DNA of 64,000 bases from Anastrepha obliqua (Eukaryota; Arthropoda; Insecta; Diptera; Tephritidae), in contig NC_072893.1 in NCBI RefSeq assembly GCF_027943255.1, positions 112,963,784 to 113,027,783 on the forward strand, given 5' to 3'. Shown here in pieces: positions 1 to 64,000 of the stretch. The translations under genes were made by a program, and so were the position numbers. Under the pieces are notes generated by a model that saw nothing but the letters and a program-made list of their open reading frames with translations, ran no database searches and was not told where the DNA came from. Within the stretch, counting starts at the first letter, position 1. Every line of letters begins with the position of its first letter.

Positions 1-52
1 AGTACAGAGTCAGACTTAGGTCCCAAAAAAAAAACAAAAACAGAAATATTTT

Positions 53-210
53 GAGTGATGGAAATCTTTATGTTGACCTTTACGCACTTCGTTGCTTGTC
101 TGATTGTATATTGCAGCTGTTTGTTTAGTTCACAAGCGTTAAGATTGACACGACGCCATTTGCAAAAATTATGAATTTTCCGATAGGGTGAATAATTTTG
201 CGTCCCCTTG
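53..210. repeat. Diverged copy of a small inverted-repeat element
   Basis: This stretch resembles the interior and right end of the element at 2353-2544. Both share a run around CTTTATxTTGACCxTTACG, then TTGCTTGTCT, then TGCAGCTGT, and both end near AATTTTGCG. The left end is not visible, so only part of the copy can be described. No coding capacity is seen. Identity was judged by eye. Confidence 0.45.
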
Positions 211-649
211 AAAATAAGCTTTGGTAAAAATAGAATTTATTTTTCATTATACTTATTTAAAAAAAAATGGTATAAAGAAATTTTTCAAAATATTAAACTT
301 TATGCCTGATTTTGCTATTGGGCATAGCTGTTGTTCAGCCTTTAAATTTGTTATTTTAATAGCCATACCTTTTTGCTTTCAAATGCTTTAATTTGATTTA
401 TATTTATAATAATTATTTGCATGTATTTAGTTATCATTTTGTTGAATTTCATTTATACAAAATATGCAGGTTTCCACTTACATAGAATCCAATTATGAAA
501 ACCAATTCCTGTTCAACAAATCTGCCTTCAAATTGACAAAACAAATGTAATATTTTGCTATAAGACACTATTTTTTAGATGAATTTGAGAATGATTTTGC
601 CAAGCCATTAAAGTGTGAACTACTACTCGAGTTTTGCGATTGCCAATGC
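211..649. other. AT-rich stretch with no recognised feature
   Basis: No open frame with recognisable content and no clear repeat is seen here. Confidence 0.5.
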
Positions 650-657
650 ATCGCAGG

Positions 658-1801
658 CAGTGATGGTAAATGTAGGGAAAATTCCCTACATGTAGGGATT
701 TTTGTCGAAAAATGTGGGTGTAGGGAAAAGAAGGACATATTTTGTTAAATTCTGTAAATGTAAGGAATTTTCAAGAAGAACAGAAAAAAATTTGAAATAG
801 CGGGAAAAATTAGAAAAGATCATTTAAAAAAAATCCGCAGTAAGGTTTCATGCCAGACTTTTTTTCTTTATGGCAGAATACTTTTAAAAGCGTTAATACG
901 GCAACATTGCCGTTTTTTTCTTCGTTAACGCTAACGCGATTTTTTCTTCGCCCGAAAATTGTTTGTTTTCTGGTGCTTTTCACTTTTGAAGTAAGTTTGC
1001 AAATAATTTAGTTTTAGCTTTTTTTATATTTAAAATGCATATATACTTATATATGAGTTCCCGCTCTTCGACTGACTCTTCGGAGGAACACCAGAAAAAA
1101 CAATGCAAGTATCGGAAACAAAAGTTTAATAACAAGTGGCTTGACGACGACAATTTTAGTGGCTGGTTGGAAGCTGTGGCTAACGATCCATTCAAATGAA
1201 AATGCGTTGCGTGCGACAAAGTTTTGAACTGCGGCATGTCTGATTTTCAGAAGCACGCCGAATCAGAAATGCACCAAAAAAATAGCAAGGCAATAAAAAA
1301 GACACCTAAAATAAACAGAGTTTTTTAAGAAAAAATCGAGTAAACCAAATGGTTCCAGAAATTTCGAATTAAGACTTAGCATGTTCTTCGCTGAGCATAA
1401 TGTCGCGCTGCAAGTGGTGAACCATTTAATCCCACTCTTAAAAGAAACCGTGCCGGATTCTGAAAAATAAAAACTCTGCCTTGCTGAATGTAGTGAAAAA
1501 ATCTGATTTTTAGTCTTTTTGCTGAATTTTTCTTTACATTTGTGTTTCTAATATAATAAATATGTTTACTTATATATATTTGAAATAAAATTTGTTTTTA
1601 TTATAAAGTGTCCAAATAGCACCAAGTCCAAAACTTAATCAAATAACTCAATTTTGACGTTGCAAGTGCCTCATTATAGTGCAAATACAGGAGAAAAAAT
1701 GTTGGGAATTGTATAGGGAAAATTTTTTGCAAGCGTAGGGAAAAGAAGGGAATTTTTTTGGGCTGTGTAGGGATTTTTCAAAAAATCATTTACCATCACT
1801 G
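658..1801 (+). mobile_element. hAT-type element, internally deleted, with 8-bp target duplication
   Basis: The element begins CAGTGATGGTAAATG and ends with the reverse complement CATTTACCATCACTG. Eight bases on the left (ATCGCAGG, 650-657) match the eight on the right (ATCGCAGC, 1802-1809) at seven positions. CAG-type ends with an 8-bp target duplication are typical of the hAT superfamily. A second short inverted motif built on TGTAGGGA lies just inside both ends. At about 1.14 kb it is much shorter than an autonomous hAT element. The interior carries only an N-terminal remnant of a transposase-like gene, so this copy is a non-autonomous deletion derivative. Confidence 0.8.
1053..1470 (+). 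pseudogene. Remnant of hAT-associated zinc-finger protein (N-terminal part)
   Basis: Reading starts at ATG 1053 and gives a Ser-rich start followed by KWLDDDNFSGWLEAVANDPF. An in-frame TGA at 1197-1199 is followed by KCVACDKVLNCGMSDFQKHA and a later His. That is a Cys-x2-Cys ... His-x-His zinc-finger spacing. The frame stops at 1326-1328. A second piece in another frame (1366-1470) reads RLSMFFAEHNVALQVVNHL and ends in another stop. The pattern resembles the BED/TTF-type finger and first helices of hAT-related transposase-like proteins of insects. The catalytic RNase H-like core and the dimerisation domain are absent. The product cannot be functional. Confidence 0.65.
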
Positions 1802-1809
1802 ATCGCAGC

Positions 1810-2352
1810 TGACAGCAATTTCGATGCGGCTAGCATTAGTTCATACGAGTGCGCTGTTAAACCAAACGTCAATATAAAAAGCCAAAACTTCTTTATTGAC
1901 ACATTTTAAATTGTTTTTACAAGGTAAAATAATAATAAAGACTATAATACAAGGTAAAACACGCCTCTCATATATGTCAGACATTAAAAATGAAACTTTG
2001 TTCAGCTGTTCTCATTTAGTTAAAATTTACACACAAGTGCTGTTAAGCCGTTGTGCTATTGCTGCAGCGCCGTACATTTAACATCGCATTTAGCAGCAAG
2101 TAACAATATTGAACTGTAAAATAACATGCATGCGATCGTATGAAATGTGTCGGCCACGATGTTTGAATTTCGGATAGTGTTTGCGAAAATGCGACAACGA
2201 CAATAATATTTTATTTGGATTGCAATTTGTTTTTTTTTTTCAAACATTTGACTTAAAAGGATACTGTAATCCCTTGCCGAGCCATTTAGCGCGACGGAAC
2301 TCGGGTTATGCGTCAACGCGTGGTAAACAGATCAGAATAATATAAACTAAAG
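1810..2352. other. No recognised feature
   Basis: Short open frames on both strands here have no recognisable content and overlap each other. Nothing else is seen. Confidence 0.5.
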
Positions 2353-2544
2353 GGTGGCGCAAAATTAATCGGGTGGCGCAAAATTAACCATTCAACTTTT
2401 TACTAAAAAAAAAAATCTTTATTTTGACCCTTACGTGTTCCATTGCTTGTCTATTTGTATGCTGCAGCTGTATGCTATGATTACCGTAGGACGATATTTG
2501 CAAATATTATAAATCTTTCCATAATTGATTAATTTTGCGCCACC
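2353..2544. mobile_element. 192-bp MITE-like element with perfect 18-bp inverted ends
   Basis: The left end GGTGGCGCAAAATTAATC (2353-2370) is matched exactly in reverse complement at 2527-2544. The left end is immediately repeated almost exactly at 2372-2389, giving a doubled terminus. The interior resembles 53-210. No coding sequence is present. The superfamily cannot be assigned from the ends alone, and target duplications are not obvious. Confidence 0.7.
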
Positions 2545-2617
2545 TGTTACTTTGTAATATCAATTATGAGACTCGTGACTAGCTCTGGTGGCTTACAGAT
2601 AGAAACTAACATTCACT

Positions 2618-2745
2618 CACGACCCAGGCTCGTGATGTTTATGTTTGATCCGACTATCTGTACACGAGCTCGGCTCGTGATATTTACGTTTGGCCCGACG
2701 ATATATTCAAGAGCCTGGCGCGTCATATTCATGCACGGCAAGGGA
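2618..2745. repeat. 45-bp tandem repeat, nearly three units
   Basis: Units start at 2618, 2663 and 2708. The first two share GGCTCGTGATxTTTAxGTTT and a following CCGAC; the third is more diverged. Because 45 is divisible by three, the array stays open in one frame and creates a spurious 65-codon ORF. Confidence 0.6.
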
Positions 2746-2869
2746 TTCAGTCCAAAATTGTGATGTAATTGAAAATATTTGTGGCCGAATTTGGATTCAG
2801 TGCTTCACAAAGTATTAAAAGCGGCTGATATGGTGGATATTATTACTAGAAATCAGTCTTTTATCTTAA

Positions 2870-3539
2870 GGGGGGGCCTGGTTTATAAGGTCAAAAAAAA
2901 ACAATTTTTTTTTTGTTTTAAGCGATTCCTAATATATTTCAGAATATTCACACAAAGTTACAGAGCCTAATTCTCAATATTTCCGTAGATACAAAGCCAC
3001 AGGTAGGCGAGCGTTAGGTAGTTACGCTGTGACCGGACAGCTATAGTACAAACTTTATCTTCTTTTCTCGACTTTTCATTTTTATGATTTCTTTGAATAG
3101 GCGTACATGAATGAAAAAAAACTAATGAACCTTTTGAAATGAATCATAGCTTGTTCCCTTCAGTATTAAATTCTCTTCTATTTGAACTAACAAAATAAAT
3201 AAAAAAAAAATTTTCGAAATTTTTATACCAAGTTGAAGTGAATTTTTTTTTATAGAAAGGCATTTTTTTCTTTAAAACCTCCAAAAAGTTGAAATTTTGG
3301 AATTTCTCTCAGTTTTCTTAGTTCATCTAGAATAAAAAATCATGATAATTAGAAATCCATTTGAATTTTTTGCTTTAGATAATAATTACGAGCTGTATCT
3401 TGTACGCCAGTTTTGCAGCGCTCTACGAATTTCTATGTTAAACATTTTTTTCAACTTATTTTAACCAGTACAAACATTTTTTATACTTTATACTCGCAAA
3501 GAGATGCAATTTTTAGACCTCATAAACCAGGCTCCCCCC
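2870..3539. mobile_element. 670-bp TTAA-flanked non-coding element with G-rich ends (family 1)
   Basis: The left end GGGGGGGCCTGGTTTATAAG is matched by GGGGGGAGCCTGGTTTATGA in reverse complement on the right. TTAA lies directly outside both ends (2866-2869 and 3540-3543). TTAA duplication is known from piggyBac and Kolobok superfamilies, but I see no transposase and the ends do not settle which applies. The interior is AT-rich and non-coding. Confidence 0.7.
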
Positions 3540-3543
3540 TTAA

Positions 3544-4286
3544 ATTGTCTAAATAATTAAGAAATTTTACTTTATATACATTTAGCATGTTTGGATAAAA
3601 AAACATAATTTCAGAAAGCAAACATAAACAATGAATATAAAAAATCGCATTCAAACAAACCTCGTTGCTTAATTATGCTGCGTGATTTCAGGGGTCATAT
3701 ACAGTTAGAATTTTGAAAAAAAAAAATTTTTCTTTATGTACATATATTTGAGAATACACACAGAAAATTTAATATCGTTCCGTTGAATATGTTCGAAGTT
3801 ACACGCACATTTGAAAAGGCATTTAAGACTTACATAGACTCAGTGCTTTTCAAACTTTAAACGGTTTTTTTCTCAAATTGGTGTTTTCAAAGTCGGTGAT
3901 CAACATTACTCGAAAACGGCTAAATTGATTAGTCTCAAATTTTAACACGAGCTTCTTAAATATATTTTTTAGTAATTAATCGAAGACTTTTTCTCACCGA
4001 TAAATATTTTTTTATATAAATAATTTAAGTCCGAAATTATGGTCAAAAATCGATTTTCTTTGAGAAACCGCCATTTTGACAAAAAAAAAAAAAAAAATAT
4101 TCTGCTTATTCCTTCCATTAATTACTAGTGTTCACGCCCCTGCTTTATAATTCATCGTCGCCGCACCTGTACTTTCAATTGTCGTTACGACTATTGAATT
4201 TACATTCAAGCTCTCTCATCACTGCAGTTATTGTTGTCGGCGCTAATCTGTTGAATCTATCTGTTAATCTATTGAAATCTGGGTAG
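3544..4286. other. AT-rich stretch, probably a decayed repeat
   Basis: No gene is recognised. At about 3692 the sequence AGGGGTCATATACAGTT resembles the left end of the TTAA element at 52364 (GGGGTTATATACCTACC). This suggests a decayed relative whose other end I cannot find. A long A-run lies at 4081-4097. Confidence 0.4.
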
Positions 4287-5607
4287 CCGTTGTACGAGAA
4301 AAAAAAACCGATTTGCGAGGTCGTCGATGAAGCTTTGTGGATCTGGTTTCTTCAGGAACGTCGAAGAGGTACACCGATTGGCGGCCCAATTTTGAAAGAA
4401 AAAGCTTTGGCTATCCACCAGAAGATTAATATTCGAGGTGACTTTGTGGCAAGTGATGGTTGGCTTAATCGATGGAAGAAGCGACACGGAATTCATTTCG
4501 CACATGTAAGTGGAGAAAAAATGTCTGCTGATACTTCTGGTGCGACAGAATTCAAGACTAAGTTTGGTGAAATGGTTAAAACAGAGGAATTATCTCAAGA
4601 ACAGGTCTATAATATGGACGAGACCGGGCTAAACGTTAAAATGTTACCAGAAACAACTTTTCTAGGCAGTCATGAACAGTCTGCCTCTGGCATCAAGAAG
4701 AACAAAGAACGTATTAGCAGCAGGGACTCTTTTCGTTATTGGCAAGTCTGCTAAACCACGGGCATTCAAAAACTTGAATCCATCTTCCCTTCCGGTTTAT
4801 TATAAGTCACAAAAATCAGCGTGGATGAATTCAGACTTATTTAAAGAGTGGTTTAATTTGGAGTTTGTTCCAAAAGTTAAAAAACATTTAAAAAGTGTAA
4901 ACTTGCCTATTAAAGCAATTCTTGTGTTAGATAATGCTCCAACCCATCCTCAGATGACATAAAATTAGTTTATCTTCCTCCTAATGTGACGAGCTTAGTG
5001 CAACCAACGGACCAAGGAGTGATCGAAAGCTTAAAAAGACGATACAGGCGTAAACTTGTTTCTGAAATTCTGCAACATTCGGAGAGTGAAGACAAAGGTC
5101 TTTTAGAAGTCATCAAAAAGATCAATATCAAGGACGTTATCTATATGTTAGCTACAGCATTTCAAGAAATGCCCTCTTCAACGTTTGTTAAGTCTTGGAG
5201 AAAACTTTGGCCAGATGTTGAGAATCTAATTGTGATCTCGAATATTGCAGGGACTGAAGAAGAAGAAAACAAATCTACTTTACAAGACCTTCAAAAGTTA
5301 TCGGGTAACGAATCATTACAGGCAGAAGATGTGGAAAATTGGATGATAAACTGTGACGAACACTTGAAAATGAATTTTTGAATGATGACGAAATCATAGA
5401 TTTAGCAAACAAAGAACAAGAGGAAGATGATGAGAGTAGTGACGTTGAAGAGGAGAAAACAGTTTCTCATGAAGAAGCCAAAAATGTGATGGAAATTGCA
5501 TTGAAGCATTAGACGTTTTGGTGATTGGAAAATGGAGGGAAGTCGCATTCAGAAATTCACTGAAGGTTAAAAAACAGAAGAAAATCGCAGACTTTTTCAA
5601 AAAATAA
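4287..5607 (+). pseudogene. Tigger/jerky-like (pogo, DDE_1) transposase, broken
   Basis: The recognisable part begins near 4290 with the CENP-B-type DNA-binding region (VDEALWIWFLQERRRGTPI, then DGWLNRWKKRHGI). The catalytic core follows: first Asp in YNMDETGL, second in LVLDNAPTHP, third in VQPTDQGVIESLKRRYR. A frameshift occurs near 4710 and a stop at 4960-4962 separates the second and third Asp blocks. An acidic tail with further stops ends in KKIADFFKK. The first part of a typical CENP-B-like transposase, roughly 75 residues with the first helix-turn-helix, is missing. All three catalytic Asp are present, but the gene is dead because of the frame breaks and missing N-terminus. Confidence 0.85.
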
Positions 5608-5720
5608 TTATTACACCTATATTTTATTGATGTAACACATTAACATATGTAAATATGAAATATATAAATATGTAAAAAATGCTTCTCCATTTTTTTATAT
5701 ATATGTATACAATATATTAT

Positions 5721-5805
5721 ACAAGTACACTTCGGATTAACCGGTCAAAACGGCAACCGGCCAGGTATGCAGTCCCGAGGTGACCGGTTAAGAGGAATTG
5801 TACTG
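5721..5805. repeat. Right end of the Tigger element, forming a hairpin
   Basis: The outer end at 5805 in reverse complement reads CAGTACAATTCCTCTTAACC, followed by TA. A similar sequence in the opposite orientation (AGTACACTTCGGATTAACCG) starts at about 5724, so the last 80 bp could fold on themselves. The matching left end of the element was not found upstream of 4287. Confidence 0.55.
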
Positions 5806-5807
5806 TA

Positions 5808-7130
5808 AACTCTTAAGGGTAAAGAATATTCACCAATTTACACTGAATTTGTATGCGTTAAAAATTATTTATTTAATCTGCTTTAAAAACTCAAAAAAAC
5901 TGTCAAATATGTTTGCACCAAAAAAAGATAAATTTTTTAGCTCACTGCTGTGCGAATATTGAAAGCAAAACAAAAGGCAAACAACTTAAACGCTTCGCCA
6001 ATTGATAGCAAGCGTTGGTGATAAAAATATCTAAATTATTCGCATATTGGAATTTTCTACTTTTAATGTCTATATTGCGCATTTCGACCACTGTGCATTG
6101 GCACTGCCCCTGCAGTGCTTTAACAATTTAATCCTTTTCCCCGAGCAAAATACATCTTTTCCAATTTACGCGAAGAGCTTTTCCTACTCGGGAGATACTG
6201 CCATGTGTGTATGTTGTGAACGTTGTTATGAGTGTGAATATGTTTCAATTTATATTTCACTGTTTTCGTGCATTATTTGTGAAATTAGTTTGGACAATAT
6301 TATAAGACTTTGGGACTTAAGGACGCCAAGCGAACAAAAACATTGAATAACACACTTTTGAGGGCTTCATTTACTTCATTTTCCTTGCGAAGTTGAGTCC
6401 TTAGCCAAAGTACAATAAATAAGTGGGTGTGATGTCGCATATGGCAGCGAGACTTACAAACACAAATGTACGTTGTGGGTGTGCCTGAGTGAATAGCTGA
6501 GTTTTTCCCGAAAACAGATGTGCCTTTGGCAATAAACTTTTGCATGTACATATGCATATATATTTTTATATGTGAGTATATGTATGTGTGTGCCCATATA
6601 TGTATGTATGTATATAATCTTTGTGCTTGTGTGTTTTTGCTGCCAGGCAAACTCTTTGGACAAAGTTACTGCTTCGAATTTAAACAGACACAAACGTGCT
6701 ATAAATTTTGTATAAATTTTCATATTTACATTCTTTCTCATACGCGCTCATAAGAGTATATTTGATTATGCTTCTTCTTCCTTCAAATTACAAACTTCTT
6801 TTGAATTTATTGGGAGTGAATTGCGACGTTAGGCGCTTCTTTGAAACAGGAAGAGGCCACAATACATCCTCAGATGTTTGAGGCTTAATTTACTCAAGCC
6901 TGAGTGCTCAGACTGGGGTATGTTTAAATGCGTCTGCAGCTGCTCTGTAGATTTACCTAAAATCACGTAGGTAAATATGTAACTAAACTTGAACTTTTGT
7001 CGTGTATTTGAGTTCAGTAAAGGTGCTTAACTTAAGCCTGGAGAAATTTAACAAATTTATGTAGATCTCTGAGTACTTTTTCTTCTTAGCTACGCGGCAA
7101 CATAATTATATTAAAATCTTTAGCAAAATA
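5808..7130. other. No recognised gene; contains a microsatellite
   Basis: Several open frames at 6300-6750 are low-complexity (Tyr/Ile/Cys/His-rich) translations of a TATG-type microsatellite and are not supported as genes. Confidence 0.5.
6541..6620. repeat. TATG/TATA microsatellite
   Basis: An imperfect run of TATG, TATA and GTGT units, including ATATGTATGTATGTATATAA at its right end. Confidence 0.75.
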
Positions 7131-8332
7131 CAAGGTGAAGTTCAAAATAAGCAAGATTGGGTTAAAATAGAAACGACAGGAGTTTTGTTCTGATAACTTC
7201 GAGTTTATTTATTCAAAATAGTCCCCTCTGCCTTCGATAGACAGTTTTGCGTTTCTAAACGCTTTTCGAAAGTGTGTTACAGGCGATTGACCGGAATGTC
7301 TTTAATGATGTCGGTACAAGCCTTTTGGATGGCCTCTACGGACGCAAAACGTTTAACTTTCTTTGCCAAATGCAATTTTCCGAATAGGTAGAAGTCACAG
7401 GGAGCCAATCAGGCGAGTACGGTGAGTGATTGATGGTTAAAATGCGATTTCTAGTCAAAAAATCAATCACAAGAGTGGATCGATGAGATGGTGGATTATC
7501 CTGCAATAAGCTCCAGCTTCCTCCCTCGCAGTATTCAGGGCGAATTCGACGAATGCGATGAAACAAACGCTTCAAAACGCCAATATAGAAAATTGCATTG
7601 ACGGTTTCGCCCGTTGGCACTGACTCATTGTGGACAATTTCCTTGGAATCGTAAAAACAAATGAGGATCAACTTGATTTTTCATCTGGGGCCTTCCATTC
7701 GGCACATTGACGCTTAGTTTCAGGTTCATGTTGGTAACACCACGTTTCACCACCAGTTACAATGTAGTAAAGGAAGTTTTCGTCTTTTCTCCCCTCTTTA
7801 ATGAGGTCTTTCGAATGTTTAATTCTGAGCAATTTTTGGTCCTCAGTTAACTTGTGCGGAATGAAACGTGCTCAGACCTTTCGTAAGCCTAAATGGTCAG
7901 TTAAAATGCGATAAATCGATGTTTTGGAAATATTCAACTCCGATTCCATGAATTTCAACTATGATTTCGGTTCATCTTTGATAAATTTACGAACAATTTC
8001 GATGGAGTTTTCGGTGATTACTGATTTTGCGCGGCCCGTATGTTCATTGTCATTTACGTCCTCACAACCATATCTGAAACGCGTAAACTCATGAACTCTG
8101 GCAATGATCGCCATAAGTTTTTTCATCAATTAAAATGTTTCGGTAAACGTTTTACCGATTTTGCAACAAAATTTGATATTAGCTCTTTGTTCGAAACTAA
8201 TTTTTGTACCGATGACACAAATATACTGACAGTTTAGATGCAATAACTTCGCTTCCACTCAACCGAATGTCACCAAGTTTTCACTGGAAGTCAGCTAGGG
8301 ATGTAACTTGCTACGCACTAACTCACTAAAAA
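7131..8332 (-). pseudogene. Mariner-like transposase fossil M1
   Basis: On the minus strand the N-terminal region lies near 8240 and the C-terminus near 7330. Recognisable pieces are GTKISFEQRANI, then TGGETW where mariner transposases have TGDETW, then ICFYDSKEIVHNESVPTG, SWSLLQDN (second Asp) and a frame-shifted CDFYLFGKLH-type third block. Several frameshifts and stops are present. About 28 bp present in the sister copy at 16850-18087 are missing near 7680. The left edge follows TA and begins CAAGGTGAAG. I could not find a matching inverted repeat at the other end, so the outer limits are approximate. The gene is inactive and its first catalytic Asp is replaced by Gly. Confidence 0.8.
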
Positions 8333-8720
8333 TATAAATAAGAGAAGAGAAATCGAAAGAGGAACTTCGTAAATGGAGTGAGTTTCATTTGCCACATTAC
8401 ATTTCGTGGATCCTTTACATGGTCCGAAGTCTGGTCAGCACTCTCTCTGTGAACCTTATAATACTCACTTGTTGAGGATAATAAAATGAACGACTGTTCA
8501 AAACTAACTTAAAATGATGCGATAAATTTATGTACAATGCATATTTAAATTGAAAAAAGTGGGTTTTCGTTGGCAAAAGCCATAACTTAGCTACAACACT
8601 TAGGCAACAATTCTCCTTCGAATATCCATGAGTGGACAACCCGAACGCGATCATCATCACCGGGGTGACTGCCAAGAACACGACCGGGATTCCATTTAGT
8701 GGAAAGTGGTAGTGTATAGT
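8333..8720. other. No recognised feature
   Basis: An 88-codon minus-strand frame overlaps this stretch but has no recognisable content. Confidence 0.5.
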
Positions 8721-8900
8721 ATATTAACTTAACTTAATTTATTTCAGCTTACTTAATTATTGGGAATTTACTTAACGAACTAAACTTATCTCAACTTAAC
8801 TTTACTTATCAGAAATTGACTTAATTTAACGAAGTTTGCCTATCAGAAATTAACTTAACTTAACAAACTTAGCGTATCTTAACTTAACTTTATATATATA

Positions 8901-9211
8901 TAATTGGCGCGAACAACCTTTTCGGGTGTTTTGCCGTGCTCCTCCTCCTATTTGTGGCGTGCGTCTTGATGTTGCTCCACAAATGGAGGGACCTACAGCT
9001 TCAAGCCGACTCCGAATGGCAGATATTTTTTTGAGGAGCCTTTTCATGGCAGAAATACACTCGGAGGTTTGCCATTGCCTGCCGAGAGGCGACCGCTATT
9101 AGAAAAATGTTTTTCTTAATTTTTGATCTTTTACCGAGATTCGAACCAACGTTCTCGCTGTGAATTCCGAATGGTAGTCACGCACCAACCCATTCGGCTA
9201 CGGCGGCCGCC
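8901..9211 (-). mobile_element. tRNA-derived SINE, full-length copy
   Basis: Read on the minus strand, the element starts at a tRNA-like head GCCGCCGTAGCCGAATGGGT and continues through a GGTTCGAATCT B-box to a body ending CGCGCCAATTA next to a TA run. It lies inside the satellite array. Three other copies or fragments in this window (16057-16245, 20859-20976, 36822-37143) share the body and the same strand. It has no coding capacity and would depend on a LINE for movement. The tRNA ancestry is inferred from the two internal promoter boxes. Confidence 0.85.
9138..9200 (-). promoter_or_regulatory. Internal RNA polymerase III promoter of the SINE (A and B boxes)
   Basis: On the minus strand the A-box-like TAGCCGAATGGGTTGG (9185-9200) precedes the B box GGTTCGAATCT (9138-9148) at tRNA-like spacing. 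The B box matches the consensus GGTTCGANTCC well. The same pair occurs in the copy at 36822-37143. Confidence 0.65.
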
Positions 9212-10395
9212 TTAGTCGGAAATTAATCTAACTTAAGAAGTTATACTAACTTCACTTTAGTTATCGGAAATTAACTTAACGAACTTTGCTTACCTTAACC
9301 TAACTTCACTTATTGGAAATTCACTTATTTTAGCTAGCTTAACTTTTCTTGACGTAACTTAACGGAAATTAATTTAACTTAATTTAATTTTACTTATCGG
9401 AAATTAACTTAATTTAGCGAACTTATCTAATCGCAACTTAACTTTACTTATCATAAATTAACTTAGCTTAACTAAACTTAACGTATCTAAACTTAACACA
9501 TCTAAACTTAACTTTACTTATCTTATCGAAAATCTACCTAACTTAACATATCTAAATTTAACCTTTCTTATCGGAAATTAACTTAACTTGTCTTAACTTT
9601 AATTATCGGAAATCAACTTAACTTAAGAAGTTATATTAACTGAATTTTACTTATTGGAAATTAACTTAACGTAGCGAGCTTAACTTTTCTTAACTTAACT
9701 TATCGGAAATTAACTTAATTTTACTTATCGAAAATTAACTCAATTTAGCGAACTTATCTAATCGTAACTTAACTTTACTTATCAGAAATTAACTTAGCTT
9801 AACTAAACTTAACATATCTAAACTTAACTTTACTTATCGGAAATTGGCTTAAATTAACGAATTTACTTATCTTGACTTAACTTTACTTATCATAAAATAA
9901 CTTAACTCAATAAACTGAAACTCTTAATTTAACTTTACTTATCGGAAATTAATTTAACTTAACCAGCTTATGGCATCTTAACTTTACTTAACAGAAATTA
10001 ACTTAACTTAACTTTACTTATCGGATATTAACTTAACTTAACTTAACTTAACTTTACTTATCAGAAATTAACTTAGCTTAACTAAACTTAACATATCTAA
10101 ACTTAACTTTACTTATCGGAAATTGGCTTAAATTAACGAATGTAACTTATCTTGACTTAACTTTACTTATCAGAAAATAACTTAACTCAATAAACTGAAT
10201 CTCTTAAATTAACTTTACTTATCGGAAATTAATTTAACTTAACCAGCTTATCGCAACTTAGCTTTACTTAACAGAAATTAACTTAACTTTGCTTATCGGA
10301 AATTAACTTAACTTAACTTAACTTTACTTATCGGAAATTAACTTAACTTAACCATATTATCTTACCTAAACTTAACTTACCGTACCTTAATTTAT

Positions 10396-12479
10396 GGCAT
10401 TCTAACTTGCCCTATGCGTCAATTCCCCACATTTTTAAATACGGCGGCTTTAATAAAGCACAAATGAGCATAAAAAATATTTGTATAGCGCAGTGTCTAA
10501 GTTTTGATCAAATCAAAATAAGTATGATAAAATGTTACTTCGAGTATTGTAAAATATCTAAATATATGAAATATGTTAAACCTTAAGTCATTAATTTTCA
10601 CCTCATCAATTTGGCCCAAACAGCCAGTGAATCGCACAAATCGATAACGATTTCGATGCCGTCTCAATAAATAGCAACTAGCAAACAGCAATGAAGTGCT
10701 AAAAGCCGCAAATAGCTACAGCAACGGCAACAATCAATCGACCATTACACTGTTTCATCAATGCAGCACAAAATAAATTAAAAATGCGTAAATTGCAAAT
10801 TAAACAGGAACGTAATTTATGGGAAATTTACGAGCTGACAATTAATGGGGTTACGAATGCCCTGCTACGGGTAAACTACACGAATTTCCACTCACTGCAC
10901 TGGAATTTGAGCGAAAATTATTTATGAGAGTTTCTGTTTCAGGCAGGCTTTAAATTTGCCATTCACAATAAGTTAGAATTTTTAGATATTTCATTTTTAT
11001 TACGAGTACTGACTTGTTGCCGCGAGCAAGAACAATTCATATACATATATAAGTACAGTGCAACGTTGCCATATGCATTCCATATGTACTTCTGATTTGT
11101 TTATGAGCCGAAAACTCATTTCATACGAGTGTGAGTCCAAATTGGCAATTGCTCTTCCGCAATCCGCTTCCTTCGCTTCTGGTGTTGGCATGCGTAGGAC
11201 GAAAAATGAGTATCTACATACACACACATGCATACAGTTGCACAAGTGTGCGTGCTAATGGCACATAACAATAAATTATTACACCATTACAACAAGAAAG
11301 AAGAATACACAAAAAGCTAATATATTGAAGTCAGTAAGACTTATTATTAATACATACAATAAAGTCAGTCGAAGAACTGCCCAAAAATTACACGACAGCG
11401 AAGTGCAAAAAATTAACAAAACAATGAAACGAAAAGTGGGCGGGGTGGTTCCATTTCTGCTGCGCAGTTGTAGCACACTTTCCGGCAACCGATATTTTTT
11501 GTTAAATTGCGAACTTGGCGAAATCTTCTTGGCCCCGCATAAGCGATACTCGTATAACGGTGTTGGCAAACGCACTGCTGGGGGTTGCGTGCCATGATTC
11601 AAGAATATTTTTTCTTTTGCCAATTTTATTTGTAATTTATATTTCTACATTTACATACACACACACACATTTAGTTGCCTTTGTATGCTATTGCTACGGT
11701 TTCGGCAGGTCCTCTGAGTCAATAAGTTTGCATGCAGACTGCCTTATTTGAGCAGCGCCACGACCTCCTTCACTTAAATTCATCTTCTTCTGAGGCACAC
11801 CTCATCTGTGTGGGATTTAGTTTATTCCTACAATTTGCTTTATTTGTATGAATCGGCTGCGCAGCAGTGCAGAAATTTTCTGATCTCCCTCCAACAGTTT
11901 CATCAACCAGCGCAAAGATGTAATAATTCGGCTCATTTTGATTACCAGCCATAAATCTTCTTCCGTTCGTTAATATTTATACGAGTATAGGCTATTCACG
12001 AAATACTCGAAGGACCACTAATACCACTAAAATATTTCTTGTTTAGTGGCAGTGAAAGTCAAATGATGGGCAAAAAAAGTGATGGGATGTGGGGTCAGAT
12101 AAGATGCCGGACTTTGTACTCTTCACAAACTTCACAAAGAAGTGAAAGATTCCAACGTAGTTTTGCCTCGAAACTATCCAATATTATAGGAGTACCAACC
12201 CGTAAAGCACCAAATGGCCTGTGACATGTTGAATAGGCAGTAATCTGATAAGTAAGATGAATGCAGAATATTACGAATGGATCCGCCGCCTTTTATGTTT
12301 GCCATACATGCGCTCCGAGAGCCATCGCAGTAGCACCACCTCTACAGTAGCACTAGAATAAATAGCAAACCTGTGCCCGTTAAATTTAGTGTTAAAGAAC
12401 TCAACAAAGAAGAAGCCGGCGTTTTGATTAAGCAAAGGTGTTCATTCAGCGGGGTGATACCCGTCGACCTCATGATCCG
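10396..12479. other. No recognised gene
   Basis: Overlapping open frames on both strands at 11000-11950 have no recognisable domains and shadow each other. A short CA-run lies near 11658-11668. Confidence 0.5.
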
Positions 12480-12690
12480 GGAATGAGTGGATGCGTGGGA
12501 CTCCAAGAAGAAAGAAACGCCGATGGGGCACTGAACCGAATGGCAGATGGGCGGCGAAACTGATTCCATCAATAGGCATATGTGTTTATAGGAACTTAGG
12601 GAAGCGAATTACTTCTTAACTCAGTTCCTCTTGGGCTACGGATACTTCCGGATACTACTGCATAGGCAAGGTAAGCGATCCTAAGCCCCC
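12480..12690 (+). pseudogene. R1-type non-LTR retrotransposon C-terminal remnant
   Basis: Frame-shifted plus-strand reading gives DAWDSKKKE, then PNGRWAAKLIPSI, then EANYFLTQFLLGYGYFR. This resembles the region after the reverse transcriptase in R1-like elements, usually a W-x-x-S-x-KGRWT-x-x-LIP stretch followed by N-x-x-LTQ-x-LTGHG-x-FR. Stops and frameshifts are frequent. It is assigned by pattern recognition only. Confidence 0.5.
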
Positions 12691-12790
12691 AGCGATGAAA
12701 CTCAACATTAATTAGGATAGTGGGCTCGCGAAAAGAGATGCTTTGCGGAAACAGATTGGTCTACAAAATGCTCGAACGCGGTAAAAAGTT

Positions 12791-13064
12791 GCATGGACGC
12801 CGTACTACGGAAAAAAAGATAGACCTCGATACAGAGACACAAGAAGACGAGCCTTTAGAATGAAAGCCGGCTACAAATGCGATGGACTCAGACGCGGTTG
12901 AATAGGATTGGTCGATTTCAAGGACGTTGCATGGACGCCGTACTACGGAAAAAAAGATAGACCTCGATACAGAGCCACATGAAGACGAGCCTTTAGAATG
13001 AAAGCTGGCTACAAAAGCGATAGACTCAGACGCGGGTGAATAGAATTGGTCGATTTCATGGACG
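12791..13064. repeat. 138-bp direct tandem duplication
   Basis: The sequence starting GCATGGACGCCGTACTACGG at 12791 is repeated from 12929 with a handful of substitutions. As 138 is 46 codons, a minus-strand frame (12761-13129) stays open and shows two copies of a 46-residue unit containing ASESIAFVA and SVSRSIFFSVVRRPCN. I do not recognise the unit and regard the open frame as a by-product of the duplication. Confidence 0.75.
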
Positions 13065-15649
13065 TCGTTCTGGGTTCCCCTGAAGTAATGCAGAAAGTAA
13101 TCCCAGTAAGGGTGTCTCCCCAAAAACAAGTGTTCATTCGGCTTGCTTTGCTTAAGACGTTGTTTAGGTTGATCTTAAAAAGAGCTCGCACGCAGAAATA
13201 ATAGCTTTTCTCAGTGTTATGTTGCAGCAAATGTCACAGTTATGTATAACTTACAGCTGTTAAATATCCATTAATGTTTGCAATTTCAATAGCTTGTCGA
13301 AATGAGAAAAATATCAGCGGACTCTAAGCCGCAAGATTATTTATTTGATTTCTTTGTCGCGGGTGATCTCACATTGTCCGGACTTTAAGATTACATTTTA
13401 ACAAGGAGTATTTACATAGGTATTTAGCTCGAGCACTTCATAAGTTTTGCCTTTAGCTGGGTATCGTTTAGCTACATTCGATTTCTGTGAAAAAGAAGAT
13501 TGTTAGATGCAAGAAAGGTGCCGCTTTAATATATTTTTTTATAAATCTGTTGAGAATTTTAGGCACGTATGCGAGTGAAATAATAAGCAAATAGCGACTT
13601 TCGCATAAAAATTAGTGTAAATTAATTGGTAAAATTATATCTTTTATAAAAGTTACTCACATTGGCATTGATTAATTTTGGGGTTTTGATCTTATCGAAT
13701 ACCGTTAAGCTATGTTATTTTGCTGGAAAGGAAAGTTGAGAAAATAATTTATTAATGATTTTTATTTCTATTTTCAGATTCAATTGCCAATATTACGGCC
13801 AAAAATACTTGGTGAGTTTGAAAAGTAAAGTAGTAAATTATTACATTGCAGAGTTTTTTCAATTAAAATATAATTTATTTTTATTTTTTAATTCGTATTT
13901 AGCAAAAAAGGCTTAGGATATTTTATTTTTTGCTTATTATATACTTAATTTTTGTCCTTAACTTACCTTTTAAATTTTTTATGTACATATATCCATCCGC
14001 TTTCGTGAACTTGAGCACTATAACTTGTTTACATATAATTTGTTTGGTAGTCTTAGTAGTCTTAAGTAGTCTAGTTAGGGATACTAGTTGGTCAATCAGA
14101 AGTATTAGGGCTGAGAATAAGCTATGAGTATGCCTGTTCTAGGAAGCCCTGGAGGGGGTATTTACTTTCCAAATTTACAGGCAAATGGTAAACTGAGATT
14201 CTACCCTTAAGTATCTCAGTTTTCCGTTGAGAAATTTGAAAGTTCATCAGGGCTAAAGTAGACTAAATTACAAAAACTTGCTTTAGTAGTATACCAAATA
14301 CTTTTTGTTAAAGATTTTGAAATGAAGTACTTATCAAACTCGATGACTGTGGATGGAAAAAAGTTGTTCTAAAAAAATTAAAAAAAAAATAGGTATGAAT
14401 CATCTGAAAATATGGAACATCCGTCCGGAAGTTTGTTGCGGCAACTGTATTCGAAAAATGAGCCCTTAATTTTTCCTTTGAAAATGTGTCTTGAATTTTC
14501 GGCGAAGGAGATAGCAGCGAAGAAGTCAGCACAGTAGACGGCCTGGAGTCAGCTATCCTCCCCTCTTCGGCTGACTTCCACCAGGGACTGATTGTGTCTA
14601 CTGACCACAATAGAAACCTGCGTCTATGCTCTCCGCCAGGGAGGTATGAAGGTAATACGTCGAATATAGTCTCTAATTGTTTCCACTGCAGGTGGAATCA
14701 AAAGGAACATCGAAAATGCAGAAATTTCATGACCAATTCCGTCTTGTCACTGTATAACTTAGTCGTGAGTGATAAATTTAGACGTCTCTGATTGTCGTCA
14801 GTTCGTCTCTAGTCGACCTCCACTGGAACTCTGCATTTAAATGAATACAGGCTCAGGCATCATAGCTATCAGCCCTCTTCATTTCCTTTCTTCGCCTTCT
14901 TTCATGGAGCTCACTCAGCCATCGCATCAGCTTAGAAAAATTGCACGTCGCATCCCAACAATGTTTTTAGCTGCACATGATGTTTATTAGATTAGATACA
15001 CTCGGTTGTATGCTTCTTCGAGCTCTTCAGAGCAGGTAAGCAACTGTGCCAGGTAAAAGTCAATCTATCCAAATCACCGTTGCAACCATGTCTCAACGTT
15101 CGGGATGAGCTCGTGTGACCAGCGACCAGTGGAGGATGAACCCCAACTTCGTTGCTATTCATTAAGCGCTGATCTTGGTTGCTCTCTCTCGTATAAATTT
15201 GATAGCGTATCATTGATAGCCAGACAGCCTTTAAGGTAATGATCACAACCAATACTAATTCGCTTTGCATTTGGCGCCCAACTTTACTTCCACCGTTTTT
15301 CGTTAGATGGTTGATACTGCTAGGCGTTAGTCGAAATAGGCAGATCATTGCCTTTTCCGTTAGCTTATGGGAAAATAATCATTCCTAAACTTTTTGAGAT
15401 TTCTGATAGAAGGTAGTACGGTTAAAGTGGATGCTAATATAATTCAAGATCATGTAATTGAAGTCATTTAACGCTAGAACAACGCTTCCAAATTGGTGGA
15501 AATTTACATTAAAAAAAAAGTTCAAGTGGCATCATCTGTCCTTATTTCTTTTAACATAAGCAAGAAGCTGCGGTTGCAATTAATAGCGAGTGCTATCGAG
15601 CCATGCCGACTAAATTTTTGTTTCCAAAAGTTAATCAGTTAAAGATGGA
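13065..15649. other. No recognised gene
   Basis: A 118-codon minus-strand frame (14992-15348) and a 100-codon one (14308-14610) are open but show no family resemblance I can name. Confidence 0.45.
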
Positions 15650-16005
15650 CGACATTTGCTCCTATCAAGACGGGGAACTTGCCATACAGCGCGCGTAATA
15701 ATCGATTTATTACACAATCAACTTGGTGACAACTTTCTTTCCAGAAGTAGTCCTGTTTCCTGACCCCCTCGTTCATGCGATTTAACGTCTTTGGACTTTT
15801 TTTATGGGGCTATGTTAAGTCATTGGCTTATGCCGACAGACCAGTAACTCTTGAAACATTGGAAGTCAATATTCAAAGTCACCATTGACGCCAAACGGCC
15901 AGATTTATTGGAAAAAGTAGTCAAAAATTGGACTGATCGAATGGACCGTAACTGCGGCGGACATACCTATGCCGGATATCATATTCAAAAAATAAATGCT
16001 ATGAA
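15650..16005 (+). pseudogene. Degenerate Tc1/mariner-superfamily (DDE_3) transposase C-terminus
   Basis: Across two or three frames the plus strand reads SCDLTSLDFFYGAM, which matches the third-Asp block CDLTPLDxFLWG of DDE_3 transposases. DLLEKVVKNWTDRMDRNCGG and PDIIFKK follow, matching the usual C-terminal KNWTDR and IIF ending. Internal stops make it non-functional. The upstream half of the transposase is not recognisable. It resembles the remnant at 57420-57830. Confidence 0.6.
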
Positions 16006-16056
16006 TTTATTTCTCAGATTATAATACAAAAAAAAAAATCCATTAAAGCTTCTTTC

Positions 16057-16245
16057 TTCTGTGGCGCGCGTCTTGATGTTTTTTCACAAATGGAGGGACC
16101 TATAGTTTTATGACGGCTCCGGACTGTGAGGAGCGTTTTTATAGCAGAAATACACTCGGAGGTATGTGCATTGACGGCCGAGGGGTGAGCGCTATTAGAA
16201 AAAATTTTTTCTATCATTTGGTGTGTCTTACCCGAGGTTCCGGAA
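16057..16245 (-). mobile_element. tRNA-derived SINE fragment
   Basis: This diverged piece shares the body of the SINE at 8901-9211, including GTCTTGATGTT, ACAAATGGAGGGACCTA and GCAGAAATACACTCGGAGG. It reaches towards the B-box region but lacks a clean tRNA-like head. Both ends are degraded. Confidence 0.7.
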
Positions 16246-16849
16246 CCTTGAGCTTTATTTTGCCTTGGTTTTTGCCAAATTTTTTGAGAAAAGGTTCTTC
16301 TTTTCAAAATTTTGATAGTAATAAGAAATACTTAATTAATGCAGAGTGATAGTAAACATTTAAAAGCTTTATAGCAAAAAAATAGTACATCAATCGGATG
16401 AGCCAATTTTGATTTTTCGCAGTTTGAAAATTATTTTTGTGATTTTTTAACACATTTGCGCTTACAGACGCGCCCCTTTTGTGAGTTTATACAATTTATG
16501 TTGACAAAAACCTTTTAAGAGAAACTAGCTACAAAGTACAGAAAACCCCGTGCAAATTGAACCATTCTGTGCATACTTATTCGACTTATTTTGAGACTCT
16601 ATTTAAAAAACAAATGCAATAATCTGGTCTCGCTCTGGAAGGTTCATTCTTAAACCATAAGCCCATACCCGGCGGTCCAGTCGTCATAGTTTTGAGCGCT
16701 TTATAGCAATAGGAATTGTCTAGGACGCCTACGACGCATGGAGCGGAGCTCAAGTTTTATGAATACAGTCCACCTCAACACAAGTTAAACACACTACAAA
16801 TAGGCGGAGGAGCTCAGCCAAATACCTAAAAAGTGTACAAGCGCGCTTA
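16246..16849. other. No recognised feature
   Basis: Nothing recognisable on either strand. Confidence 0.5.
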
Positions 16850-18087
16850 CAAGGTGAAGTCCAAAATAAACCAGACTGCGCTAAAATAGAAACGACAGGA
16901 GCTTTGTTTTGATAACTTCGAGTTTATTTATTCAAAATAGTCCCCTTTAGCTTCCATAGACTGTTTTGCGTTTCTAAAAGCTTTTCGAAAGAGTGTTTCA
17001 GGTCATCGGCTGGAATGACCTTCAGGATGTCCGTGCGAGACTTTGGGATAACCTCTACGGACGCAAAACGTTTAACTTTCTTGGCCAAATGCAATTTTCC
17101 GAATAGGTAGAAGTCACAGAGAGCCATTTCAGGCGCGTATGATGAGTGATTGATGATTGATGATTGATTAAAATGCGATTTCTAGTCAAAAAATCAGTCA
17201 CAAGAGTGGAGATGGGTGGTGCATTATCATGCAATAAGCTCCAGCTTCCTCCCTCGCAGTATTCAGGGCGAATTCGACGAATGCGATGAAACAAACGCTT
17301 CAAAAAGCCAATATAGAAAATTGCATTGACGGTTTGGTCCGTTGGCACTGACTCATTGTGGACAATTTCCTTGGAATCGTAAAAACAAATGAAGATCAAC
17401 TTGATTTTTGATTTTTCTCTTCTTGGATTGTTGCTCATCTGGGGCCTTCCATTCGGCACTTTGACGCTTAGTTTCAGGTTCTTGTTGGAAACACCACGTT
17501 TCACCACCAGTTACAATGTTGTAAAGGAAGTTTTCGTCTTTTCTCCCCTCTTTAATGAGATCTTTCGGATGTTGAATTCTGAGCAATTTTTGGTCCTCAG
17601 TTAACTTGTGCGGAATGAAACGTGCTCAGACCTTTCGTAAGCCTAAATGGTCAGTTAAAATGCGATAAATCGATGTTTTGGAAATATTCAACTCCGATTC
17701 CATGAATTTCAACTATGATTTCGGTTCATCTTTGATAAATTTACGAACAATTTCGATGGAGTTTTCGGTGATTACTGTTTTTGCACGGCCCGTATGTTCA
17801 TTTTCATTTATGTCCATACAACCATATCTGAAACGGGTAAACTCATGAACTCTGGCAATGATCGCCATAAACTTTTTTCATCAATTAAAATGTTTCGGTA
17901 AACGTTTTACCGATTTTGCAACAAAATCTGATATTAGCTCTTTGTTCGAAACTAATTTTTGTACCGAGGACACAAACATACTGACACTTTAGATGCAATA
18001 ACTTCGCTTCCACTGAACCGAATGTCACCAAGCATTCATTGGAAGTCAGCTAGGGATGTAACTCCCAACGCACTAACTCACTAAAAA
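16850..18087 (-). pseudogene. Mariner-like transposase fossil M2 (sister of M1)
   Basis: This copy is closely similar along its length to 7131-8332 and in the same orientation. The minus strand carries the N-terminal region near 17960, TGGETWCFQQEPETKRQ, ICFYDSKEIVHNESVPTD, SWSLLHDNAP (second Asp) and LCDFYLFGKLHLAKKVKRF (third Asp). It retains about 28 bp lost from M1 and has its own small GATTGATGATT duplication near 17150. The first catalytic Asp is Gly here too (TGGE). Frameshifts break the frame into at least three segments. The left edge again follows TA and begins CAAGGTGAAG. Confidence 0.82.
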
Positions 18088-19080
18088 GATGGCGCCATCA
18101 CAAACACCTCCTGTAAAAATATTTTTTATTGTTTTTTTATTTTATAAAATCTAGAGCTAAAATAATGTGAACAAATTGAATAATTGAACCTGTGCAACAC
18201 TTCGCTTTTCGGAGCTTAAGTTGGCTTTCCGGCGCAGACAATTGTGATTTATGGAGATTCGTACTTTACATTTGACATATTTGGCATATTTTGTTATTTA
18301 TTTGCAGCCATTAGTGAATCTTTGTGTTTATTTGCCATAAACACTCGCACTCTACGGAGAACACTGAGATTTTTCACGCAGATGTGATAATTGAAAAACG
18401 ATTTCATTTTAGTGCGCCTTTGTGCGAATTGCTGATAATGAGCTGCGGAATTTAAAAGTGATGGATTTCGACTGCATAATTCAGATATGCCTAGGTTGCT
18501 TGTGGGTGCTTCAGTAATGCTTTATGTGGTAATAAATCATTATTGGATGAAGAGCATCTCACTGCGCGGCCGAAGTAATAAGCCTGTCACTATATAGGTA
18601 TTTAGGGAATTTACATATTTTAACAAATGCAAATAAATTTATTGAAGCAAGAAAATAATTTGAACTGAGTAAATAAATGTAGAATGAAGGTATTTATAAT
18701 CTAAGTAGCAATGAGTGGCCACCGAATAGTCTTAAGTATGTACTTAGTAGGTAAGCAGGTGCGATTAGAGGTAGTTAAGCTACTAAAATTACACGTGCGG
18801 CTTTAATGAATCCCATAAACTTCTCACACCAATTTGAGCTCTTTAGTATCAGTCCCACTTTTTGCATTGAGAACTCTTTTAGTTAGAAAGTTATTGACTT
18901 AAGAGCGATTTAAATGCTTTGAATGGGGGCTGAGTGCTTGAGAAAATACACAGCCGTTAAGTAGGTAGGTAAGTAGGTTAGATGGCAAGAATATCACGGG
19001 CACACTTCAAGTAGCACTAGAGTGCGTTTGAGACCATCATCTGCGGAAAATTTCAAAAATTTGAAGGAAGAAAAATCTTC
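18088..19080. other. No recognised feature
   Basis: AT-rich, no recognisable frame or repeat. Confidence 0.5.
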
Positions 19081-20230
19081 TACAGCCATCTAGTTCTGTT
19101 GATATAGTGGAAGAGCGAAACGGGATCTATGCGGGATCAGCCTATCCCCGCAAGGCACACTAAGCCAAATCCAGTGCCTAGCCGCCAAACTTCTCCGCAT
19201 GAGTTTTGAACCTTCAGTAACCGGTGCCCGCCGCAATGAGTTTGGAAACTTAGTAGCGCCAGATCCCCAGCACTTTAAACGTTCTACTTCTGTCGTACTG
19301 AGGCTAAAGTGTTTTTGAGATGTCACACGATAAGATAGAACTCCATCTGTCTTGGGCTTGTTTAAGAAAGCAGATGGCTTTTTAAGAAAGAAATTGTACA
19401 GTTTCCCTTCAACAACGGTCAAGGGGACACCAGTGTCTGAGATGGGGACAACTGGAATCGGTTCTGCCGAACTTTTTCTGGCAAGCTCATTGGCAATTTC
19501 ATTTTCCTCTATGTTCCTAAGCATCTTCGCGACGTTTAATCTCCCGCTTATAGGAATTGACCAGAAGAGAGCTGCAACATGGGCTTTAATCGCAGCTTGA
19601 CAATCGGAAAAGATATTGAGGTCTCCCTCCCAGCAGCGATCTCTAGGCGTTTTGCATGCCTGTAGAATCGCAAAATCGATCGAATACCTCTTCTTGAAAA
19701 ACACAACAAGTTTTCAGCAGTTTAAAGGAGACTGAAATATTGGCTGATCTAAAGAAAACCCTCGCTCCAAATCCAGATTCCATCTTGGATCCGTCCGTGA
19801 AAACAGAGGTATCCATCTCCATGCTGATTCTCCTCTCCTTTCAATCCAGCTTCTTTGCAAAGATAGCCCTAGCACAATCCTCAAAATCCAATTTGCGGAT
19901 GGAGAGATCTGTGCAAAGTACAGAAAAGGGAGGAAAAATCTAACTCAAAATGCTTTCATGTCCCACAGAAGAATGCTTCCAGAGGCCAACCTCCTTCAAA
20001 CTAATAGAGCTCTGAGCGGCAATTGGTTTAACTTGAAGCCGAAGTATGTCCGAAAAACATTTAAAATAAATGGTTTTAGACTCAAATACGCTGATGAAAA
20101 CACATATTTTTCGGCTGCGGGCGGCAGTAGATTTAGGGTCCAGATGAGCCGAGGCAGAAGAGCTTCAATACTAAAATGTTTTTGCGGCGAAAAAAACCTA
20201 AGAAAGATCTGAGCCAAGCACTCAGGCATA
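19081..20230 (-). pseudogene. Non-LTR retrotransposon RT-end and RNase H remnant
   Basis: On the minus strand a stretch at 20000-20225 (LNLLPPAAE, LNQLPLRALL) looks like the linker after the RT domain. RNase H pieces follow: VFTDGSKMESGFGARVFF near 19790, then IFSDCQAAIKAH and NEIANELARKSS in a 204-codon frame at 19090-19704. TDGSK and SDxQAA carry the first and third acidic residues of RNase H, while the usual WVPGH block between SDC and the ADELAR-type motif is damaged. The frame is broken in at least two places. This is one of several unrelated RNase H pieces between 19 and 25 kb. Confidence 0.72.
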
Positions 20231-20279
20231 GATTCCCAATGTACATACTTAAGACCTAAAAAAAAGCGTTATTTAGTGC

Positions 20280-20500
20280 GCTGAGCCTCCTCCCGATGTT
20301 GAGGCTGCACCCTCAATCCCAGTGGAGACTGATCCCAGATCCACCGAAAGGCCCAAAACTGGGCATTAGTTGAGCCGCAGAACGGCAGTTGGCCAATTCA
20401 TCAGCCAGTTCTATACCCTGTATATCTCCGAGTTTTAGTACTCCTTCAAGTTCAAGCTTGTGGCTCTTGTCATTGGTGGATAATTTTTTATGACTTACGA
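20280..20500 (-). pseudogene. Short RNase H C-terminal fragment
   Basis: The minus strand reads GIELADELANCRSAAQLMP, matching the GNEIADELAxxGS motif at the end of non-LTR RNase H domains. Nothing upstream is clear. It is too short to assign to a family. Confidence 0.55.
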
Positions 20501-20858
20501 ACAGTTTCCTGTGGCTTTATTACAACCTTGATGCCATTTTAGACCTTGTTTTGGTACCACGGCACCTCCTATCAGTCATCCATTCTGCTGCACTGAGTAT
20601 TCAAAAACCTCGGATTGAGGAACCCTCGACATACGTAAGTCTCAGAGTGAAAGAGAATTTGAAGTTTTTCTAGAGAGGTTAACCTGCAATAGCTATGTTT
20701 TCGGTATTGAAGCCCTTCGTGGTGAAAATTTTAACCAAATCTCCTAACAAGGTTCTCCTTTAAGGATAAAATGACGCTATATTTCCGCCCTAAGTCAATT
20801 TCTGGTACAGGAACATAAATTGAGGCCAGTAGCCATGAATAAATAAAATAAATAAATA
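20501..20858. other. No recognised feature
   Basis: A simple AAATA-type run lies at 20838-20860, next to the SINE fragment. Nothing else is seen. Confidence 0.45.
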
Positions 20859-20976
20859 ATAATTGGCGCGCACACTTTTGTTAAGTGTTTGGCCGAGGTC
20901 CTCCTTCTATTTGTGGTGTGCGTCTTAATTTTGTGCCACAAATGGAAGGACATATAGTTTTAAGCCGACTCCGAGT
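20859..20976 (-). mobile_element. tRNA-derived SINE, 5'-truncated
   Basis: On the minus strand this is the 3' part of the SINE only. It runs from AGTCGGCTTAAAAC to GCGCGCCAATTA and borders an AAATA-rich tail. The tRNA-like head is missing, as expected from incomplete reverse transcription. Confidence 0.75.
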
Positions 20977-20983
20977 CACCAAA

Positions 20984-21180
20984 CTACAGCCACAAGGAAA
21001 AGCATTGTTTGATATAGGTCTGGTATACTAGAAGTACCAAAGTTGGTTCCAGAATCAAAGTTTCGCTAAATGTTTCAATTTGTTGCCCAAAGACTTTGAG
21101 CATTCGATATACCTTCAGCTCTACCTGAGCCTTCCATGGCAGTTGACTGCCCAGAATTACTTCCATAATTCATTTTCCGC
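20984..21180 (-). pseudogene. Reverse transcriptase thumb fragment of a non-LTR element
   Basis: The minus strand reads EVILGSQLPWKAQVELKVYR and further on a WxLxP-like and YQTYIKQ stretch. This matches the LGVILDxKLxWKxHV block and the following YTAVIxPILTYG region after the RT palm. Only about 60 codons remain. Confidence 0.6.
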
Positions 21181-21205
21181 AGAAAGATATAGAAGGACAT
21201 TTAGA

Positions 21206-21770
21206 CTTCTAAAACTGGTAGGTACAGAACTTTGCAGCTAATTTGGGTCCCAGGACACAGGGGTATAACTTGAAACAAAATAGCGGACGCATTGGTCAGA
21301 TTGGCCGGTCACTTCCTTGCTATGGGACAACACATCATCATGGGGTAACTTAAGAGTGAAGAGCTAAGGCTAAGGGAGGTTTGCCAACCCAAACTATGGG
21401 GTTACGCCAGGCGAAATCCTTTCAGGGAGGGTACAACCAAAAGAGGTTTAAAAAACTCATGACCCTCCCCAAGAATTAACTGCTCACGGACACTCTCACA
21501 GCCCACTGCACTCTGCGTAGTCAAGTGCTTATGATCGGGATATGGTCTATTGCCTCTTATCCACTTACTCCAGGAATGCAGCGCTATATCGCTGAGAAGG
21601 TTGAGACATCTTGGCCAAATAGAGCCAGAAGAAGAGGCAAATACGCTCAATCCAACCCAACTCTATCCTGAGCTTCATAAGGGAACTGGGTCTAGATCAG
21701 GTATTGTGATGAGAAGAGGGCACAAACGGCCTAGAGGTCGGAGTGCAAACTTCCTAAAGAATCTAATCTA
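21206..21770 (+). pseudogene. RNase H end and C-terminal tail of a non-LTR element
   Basis: Plus-strand reading gives LIWVPGHRGIT at 21238-21270, then NKIADALVRLAG. After stops and a frameshift comes a C-terminal tail with ISLRRLRHLGQIEPEEE near 21590-21640. WVPGH and the IAD-AL-R motif are the last two RNase H signature blocks. It lies head to head with the minus-strand fragment at 20984-21180. Confidence 0.65.
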
Positions 21771-22417
21771 ATCCGGAACTTAGCGTTTGCTCTTCTACTT
21801 AAAGGATTTCTGGCAACCTTTATCGAACTGCACAGCAGTTGACTCTAAACAATGGTTCCAACGTGGCTTCTCGAAAAGAAACTTTCTTGGCATTTCTGCG
21901 TGGGACTCTTATTTAGCATATCACTCGCAGCAATCAAGAAGCAGAAGGAGGGTTGAGCCGACATTGTATATTGAAAGATTCCATATTTATCGGTGAATTT
22001 GACTCACACTTAGAACATACGTGCCCAAAGCCGCTCCAGAACGCTATCATAAAACTGCCCAGTACAGACAGTAACATATTTATTTATTAAGAAGGTTATT
22101 ATTGTCTGGAGATGCTATTTGGACATTCTCGCTTTCGTTGTACGCCTCAGCCTTTCACAGTCATCGACTACCAGGCAGCAAATCACTACTTCCGAAAAAT
22201 CATGCCACGGATATCTAAAAATATAATCAACATTACCTTTGCTCGCTACTTGACTACGTTCAAAGCCCTTGTTGATTTTGTTCACGATTATTGCATCCTT
22301 ATTCCAACATTCGAGTTTAATCTTTAGAGACTAATATCTCTCTTGCGCTGTTCCTCTGCATCCTGTTCATCCTGGGAACTCGTTCATAACACTAGCAAGT
22401 ACAGCACTCAAGCACAA
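21771..22417. other. No recognised feature
   Basis: Short frames only, without recognisable content. Confidence 0.5.
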
Positions 22418-22805
22418 TTAAGTCCGTGGTAGTACATTCGGGTTCTTTTTTAAATTTTCTTTAACTCTACCCGACCTCCAAAGAAATCTGAGTAGATCTT
22501 GTGCTGCCAAGGAGCCAATGTAGTCTTTTCTTAACACATCAATGCCAAAGACCTCAAGCCTGATTCGAGCGCAGGCCGAACAGACGCAGAGAAAGTGGTC
22601 CGCTGTCTCATCTTCCTCTCCACATGCTTGGCAGAGTGCAGTGTCTGAGACGCCTACCTTTTCCATGTGCTTCTTCCATAGAAAGTGGACCGTCATCAGT
22701 CCAACCAGCTGCCTACAGTTACTTCTGCTTATGACAAAAGGATCTGATACAGTCGATCGGACATGACGGGTAACATAACTTTTATCCATCTGCCTCTCTC
22801 TCGGT
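22418..22805 (-). pseudogene. Non-LTR retrotransposon C-terminal (cysteine-rich) segment
   Basis: A 123-codon minus-strand frame reads NCRQLVGLMTVHF, then CQACGEEDETADHFLCVC and RIRLEVFGIDVL. This is the typical end of insect non-LTR polyproteins, with a Leu-rich TGH-type block followed by a C-x2-C...H-x4-C finger. The segment is open to its natural end at 22418. Upstream sequence is lost at about 22815, where a plus-strand element begins. Confidence 0.72.
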
Positions 22806-22819
22806 CTGCTCGTTTGTAG

Positions 22820-24690
22820 CTTAGAGTAACCTTTCTAGATATCGAGGGCGCATTCAACAACATCCTACCGGATACCATAATAAAGACACTGACGGATTTC
22901 GGGATCTCTGGCGCTCTGGTTGCGTTCATCAAAAACATGCTCTTGAGCAGATTTGTGATCGCAACCCTAGGGGCCTCAGAGATCAAGAAAAAAGTTAGCA
23001 GAGGAACACCTCAAGGCGGTGTGCTGTCCCCTCTCCTGTGGGTGCTGGCACTAAACTCATTGCTAAAGAGCCTAGAGGAGAGAGGACAACACGTCGTAGC
23101 ATATGCGGACGATGTTGCAATGGTAGTAAGAGGGAAATTCCCCAATACACTTAGAGAAGTCATGCAAGATTTACTAAACATGGTTGAAAACTGGTCAAAA
23201 GCAAATGGGCTAAGAGTCAACCCCAATAAAACTGAACTCATCCTATTTACCAGGAAGCATAAAATTCCAAATATAGCTCCTCCGACCCTAGGTGGAACGG
23301 CACTGTCATTTAGTGATGAGGCCCGCTACTTAGGTCTAATACTAGACCGAAAGCTAACTTGGAAGGCAAATGTCGAAGATAGAGTAAAAAAGGGCGACAA
23401 TAGCACTATACTCTTGTAAACAGCTGATAGGACTAAGTTGGGGTCTCTCCCCATCTATCGTATACTGGCTTTACACGGCAATTGTCAGACCAATCCTAAC
23501 ATACGGCATATTAGTATGGTGGCCAGCTTTAGATAAATTGTACATCAAAAGAACCATGGCACACGTACAAAGAATGGAACCACACCCACAGATGCACTAA
23601 ATATTATGCTTAACATTTTACCAATAGAGCAGTACGGTAAGCAAACAGCTGCCAAAGCAACTCTCAGACTAAGAGAAATCGGCCTACTCAGAACGTACCA
23701 AAGAGGGCACTTCTCAATTTTAAAACAATTCCCCTGCATTCCCAGCACAACGGATTTCTGTAGGACCAAGGATATCAATTTCGATAAATCCTTTGTCACA
23801 ATATTTCCTTCCAAAGAGGAATGGGATAACAGGCTCATTGTTAAGATAAATGACTTAAACATCTACACAGATGGCTCAAAACTGGACAACCAAGTAGGTG
23901 GAGGGGTCTACTCCGACAAACTCGGAGTATGCCAATCATTTCGCTTACCTGATCATTGCAGTGTATTTCAGGCGGAGGTCACTGCCATAAAAGAGGGGCT
24001 TAAAGAAATAAAAACGAGAGTATTATCAATAAATGAAGTCTTCATTTACTCGGACAGTCAAGCAGCAATAAAAGCGCTTGAATCAAAAACGCATTCGTCA
24101 AAAACAGTTCTAGAATGTTTTAAACTACTAGATGTCGTATCTAAGCGCTACAAAGTGCACCTTATCTGGGTACCAGGCCACAGGAGCATCGCAGGAAACT
24201 GCAAGGCGGATGAACTTGCAAGAACCGGTACAAAGCTCGATCTCGAACCGGATAAGGCTCTGATACCCATGCCCATAGCCACTTGTAAATTACTTATAGA
24301 CAGGGAAACCATCAAAAAGGTAAATACAATCTGGCAAAACCTCACAACATGCGAACTAAGCAGACAGACATGGCCGAACTGGAACAGCGGTCGATCGAAG
24401 ATCTTGCTAAGATTCAACAGAGAATCTATAAAAAAAATGATAGGTGTTTTAACTGGTCATTGTTTAATAGGCAGCCACGCTAGAAGGTTAGGACTCCCTT
24501 ACTTCGATTTCTGTAGAAGCTGTCTTAATACAGAAGAAGAGGAAACAGTCAGACACCTTTTATGTGAGGCTGCGCACTCTCGATACAGCATTTCTAACCG
24601 ATGTAGGGGATATAGCCCATCTAAAACTAACGAAGCTCTGCTCGTTTATTAAAGCAACCGGATGGTTTGAAAAGAAACACGTAGAGTAAG
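22820..24690 (+). pseudogene. Non-LTR retrotransposon: RT, RNase H and C-terminus, 5'-truncated
   Basis: The RT palm begins with FLDIEGAFNNILPDT, continues through RGTPQGGVLSPLLW and YADDVAMVV (Tyr-Ala-Asp-Asp at 23102-23113), then NPNKTELILF and YLGLILDRKLTWKANV. A frameshift near 23395 interrupts the thumb. An open frame at 23606-24652 carries RNase H (YTDGSK, FQAEVTAIKEGL, YSDSQAAIKAL, WVPGHRSIAGNCKADELAR) and a final finger (CRSCLNTEEEETVRHLLCE). All catalytic RT and RNase H residues are visible. The endonuclease and ORF1 are missing, as expected for 5' truncation. An RNase H domain points to an I/LOA/Outcast-like clade, which is inference. A CCTA-type run follows at the 3' side. Confidence 0.85.
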
Positions 24691-24748
24691 GATAAGCTCC
24701 AGTGGTATCACAATGGACCTGCCGAAAGTCTAAGTGTGTCTTACGACA

Positions 24749-24781
24749 ACCACCCTACCTACCTACCTACATACCTACCCG
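24749..24781 (+). repeat. (ACCT)n simple repeat, probable non-LTR 3' tail
   Basis: ACCACCCTACCTACCTACCT and further imperfect units follow the non-LTR element at 22820-24690. Such short tandem tails are common at LINE 3' ends. Confidence 0.6.
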
Positions 24782-25130
24782 TTTGCTAACCGTGGCTTTG
24801 ATGACTGCAAAAGGGAGAAGCAGAACGGACTCCGGACCAAGGAAGTTGGCCTCAGAATCCATACGAGGTACAGAGTCAGAGATCTCGTTACCCAAGATAC
24901 CCACGTGGCCCGGGATCCATGTTAGCATCAGGATATTATGTCTGCCGACATAGTTCAACATGGATTTTCAATACTCAACCACCCTTGAAGTGGCTGTCTA
25001 AGGCCTTGAGCGCAACTTTGTTGTCGCTGCAGACACATACAGATCTGCCTCTCCATCTGTTTTCCACAACAAAGTTCATGGCTTCTGGAACACAACACGT
25101 TGCTTGTAATGTGAGCCACTCATTGTGATG
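24782..25130 (-). pseudogene. RNase H fragment of another non-LTR element
   Basis: The minus strand reads VCSDNKVALKALDSHF near 25020, then TWIPGHVGILGNEISD near 24915 and a following PESVLLLPFAVIK. These are the SDSxAAxxAL and WxPGHxGIxGNExAD blocks of RNase H. A stop and a frameshift separate them. It is convergent with the plus-strand element ending at about 24750. Confidence 0.65.
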
Positions 25131-26694
25131 ACATCACTAAAAAATAAATAAAAGTACGTACAACGCGTTGCCTGTTCCCGAGTTATCTTATATCTAAATT
25201 TCCGGACCGCACAGCTCACACCTCATAGAGTTAAAGTTACCATTGCTCAAAGGCTACTTCAATACCAGCAAAAATCCCCACTTCTATCTTAGTTACAGGA
25301 TCATACAAAGCTAATTTCGCATATAAAAATGTGTAGCGGCGTAGTGGTATGGCGGGCAAGACAAGGACAAGGTCTGTGTGGGACTTTGTTGCTTTTACTT
25401 TGGAAAATTTGGCAATTTGCGAAGTGAATTGCTAAACTAAATATATGCTTTGTGAGTTATGGCGCATAGATTGGGAAGTGTGAATGAGTTGCGAAAATCC
25501 CCGCTGAAGTATGGCGTTATCTAACAGCTACAGCAACAAACTGCCACTGGAACCCACTATTTGGTAATTGCCATGGTCGTTCATGCTATACGAGCACTTG
25601 TATGTTCAAAATCCAAAACATGTTTTATTAGGGAACGCAATTTACCAGCCTACTAAAAGCTAATTAGCACTCTTCTGACCGTGTGAGCGTTAAACGCCAA
25701 AGCAAAGCCTAAACGCGCCACAAATAGCGGCTCTGAAAACAATAAAAACTATGTAGGCGTATTTTTGTGTGCTTCTTTTTTTTGCTTTGTTTTTTTGCAT
25801 GCGCACATGCATCTGATTGTACTTGTACGAGTGTAATAAAACACTGCCAACTCGTTACTGAACACTAGTGAGCAATTAAAAAGGGCAGACATCAAAATGA
25901 AAAACAAAAAAAAAAATCACTTAGACCGCAAATAAATTGCCAATTGTCAAAATAAATAATGTTTCCGCTTACCGGCTAAAAATCTATTCAACTAACCGCC
26001 CACTTAACTATCGATTGCGATGCAGTCCAGCGTAAAAATGTTTACGCCAAAATTACCAAACGGAAATTAATTTAATTCGTGGGCATTTTCCAATTGTGCC
26101 ACACCCAACTCAATTCAATTCAATTCAATTCCACTCAATTCAATTTAGTTTATTTTCGAGCAAATATACGAAACGGAAACACTCGAAAAGCCAGCCGTTT
26201 GCTTTGCTTGAAAGTTTGTGAGTGTAGTAGTGGGCGATACGGATGCGCTACGTAACTGTTAGAGCATAGAATTGTATCACAAAAATAACGAAAAGCTACT
26301 TTCAAAGTTTCATTCATAACGGAAATGTTACTTGACATTAACCATTAACCATTTTTCATTTCATTACTTTTTTTCCACTGAATTTTTAATGCTGCGCTTG
26401 CACTGTGGATTTAGTGACTGACTGGTGATAAGTTGACAGCGTTGACAGTGTCAACTTGATGTGTTTGATGGCTGCTGACAGCTGCCATAATGTTTGTTTT
26501 CGTATTGTTTTCGTGTGTGCTTCAGGTGAAGGTGAAAAAAGTATTTTGCTTAAAAAATGTACATATCTTCGAGCGCTGCCAGTCAAATTTATAAGTAATT
26601 GTGGCAAGTGCTGTGGTTCAAACTTTACTTTGAAGGCATTGCGCAGTTATAATCATAAAAATATTTTGGGAATTTAGTACTTGGAGTCAGGTGG
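25131..26694. other. No recognised gene
   Basis: Ordinary-looking AT-rich sequence. Short frames have no recognisable content. Confidence 0.5.
26108..26150. repeat. (CAATT)n microsatellite
   Basis: CAATTCAATTCAATTCAATT with a CACTCAATT interruption. Confidence 0.8.
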
Positions 26695-26820
26695 AGAAGG
26701 ACTTGACTTTACTTGGTGTGTCCAACTGGCGCCGGTTAGCACGAGAAAGAAACGACTGGTGCCCTTTGTTAAACTCGGCCAAAATCGCGTAAGCGGTTAT
26801 CGCGCAAATTAAGAAGAAGT
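26695..26820 (+). mobile_element. 3' end of an RTE-like LINE
   Basis: The plus strand carries GGTGTGTCCAACTGGCGCCG, the stretch around GGCCAAAATCGCGTAAGCGG, and AATTAAGAAGAAG. The same 3' sequence recurs at 37911-38050, 55410-55510 and in reverse at 63814-64000. At 37608-38050 it is joined to an RTE-type C-terminal coding stretch. Only the last 125 bp are present here. Confidence 0.7.
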
Positions 26821-26871
26821 ACTTTGGTATCGACACTTTTATGAATCCGGTATTACCGATTTAGTGAGTTA

Positions 26872-29217
26872 CACCTAATTCTCTTTTTACACGATAGATA
26901 CGTTCCCAAAGAATTCGTGTAAAAAAAAATTCGTGTAAAAAGAGAATTAGGTGAAAACAATACTAAAAAATTCTTTTTAGAGTTCACTAAAGAATTTATT
27001 TCGTGTTTACACATTTTAATTCTTTAAATATATTATAAGAAATATATTATACTTTGAAAAAAAGAAAATAATATCTGAAATTCATTAATATAAAACAAGT
27101 AAAAATAATATCAACATAAAAAACTTTTATGCATTGTCACTTTCTGACAATAAACGCATACGTTTTCGTAAGACTACAATATCACTGCCATCACTAGAAT
27201 TATTTTGTTCATCATCTTGTGAAATCGTTTCTGGATTATCATTTCTAGGCTCCTGTGTTGATAATTCAGTAGTTTTTAGAAGGAAATCAGTCATTAAATA
27301 TTGTGTTTGATTTCGTGATAAACCTTTATAAAGTTCCCTGTAAGATGCCATTAATGATTTCAGTTCACGTTGAAATTTTGCAGCTCGTTCCTCATCAAGA
27401 TCATGTTGAAAATGATTGCCTAATTTTCTGGCAAGATCAATACCTTCTTTAATTAGAGTTGCATTTAAAATGGGAGGATCTTCTTCGTCATTATCGCTAT
27501 GTTCTCTGTCTTAATGAGTCTCAAGGGTGAGGTCTATAATTTCATTTTCGCTCAAGCTTTTGTCAGCTAATAATTCCTCTATATCGGCAAATGATAGATC
27601 ACCGAATCCATCTCCACCAATTGTATGTGCCAGCGTTGTGATGTCAGTAAAAACAGCGTTATTATGGATGACAGGATCAGGATCTTTGCTTTTGACACAT
27701 TCTGGCCAAATATTTTTCCAACATGAGTTCAAGGTTGATGGCTTTAAGTCAGCTAACGCTAACCCAACTTGATTAATGCAGTCCATAATAGATAGGATGG
27801 CAAGGTGCATTGTCTAGAATTAAAAGAACTTTAAATTCTAGACATTTTGTATTTCTGGAACCATTCTGTAAAGATTGCACTGGTCATCCATGCCTTTTTG
27901 TTTGCTGTCCAGTGAATTGGCACTTTATTGAAATCTACACTTTTCATCGAGCGTGGTCTTAAAGTACGATTTACTAGCAGTGGTTTTAACATACGTTCTC
28001 CTGAAGCATTGGAACAAAACAACAATGTTACACGGTCCTTTGCTACTTTTAAACCACCGGCAGTTTTCTGCAATTTTGCAACATAAGTTCTGCTCGGCAT
28101 TTTTTTCCAAAAGAGGCCACTTTCATCTACATTCCAAACTTGATCTGGGGTGTATCCTCCATCTTCAATAATTTTTCTAAGTTTTTCAGGAAATTTTTTG
28201 GCAGCCAATTCATCTGCAGACGCAGTTTCTCCCTTAATTTTTACATTATGGAGAGCATGTCGTTTAAGAAAACCTGTCGTCCAACCTGTACTTGCAGAAA
28301 ATTCGGGTTGTTTTGACTGACATGAAGTGCCTGGCTCAACTTCTTTAATACGTTTATAAATTCTTAATTCCATCTACTGGTATTCTTTTTTGTGATTTAT
28401 CTTCAATCCACATTACCAAAGCTTTTTCCATCTTCTCTTTGACAACATCTCTTATGTATGACGATGATTTAGCACTTATTTTCGTTCCAGAACATACCGA
28501 TTTTCTAATCGCAGTTTCATTTTTCTTGATCGTTCTTATGGTAGCTTCATGAATACCAAAATGCTTTCCTACAGCCGTTGCTCCTTGTCCTGTTGTAAGT
28601 TGATCTAAAATTTTAATTTTAGTATCTAAACTGATCGCCTTCCTCTTGGCTTTTATTACAGGTGAATTATGTGACATTGTGTTAAGGCTACCAAAACATT
28701 TTTCATATTAATAATGCAAAGATTTGAAAATTATTTAAATCTTACTTGTTATTGAATTAATAAATCTATACGCGCACTAACTTTATTTTACTTATAATGT
28801 TTTAAATACTCACAACAACTAAGCGTCTTTTCTTTTCAACTCTCAAAACCAAACTAAATTGCGTAAAAAGTACATTACGTCTTTACTCTATGCATAATTC
28901 GGGGAATCCCACTCATATACACATATTTTTATAGCAACAGCTGCACACGATAACAGCCCAAAGCCGCTCATCCTGTATAGATGCGATTACATGCTGATAT
29001 TCTAAGACCCTAAACACATAACCTAAACCGATATGCTAAAACAAAAATCCCAAACAATGAATCCGATTTGCTCTATGAGATTCAAGAAAAATTCATAAAA
29101 TATTGAAAATCGTGTTAAAACAAAAAAATTCGTGTAAAAAAAAATTTTTTTTCTCTTTTTAACTCGTGTTAAATCAAATTCGTGTAAAAAAAATTCGTGT
29201 AAAAAGAGAATTAGGTG
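26872..29217 (-). mobile_element. Tigger/pogo-type element with complete ends and TA duplication
   Basis: The element starts CACCTAATTCTCTTTTTACA and ends with the exact reverse complement. TA lies outside both ends (26870-26871 and 29218-29219). The motif AATTCGTGTAAAA is repeated several times just inside both ends, and the left terminus is itself a palindrome (26872-26955). These inner repeats may be transposase-binding sites, which is inference. The single gene runs on the minus strand and is broken. At 2.35 kb the size is near that of intact Tigger-like elements. Confidence 0.88.
27127..28677 (-). pseudogene. Tigger-like (CENP-B/DDE_1) transposase lacking the third catalytic Asp
   Basis: Starting at ATG 28675-28677 the minus strand shows a psq-type helix-turn-helix (TKIKILDQLTTGQGATAV), a CENP-B-type second helix-turn-helix (STGWTTGFLKRHALHNVKI), the first Asp in VWNVDESGLFW and the second in LDNAPCHP (27795-27818, frame-shifted). 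The block with the third Asp, normally QPMDQGVI about 30 residues later, is absent, and the frame passes directly into the C-terminal acidic tail (27127-27810). Frameshifts near 28370 and 27830 and stops near 27511 divide the gene. This copy cannot code for an active enzyme, although its ends look mobilisable. Confidence 0.85.
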
Positions 29218-29299
29218 TATCTGATACTTCTCCTTCACAAAATTACCAGCAAATACGCGGGATATATTGGTTATGGTAATCAGTTTCCGTTCCTTTTCA

Positions 29300-29700
29300 G
29301 CCAAAGTTGCGAATTATTTATACAATTAAATAATACATGACTTTATGTGAAGTATGCTATTGGAAGCTACAACTTTACTTCATCTTTCAGACAGCATACG
29401 GATTCCTCTGACGAAAAATTCGAGTTATGTTGACTTGATCCATTCATTGACCCAGTTTGCGATGCTCTCGTAAGAAGGGCTGACTGCATTGATCGGAATA
29501 GATGATAATCTGAAGGTGCAATGCCTGGAGAATACGGCGAGTGGAGCAAAATTTCCCAATTCAGCCCTTTTAAATATTTCTGGACCGATTTAGCAACGCG
29601 CTGTCATGCAGCAAAATCTGTTTGTCATGTCTACCGGCCCATTCCGGCCGCTTTTCTTTGAAGCATGAATATTTTTTTCGCGTTCGATGGACCTGGTTCA
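29300..29700 (-). pseudogene. Mariner 3' fragment with internal deletion
   Basis: On the minus strand a GEPGPSN block (near 29700) passes almost directly into EKRPEWAGRHDKQILLHD, skipping about 35 residues normally present between them. It then gives SPYSPGIAPSDYHLFRSM with the third Asp. The second Asp block reads LLHDSALLNRS. The 3' non-coding end (29300-29370) closely matches, in reverse, 33482-33575, so both belong to one family. The 5' half is absent. The fragment stops where the short SINE at 29701 begins. Confidence 0.75.
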
Positions 29701-29828
29701 CGTTTCCATGATAGTCGGTTCTACGTTACCGGAACGACCCGGATTTATATTCGGCTAAGGACAGTCTCTTCAGCAGCATTCCCCGTGAATGTATGTGGAA
29801 TGTTTATGCTGCTACAACAACAACAATT
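29701..29828 (+). mobile_element. Short 128-bp SINE-like repeat (copy 1)
   Basis: It begins CGTTTCCATGATAGTCGG and ends with TATGCTGCTACAACAACAAC. It is closely similar to 33051-33178 and 33289-33415. The CAA-rich tail and the target duplications of the other copies point to retroposition. No target duplication is visible at this copy. I do not recognise a tRNA or 5S ancestor. Confidence 0.7.
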
Positions 29829-29999
29829 TCCCGCAAATGCTGTTTTGTCGGGACGAACGTAGACAAAGGATCTTTACACCTTCAATCACCAATATATTAA
29901 TAGAGCGAACACAAGAATAGTATCAGCAGCGACACCTCTCTTACGAGCGCGGAAACTTATTCCCATGCCCAATATTTACCGTGGAACCATTTGGAACGA

Positions 30000-30690
30000 A
30001 TTCCGACTGCACAACGCTATGATAATCAAAGAAAACGAGTAGCATGACTTCTGACCGACTTCGACGTGTTTTTTTGGGTTTCGGCTCATGTGGATAGCGC
30101 CATTCAGCCCCCGTTCATTGGTTGCATGTCAAACTCATATACGTACGTCTCATCACCTGTTATGATTCGCTGGATAAACGTTGGGCCTGAACGTTGGGAT
30201 AAACGTTGCTCAAGCATGTCTTCAGCCACCTTCTTCTGATGAATTTTTTGAAAGAAATTCAACTCTCTTCGAACAAGTCGAGCAGCCACGCGTCGTACGC
30301 CCAAATGATGGTGTAAAATGTTGTGAATTGATTCGTGAGACACGCTATGATTACGAGCTATCTTCTCAAATTTAAATGATGGTTTTTCAGCACCATTTAC
30401 TTGACTTTGTCGACGGGGCCGACAAGGGGGCAAATCTTCGACGACTTCTCGGCCCTCTGCAAAAGCCTTATACCACTGTTAACCCGTGTTTTTCGTGATT
30501 TTGGTAAATCACACTCGCCATAGGCTTTCTGCAACATTTTCAATGGTTCGGCACTCGAAATCCCGTTCAAAATAAAAAATTTCAAGCAAATTCTTTGTTC
30601 GATATTTCCATCCAAAGCGAAAATCGCATAGCACACCTGCGGTTGACTGATATAATTAAGTGTCAAAAACAAGCTGATTGACAGATCACG
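30000..30690 (-). pseudogene. Mariner-like transposase fossil, distinct lineage
   Basis: The minus strand runs from RICLKFFILNGISSAE (near 30590) through SVSHESIHNILHHHLGVRRV and ARLVRRELNFFQK to RIITGDETYVYEFDMQ (first Asp, near 30140). It ends with RSEVMLLVFFDYHSVVQSEF near 30020. The second and third Asp blocks are missing. Several stops and frameshifts occur. It differs from the two neighbouring mariner families. Confidence 0.72.
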
Positions 30691-31831
30691 CTCAAACTCT
30701 GCGACACTATAGAGGGCAGTTGTACCAACACTCCAGCAAAAAAAATGTAAACATCTGTGTAACGCTCGCTTTTTAAATGAAGGATTTCCGATATTTTTTG
30801 ATAGAAGTATTTAACATAGGGCATGTGGGACAGCAGAGCTCAGAGCCATTTGAATGTTACATCAGACTACGGATTTGTTTTTTGTGTATGAAGATCTTAC
30901 CCACCAATCAAAAAGTTTGTAAAGGTCTGCAGTTGTGAATGGATCATATTTTGTGCAGTAGTCATCCGAAAATTAAAAGAAAAATTCATAATTGGTATTC
31001 ATGAGACTAAAAAAACTGCTATAGTAATAGTAACTCTCAACTGAGTCTACGTCCTGGAAATTATTACAAAAAAAATGCAAACATAGTCACAAAAATTTCA
31101 GTTTTACAAATATGTATTGAATTTTATAAATATGTATGTATGTATGTATATTCATGTACATATATCTTTATATACACCATATATGTAGTACTCTCAATCA
31201 GTGTTGTTGTCGCTTTATACACACTCGCAATTGCATATATGCGTTAGCGCAGGAAAATTTAATGCAGTCACTTCCATAGGCAAAATATGCTTTATATACA
31301 AAAATTCAATGAATTTATTGCCATGGCCGCAGATAGAATTACAGCCAAGTGTTCGTAAATAAATTGTGTAATAAAAAATTCTACTCGTATGTAACTGGCA
31401 ATTAATTGAAATACGAGGCGCAATAATTTGTGCCAGCAATTTCAAACCAAGTAATAATTAAACTGAATGTAAAAAAATATTGAACGACAGAATTATCACA
31501 GTGATCTGGGATGCCCTGTGGTCAGAGAATGTTGGAGTCACCACTTGTTACTTATACTTGTTGGAGCCGATTTTTAGTGATTTAAAAATTTATTTTTCTG
31601 AGGAGGTGAAAAAAACTTGAGTGCCTAAGTGGATGTTGTTGAACTTATTGCTAGTGAAAGTTTCCTAGGTGTGATTGATTTGTTGCCGGATCTAACTGAA
31701 TATGATTTTCATTATGAAATTGTCTTCCAATGGTGGACCGGCTGTGAATTCTTTCAAACTGATCATATTTTATTTTTGACGTGATAACGTCTTATAATTC
31801 GATTTAATAGGCTGCACGCACGAAAAAATGT
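30691..31831. other. No recognised gene
   Basis: Includes a short ATGT-type microsatellite near 31130-31150. Nothing else is recognised. Confidence 0.5.
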
Positions 31832-31947
31832 GTCGTTACCTTTCTCATTTGTCGTTACCGTGCTCATTTATCGTTGCCTTGCTCATTTGCCGTTACCTTG
31901 CTCATTTGTCGTTACCTTGTTCATTTGTCGTTACCTTGCTCATTGCC
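31832..31947. repeat. 19-bp minisatellite, six units
   Basis: The unit TCGTTACCTTGCTCATTTG is repeated head to tail six times with single-base variants between 31832 and 31947. Confidence 0.85.
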
Positions 31948-31961
31948 GCAAACGAAAGGCA

Positions 31962-32419
31962 ACGTTCGACATCTTGCTCTCTCCTATTTAAGTGAGCGTA
32001 TATATGATTATTATTAATTTGATTTACTTGAAGAATTTAAAATAAAACTAAGTTTGTTAATAATACATCTTGTATTAATGTTATTATTATTAATTTTTTA
32101 TTATATATGAAAGAAAAAATGTATGGTAATATTTACCATATACCTTATAAGATATGTTGTATACTAATATATGTATATAAACATGCATATACATATACAA
32201 TTTCGCGCAATTTTCAAACAGAACAAATCTATATGTAAAGATGCATACAAGTCATATGGACATATCAAATATACGAATCTATTCCGTACGCAAGCAAATG
32301 TAAGCTAATGTGCTTGAACTGCAAGCGAGAGCGCGGAACGAACGACAAAGAGTACAATCGGTCCCCGCGTTCGGCAACGTTCGACATCTGGCTCTGTCCT
32401 ACTTGAGTGAGCGTATATA
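31962..32419. repeat. Pair of direct repeats about 411 bp apart
   Basis: GCAACGTTCGACATC, then GCTCT, then TGAGCGTATATATG occur at 31962-32008 and again at 32373-32419 with a few differences. The sequence between them is AT-rich and non-coding. The pair and the minisatellite to the left may be parts of one larger repeat, which is inference. Confidence 0.5.
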
Positions 32420-32879
32420 TGTATGTATATGTATGTATATGCGCATATGTAGGTATATAAATTCACATACTTGCATTTGCATATGCCTTCTTCCTGTGTG
32501 CATGGTAATGAACCATTTCTCTGTTGAGAATAAACGATGATAAGAAAAATAGGAAATGAAAGGGAGTGTTTCAAGTGTAATGTGTCTTGAGAAAGTCAAA
32601 TCGATGATGATGCCTCTTAGTGTTGTTGACTTTTTAACGTCTGATGCACAATCGAAATTGAAGATATCTTTCATGAATTTGATAAATGTTTCGTCATTTT
32701 TCACGTTTGTGTAAATGTAACTTGACCAATTCCATTGCACTTCCATTTACCTCCTTCTCTATATCCATACAAAATATCTATCAAACAAATAAAATTAAAA
32801 TTTTGTTTTGAAAATTGCAACCATTCCATTAGTATTTTCTTATGACGTTGTCACGTTAAACTATCGTCAGTAAACCGAC
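32420..32879. other. No recognised gene
   Basis: Begins with a TATG microsatellite (to about 32440). A 115-codon minus-strand frame (32399-32746) has no recognised content. Confidence 0.45.
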
Positions 32880-33050
32880 TTTACAGACAACCTCTTTTTT
32901 TAGTGACGTGAGAGATGCTTCTTGAACCGCAGAAAATAAAAAGTTTTCTGCATCGCATCGTCACTGGCGATGAAAAATGGGTATATTATGATCACCCTAA
33001 GCGTCGAAAATGTTAGAGCCTGCCAGGTGAACCAGGCTCATCGACAGCGA

Positions 33051-33178
33051 CGTTCCTATGACAGTCGGTTCTACGTTACCGGAACGACCCGGATTTATAT
33101 CCGCCCAAGGACTGTCACTCCAGCACCATTCCCCGTGCATGAATGGGGAATGTTTATGCTGCTACAACATCAACAACA
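33051..33178 (+). mobile_element. Short 128-bp SINE-like repeat (copy 2)
   Basis: Begins CGTTCCTATGACAGTCGG and ends CAACATCAACAACAAC. It is flanked by ACAGCGA on both sides (33044-33050 and 33179-33185), a short target duplication. It interrupts the mariner fossil, whose frame continues across it. Confidence 0.8.
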
Positions 33179-33288
33179 ACAGCGAAAAGAAATATTCATG
33201 CTTCAAAGGGTATGTTGTGCATCTGGTGGGATCAGAAGGGTGTCATCTATTATGAACTCCTTAAAATATCTGAAACCATCACTGGCGA

Positions 33289-33415
33289 CGTTCCCATGAC
33301 AGTCGGTTCTACGTCACCGGAACGACCCGGATTTATATCGGGCCAAGGACTGTCACTCCATCAGCGTTTCCCGCGCATGAATGGCGAATGTTTATGCTGC
33401 TAAAACAACAACAAT
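33289..33415 (+). mobile_element. Short 127-bp SINE-like repeat (copy 3)
   Basis: Begins CGTTCCCATGACAGTCGG and ends TAAAACAACAACAAT. It is flanked by a perfect 11-bp duplication ATCACTGGCGA (33278-33288 and 33416-33426). The duplicated bases encode part of the mariner ITGD motif, which therefore appears twice. Confidence 0.88.
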
Positions 33416-33599
33416 ATCACTGGCGATCGTTACCGACTGCAGCTAATGCGTTTGAATCGAGGCTCCGTAGGCTGCCTGAAATATAAAGTAAAGTTCTAGC
33501 TTCCAATGGCACATACTTCACATAAAATCATGTATTATTTAATTGTTTAAATAATTCACATCTTTGGCTAAGAAAGTACGGAAACTTAGTCCATACCCA

Positions 33600-33925
33600 A
33601 TAGATAACTATGCTAGAAGGCTGAGAGCTTTCATACTACGATTATTGTAGAAGCTGCTGTAATACTGAAGAGGAGGAAACTGTAAGACACCTCCTTTGTG
33701 AGCCTTAGCTAGAAGAAGACTTTACACGCCTGGTAGTGCATTTTTGGCAGATGTAGCGGATAGAGCGCATCTTAAACTAACGCAGTTAAGCTCGTTTATA
33801 AAAGCCACTGGATGGTTTAACAGGGATCCCATAGTGTAAGGAAGAAGTTCCCGTGGTATCCCAACAGACGAACGACAGGTAGAAGTGTGCCATATTGGCA
33901 GCCACCAGACCTGCCTACTCACCTA
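33600..33925 (+). pseudogene. 3' fragment of the same non-LTR family as 22820-24690
   Basis: The plus strand reads YARRL, then after a frameshift YYDYCRSCCNTEEEETVRHL, closely matching YFDFCRSCLNTEEEETVRHL in the larger copy. Its 3' non-coding part also shares GTGGTATC with the other copy. A stop follows LLCEP. It abuts the mariner fossil ending near 33575. Confidence 0.75.
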
Positions 33926-35449
33926 GTAGAATGAATTTTGCCGAATGCCGATTTTTTTAAGTCCAGTTTTATTCCTCCGTCTGTTGTTGTGATTGTGATC
34001 TATCTTGCTGTTTTCGAATGGTGTTTCCAGAGGTATTGGGGGAACTCTTCACAAACAGATTATTCTCTCCGCTTATATTTCTCACCATTATTTTTGTTAC
34101 CTCTCCTGCAATTTATAAAATCAAACGACCGGGTTTTCGGGTATCCTCTTACCTTTAGTACTTAAAAATTAAATTAAATAGATGAAATTAAATTAATTTA
34201 TTAGTTGGCAACCCCAGTGTTAAATCACCTGATGTATAATAATTTATATAAAATATTCCTTCATTCAACCTATTTCTAACAAAAAAGAGCAACTCTTTGA
34301 TATACATCAAATATTCAAATTTCACTCCATCAATCACTTTGACGTCCTACGCGCACCATAATCCTTTACTGCCTTGTTTTCCCCTCTCGCTCACTCTCTC
34401 CTTCCATCTTTCTACCACGCACTCATGCGACTGTGTGCAATAAGACGTTTGGCTGCCCAGCGGCAACTGATTGATTGGCTATTCTACCATAATATTGAAC
34501 TCACTGGAATGCCATATGGAGCACCCCAAGCAAGTTGCTTTCCATGATTTCATTGCCGTTCCCCTTTTGCTGCTTGCTCAAGACGCATGGCATGTCATGC
34601 TGATTGTGTGCTTATGTGTAAACTTGTGTGCAGAAATGTATACATACCTATATAAATGTGTGTTAAAAAAGACGTAAATGTGTGCTATTGTAAACTTTAT
34701 GACAAAGTTTTTATCAGAATTACAAGCATTTCATTTTGTTTATTTTTTTATATATTTTTTTTTAATTTTTCATTTTGCTACCGTTGGCATTGGTTACCGT
34801 ATTGGTTTCCTGTGTGCCACTACTTGTGAGTGAATATTATCAGAAGGGTTGGGTATGTTGTTGCGTATACGCAATATTTGGTTGTGTTGTGAAAGTTTGA
34901 GGTTACTTATACGCCCTGCAAAACCAAAATTTTTGATTTATCATGCCTTTAAAGATTGAGGGAGCAGTTGTGATAGATGCCAACTGTTAAATTGTATCTA
35001 TGCTGTTGAACTATATTATTATTAAATGGTGTGGAAGGCAAGTTGATTTTGAAAGAGTGGCCTCTGGAGAATATCTTAAATATTGAGCCGGTTTGGCGTG
35101 AAAGGGGCAAACTTTTCCGTCAAACTTTTCATTAAGTATTGTTTGACAGGCAGTTTATTTGTTGCTGGTACACAAGTGTAAGCAGATATGTGAGTTAAAG
35201 CGCATAGATAGTCGACAAAAAGGAATTTTTAGAGTTTGGGATGTGTAAATGGTGTGTTAGATATAAGGGTTTTCAATAAGGTCTCGTAAAAATCAAACAA
35301 AACAAGTTGAGTGTGAGAAATGAAACTTTTTCTGCTTGAAAGGCTAACATATTTTTGTCGTGTACAGAATATAATGTCGTTCAAATGTTAGACGTGTTTT
35401 CGCCTGGTGGAAGAGGACCAATCCTCAGCTACTCTTTGGTATAAGTTTG
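33926..35449. other. No recognised gene
   Basis: A CTCT-rich stretch lies near 34385. Nothing recognisable on either strand. Confidence 0.5.
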
Positions 35450-36520
35450 ACCAAAGATCATGCAGAATACCTGATATAGTATTCGTTTTGTTCGCTTTGT
35501 CTACTGCATATCAGTAGAGCCAGGCGACCAGACATTTCTTTGTCTTTGGTCCAAGTGCTACCGGATAGCGGTTTGAGGACCTTGTTGCGGTTTTTGACCT
35601 TAGTGGCAGTTGCGGTTGTATACGCTGAAAAGAAGAGCAAATTATCGAAGGTCGCACCCAAAATGTCGGGGTTGTTAATGGACGGTATTTGCAGTGTCGA
35701 TATTATCGTTGCCATCGACTTTCACATTTAGCTATAGTTTGACCTCCTTTGTGTTGTTGGTAAAGAAGGTCACCGTGGATTAAGTGGGTTAAAGTTGGAG
35801 ATTTTTCGCAGTGAAAAAGCGAGAAAGGCTGTCGAAGTAAACGTTCACTTTGGAACACCAGCCATAAAAGTCATTGCCCGACGTTATTATTGAACAATCA
35901 CCAGAATAGGAGACCAGTAAGTCTCTCTCTTGTGGTTGGGGAAGCTGCGAGATGCAGAACTTGCTGCTTTTAGCTTTGATCTCGAAAATGGACTGACGGC
36001 TGTCGACCACAGAGATAGTTCGCGGACCATTTCCTCAATCCCGCCAGGAGGGCCGACTGTAGAATGAGTGGCTGCCCGTGTCGAAAGCTTTCTTCAGGTC
36101 TAGTGCTACAAGGCAGTCCTCTCGCAGGGCGGTTTTGGTTAAGCTCACGGTTTATCTGTGTGTTTATGGTGGTGAGTGCTGTGGTGGTACTGTGCACTTC
36201 GCGGAATCCATGGTGATGTAAGGCAGGGGTCGGATATTTCGTGTAGAGTTGATGTAGGAGAGCCTCAAGTGCCTTCACTACTGAGAAAACGCAGCCATGA
36301 GGCGATAGGACTCAACTTGGTTGGTCAGTTTCCCAGGTTTCAGGAGTGGGACCACTCCCCCTGCTTCCACTATAGAGGTGTTTTTAGATATCCTGATGGC
36401 TTCCTCAACCTCTTTACTGAAAAAAGGAAGTGGAAAGAGTACAGGAGACATAGTAGCTCACAAGCTTGTAAGAAGTTCGTTGGAAAAACTCGGATCCTAG
36501 TTTTATCATGGAGATTCTAA
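35450..36520 (-). pseudogene. Jockey-like non-LTR reverse transcriptase, broken
   Basis: The minus strand reads KNTSIVEAGGVVPLLKPGK near 36370, then MAAFSVVKALEALLHQLY, HHGFREVHSTTTALTTINTQ, YLCGRQPSVHFRDQS and VSYSGDCSIITSGND. The last has YSGD where the catalytic YADD should be (35897-35908). TFDNLLFFSAYTTATATKV lies in the thumb region. Frame breaks occur near 36050-36170 and 35750. With one catalytic Asp replaced and the DLKKAFD block destroyed, it is inactive. No RNase H is attached, consistent with a Jockey-type element. Confidence 0.8.
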
Positions 36521-36559
36521 ATGTGCTGCAGTAATTGGAGGGGCCCGAGTAATTGTGGA

Positions 36560-37600
36560 GTTACGAACGATGATTTTGCTACGGTTGATGAAGTTCAGTA
36601 GGCTTTTAATATCAAGGCCTGTTATATCAGCACACGTAGGAAAGATACCTAAATCTTAGCCCCGCGAGAGCAGAGCAGCGAAATAGAAAGTGCTGAGCTG
36701 ACTCCACCTCATCCGTCATAAATGTAAGGCAAAAAGGACTCTAAGTTATACCGAGTATCACAGCATACATACCTCGCGGATAACATCCTATGAAGACACC
36801 TTCGAAACTCGAGAGCTGATTAAAAAAAAAAAAAAAAATAATTGGCGCGTACACTTCTGTTAGGTGTTTGGCTGAGCTCTTCCTCCTATTTGTGGTGTAC
36901 GTCTTGTTGTTGTTCCACAAATGGAGGGACCTACAGTTTCAAGCCGACTCCGAACGGCAGATATTTTTATGAGGAGCTTTTTCATGGCAGAAATACACTC
37001 GGAGGTTTGCCATTGCCTGCCGAGGGGCGACCGCTATTAGAAAAATGTTTTTATTAATTTTGCGTTCACCGAGACTCGAACCAACGACCTCTCTCTGAAT
37101 TCCGAATGGTAATCACGCACCAACCCATTCGGCTACGGCGGCCGAGCTGATTTTTAGTCAACCTTAAAAAATCCCTCGAACGCCTCCGATCCACACGTGA
37201 CCTGCAAGATTTCGCGACCTTACAAGCTTATTCGCTTACCCAGCGCTCTCTGAGTTGATGCGAAGTCTTCCAGAAGCTGTGGTCTGCTGGATCTCATTTC
37301 TCTCCTTTCGCAGGGAAAGTACTTCAGAAGTCTCATGTCTGGCCAGCGCATTTGCCTCGCTGTTTTCCGTAATATCGCTATGACCAGGTATCCAGATGAG
37401 ACTTATGTCAAAGAATTCGGATGCGACCGAAAGTGAAACTAGGCACTCCCTGACCAATTTCGAGTGTGTCGTCATTGAGCTGTGGGCCGTAACTGCCTAC
37501 TTTCTTGATTGTTATTACGCAAGTGAGTCGTCAATCAGCTGTTTCTTTGATTGCGGCTACCTCTACTTGGAATACACTGCAGTGATTCTGTAACCTAACC
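36560..37600 (-). pseudogene. Non-LTR RNase H and C-terminus, interrupted by a SINE
   Basis: On the minus strand NHCSVFQVEVAAIKE (near 37580) is followed by LIWIPGHSDITENSEANALA (near 37350). The SINE at 36822-37143 interrupts, and beyond it FTFMTDEVESAQHFLFRCSA and LRFRYL (36650-36740) form the C-terminal finger region. The order of blocks is that of RNase H-bearing non-LTR elements. Stops and a deletion between the first two blocks (the SDSQAA motif is missing) make it inactive. Confidence 0.7.
36822..37143 (-). mobile_element. tRNA-derived SINE with 9-bp target duplication
   Basis: This full-length copy is closely similar to 8901-9211. The minus-strand head GGCCGCCGTAGCCGAATGGG and the B box near 37075 are intact. 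The 3' side ends in an A/T run (36822-36839 on the plus strand). The nine bases GAGCTGATT flank it at 36813-36821 and 37144-37152, proving insertion into a pre-existing non-LTR fragment. Confidence 0.9.
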
Positions 37601-37607
37601 CGTCCTA

Positions 37608-38050
37608 ACGTATGGTACAGAAGCGTGGACGATGACAACATCCGATGAAACAACGCTCGGGGTGTTTGAGAGAAAGATACTGCTCTAGATTTTTGGGCCT
37701 TTGCACGTTGCCAAAGGCGAATATCGCAGGCGATGGAACGATGAGCTGTATGAGCTTTACGACGACATAGACATAACGCAGCGAATAAAGATCCAACGGC
37801 TACGCTGGCTAGGTCATGTCGTCCGAGTGGATTCAAATGCTCCGGCTCTGAAAGTATTCGATGCGGTACCATCTGGTGTAGCAGAGGAAGAGGAAGACCT
37901 CCTCTTCGTTGGAAAGATCAGGTGCAGAAGGACTTGACTTCACTTGGTGTGTCCAACTGGCACCGGTCCGTACGAGAAGCAAAAGACAGGCGCGCTTTGT
38001 TAAACTCGGCCAAAATCGCGTAATCGGTTATCGCGCCAATTAAGATGAAG
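37608..38050 (+). pseudogene. RTE-like LINE C-terminus and 3' end
   Basis: The plus strand reads LTYGTEAWTMTTSDE, FERKILL, then YRRRWNDELYELYDDIDI and RIKIQRLRWLGHVVRVDSN. This is the characteristic end of endonuclease/reverse-transcriptase LINEs of the RTE type. It continues into the 3' sequence shared with 26695-26820 and ends in a GAA-like tail near 38050. A stop follows KILL and the last coding part is frame-shifted. Only the terminal 150 codons are present. Confidence 0.78.
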
Positions 38051-38574
38051 CGGAAGAAGATTCCGTAACCTGAATGGACCTGAGTCTGATGGGGAGCTCC
38101 TCGCAAAATTCTCCTACAACAAATCTTCTTTCCCACTTCGAGCCATACGGAAACATCTTCTCCAGGTTTTGTATCCAAATGGTGCACGAATATTCGAAGT
38201 TGGCCGGCATGTTTTGCCTGTTGTGTTTCAGCCACATATGCATCAATACTGGGCACGAAGCCAACCAGCATGGCTGGTTGGTTTCATCTTCTTCCCTACT
38301 GAATCAGCAATACGCATTGGATCAGACACTCCGTTTAGTAAGAATGATAATTCAACCTACAATGCGCTGCTAGAATTCCTGTGATAATTCTATAATTATT
38401 TTTATTTAATTCCATATTCTATCAAATCTTTCATTTTTTTTATATTGGTCAAACATATTTTCTCATGATAGGTGTAATATTTTATGGAAAGAAATAAAAA
38501 AATCCATACTGGCTTTAAATCAATTGAGGTTAAAGCTTTTTAAAATTTTAAAATTTGCTCTTCTTTTTTCATAC
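38051..38574. other. Open on several frames, not recognised
   Basis: A plus-strand frame (38074-38373) and a minus-strand frame (38040-38264, with ERRFVVGEFCEELPIRLRSI) overlap. Neither matches a family I can name, so I do not call a gene. Confidence 0.3.
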
Positions 38575-38920
38575 ATTCGCATTATCATCATCATTACAGC
38601 TCGGGGTGAGCTTTAGCTTCTTCAACTAGCCTTCTCCAAGTTATACGATTTAAGGCAGCAGAGCACCAGTTATGTGTTTTCAGGTTTTTAATATCTCCGA
38701 TAACGTCACCGAACCAGCGTTTCCTAGGCCATTCTTTACATCTGGTGGCCAGCGCGTAGTAATTTAAGAAGGTTTTTTGGAGACGTTTTTTGCTCATGCG
38801 CATGACTTGACATATCTATTGGAGTCGTTGCGATTTGGCGAACTTAACGGCATCTTCCGCGTTGCAAATCCGCAGCAGCTCCTCGTTGTATCTGATACTA
38901 TAACAACTATTCTCAAACCC
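38575..38920 (-). pseudogene. C-terminal fragment of a second RTE-like LINE
   Basis: The minus strand reads LRICNAEDAVKFAKSQ near 38860, MRMSKKRLQKTFLNYYA, then RKRWFGDVIGDIKNLKTHNW and WRRLVEEAKAHPEL. It ends at an ATC/ATT-rich simple run (38580-38600), a common LINE tail. The GHVxRM...W..DV..DLK...NW...A.DR..WRR..EEA order is that of RTE/BovB-type C-termini. It is more diverged from the 37608 family than copies of that family are from each other. Confidence 0.7.
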
Positions 38921-41417
38921 CATTGGGCTATACACTTCCATATATAGATTTGAAATACCAAATTTTAAAAATTGCGCTTCAAGCTTACAGAAATATTTTT
39001 TTTTCGTAGCCTAATCGGTATTCTAAGGTATTTATAATTTTTATTAGCTCAGTTAGGATTATTTTGCGCTTCTCGGTGCGACAGCTTTCTGTATTTTTAT
39101 TTTTTAAATAACACAAAGTAATTAATAACTGAAATTTTCCACTCCAGCAATTTTCCGAAATCTACATATCTGCATACCTGGTTTTCTCATTTCAATTTTT
39201 GCTGCTAACGAATACTACAAATGAATGATAACCAAATTACTATTGATTTTCTCATAAATAAACGTCAAAGCCAAAGACGTAAGTGTGTCGATATGTATGT
39301 ATGTATATGTGTGAGTATGTGTGCATATGTATATATGCATGTGAACGGCAAGTAAAAACTCAGCAACAACTATTTACAATATGCCTTCACACACCTTCTA
39401 AGGGCGCGCCTAACGAACCAGCCAACCAGCCAGCCGTTCAACACTTTTCACGTTGCATTGTTGCTGCTCTACATGTAATGGGTTTTTGCTGCTACAAACA
39501 ATAGACAGGCGCTGAGGCAAATATTCAGTCAGTCAATCAGTCGGTCACATTTCTTCAATTTATAGCTTGTAAATGTAGTAGTAGTAATTAAGTACGAGTA
39601 TTTGTTGTTGGAAAAGATAAATTATCGTTTTATCAAGTTGAGGAGTAGCTGCTATGTGCAATGTGCATGTGTGCATGTGTATGTGTATGTTTGTATATTT
39701 TTTTGGAGTGTGAACGATGAGTATATTTATCTACTTATAAACAAATATATTTAGTGTTGTATTTTTTGTGTGTTTTTGAAAAGAAGAGTCATTGGCAGCA
39801 ATAATAGCAAATGCGTTGCACATACCGCATGTGAGTGCGCCTGCTTTAGCATATGAGGCGCCAAATTATGTACAATAAATCGATGAGCAACGGAAATCAA
39901 CAATTTCGTCGATGAATTGTTGGCTGCAAGAGAATAAAAAATAAAATCTAATTGAGAATTGAAAGCTGTCTAAAATGAGCGGTTGGACGCACCTCACTTC
40001 AGCGCGCGCTGCCTAGCCCTTTGCCGAGTGGTTGCGTTACACACTTAGCTATTGATCTGCAATAATTTAAATATATAAATATAACTTCTTTGATTTAATT
40101 TCTACGCAGCTCGACTGATTGAAAATTCTTTATGAAAAATCATTTTTTATTATAGATACAAATAAATATTTATCAATTGCTTATGGAAGAGTGCGGCTTT
40201 TTATCGCTTCCGCTCGCCTGCGCGCTATCTGTCAGGAATTTTATGATTTCAATTTCCTCTATAAAAAAATTTACTCTAATCATTTTCGGTATATCAGAGG
40301 TATATGGCTTTTGTTTTTTGTTTTTGTTTTCTGTACAAATTGTTTTTAATCTTTGTTGTGTACTCAAATGGCTTGGGCTGGAAAAAATATTAGCATTCGT
40401 TCATTTCGATGGATTCGCGATTTGTGTTTTTTTTTTATTGTCGCTGGCAAATTTATTTATTTTACTCAAAAGAAAATCAAATACATTCAAGAGATCAGTT
40501 ATTTACTGCGAAAATATGAGAAATTAAAAATTATTTACTCAGTTTATTATTTTTATGAATTCAAGTGTTTGCTATATTCAATTTTGTTACTGTAAATTTT
40601 TTGTTGTATAAAAAATATTTCTGAAAGCCTTTGTTATACTTCTTTAACAATACCAAAAATGTGAAATTAAATTTTTGTTTATAGCCATGAGCGTTAGAGC
40701 GTTAAAAAATAACGCAGTCTTAAAATGACGAATAAAAAAATTCCGTACAAAAATGAAATTCGATTTTTTTAAATCTGAAGGTTTTGCAATGAAATACCAA
40801 ATGCATGTGCAAAGAGGTCCAAGAAATAATATCTTCCTTATATAGTTTTTAAATTGAACGAATAAAATTTTGTCAGGAGTCAAAATTTTCGTCTCTTTCG
40901 AAGCAATTAACTTGAAAAGTTTTTTTTTTAAATTGTTATAGTTTTTATTTTAATTTATTTTTTCGGCATTATGCGTCCCCAGCTGCACAGTGGAACGGAA
41001 ACAGGTTCGCTGTCTCAAAAATGTATATCTCAGTTATCTTAAGTGATAATAACTTGAAAATTCGTACATATACATATTATTGAGTATATGCATTTTTAAT
41101 GAAATAAATTTAACTAAAATTAGACGAAAAATATAAATAATATTATATATAAAATCATGAAATAATGAGTATTTATAAGGAGAACCATTACTGTTTCCAT
41201 TTTTATTGGTCAGAGCAGAGCATATCATTTTTTGTATTCTTGGTTTCAATGCAGATCCAAGAGGATTTGGCCATCATAAAGTAATTCCTTTTCTAAAGTG
41301 ACGTTTGCTAGGCTTGAAATATATGCACGGGAACTCTTCCTGGAATGATGTATCAGTGTCTGCTCTTCTTGTGCATACTAAGACAGCCAATTGTAAAATT
41401 ATAGGTAAAATTGAGTA
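38921..41417. other. No recognised gene; AT-rich with microsatellites
   Basis: Open frames at 40119-40883 are low-complexity Phe/Ile/Leu-rich translations on both strands and are not supported as genes. Confidence 0.5.
39283..39340. repeat. (GTAT)n/(GTGT)n microsatellite
   Basis: ATGTATGTATGTATATGTGT and imperfect continuations; a related GTGT run lies at 39660-39695. Confidence 0.75.
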
Positions 41418-41760
41418 ACGCCTTATAAGGATTTTAAAGAGCGATTATCTTTTTTTTACAAATATTTGAGCAGTACCCATTGCGTATTGACCAAATTCGG
41501 TAGCATTTGTTTTGACTCCAGATTCAATCAACTCCAGATTCAAGTTCTATATTAATATCATTAGTTTTATATTGGAAACTTGTTTTATACTTGGAAACGC
41601 CTTATAAGGATTTTAAAGAGCGATTATCTTTTTTTTACAAATATTTGAGCAGTACCCATTGCGTATTGACCAAATTCGGTAGCATTTGTTTTGACTCCAG
41701 ATTCAATCAACTCCAGATTCAAGTTCTATATTAATATCATTAGTTTTATATTGGAAACTT
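41418..41760. repeat. Perfect tandem duplication with 179-bp period
   Basis: A 164-bp block starting ACGCCTTATAAGGATTTTAA and ending TTTTATATTGGAAACTTG is present at 41418 and again at 41597 without a difference that I can see. A 15-bp spacer containing TTTTATACTTGGAA separates the two. No coding sequence is recognised in it. The identity implies a very recent duplication, or an assembly artefact. Confidence 0.85.
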
Positions 41761-41805
41761 GGAGAATGGCATACTTTCATCCAAGGTAAGCAAATTTTTT
41801 TCAGA

Positions 41806-42640
41806 TCAGTAAAATCCATGAAAGGAGAATCGACACACATCATCTTTTCGTCGATTTCAAAGCTGCGTTCAACAGTACGAAATGAAGTTACCTATATGCC
41901 GCGATGTCTGAATTTGGTATCCCCGCAAAACTGAAACGGCTCAATACTAGCAGCACTATCAGAAGTGGGAAGGACTTCGTCGAGCCGTTTGATACCAAAC
42001 GAGGTTTCCGCCAGGGTGACTCGCTGTCGTGTGACTTTTTTAACCTGATGCTGGAAAAGATCGTACGAGCCACAGAACTTAGTAGCTCAGTCACAATTTT
42101 TTATAAGAGTACAGTTGTTGGCGTATCCCAATGATATTGACATCATCGGCCTTAACAACCGCGCTGTTAGCTCTGCCTTTTCCAAACTGGATAAAGAGGC
42201 AAAGCGAATGGGTCTGGTGGTGAACGAGGACAAAACGAAGTACCTCCTGTCTTCAAACAAACAGTCGGCGCACTCGCGTATCGGCACCCACGTCACTGTT
42301 GACAGTTATAATTTCGAGGTTGTAAAAGACTTCGTTTATTTAGGAATTAGCATTAACACCGATAAAAATTTCAGCCTGGAATCCAACGTAGAATCTCTCT
42401 TGCCAACAAGTGCTACTTTGGACTAAGTAGGCAACTGAGCAGTAAAGTCCTCTCTTGACGAAAAAACCTAACACTCTACAGGGCTCTCATCATGTCCGGC
42501 CTAATGTACGGCGTAGAAGCTTGAACGATGACTATATCCGATGAGGCGTCATTTTGAGTGTTTGAGAGAAAGATTCTGAGGAAGATTTTTGGAGCTTTGC
42601 ACTTTAGCGACGGCGAGGGAGTAGATGGTCCATGCTCCCA
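41806..42640 (+). pseudogene. RTE-like LINE reverse transcriptase, broken
   Basis: The plus strand reads HHLFVDFKAAFN near 41845, then AAMSEFGIPAKLKRL, FDTKRGFRQGDSLSCDFFNL, LLAYPNDIDIIGLNNRAV (near 42117, with YPND in place of YADD) and MGLVVNEDKTKYLLSS, VVKDFVYLGISINTDKNF. A frame-shifted FERKILRKIFGALH follows. It is the upstream part of the same type of element whose end is at 37608-38050. Stops near 41883 and several frameshifts are present, and the first catalytic Asp of YADD is changed to Asn-preceded Pro. Confidence 0.8.
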
Positions 42641-42649
42641 TTACCTTTT

Positions 42650-43000
42650 GTTTTTGGCTGGAGAAATTGATTGATTGTTCATCCTTATTACGTATAATTC
42701 ACTTTCATATTTCTACTAGATCTGTACGCTACACTTACCCATTTCATCTTAAATTGCGGCGTATGTCGCTAGGCAAATACAACCACAAACGGTCTTGAAG
42801 CGGCAGGTCACGATATTTTGTAGAAAAAAAGTTAGAAGTGGTTTTATTACTTCTGTCGTATTTTTACCTAGTAGCGACGAACGCTGGGTTAACACGAATT
42901 ATACGCGCAATGCTCCTATTGCCCGCGCACTTAGAGAATTGAATGAGATCTCGAGTTCTACAAGTATTCCGCTTGACTATTCTCTGTCAAAGAATTAATT
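42650..43000 (+). pseudogene. Possible non-LTR C-terminal tail, unassigned
   Basis: A 67-codon frame (42795-42998) ends NYTRNAPIARALRELNEISS. The pattern N-Y-x-R-N-x-P-I with a following LNE resembles the last residues of some non-LTR retrotransposon polyproteins, but the upstream part is not recognisable. It is a weak call. Confidence 0.3.
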
Positions 43001-43486
43001 TTATAAATTTCTAAGCTATTTTTTTTAGTTTATTTATTTAACTATCCTTAGGAATTTAAGCTCATATTAACTCTAAGTTTTCTGTAAAAATGAAATAAAC
43101 GAAAACGAAAATTTTCCCACGTGACATCACAATGGGCTATGAGCTTCAGTGTGCCCATAGTGGACAACAGCTTCCACCTAACCTTGGCGTTAGGCCCTTT
43201 TAAAAGGCCCTTTTTCATTATGGAAAAGGTTTTACATGAAAATGAGTATTTAAGAAAATTTAAACCTTATACGTGAAAAATATTAAGCCAAAAAAAGGGC
43301 AAATAAATATTTTTTGTATTAATTTTTACTGCAAATAAATAGTGCAAATTGAAAAAATTGTCTTTGTGTTTTTCAAAACAATTTAGTCTTATTTTTTGAA
43401 AAACTTTTCAAACATAAAGTGTCCCGAAAAAATAAATTTGCATGCCTTTGAAAAAGTTAAAGGTCCAAAGTGGAACTGCAAACATA
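43001..43486. other. No recognised feature
   Basis: AT-rich sequence before the nested transposon locus; nothing recognised. Confidence 0.5.
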
Positions 43487-43498
43487 TTGGTTTGGCAA

Positions 43499-44218
43499 CT
43501 AAGTAATTGGGGGTTGCCCATTTTGATCAGTGACCTTTTGCCATATCTCAGGCAGCATCATAATCCCACGTTCATAAAACTTCTGGATTTGATTAGCAAA
43601 AGACTGAATCAGGTACGATTTGACATCTTCATCATTATTGGAATTTTTACCATTTGAGGAGTTTTGTAAAGATCGAAACAAAAAGCAATCAGATGGTGAA
43701 AGGTTAGGACTATATGGTGGATCTGGCAAAACATCCCACCCAAGCTCCAATAATTTTTGTCGAGTGGCCCAAGATGTGTGTGGCCTTGCATTGACATGAT
43801 GGAATACAATTCTTTTTCGATTTGTCAATTCGGGCCGCTTTTCTTCAACTGCATTGTTTAATTCGTTAGTTGTTGAATATAGACATCAGAATTGATCGTT
43901 CGTTTGGGGGGTAAGAGTTCAAAGTAAACAATTCCTTTGTAATCCCACCAAACTGATAACAAAACCTTCTTTTGATGAATATCAGCTTTTGATGTTGTTT
44001 GAGTTGGTTCACCTAGCCTGCTCCACGATTTTTTCCACTTGATATTGTTGTAAAAAACCCACTTTTTATCGCCAGTTATCAGTCGTTTTAAAAATGGATA
44101 ATTTTCATTACGTTTCATTAGCAAATCGCAGCTGTTAATGCATTGCGTTAAATACGTCTCTTTCAGTTCATGAGGAACTCATGTATCGAGTTTTTGAACA
44201 CAGCCAAGTTGTTTTACA
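43499..44218 (-). pseudogene. Mariner D transposase, C-terminal two thirds
   Basis: The minus strand resumes with VKQLGCVQKLD, then a TGA, VPHELKETYLTQCINSC, ITGDKKWVFYNNIK (first Asp), VLLSVWWDYKGIVYFELLPP, HHVNARPHTS and LSPSDCFLFRSLQNS (third Asp). The second Asp, in the usual HHDNARPH, is Val here. A frameshift lies between 43830 and 43870. The protein ends just inside the inverted repeat. The gene is inactive through both the Val substitution and frame breaks. Confidence 0.88.
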
Positions 44219-44299
44219 TGAAACGGATTTTTCAAAATTCGAATTATTTTCGGAGATTTAGTGGATTTTGTGGGGTTGGGTACAATATGATTTTGGTTC

Positions 44300-44410
44300 A
44301 AAATTCTGTATTTAAAATTCTGTATTCAATATTCTGTATTCAAAAATCTGTAATGCAAAATTCTGTAATGTTAAAATTCTGTATTGCAAAATTCTGTATT
44401 GAAAAATCGG
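44300..44410. repeat. Subterminal iterated motif of MULE B
   Basis: The motif AAAATTCTGTA occurs seven times in about 110 bp, with spacer variants. About five inverted copies (TACAGAATTT) lie inside the right end at 48405-48550. Iterated subterminal motifs in opposite orientation are a common arrangement for transposase binding, which is inference here. Confidence 0.7.
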
Positions 44411-44649
44411 AAGAGCATATGGATAAATAATATGTTTGTATGTATTTATAGCTTCAGAAACAATGTGAATGAAATTCGAGCAACCGTGCTAAAAAATATT
44501 GTAGAATAAATACAATATTTTCTGTATACTTCGTTCAAATACCTAACTGTTTTAATCAATTCCCATTCATTGTACGTTTTTTTGTTGTAAAATTTATAGA
44601 AACACAATACGACAACGACAGCACCAAACCCAGCGGCCTTTTGTTTTTG

Positions 44650-46053
44650 CTTCTCGTTTACAGCAGGTCAAATAAGTTTAGAAAGAGAGTTTCGATTAGT
44701 TCTATTGATAGTGGCTGGCCAACGTGCATGAATCAAGTTTGGGGAAATTACAAATTTATACATAGAAATGTCGTTCGCGTCTTGTTACAATACTTATTGA
44801 AAATGTGCATACGATTACGAAGTATTCAAAGGATCGCTCCCATGAACCGTTTCCAGATGAGGTCAATGTCGTAAAAGCTAATAATTTGGTGAAAAAGTGG
44901 GCGAAATCAAGCTTGCTGACTACTAGCCAAATAATCCAGAAATTTGTTGTTGAGACCGTTTCCGTCAGCCGTGACTATTTACCCACAAAAAGTGTTCAAA
45001 AGCAAAAAATTAACAGGATAAAAAGAGCAAAAGTAGGACTTCGTCAACCAAATTCGATAGAAGAAATAGATATTCTATTAAGTTTGTATGTTTTGGAAAA
45101 TGAACTTTTTATTTTTTGTCAGAAAAATATTTCCACAATGAATGTATGATTATATGTGGTACTAAATCATCATTGCAATTGCTTGATGAAAGCGACTGTT
45201 GGATCATGGATGGCACTTTCGATGTGGTGCCTACATTTATGCGACAACTCTTTTCCATACATGGTCGGGTTGAAGGGCAAATAATACCTCTCGTATTCTG
45301 CATTATGAGCAGAAAATCATTAACCAGCTATGTGACGTTTTTCATTGAGCTCATTGGATTTGCTCGAGGATATGGCATACAATTAAATCCAAAACGAATC
45401 CTTAGTGACTTTGAGATAGGTGTTATATCGGCTGCCAAAAAATATTTTCCCGATACGAGATTGCAAGGATGTTTCTTTCATTTTAGTCCAATAATTTTGG
45501 TATATTGTGTAATATATTGATATACTGAACAATTTCATCCCAACTACCATAGGGTACTGAATATTTAATTTTTTTTGTTTGCAGATTGGTTCAGAAATAT
45601 GGAAATGATTCATATTTTTCCTTACATATTAGAATGTTAAAAGCTCTGGCTTTTTTGCCTCACGACGAAGTCTCTGAGTACTATAATCAATTTTATAGTA
45701 CTCTTGAAGACGAAGATACAAAACAGTTTTGCTCGTGGTTTGAAAGAAATTACATAGCTCGAGACAACTCCCAGCCAAAATACCCACCAAAATTTTGGTC
45801 AGTGCACGATGAGTCCAATATCGCATTCACCAGAACGCAAAACAGTATTGAGGCTTGGCATCGTCGGCTAAAAGTTATTGTTGGAAAACGAAACTTAGGG
45901 TTGTACAAACTAATTAATGATCTAAAAGGCGAGCTGGTTTGTGCGAAAGCACAACTAGCTAAAATTCAAAATGGTCACAAAATTAGTCAAACGAAGAAGG
46001 CTGTAAAAGCAAACAACAGAATTAAAAGAATAACAAAAAAAAGGCTTATATAA
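44650..46053 (+). pseudogene. MULE transposase with FLYWCH-like finger remnant
   Basis: A degraded N-terminus ends HTITKYSKDRSHEPFPDEVN, resembling the H-x-H end of a FLYWCH zinc finger, followed by VVKANNLVKKWAKSS. The MULE catalytic domain shows CWIMDGTFDVVP (first Asp), RILSDFEIGVI (second Asp), CFFHFS (Cys/His motif) and NSIEAWHRRLKVIVG (catalytic Glu). Frame breaks lie near 45145 and between 45518 and 45590. The second gap ends in TTTTTTTTGTTTGCAG, which could be an intron acceptor, but no matching donor restores the frame. The C-terminal 155 codons (45586-46053) are open to the stop. All three catalytic acids survive. Confidence 0.85.
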
Positions 46054-46189
46054 TATTAAGGCATGTTTCTTTTCTAAAGCGAATTGCTAAAAATTTAATA
46101 ATATAATAATTGTTTCGCCATTATAATCTAATAACTTTTGTTTTGAATGAATTTTTGAATTTTTCTTTAATTGACGTATGTATGTATAT

Positions 46190-48270
46190 TAGACCGGAGT
46201 GAAATACGTAAATTTTTTCAAATCATATCGTAATAGCAGGGAAAAGTTGCTACATATCAATACAAATTCAGGAAAAAAAAGAAATTTCAAATCGGTTAAT
46301 ATCTTCCGTTCGCGCATTGCATTTAAAATTTACAAATTTTATAATAAATTGAACAAATATTCGAAAAATTGTAAGAGGTGGAAATGATGTTAGATAAAGT
46401 TCATTTTTTGTAGACTATTACAACATCAGGTATAGTTTGAAAAGAAAAACGTCTACCGCTCTATCAAAGCCCCTACAGCCCCTGAAAAGAAGTGGAAAAT
46501 GTCATTTTTTGTATAAATTTACGTAATTGCGGGTGGTTAGTTTCTCTATTTTAATTTTTGTATAAGTCTTCTTGAGTATATAAGTATAATAAATTATTCC
46601 CCTCTTAGCGCGCCCACTGACCACACTATCTTAAAGAAGTTTTGTACAGCTCTTGGCCCGCCCTTTTTGGACGACTCAGAACTCACCGCGTGAAGGTGAC
46701 TGTACGACGAGTTCCACCCACTCCCTTCCCAACCAACCAACCAAAGATGAAAAATTATTTATTCGGGAGTGGCAAAGTCTGCTTTAGTGTCAAATTGAGG
46801 CATAACTGTACGAGAAGTGAGTGCTGCTCTTATAAACCCATCACGTCTCTCGTTCCCATACACTTTTGAGGACGCTTGAGTTACTAGTTTTACGCAACGC
46901 TCCACAGCTTGCGTATGGCATGGAATATTTGTTAAATCTATGGTTAATTTAGGTTTTTCTTTATCAGAAATTAATTGCAAGATATCTTCAGAAGAAAGGC
47001 TGTCTAAAATTGGAGGGCAGGTAAGTTTCATTTCAGACCAATTAATTAACTCAAAATATTCATTTGCTTCAAAGTTCAGTTTAGGAACCAAAAAGTTTCT
47101 AATATTTTTGTCTTTTGAAGGGATTTCTTTTATTTTCAGAACTCGCCTCAATCCAAGATCGCGGACATGCTCTCTGTCATCTACCACCATCGAGAGAAGA
47201 ATGTTTTCTGGATGGGCAAAAAAGGAATTTGTTTGAATAACCTAACCTGTAACCTAATAACCTAATAACTTGAAGATTGTTCAATAAAATCATTGTACTT
47301 CTTTTGTTTCTCAGGTGTGTCTTTGTCCCTTGAATAAGATTTACGAAGAGTGTAGTATCGATCATGTAGATGTTTAATCTTTTGTACAACTCTTGTGTGG
47401 GAAACTATTGGAATCGAAGCCTTGGAATAAAGGGACTCAGTCTGATGAGCTACAGTATCTGCTACAACTGTGAAGCTTAACTTCTGACCAGAACTGGCAG
47501 CAGAAGATTCTACTGACATTTTGTACCTCACTTCTTGCCAACATTGTATAATGTCGGTATTAGTGGGAAGGACCGATGACAGCAGTGGTTTAGGTGCACC
47601 AAAAAATGGGCAGTGTATGTCCTTACGAGTAAGAGACATGAATAAAATGTTTCAAGAGATTTAATGTTAAGTAATTGTGTAAACTATGTAATTCAAAAGA
47701 ACATCGAATAGAATTTTTTTTGACCAAACAGCGCTGTTCGACAAGAGTGAAAGCAGAACTGGTAATGACCAGAGATTACTAGCTCTTCCGTGCACTTCGT
47801 TTATCGGTATGCCAGAATCAAAAGCAAAATGAAAAGAAAGACGATGGAATACAAGTAACCAAGTGGAAGACGATCTAAAGCACAGACGTGTTGTAGTAGC
47901 CGTAAGCCGCTTTCACGCAAGCCTCATTTGGCATAGGCTTCCTTAGTAGATTTGGTGTGAAATTGGTAAAAGTTAATCGCTCAGAACCAGAGAAATGGAT
48001 AGATTAGTAAATTAAAAATCTACTACTCAATGCTGAAAGTGCTATGTATAAAAAGGGAGCTCGATCTTTAATCATTTACAACTTCTACAAGTTTTCGTAA
48101 ATCAGCTAGATTTGGGATAAAATTTGTAAATTTTAAATGCAATGCGCGAACGGAAGATATTAACCGATTTGAAATTTCTTTTTTTTCCTAAATTTTTTAT
48201 TGATATGTAGCAACTTTTCCCTGCTATTACGATATGATTTGAAAAAATTTACGTATTTCACTCCGGTCTA
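46190..48270 (-). mobile_element. 2.1-kb element (C) with ~148-bp inverted repeats, 8-bp target duplication
   Basis: The left end TAGACCGGAGTGAAATACGT and the following ~148 bp are repeated in reverse complement at about 48122-48270 with only a few differences. ATGTATAT flanks both sides (46182-46189 and 48271-48278), although that sequence is low-complexity. It lies inside MULE B, downstream of its transposase. Its gene runs on the minus strand and belongs to a family that I cannot link to a known transposase. Long, nearly identical inverted repeats suggest a young insertion. Confidence 0.82.
46759..47639 (-). pseudogene. Uncharacterised transposon-borne protein (FAHPEN / PCHTQAVER family), middle deleted
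   Basis: The N-terminal part (ATG at 47637-47639) is open for 125 codons. It has DIIQCWQEVRYKM, SIPIVSHTRVVQKIKHLHDR and a basic KSYSRDKDTPEKQKKYNDF, and stops at 47262. After about 25 bp the C-terminal part begins with FAHPENILLSMVVDDREHVR and RRVLKIKE, then FELINWSEM, IPCHTQAVERCVKLVTQAS and DGFIRAALTSRTVMPQF, ending near 46759. I recall full-length relatives of about 500 residues from many arthropods, with a Cys-rich central region missing here. Their function is unknown to me. The gene sits inside inverted repeats and may be the mobility gene of element C or a passenger. Confidence 0.7.
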
Positions 48271-49231
48271 ATGTATATATACCATTGTTTCTATAAAATC
48301 AGAATTCAGAAAATAAAATAAATTTGCTATTCAGGTAAGCGTGCTTATCAGGTTATCTGCTTATTTGGTTATATTTTTACAGTATTTTGATCGAAAATAA
48401 TTTTGATTCCAGAATTTTAATATACAGAATTTCAGTTCTCCATCATTTTGATCATACAGAATTTTAAATACAGAATATTGAACCAAAAGAATTTAGGCTG
48501 GACAGATTTTTTTTTTTTGATTTTTACAGAATTTTGAAAAGCAGAATTTAGTACCTTTCCCGATTTTGTGACGTGGCGTCTAAGCCGGCTGAGTGGAGCG
48601 AATCGCACAATGAACGGCAGATGTTACCGGACGACTTGAGGACTCGTTCTTTCCAGAAAATCTTTTGCATCCCACACAACCTTTATTTATTCTATACATA
48701 TCTTCTGCTCAAATATGAACGAGACGGTATCAATAAAACGGTCCGCGGATGACATATGGCAAAAATAAATTTTTTGTTTTTTGGTGTGTTCTTCAAGATG
48801 AACGTCATGATATCTCAAGTTCTACTTGAACGATCGCTTTGAAGTTTGATAAGAATTTTTTATTATACATGTACAGGCGCGATGCCTCGGATGTTGAAAA
48901 ATTTAAGTTTGAAGTATTTTTAAAAAATTTGAAAAGGTAAAAAAAGAGGGTGAAAAGCTTTTTTTCAAGTTTACGCCATTTTGTGAATTTTTTTCTTTGA
49001 TTTGACGTACTCCGATAGCGATATCCTAACTAATGAAGAATTTTTTTTATGTAGCCCCCGCTTCTGTAATTCCACTTTTTTTTATTTTTTGTGTTTTATT
49101 AATATAATTTTTCTTTATACTTTTCCAATATTAATAAAAACTATAAAAAAAGTATAATAAAAATGTTTTTAATTTTTTGTTTATCTTAGTTTTAAAAATA
49201 CTTAAAATTAAGGCGCCTAGACCAGAATGAT

Positions 49232-49509
49232 TTTCAATGCATTTATGTGTGTGATACATGAAGCTTCTCTGCAATCTCACGTGTTGTATTGTGACGATTC
49301 GAATCGATTTTTGCTTTGATTAGGTCGTCATCAACTTTAACTGGACGACCAGAGCGTTTTTCATCTTTGAGTGAAAAATCACTAGAACGAAATTTGGCAA
49401 ACCAATTTTGACACTGCCGTACTTTTAAGGCTTCGTCACCACAAACAGCACATAACTTTTTGTAAGCTTGCGTTGCGGTTTTCCGACAATGTTCCTTTTG
49501 ATTTTCCAT
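49232..49509 (-). pseudogene. Mariner D transposase, N-terminal part
   Basis: The minus strand starts at ATG 49507-49509 with MENQKEHCRK and continues AYKKLCAVCGDEALKVRQCQ, WFAKFRSSDFSLKDEKRSGR and TTREIAEKLHVSHT. These are the two helix-turn-helix motifs and the GRP linker. A few bases before the first block are missing (about 20 residues compared with typical mellifera mariners). After a small frame slip it reads IEN at the edge of the inserted element A1. The rest of the protein is at 43499-44218. Confidence 0.88.
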
Positions 49510-49694
49510 TTTTCAACGAACGCCAAACGAAAACTACGCAACCGATCAAACAACTTTTCTTACTGATTGACAGCTGAATTGCCAATATCAAATAACAAAA
49601 TGTGTTTTACATTTCTACTACGTTTGCAAGCCTAAAAATTCAACTGAAGCCATCTATCAGTGAAATCCGCAATTACTTAGTTGCCAACCCAATA

Positions 49695-50819
49695 TAGTAA
49701 TGTAATAATAAAATGTATTTCTTCCGAACCTTCCTTCTATACTAGCATGTGGATAACTAAAATTTACGTAAGATGTCAAACGTGTTTTCTTACAAGTACT
49801 TTTTTTTCTAATTTAGACTTCTTAAAGCGCACCAATGCCCTTAAATAATTTAATTTACCATCAAAAAGTCAAAGTATTGGCCTCCGCTTATGTGGTGTAT
49901 TTTTAGGCGGGCAGGTGGTTTTATTTTTAAATATCAAACAAAGTTGCGGAAATACCCAATCGATCTATTTTAAGTATATTGCAAATATTTAAAAATGCAT
50001 AAAAGTTTCATTAGTCAGCATTTTGCGTTTTCCGCTTTTCCATACAAATCTATATGCATCGTTCGCCAGTTTGGCGACAACAAATGGAAAATCACAAAAA
50101 TATACTCAAATGAAAATATTTATGCTTAGTATATGCGGTATTTTCGTACAACCAAACATGTGCGTATGTATGTTTGTGCATATGAATATTTTCGATTTTT
50201 CGTCATTTGTTGTTATTACACATTTTTCCACTTAAGCACAGAAAATACTAATTGGTGCTTGTACTGCTGGCTTTATGTTCGTTATGGTGCTGAAGAGGAA
50301 TTTTTGTATTGCACACAAATATATTTACATATAAGTATGTACGAGTGTGCAAGAGTTGTCATCTGCATCAGGGTCTCAACGATTTCCACGCTTGTTTATT
50401 GAGATGACCAGGAAAGCCAATAATTCAGTTATCGTTGTTGGTGGTTGAGAAGTGCAGTTTCATGCCATTATTTTTCTTCTTCTTCATTCTTTGATAAGCT
50501 GCCAGTTATTATACCTACACTTAGTACTGTTGAATCCACTTTTCGGATATTCAGTTGAAATTTCTAGGCCAATATTTAGGCTGCGGCAAATTAACAAAGA
50601 GCTACACTCTACTTTAAACAAAATCAGGTTTTAATAAAGAAGTTGCGACCTTTAAATCTTAGAGTCTGGCTTTGGCTACTTCTTGAATATTTTCTTCAGA
50701 GATGGCACCTAGTATTGGTTTGCTCTCAGTGGTTGAATTATTTCGATATTCACAGGTGGCTCAAACATACAGATTGACGCAGCTCTTGCTGGTTAGGTTT
50801 TTGTGCCAGTCCCAATTCA
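49695..50819. other. No recognised gene
   Basis: AT-rich with short frames lacking recognisable content. Confidence 0.5.
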
Positions 50820-53800
50820 TTTAGACCATAAGCCGAAAAAATTTGGAAAACAATTTTGGAAAAAATTTAATAATTTTGAGATTAATTCAATGTTGAAAAA
50901 TTTCGTATAGAGTTTTTTAAAGTGAAATGTCTTAAGCTCTTTTTTTAATTTTATAAAATAAAATATTATTTAAAAGAAATTTGTTTAAGAAAAAATTTAA
51001 TTTTTGAAGTGAAACTTCTTAGGCGTCGATGGACGAACGAGAATGGAGAGTAAAATTCCAAGGCCATGCAACGTTTTGGGCATTTTCGTTCCGCGAGAGA
51101 GAAAAAAGATATAATGTAGAGGAAAAGGAGAGAGAGAGATATACCTTATATATATCTTAGATACACTTTAGGCTATTTTTCCTGAGTTTTTCCTTGTGAT
51201 TGCTAATTTCTGGTATTTCTCACACTGCCTACTTTTTGGCGCTTGTTTGTTGGTGCAAACTTGTAGGAAATATATTTTTGGTGTTATATTTCCTTGGTGC
51301 CTACTATTTGGGGCGTTGTTTGGTCCCAATTTTTTTGGCTTTTTTTTTTTGATTCCTACTTTTTTGCGCTTATTTCCATTTCCTGGCTAGTGCTTGCGCG
51401 CAGTATAAAGTGCTATCCATTCCGGGGTCGGAAAAATTTTATAAAATTTATTCAAGTTCAATAGTGAAATAAGTTCAATTCGTTTTACCATATAGGTATA
51501 TACTGTTTTCTTAAATTTTTGAATTATAAAATATAATTTGTATTTTGGGAAACACTTGTTTTACGTTTTTAAAAAAATTTTGCTAAATTTGAAATTTGTA
51601 AAAAAAGTAATATTACAAAAAAATTATTTTTTTTTTGCTGTAATATTTCGAGAAATATTGTTTTTAATTTTATGGAATAAAATATACTTTCTAAAAATTT
51701 TTTTGGGAAAATATTTCATTTTTTTGTTAAAAAAGTTTTGACTATGAAGTGAAGATGATGGATTTTTGGGCGTTGCCGTCTATTTTGCAGAAAATTTTTT
51801 TATTCAAGTCTATGATTATATTTTAAAACGAAAAAAATTTTTGAAGGAAAATTTATACAATTTATTCAAGTTATAAAGGAAAATATTTTAAATAATTTTT
51901 ATCATATATGTAATTTTGTTCATAAATCTTCTAGCATAAAATAGAAATTTTTTTTTGGAAAAAAATATTTTTGTGTTACAATTCGGGAAACTTTTTTTTA
52001 CATATTTTAAAAAAGTTTTGTTATTACTAGTTAAGACTATGTAGTGTAGGTAATGAAGGGATTCCATATCAAGTAAATATTTTTAACATTGTTGTTGATG
52101 TTTCAGAAAAATTGGTTTATTTGTATACTTGAATATAATTGGAAGTCACCTGAAAATATTTGGAAAAAATTAATAAAATTTATTCAAGTTCTTAAGTGAA
52201 ATAACTTCAATTCCTTTTTTTAACATTTTTTAATATAGGATAAGATATACTTTGTAGATAAAATTTTTTTGGCAAACAAAAAATTCTAAAATTAAATTTT
52301 TTTATCATTCGGAAATTTTTTCATTTTTGAAAAACACTTATAAAATTTATAAAATTTCTTTAAGGGGTTATATACCTACCTTGTGAGCCCCAAAAAAATT
52401 CACGATTGTCATAATTTTTTTTAAATATGTTTTAGAACTTTTATTCAAATGAGGCATATATTATATCATACTGAAGGTGACTCTCGAAGAATACATTTTG
52501 ATGTTTTCATTTTAAAAAATTTTATTATTTATTGTTGATATAGCCCCTCCCCCGAAACGCCGTTATTTAGAAGAGGCTTGCGGTGATCACGGTAGCGCAT
52601 GAGCAGCTCAACTGAAATCGAAAAAACTAAATGATTATTGTAGAAAAATGTTTTTTAGTGAATCTGAACGGTTTATTTACCCAAAACAAATTTTTCTCGA
52701 TATGAAAACTGCTTTGCACCAAAAAACGATTTTTGAGGGGTTGAAAAATTAAAAAAAAAAAATAGTTCCAGCGAACTATGCAAGTATTTATAAAAAGTGA
52801 ACCGTTCAGATTCGCGAGGTTGTAAATTCAAATAATTAAAAAAAAAGTTTATGCAAGTGGCTCAAATAGTTTTTGATAAATAATGATCACCGCGACGGTA
52901 ATTTTCAAAAAACACGACTTCGAGATAATCGCGTCTACGAGTAAAGTTTTGCGTGCACTTCATTTATGGATCATTTTTCCGCTTCCACGGTCTGTAACTT
53001 TCGTTCTAGTGCTCCGATCTTTATGATTTTTTTAATTTATATTTTTAAGATGATGTACTTTTAGAATATGCCATAAAAAATTTTTCGATTTTTTAGTTCA
53101 ACACAAGGTAAATAACCCCTTAAGTTCTAAAGTAAAATATTTTAATTTTTTTTGAAAAGTTTGTAATTTTTTTTTCAATATTTTATGGCAAACAAATTTT
53201 ATTTATATATATTTATATATTTATATTCACCTTTATATTTTTATTTTAAGGAAAAAAAAATTAATTTTTTTCAATTTTTTTTTTGTAAGTTTCGGATTTT
53301 TTTTTTTTGTTATTTTAGAAAAATACTTCCTCTCAGATTTTTCATTTATTATATTTTCATCATTAATAACTGAGACTATGATCAGTAATCCCTGAAAGTT
53401 TAATAATGCGATTTCCATAACTTTTCGAAACAATGAAAAATACTGTCTTTCTGCTTACAAATATGCGTAACGACGATTCGATCGATTTGTAAAAGCACGT
53501 AATTTACGAGTGCGAAGTTAGCGCTTCAATAGGCAGTGTTTTGCGCTGAACCGTTGATATTTCGTTTTAAGAAATCCTACACTAAAATTTTCGCCATTAA
53601 ATAAATTTGAAATTTATTAATTTTTTCCCAAACCTTTTTTTAGTTAACTTCTTATTTGCCAAGAAAAATCTACGAAACTTTTCAAACTACTTGAATCAGT
53701 TGACATTTCATTATCTTCACTTCATAGTCTGAACTATTAACAAAAAAAATTGTGACAAAAAAAAGTATATTTTATCCTATAAAAGTTGCCTAATTTCACT

Positions 53801-53985
53801 TTAAAACAATTATATACCAAATTTTCAATATTAGATAAGTAAATCTCAAAATTTCTACATTTTTTCCAAAATTTTTTTCCTAATTTTTTCAATTTACTTC
53901 TAATTATATTCAAGCTTACAAGTAAATCTACGAGAATTTTCGAAATATATACTTGGATCACTTCACGTAAACCGCTCAATAGCTA
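50820..53985. repeat. Extremely AT-rich satellite-like block with direct and inverted monomers
   Basis: Variants of AAATTTATTCAAGTTC followed by GTGAAATAA recur near 51442, 51860, 52179 and 53122. Variants of GACTATGAAGTGAAGATGATGG occur near 51739 and 52033 and, inverted, near 53710. Spacing is irregular, about 320-420 bp. The right part (53600-53980) runs in the opposite orientation. Homopolymer A and T runs are abundant and no coding sequence is supported. The TTAA element at 52364-53119 interrupts one monomer. Confidence 0.7.
52364..53119. mobile_element. 756-bp TTAA-flanked non-coding element (family 2)
   Basis: The left end GGGGTTATATACCTACCTTG and the right end in reverse complement GGGGTTATTTACCTTGTG match closely. 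TTAA flanks both sides (52360-52363 and 53120-53123). The host monomer reads continuously when the element and one TTAA are removed, so the insertion is well supported. The interior contains GCGGTGATCA and its inverted partner TGATCACCGC but no gene. Confidence 0.85.
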
Positions 53986-55409
53986 TGGGAAAAATATGTC
54001 GCCGAGTGAAAATCGCATTTTGAAAACTTAAAGGTTGTGGAAGTCGAAGAAGTAGACATAGTGCGTCAACCTTTACATTTTTATCCTCAAATTTGCTAAT
54101 GAGCAAAAGCTAAAAAATTCAAGAACGTTTAATTTGTGGTTAATTAAGTAGGGAATCATGTAAAAAAATGTTGCTAACAGGTTTAGGAGTGTGAGACAAA
54201 TAGGTTAAAAAGGGTTGCAAAGATAATAAAAATATAAATTAAAAAAAAAAAATGGAGTTTAGTCTACCAACACCGGCACTTATCGATTGACCTTCGCAAG
54301 GGCATTAAAACTGCGAAGGTTACTAAACATTGTCTGGTTAACGTAATTTAACAAAATTCGCAATTAATTCAGAATAAAGCTAAAATAATTATAAAACGAT
54401 TATTTTTCTGCAAAATTCAATATTCATATGTGAATATATTTATATGTACTCGTATATATGTGTTTTCGCCAGCATTTGCATGGCTTCCCTAGAGTAATTT
54501 TTGTCGCGCTAATGGGTTTTGCTTTTACCGCATCAACCATACCGCAGCTACTTGCCGAGCTAATTTACACGCGTCGTACATGCAAACACACATAACCTCG
54601 CACTTCCGCATGGCTGAGGTAATTTTAAAACGGGACATACACATACACTCACACACCTATGCAAATATATTCATATAGCTGTTGTAGAGTAGAGCCAACA
54701 ACAATTTGCAATTTATTCACGTGCAGCCACAAGTGTCCCTTCGACGTTTCACCTGTGGCAGCGGCTTTTTCAAATGCATTTATGTAGCTATGCACACATA
54801 TACATATATACAAATAAATGGGTATTTACATACACACTTTGTCGGGTTCAGCTCCAATTGCTTCAAGTTTTGTGTTCGACAAGCGATTTTGCGAGAATTA
54901 AAGAAAAAAAAAATCGATTGTATAAATAGCAATAAAAGCATTTGACAGCGGTTACATCAATCCAAGCCACGCGCTTGCCTACAGGTACACGTTTTAGGTC
55001 ATTAAGTGGGGGGAAAATGATTTTACAAGGCACTGGATGTGACACCTTAGCCGGCAATTGAATTGTAGCTATTAAAATATTTGACGAGCAAAAGTTTTCC
55101 TCACATCTAAAAATAACATGATTCTTAACCTCGCTCGGTTGTTGTTGTCGTTGTTGTTGTTGTAACAAGATACAAATTTCCCAAAAAATGTTTGAGAAAT
55201 GCTGGCGAAGTGATATTAGTTGACCCGATATAAATTCGAGTTTTTGTTGTTGTAGCAGTTCACTAGGCCTTGACAGTGCGGTATTATCACCGATCGTCAT
55301 CGTCTAACTCCTCTGAAGGTAGGCCCAGGGAACGCGCTGTTTCGACAGATTGGATACAGATGGAGAGGAGTTTTACGTGAGTGGGTTTAAACGGGCATGT
55401 TGGTGGTGG
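53986..55409. other. No recognised gene; microsatellites and a SINE-like tail
   Basis: GTT-rich runs at 55138-55172 and 55235-55255 flank a stretch whose reverse complement (ACTGCTACAACAACAA, ATTTATATCGGGTCAA) resembles parts of the 128-bp SINE. The order of the parts differs, so I do not call a copy. Confidence 0.45.
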
Positions 55410-55510
55410 TTCCAACTGGCGCCGGTTAGCGTGAGAAAGAAATGGGTGGGGAGTTTTGTCAAACTTGGCCAAAATCGCTTAAGCCCTTATCACGCTAATC
55501 AAGAAGAAAA
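55410..55510 (+). mobile_element. 3' end of an RTE-like LINE
   Basis: Shares TCCAACTGGCGCCGGTTAGC, a GGCCAAAATCGC stretch and AATCAAGAAGAAAAAG with 26695-26820 and 37911-38050. Only the final 100 bp remain. Confidence 0.65.
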
Positions 55511-55524
55511 AGAATAGGTAGTTA

Positions 55525-57400
55525 GTATCGTGCGATACCCATCCAAAAGACTTAAGACCGATATCTCTCTCCTCCTTCCTATTGAAAACTTTGGAGAGGT
55601 TGATAGAATTTCACTTAAGCCTAACTATAGATAGAAATCTTATCTCTACGTCACAATATGCCTACACGAAAGGGAAATCGGTAGAGACAGCTCTACATAA
55701 CCTTATTTACACGGCAGAGAGTTCACTGCACAAACAGGAATTTACTTTAGCCGCTTTCCTTGATATTGAAGGGGCCTTTAACAATGTTGAAGGGGGGGGG
55801 GGGGGGGCGGGGGTAAATTTGTATCTACATTAACAGACCTAATACAAAATGCTCTAGATATACTTTCTAGGTGGGCAGGAAAGTGTGGTCTAGGAGTCAA
55901 CCCAGACAAAACACAACTCATATTGTTCACTAGGAAACACAGAATCCCTCAGCTAAGTCCAATTATGCTCAAAGGGGAAGCTCTTGTAATTTCGGAAGAA
56001 ACCAAGTACTTGGGACTAAACATAGATAGGAAACTGACTTGTAAGTCAAACACCTTAGAAAGAGTCAGGAAAGCGAACCTAGCTTTTTATGCCTGCAAGA
56101 GAGCTTTAGGTAAGACCTGGGGAATTAAACCTAAGGTTGCTCATCGGCTCTACACTGCTGTCGTCAGACCCATTCTTCTATATGGAAATGTTGTCTGGTG
56201 GTGTGCTATGCAGAAAAAAACCTATTCTAATTTATTGAATAAGGTGCAGAGATCAGTGGAACTAGCAATATGTGGCGCCATGAAAACAATGGCTTTGGAC
56301 ATTATGCTACATCTGCCACCCCTAGATCTCTTCTGCAAATACTCAGCGGCCTGCCCCGCTTTAAGGCTCAAAGCGAGCTCACAATGGAGAACTGTCACAC
56401 ATGGACATTCAACCATTTTAGACTCCTACACGGATATACCCAGTGACTGTGATTATCACCCTCCCATTCTTTGCTTCGAAAGGAATTTCCTAATGAAAAT
56501 CTCTTCTAGACTGGAATGGCTTGAAGAAGATCCAACACCCAATACATCCGTTAAGATCTACACGGACAGATCCAAAATGGACACCGGTGTAGGATTAGGG
56601 TTATTTTGCGAAGAGCTTTCTATTAGTGAATCCTTTAAATTACCGGATCACTGTAGCGTTTTTCAAGCGGAAATAAACGCTATTCATGAAGCCTTAAAAT
56701 GGTTAAAGATAAACAGAATATCATCAACGGATATCTGCATTCTATCAGACAGCCAAGCTGCCCTACGAGCCCTGGATGCATTCCAAACAACATCAAGGAG
56801 TGTCTTACGTTGTCGCCAATCTCTAAATGAGATGGCCAAACAATATCGAATAATATTATGCTGGGTCCCAGGCCACAGAGATATACCAGGGAACTGTAGG
56901 GCAGACCAACTTGCAAGAGAAGGTACCTGTATGCCAGACATAAGTAATTTTATGGAGATACCTCTCGCAACTTGTAAGCTTCTCATTAAGGACGCACTAA
57001 TCAATTCTGCAAATCAAAGATGGATTAGCGCTAACACCTGCGAAATTGCTAGGCAAACATGGCCAAGGCTAAATTTACGTCTGTCCATGAGTATTATAAA
57101 ACTGAGTAGACTTCAAATCAGGACCTTAGTAGGGGCTCTCACAGGACATTGTCTCATAGGAAATCATGCAAGGAGATTAGGCGTATACACGCATGATTTC
57201 TGTCGTAGCTGCAGAAATGAGGAGGAATTGGAAACAATTCAACACCTTTTTTGAACATGCCCGGCTCTAGTCAGAAGCAGAAACCGATTTTTCCTCGTGC
57301 GAGGTACTTTCAATAAATTTTGAGTATGTCGGGATCAATTCTGGACAAGTAGTAGTTTGAATTGCTAGAATATACGAACCATAAATCCGATTAGCTCCGG
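55525..57400 (+). pseudogene. Non-LTR retrotransposon with RT palm replaced by a G-run
   Basis: The plus strand reads LKTLERLIEFHL, YAYTKGKSVETALHNLIY and AAFLDIEGAFNNVE. It then runs into a 22-base G tract (55792-55813, one C) and resumes with LTDLIQNALDILSRW and NPDKTQLILF. The RT blocks between, including GTPQGG and YADD, are missing. A 443-codon open frame (55923-57254) holds the thumb (YLGLNIDRKLTCKSN), RNase H (YTDRSKMD, FQAEINAIHEALK, LSDSQAALRAL, WVPGHRDIPGNCRADQLAR) and the finger CRSCRNEEELETIQHLF. A stop follows, with degraded C-terminal codons to about 57400. It is related to, but clearly diverged from, the copy at 22820. Confidence 0.85.
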
Positions 57401-57419
57401 TAGCTTATAAACGGCAGTC

Positions 57420-57830
57420 GAGTGAACCTCATTTGGTATTCTACAGTATGGCCTATTCACAATTGGATATATCTATGTTATTTATCTAGCACAAAGGTGG
57501 AAAATCTTAATAATAGTCGAAAATCGAATATGCCGTAATGACGTTGGCATTTGCTCCCTTGGAGACTGCGATTTGACATCATTAGACAATTTTTGGTGGA
57601 ACGCTCTTAATTATAAATGTTTGGCCAATGATCAAGAGATAATTCAATAGTTGAAATTTGAAAACGTTATCATCATTGTTGTGACAAATGGCAAAATGGA
57701 AATGTACTGAAGAATTGGGTTGACCGCATGTAAGAATGAAAAATTGGTTGACAGTTACAGTAAAGCCAGTCGTGAAAGTTTTTTGAATGATGGGATTTGA
57801 AGTGTCATGTTCAAAAAATTTCAACAAAAC
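57420..57830 (+). pseudogene. Degenerate DDE_3 (Tc1/mariner superfamily) transposase remnant
   Basis: The plus strand reads MAYSQLDISMLF near 57448, like an N-terminus, and soon after GDCDLTSLDNFWWNALNYKC, like the third-Asp block (CDLTPLDYFLWG). RIGLTAC then sits where KNWTDRV is usual. The large middle part is missing, as in an internally deleted copy. It resembles 15650-16005. Confidence 0.5.
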
Positions 57831-58084
57831 AACAAAAAAAGAATGATTTGATTATGAATATACAGGGTGCGTTCGGTATTTAGAACTATTTAGTGTCAAT
57901 TTTGAACAAACTTTAATGAAACTTTGCGAATTTTGTGGAGAACATTAACCTAGTATCTAGGTTATCTATCTACCATAGCCATATCTATAAAATCATTGAA
58001 TAAAATTTCGATTAACTGCATAACCTCCTCGATCGAGGTTCGGAAACTTATTCATGTTGTCTATAACGGTATTAATTGCAACCT

Positions 58085-58309
58085 TCAGAGAAGAAATAGT
58101 GTTATGAGGATCTTATTGGTTTCAAACTGAACTACGCCCCATACATAGTAATTCAAGGGATTAAGGTCTGAGGAGTTAGACCGCCATAAGTTCGTTGTTC
58201 TGTGATAATGGAAATTTTCAATCATCCAATGTTGTATCGCCATCGCTTTGTGTGAAGGGGCAGAGTCTTGCTGAAATATATATGGGCTGTTACCAAGTAC
58301 ACTAACCAT
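58085..58309 (-). pseudogene. Tc1-like transposase fragment
   Basis: The minus strand reads YIFQQDSAPSHKAMAIQHW (second Asp), ENFHYH and SSDLNPLNYYVWGVVQFET. The third block normally reads PLDYYVWG, and the catalytic Asp is Asn here. The first Asp region is not present. It is inactive. Confidence 0.75.
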
Positions 58310-58400
58310 CCAGCGCTTAACTAGAACCTAGAACCTCGATATATGTGTGATTTGCAAATATAGCGACGATTAATGCAAGTCTCTTCATTTCTTGAATTAA

Positions 58401-59428
58401 GGGGATATTCTGGTCTAGGCGCCTTAATTTTAGGTATTTTTAAAACTAAGATAAAAAAAAATGAAAAACATTTTTACCATAAATTTTTTTTATTATTTTA
58501 TTAATATTGGAAAAGTATAAAAAAAAAACATAAAAAAAATAAAAAAATCTTGGAATGGAAATGGAACAAAAAATGAAAAACATTATTATTATCCTTTTTT
58601 TATGGTTTTTATTAATATTGGAAAAGTGTAAAGGAAATAAATTAATAAAAAACAAAAAATAAAAAAAAACGTGGAATTACAGGAGTGGGGGCCACATAAA
58701 AAACGGTGCTCCTTGGTTGACATGATTCCAACCCTTTTAGTGATCTAAAACAAACAAATTAAAAAAATTCTTTATTAGTTAGGATGTCGCTATCGGAGTA
58801 CGTCAAATCAAAGAAAAAAATTCACAAAATGGCGTCAACTTGAAAAAAAACTGTTTACCCTCTTTCTTTTACCTTTTCAAATTTTATAAAAATACTTCAA
58901 ACTTAAATTTTTCAAAATCCGAGGCATCGCGCCTGCAGATGTATAATAAAAAATTCTTATCAAACTTTAATGCGATCGTTCAAGTAAAACTTGAGATATC
59001 ATGACGACCATCTCAAAAAAAGGAGTTTTGGGAAAATCGCGTTTGAAGTTTGAGCAACGATTCCAATATAATAACTTGGATCATAATATTTACTACTCAC
59101 TGTGGATTAATCGGCGATATATTACATTTCCAGGTATATATTATAGAAGTACAAAATATATATATATGTATAGAATAAATAGCGGTTGTGTGGGATACAA
59201 AAGATTTTCTGGAAAGAACGAGTCCTCAAGTCGTCCGGTAACATCTGCCATTCATTGTGCGATTCGCTCCACTCAGCCGGCTTAGACGCCACGTCACAAA
59301 ATCGGCTGTATCTCCGAAAATAATTCGAATTTTGAAAAATCCGTTGAAGGGCATATTTTTGAAGGTTAGACCTTTGAAAATATGCAAAAAAAATCGATTT
59401 TTTCAAATTTCTAGACCAGAATACGCCC
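58401..59428 (+). mobile_element. 1.03-kb TTAA-flanked element A2 (family 3), complete copy
   Basis: The left end GGGGATATTCTGGTCTAG and the right end in reverse complement GGGCGTATTCTGGTCTAG match at all but two positions. TTAA flanks both (58397-58400 and 59429-59432). It interrupts the Tc1-like element F. An internal stretch is duplicated (TATTAATATTGGAAAAGT at 58500 and 58610). No gene is present. A fragmentary second copy (A1) lies at 44219-49226. Confidence 0.87.
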
Positions 59429-59544
59429 TTAAGTTGTAGTCCTCCATGTCTTATCTGGAAAAAATCAAAACAAAAAATAATGGTGTCGGGAGTTATAGCC
59501 ACATATGACATATGCATGCTCTCAACTACCGTATGCACCCTGTA

Positions 59545-60378
59545 ATAAGATTTCAAATTTGTATAAAAACTTTGCGGAAAGTGCTCTTTTTTCAGATAAT
59601 ACCAAACAATTATAAATTTCTTCAACGTATATCCCTTAAATATCGACACACTTATTCCACCGTATGTGGCTTCTAGACAGTACTAAGGAGTATGCTAAGG
59701 AGCTGCTCTCACGGTACTCACGCCCCATAGCTCCATAGTTCCATAAAATCGATAGCGTGAATAAAGGCTCCCAGTCAATTTACATCAGCCGCAGTTCGAA
59801 AGACACACACTCCGTCGATGAGTTTGCTTGATCTAATAAAGCTATAGCAGGAATAAAAATTGTTGCTATACTTTTTCTACTCTATTCTCAATGTAGGAAA
59901 TACAATTTCTATACTACCTCTCATGCAACATTTCAAATGCGCTCCTCTCTATAACCGTTCGATACGCTACGGGTTGAAATCGATATGTGATAATGAGAGC
60001 AGCGGTTTTTTCAATGTGTTCCGGACTTTGAGGTATTATGCACTGATATGTCCTTGAATCGGGTCTTTGGATACATTAACACCACTTTTTTCAAAACTGT
60101 TTCAATCTCTCGAAACGATAACTTTGGCTTGGTCACAAACAAGTCAATGATCTTCTTATCTTGCTTTGGATCGGTCTCGTCTGGGGAAGGGCCTTCGTCA
60201 CTATTTTTAACTGCAGTATATCGTTGCAGACAGATTGTATTTAATAAATTGAGTTATAAGCAAAAACAAAAAAAGAGTTTTATAAAAATCCCTATTAAAA
60301 AGTAGGAAATTTTGTTGAAAATTTAATGATATTTTCTGAATTTCTTACAAAGTTTAGAACCACAATTCATATGGCTTA
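59545..60378. other. No recognised feature
   Basis: Short frames without recognisable content. Confidence 0.5.
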
Positions 60379-60380
60379 TA

Positions 60381-61632
60381 CGAGGGGTGCTTTTTATATT
60401 TCGGGATTTGGCAACCCTGGTTTTGCAATCTGGCAACTGACAGCTGTATCGCAAAGTTTGACATATTTTGGCTTTTACGTACTCAGAACGTTTTGAAATA
60501 CCAGCGCTTTTTTGTTGTTTACAGTAACTTAAAAGATTCATCTCGGTCCAAAAATGGAATTAAATCGTGAACATTTTCGTGCGATTATTTTTTACAACTT
60601 TCGACGTGGATTAACTCAGCAACATTGCATGGATGAACTTCATTCATTTTTTGGCGATGAAGCTCCATGAAGGACCAGTGTTTATCGATGGTATGGTGAA
60701 TTCAATCGTGGTCGTAGTTCACTCCAAGACGAATTTCGTGAAGGTCGAACTGATATTGCAAGATCGTCATGTGACCTATCATGAGATTGAGACAATCTTA
60801 GGCATTAGTGGGACCAGCATACATTCAATATTGCATAAACATTTGACTGTCAATAAAATTTGTTCGCGTTGGATCCCACACAATTTGTCAATCGCTCAAA
60901 AACAGGCTCGTGTCGATTGGTCGACGGAAATGCTCAAAAAATACGATCGCGGGGCTTCGAAACACGTCTGTGACATCGTGAGAGGTGATGAATCATGATT
61001 TACACGTATGAGCCCGAAAGTAAACAGCAGTCGACTGTATGGGTGTTTCAAGATGAGCCAAATCCAACAAAAGTTGTTCGCGCACGAAGCACTTCCAAGC
61101 AAATGGTCGCCTGTTTTTTCGGAAAAACTGGACATGTCGCAATCATACCACTAGAACAACGCAGAACAGTAAATTCTGAGTGCTACATAACCATTTGTTT
61201 GCCAGTTGTCTTCCAAGAAATTAGGAAAACCAATCGCCAAAGATGGATCACTCTTCACCAGGACAATGCGAGCTCTCACACATCGGCTCAAACAGCTGCA
61301 TTTTTGAGCACCCAAAACATCGAATTAATGGGTCATCCGCCGTATACTCGTAGTCCTGACTTGGCACCGACTGACTTCTTTTTATTCCCGTACCTAAAAA
61401 ACAAACTGAGAGGTCAACGTTTTTCGACACCTGAAGAAGCGGTTGCGGCATTCAGAATGCAAGTTTTGGAGGTACCTCATTCAGAGTGGCAAAAGTGCTT
61501 CGACAATTGGTTCAAACGCATGCAAAAGTGTATAGATCTTCATGGAGAATATTTTGAAAAACAATAAAGTGATTTTCGATGATTAAAATTTGTTTTTGTT
61601 CTCTAATCCCGACATATAAAAGGCACCCCTCG
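60381..61632 (+). mobile_element. Near-complete mariner-like element (G), 1252 bp
   Basis: The left end CGAGGGGTGCTTTTTATATT and the right end in reverse complement CGAGGGGTGCCTTTTATATG continue as inverted repeats for about 28 bp. TA flanks both (60379-60380 and 61633-61634). The length is typical for mariner. The gene on the plus strand is nearly complete but has a few breaks. This is the best-preserved DNA transposon in the window. Confidence 0.9.
60554..61567 (+). pseudogene. Mariner G transposase, few disabling changes
   Basis: From ATG 60554 it reads MELNREHFRAIIFYNFRRGL and an in-frame TGA in place of a codon after GDEAP. A frameshift moves the second helix-turn-helix (YHEIETILGISGTSIHSILH) to another frame. 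After a one-base loss at about 60996 (first Asp in GDES) the original frame returns with YTYEPESKQQS. The second Asp is in LHQDNASSHTS and the third in SPDLAPTDFFLFPYLKN. Thirty-six residues separate the second and third Asp against 34 in classic mariners, because of an extra two residues in PPYTRSPDL. It ends HGEYFEKQ at 61567. All three catalytic Asp remain, with an estimated three lesions. Confidence 0.88.
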
Positions 61633-61634
61633 TA

Positions 61635-62944
61635 TGTATTAAAGATGATATACATACATTTTTTTGAAAATTAAGTTAAGCTTAAAATAAAATAGTTAAA
61701 TGTATAAATGTATAATCCTTAGAAGATTTTTTCCGACGAGTGTATTTTATAGGAACCCTGCAGCCATAGTGGCACTGAAGAATGTATCGAACTTGAGCTT
61801 GTTTTACCTCCATTTTGGAACAGTGTAGCACACAACTGACTTCACTAAATACATACAAAAGTGACAAATAATTTGTTTCGAACTGCAATGCCATCTCCGT
61901 ATAATGTGAACCGATGCAACGTACCAATGATACGTCTCTAAAGAGATCTGTTTTTTATTTCATCGAAAATGAGAAAAATCAAAATCTTTGAATTCGTATC
62001 TCATTTGCGATTTGCGATATCATCAGCATCATAGTATTACAGTTCGGAATGAACCATTGCTTCCGTTCATTTGCGATATACTTAAACCTCATTAAAAATT
62101 TTCTTAGGTAAACCAAGAATATGCAGGTAAATTTTTGTCCAATTCTATTGAGTTTGTAAAAGAACGTCCAACGCCAACTTTCTGCTAAAGCAATTCCACA
62201 AACATATTCACCATTTAATTGGAAGTAATACAAATTCAATATTAGTTTACTACCGCTCCACTCCTTCTGAAACTACAGGCCGTACACTGTTATAGTCTCT
62301 TGAGCGCCGCGCGAATACTGCTAAGTTGACACATATTTATATTTATACAGTTATGTATAGTATGTATGTATACAGGTGCTAATGTGCAAGACACCTATGA
62401 ATGAATGTATGTGTGTGTGCGTATCCATGTACTTATATGTATGCGCACTCACATGTTGAATGTTGACCAAAGACATTGCGTACGCTCTGAGTCAATTGAT
62501 GCGAGTATAGCATAGACACACGTACATACATACCTGCCTACTTGTAACGAAATTAGTTGAACAAATACATAAAAATACTTATTTGCCCATGTATGAAATT
62601 TCATTTGAATAATTCAGTATGAGAAGCGACTGACCTTGGCGACACTTTTGCGTGCAAGCGAAAGAAGTGAATGATTTAGAAAGTAATTAAATAGAATTAT
62701 TTTTGATGCACTGCAAAATGGTGGTATTCACTATACTGGTATCGATTTCTAGAATTTAAAATTTTTTCTTTACTTTAAAGGTTCGTTTCTGTTTTGCACG
62801 GTTTTAAAGAAACACCCAAAAACTCTTAAAACTCAAGATTTGCAAGACAATTTAATAAAAATTTGCATTGAAATTCTCATGATTTTTGTCAGAAAATTTT
62901 TAGGTTTGTTCAGCGAACGGTTGTTACTGTTGTACCAGTAATAC
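61635..62944. other. No recognised gene
   Basis: A TATG-type microsatellite lies at 62350-62450. An ATCATCAGCATCATAG-like run near 62020 is reminiscent of the LINE tail at 38580 but is not otherwise supported. Confidence 0.45.
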
Positions 62945-63621
62945 AAGCTCTGAGCAGGAAACAGATTGGAGTCTTCAGTGACAGTCAGGCTGCATTGAAG
63001 GCCCTGGAGAACGCGAAGCAAACCTCAAAGATTGTTCAAGAATGTAAGAAGAAGGTTAATTCTGTCGCAAGACAAAACAGGCTTGTACTTATATGGGTTC
63101 CGGGACACTCCGGTGTTCATGGAAACGAAATTGCCGACGAATTGGCCAACCGTGGATCAGCGGTGCCCCCACAGGGGCCAGAGCCAATAATCGGAATCAG
63201 TCCCGCAGGAATCAAGAATTGGATCAGCCATTATGTAATCAATCTACATAAAGAGCGATGGTCCGGTCTGGAACGCTGCAGAACTGCAAAGTGTTTTGTT
63301 ACAAGTCCAAACAGAAAACTGTCAAACTTTCTACTAAAACTTAGAAGGAAAGATATTTGGTTGATGGTCGGCATCATTACAGGACACAACCCATGGGGTC
63401 AGCACATGACCACCATTGGAATCATCGAGAACCCGGTATGCCTGTCATGCTTGGAGAAGGCGGATAGCACTGATCACTTTCTCTGTGAGTGTCCTGCCTT
63501 TGCTAGAGCACGACTACGAGTATTGGGTTCCGATGTCATAAGAATGACTAATATTCGTTCTCTAAAACTGGAGGATATTTACAGATTTGCCAAAGAATCT
63601 GGAAAATTCTCACAGGACTAA
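62945..63621 (+). pseudogene. Non-LTR RNase H and C-terminus, open but 5'-truncated
   Basis: The plus strand is open from about 62945 to the stop at 63621 and reads GVFSDSQAALKALENAK, IWVPGHSGVHGNEIADELA, DIWLMVGIITGHNPWG and CLSCLEKADSTDHFLCECPA. It lacks the first RNase H acids (TDGSK and the Glu block) and the whole RT, so it is a 3' piece. The open 208-codon stretch suggests a younger copy than most here. A pyrimidine-rich 3' non-coding stretch (63622-63700) follows. Confidence 0.78.
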
Positions 63622-63813
63622 CTACCTCTATCTCTGTCTCTATTCTTTCCTATCTCTTTCTCTAATACTTTTCTCCTTCCCTCCTTGACTATCTACCCCC
63701 TTTCCAGAGCTTTAAATACAATGGGCTCTTTAGCCTGAGTGTTTTAGGAGCCACCAAATCTCTTGGTGCTCCTTGGCTCGACCTTTTCAAATTCAATACA
63801 AGCTCTGTCGTCT

Positions 63814-64000
63814 TCTTCTTAATTGGCGCTATAACCGCTTACGCGATTTTGGCCGAGTTTAACAAAGCGGGCCAGTCGTTTCCTTCTCGTGCTAACCAGC
63901 GCCAGTTGGACACACCAAGTGAAGCCAAGTCCTTCTCCACCTGATCATTCCAACGCAGAGGAGACCTTTCTCTTCCTCTGCTACCACCACCTGGTACCGC
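63814..64000 (-). mobile_element. 3' end of an RTE-like LINE, cut by the window edge
   Basis: On the minus strand this carries GGCCAAAATCGCGTAAGCGG, TTCACTTGGTGTGTCCAACT and, further in, a coding end with RWNDQVEKDLASLGVSNW in one frame. It is the same family as 26695-26820, 37608-38050 and 55410-55510 and may continue beyond the window. Confidence 0.75.

Follow-up and report, generated by a model that had tools for sequence, protein, structure and literature searches.

Four DNA transposons nested in one another in Anastrepha obliqua, with a highly probable order of insertion

Introduction

Nested transposons are common. For plant LTR elements, an account of nested insertions describes younger elements that sit within older ones, so that position reads as the order of arrival (PMC6911290). 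The elements to be compared here belong to other classes. Among MULEs, exemplified by Muta1 of Aedes aegypti, inverted repeats of more than 100 bp are given as typical, not as present in all members (PMC5225508). The target duplication of Hermes is described as 8 bp long with the pattern nTnnnnAn (PMC10368747, PMC3942097), and inverted ends of 10–25 bp are given as typical of hAT elements, not as a definition (PMC3942097).

We analysed a stretch of 64,000 nucleotides from A. obliqua (C2:112963784-113027783, hereafter the window) and searched its elements against the genome, comprising 836 Mb in 204 contigs. A mariner (D) is split by a TTAA-type element (A1), A1 is split by a MULE (B), and B houses a hAT-like element (C). 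Compared with the plant nests as described in PMC6911290, all four layers here are DNA transposons of different kinds, and the same genome yields insert-free copies for A1, B, and C.

The four layers very probably arose by four successive DNA-transposon insertions in the order D, A1, B, C. As nests of this sort are common, we judge this one to be ordinary; it is a clean example of ordinary transposon activity and represents no new kind of biology. Position alone shows in which order four transposon families were active relative to one another, and this reading is confirmed by the insert-free copies. The more notable part is the hAT-like family of C: its copies are highly similar, its inverted repeats are long, and none of the sequence models used matched it. 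Our literature searches found no paper on C or on the locus, although such a paper may exist.

Results

Composition of the nest

The features of the four layers are summarized in Table 1. The first-pass annotation, made from the sequence of the window, had proposed a four-level nest. This structure was supported by copies without the inserts, by the duplications that flank B and C, and by the colinear mariner halves.

Table 1 Features of the nest and of the comparison copy A2 (positions in the window).
Feature	Position	Strand	Basis or remark
Whole nest (mariner D, split by A1)	43487-49692		outer TA flanks
D left piece, C-terminal coding half and one inverted end	43487..44221	-	outer TA 43485-43486; inverted end, protein match
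D right piece, N-terminal coding half and other inverted end	49229..49692	-	outer TA 49693-49694; colinear with uninterrupted L002-L004 and L006 from 49228 on
A1 left piece	44222..44272	.	starts inside family sequence, left end missing; A2 alignment
A1 right piece	48562..49228 (end approximate)	.	last bases and TTAA missing
A2, uninterrupted sister of A1 outside the nest, comparison copy	58401..59428	.	TTAA 58397-58400 and 59429-59432
B overall (corrected span)	44273-48561	+	9-bp duplication
B left piece (coding pieces 44805-46053)	44273..46189	+	Pfam MULE; other copies
B right piece (begins with the repeated 8-bp target of C)	48271..48561	+	B copies read
GATTTTGTG, target duplication of B (9 bp), left copy	44264..44272	.	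present at both B ends
GATTTTGTG, target duplication of B (9 bp), right copy	48562..48570	.	present at both B ends
C, internally deleted hAT-like element (2081 bp)	46190..48270	-	exact ends and 8-bp duplications in 5/5 copies of this form
ATGTATAT, target duplication of C (8 bp), left copy	46182..46189	.	comparison of C copies
ATGTATAT, target duplication of C (8 bp), right copy	48271..48278	.	comparison of C copies
C left inverted repeat	46190..46412	.	alignment
C right inverted repeat	48047..48270	.	alignment
C N-terminal transposase piece	47262..47639	-	78% over residues 1-124 of P0121
C C-terminal transposase piece	46759..47190	-	78% over residues 627-765 of P0121

The outermost layer is an interrupted mariner

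D resembles mariner elements such as Mos1 and SETMAR in the similarity of its transposase, its inverted ends, and the TA outside them; unlike these elements, it is interrupted and carries stops. The C-terminal protein piece matched the SETMAR and Mos1 chains (E 1e-21 and 2.6e-19); in Pfam, no family matched it at E up to 1. The two ends (43484-43515 and 49664-49695) form inverted repeats of 32 nt with 91% identity. Matching ends, an outer TA, and two coding halves had been claimed at the outset, and all three were found, the halves being colinear with uninterrupted copies.

At least 39 other places in the genome match D at 89-91% (best 40 of 1785 candidates scored). The family is old, and the eight copies compared are 7.7-9.4% apart. 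A1 was absent from all seven mariner loci compared (L002-L008). Four of these (L002, L003, L006, and L008) run through the A1 insertion point with both sides intact, and small deletions adjoin the point in the other three (L004, L005, and L007). A TTAA is present at this point in every one of the seven loci.

Compared with L004 and L008, D lacks about 60 bp adjoining its left end. The right flank of D (49693-50400, 708 bp) matched only itself in the genome; therefore, no repeat was found around D on that side. The flanks beyond D held no inverted or direct repeats of note.

A1 lacks both of its ends

The first base of A1 corresponds to base 88 of A2, counted from the outer TTAA of A2. When A2 was used as the query in a genome search, whose ranking favours long matches, 24 of 39 other A copies started at A2 base 1 and 13 within bases 3-23; the remaining two started at bases 50 and 79 (best 40 of 862 candidates). 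With the right piece of A1 as the query, the pieces reaching the right end extended no further than query base 667 or 668; base 670 was reached by A1 itself only (best 40 of 766 candidates). A1 thus starts and stops inside family sequence, indicating that both of its ends are missing. A clean TTAA insertion in its present form was rejected, as both ends are missing. The joint between A1 and the right piece of D is placed to within about 4 bp.

Among the copies of the A family whose ends were read (A2 included), TTAA was present at 6/6 left ends and 4/6 right ends, and the inverted ends were short. In these features, A is similar to TTAA-targeting non-coding elements (piggyBac-type and others). 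No transposase was seen in A, so that it is called only TTAA-type and placed in no superfamily, and A1 itself is without both ends. A search of the extracted loci gave no further usable A copies. Thus, of the claim that the mariner contains two halves of a TTAA element, the family assignment of both pieces stands, and A1 itself has no TTAA at either end. At the A1/D joint, the claim that every boundary can be seen does not hold, since A1 is without its first ~87 bp, its last bases, and both TTAA ends.

Because the TTAA ends of A1 are absent, its mode of entry is taken from other loci. As TTAA occupies the insertion point in the mariner loci (7/7), we infer that A1 entered as a TTAA insertion and later lost ~87 bp from its left end and ~12 bp from its right end. 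The loss on the right side has AT on either side.

Alternatively, the nest would be as described, and A1 would have arrived without transposition, when repair of a break in the mariner copied in or captured part of an A element. Capture would account for the two missing ends of A1, but not readily for the TTAA at the insertion point in 7/7 mariner loci, as the two pieces of D hold only 6 TTAA in 1200 bp. The nearest relative of A1 by aligned blocks, A2, is only 10 kb away, although A1 is no plain copy of present-day A2 because a stretch of ~95 bp aligns poorly with it. Capture could also explain a possible 4-bp repeat, ATGA, which can be read on either side of A1; this repeat is weak, since 18% of random pairs show a 4-bp match when 3 bp of play are allowed. 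We consider capture unlikely, if still worth weighing, and prefer entry of A1 as a TTAA insertion.

B is a MULE with a perfect 9-bp target duplication

A target duplication of 8-10 bp is a criterion for MULEs. The perfect 9-bp duplication reported for B in the first-pass annotation was recovered as GATTTTGTG. This sequence occurs three times in the window (both strands), the third time at the homologous place in A2, which is without B. An exact 9-bp match at two fixed points occurred in 2e-5 of random window-position pairs, and in 7e-4 when each point was given 3 bp of play. In the six A copies read, GATTTTGTG occurs once and unsplit (6/6); one of these copies, L064, ends one base after it.

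Three other B copies were cut out after a genome search in which 40 of 357 candidates were scored. Their duplications are ATAATAATC, TTTCGAAAT, and AGTAATTAT, each of 9 bp; together with GATTTTGTG of the window, the duplication was found in 4/4 copies. The three copies lie in other flanks and are without C, and the target of C is unsplit in each of them.

B resembles MULEs such as Muta1 in its MULE domain (Pfam PF10551, E 2.7e-14, 45116-45520, above the curated cut-off) and in its 9-bp duplications. It may differ from the typical MULE as described in PMC5225508, since it has ~12 imperfect terminal bases followed by repeats of inverted motifs of the AATTCTGTA kind. The inner repeats include a 35-nt inverted pair with 97% identity.

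C is an internally deleted element with an 8-bp target duplication

Inverted repeats of about 148 bp had been ascribed to C. The repeats are present and proved to be longer: they are near-perfect over approximately the first 160 bp, 87.6% alike over 233 alignment columns, and ~222 bp in all. The 8-bp duplication noted for C was verified as ATGTATAT. Exact 8-bp matches at two fixed points occurred in 5e-5 of random window-position pairs, and in 1.7e-3 when each point could shift by 3 bp.

C represents a ~3.5-kb element from which an internal part has been deleted, and the genome search found 35 longer copies that match the first half of C at 99-100%. The duplication was exact in 5/5 deleted copies and in 17 of the 18 longer copies with both ends found (20 fetched); over both forms, it was exact in 22/23. 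The target sites follow nTnnnnAn, with T at position 2 in 22/23 copies and A at position 7 in 23/23. A duplication of 4 or 6 bp, with TTA/TAA prolonging the inverted repeat, was also considered and rejected, as the other copies settle on 8 bp. A stop-free frame of 773 codons was found in 3 of the 18 complete longer copies read. Since the middle of the transposase gene is lost in C, this copy was presumably mobilised by transposase from its longer relatives.

Order of insertion

The first-pass annotation had given the order as D, A, B, C and had suggested a search for empty sites. Run within the same genome, this search found A1 absent from 7/7 mariners, B from 6/6 A copies, and C from 3/3 B copies. 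We hold to the order because of these insert-free copies of the outer elements and because divergence decreases inward, in the case of A1 only after the subfamily shared with A2 is removed.

D differs from the majority of seven other copies at 37/700 positions (5.3%, 95% interval 3.8-7.2), and B from the majority of three other copies at 40/2166 (1.85%, 1.3-2.5). Private changes number 12/395 in A1 (3.0%, 1.6-5.2) and 4/2081 in C, against 19 other copies (0.19%, 0.05-0.5); the four figures are thus not all the same measure. Compared with the plain family majority, A1 differs at 25/393 positions (6.4%), which is above D, because 14 of its differences are common to A2; the value of 3.0% is reached only when these are set aside. 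Divergence clearly supports D before B before C, and only weakly supports A1 between D and B. The place of A1 between D and B therefore rests on the nesting first. Measured against a consensus, as had been suggested for each layer, the decrease D > A1 > B > C holds with the private changes of A1 and does not hold with its plain consensus.

The nest very probably formed in four steps. The mariner D inserted at a TA, and the TTAA-type A1 would have followed at a TTAA within the transposase gene of D, losing its own ends later. The MULE B then inserted in A1, duplicating 9 bp, and finally the internally deleted hAT-like C inserted in B, behind the coding pieces of B, duplicating 8 bp.

The layers are contiguous in the window, as expected if they moved together as a single composite element, or if C were merely part of B. 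Against this, C is found elsewhere with other 8-bp duplications, three B copies in other flanks are without C, six A copies are without B, and among the best 40 of 766 candidates no other match continues from A1 across its joint with D at 49229-49231. Each of C, B, and A is present separately elsewhere in the genome, which excludes the case, named beforehand as refuting, that A, B, and C always occur as one unit; a composite of the three was rejected on the same ground. We regard any such composite as extremely improbable. An assembly error joining unrelated repeats is just as improbable: all four layers are repetitive and the nest is known here from assembled sequence, but misjoins would not be expected to yield colinear mariner halves or, at two pairs of joints, perfect duplications of 8 and 9 bp, and the contig is 134.5 Mb long. 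Thus, we retain four successive insertions.

The family of C is hAT-like

C resembles hAT elements, and Hermes in particular, in its 8-bp duplications of the nTnnnnAn pattern and in the predicted fold of its relative P0121, which is closest to Hermes, with low Foldseek TM-scores (0.31 by query and 0.43 by target). This prediction suggests a Hermes-like catalytic fold for the family of C.

C differs from the typical hAT element as given in PMC3942097 in the length of its inverted repeats (~160-220 bp versus 10-25 bp). It is also unlike hAT elements in its lack of recognition by Pfam, which gave no match above the cut-off for six full-length relatives or for the two pieces in the window. NCBIfam gave nothing for P0121. 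A profile of the C family retrieved nothing from PDB sequences at E up to 1, and one C piece of the window had weak, unrelated matches only (best E 0.13). As neither recognition by Pfam nor short inverted ends were found, we call C only hAT-like and place it in no named hAT group.

The family of C is very young and poorly described. Tentatively, and with slightly less than even weight, C may represent a separate hAT-like lineage, marked by long inverted repeats and unmatched by the models used. This lineage would have multiplied very recently in the genome and would now be producing a deleted form that moves with its help; the nest would then be among its latest insertions and perhaps still polymorphic in the population. 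The closest named relative of the C protein is from Ceratitis capitata, with 73% identity.

Element C and its relatives

Full-length copies of the C family, the hAT-like elements to which the innermost layer of the nest belongs, differ pairwise by only 0.2-1.0%, and this small divergence points to a very recent spread of the family. A stop-free frame of 773 codons is present in three of the longer C copies, which lack the internal deletion (L044, L047 and L052). In the N-terminal part of the C-type transposases (residues 127-161 of P0121, the predicted transposase of a C relative), two cysteine pairs, C132/C134 and C159/C161, are invariant and may form a metal-binding motif, perhaps a counterpart of the BED finger of Hermes. 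Repeats resembling AACCT and AATAACCT make up the filler at the internal deletion of C in the window, which looks like a product of slipped copying during repair.

On C6, four longer C copies lie in one shared orientation at spacings of 8661, 8655 and 8655 bp, and their target duplications, read on one side, are identical. Because of these even steps, the single orientation and the common duplication on the side read, a block of approximately 8.66 kb including C seems to be tandemly repeated there.

Other layers and repeats

A1, the TTAA-type element of the nest, and its unsplit sister A2 are 10 kb apart in opposite orientation. They have in common 14 differences from the other A copies over the 395 bases compared, as if one had arisen near the other. 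Two copies of MULE B elsewhere in the genome (L059 and L060) carry approximately 175 bases more than B of the window at one point; this stretch was either lost from the latter or is limited to some B copies. Outside the nest, the window contains a long degenerate array and a 1.2-kb repeat, whose open frames presumably resemble another mariner-type transposase.

Coordinates of the features (window positions unless prefixed)
Feature	Position	Remark
Filler in C	47244-47267	
Length difference in B	44758-44764	
A1	44222-49228	
A2	58401-59428	
Degenerate array	9271-10394	5-base unit TTAAC; higher-order period 280
1.2-kb repeat, two copies	7129-8335; 16848-18090	91% identity
Four longer C copies	C6:17303046-17330070
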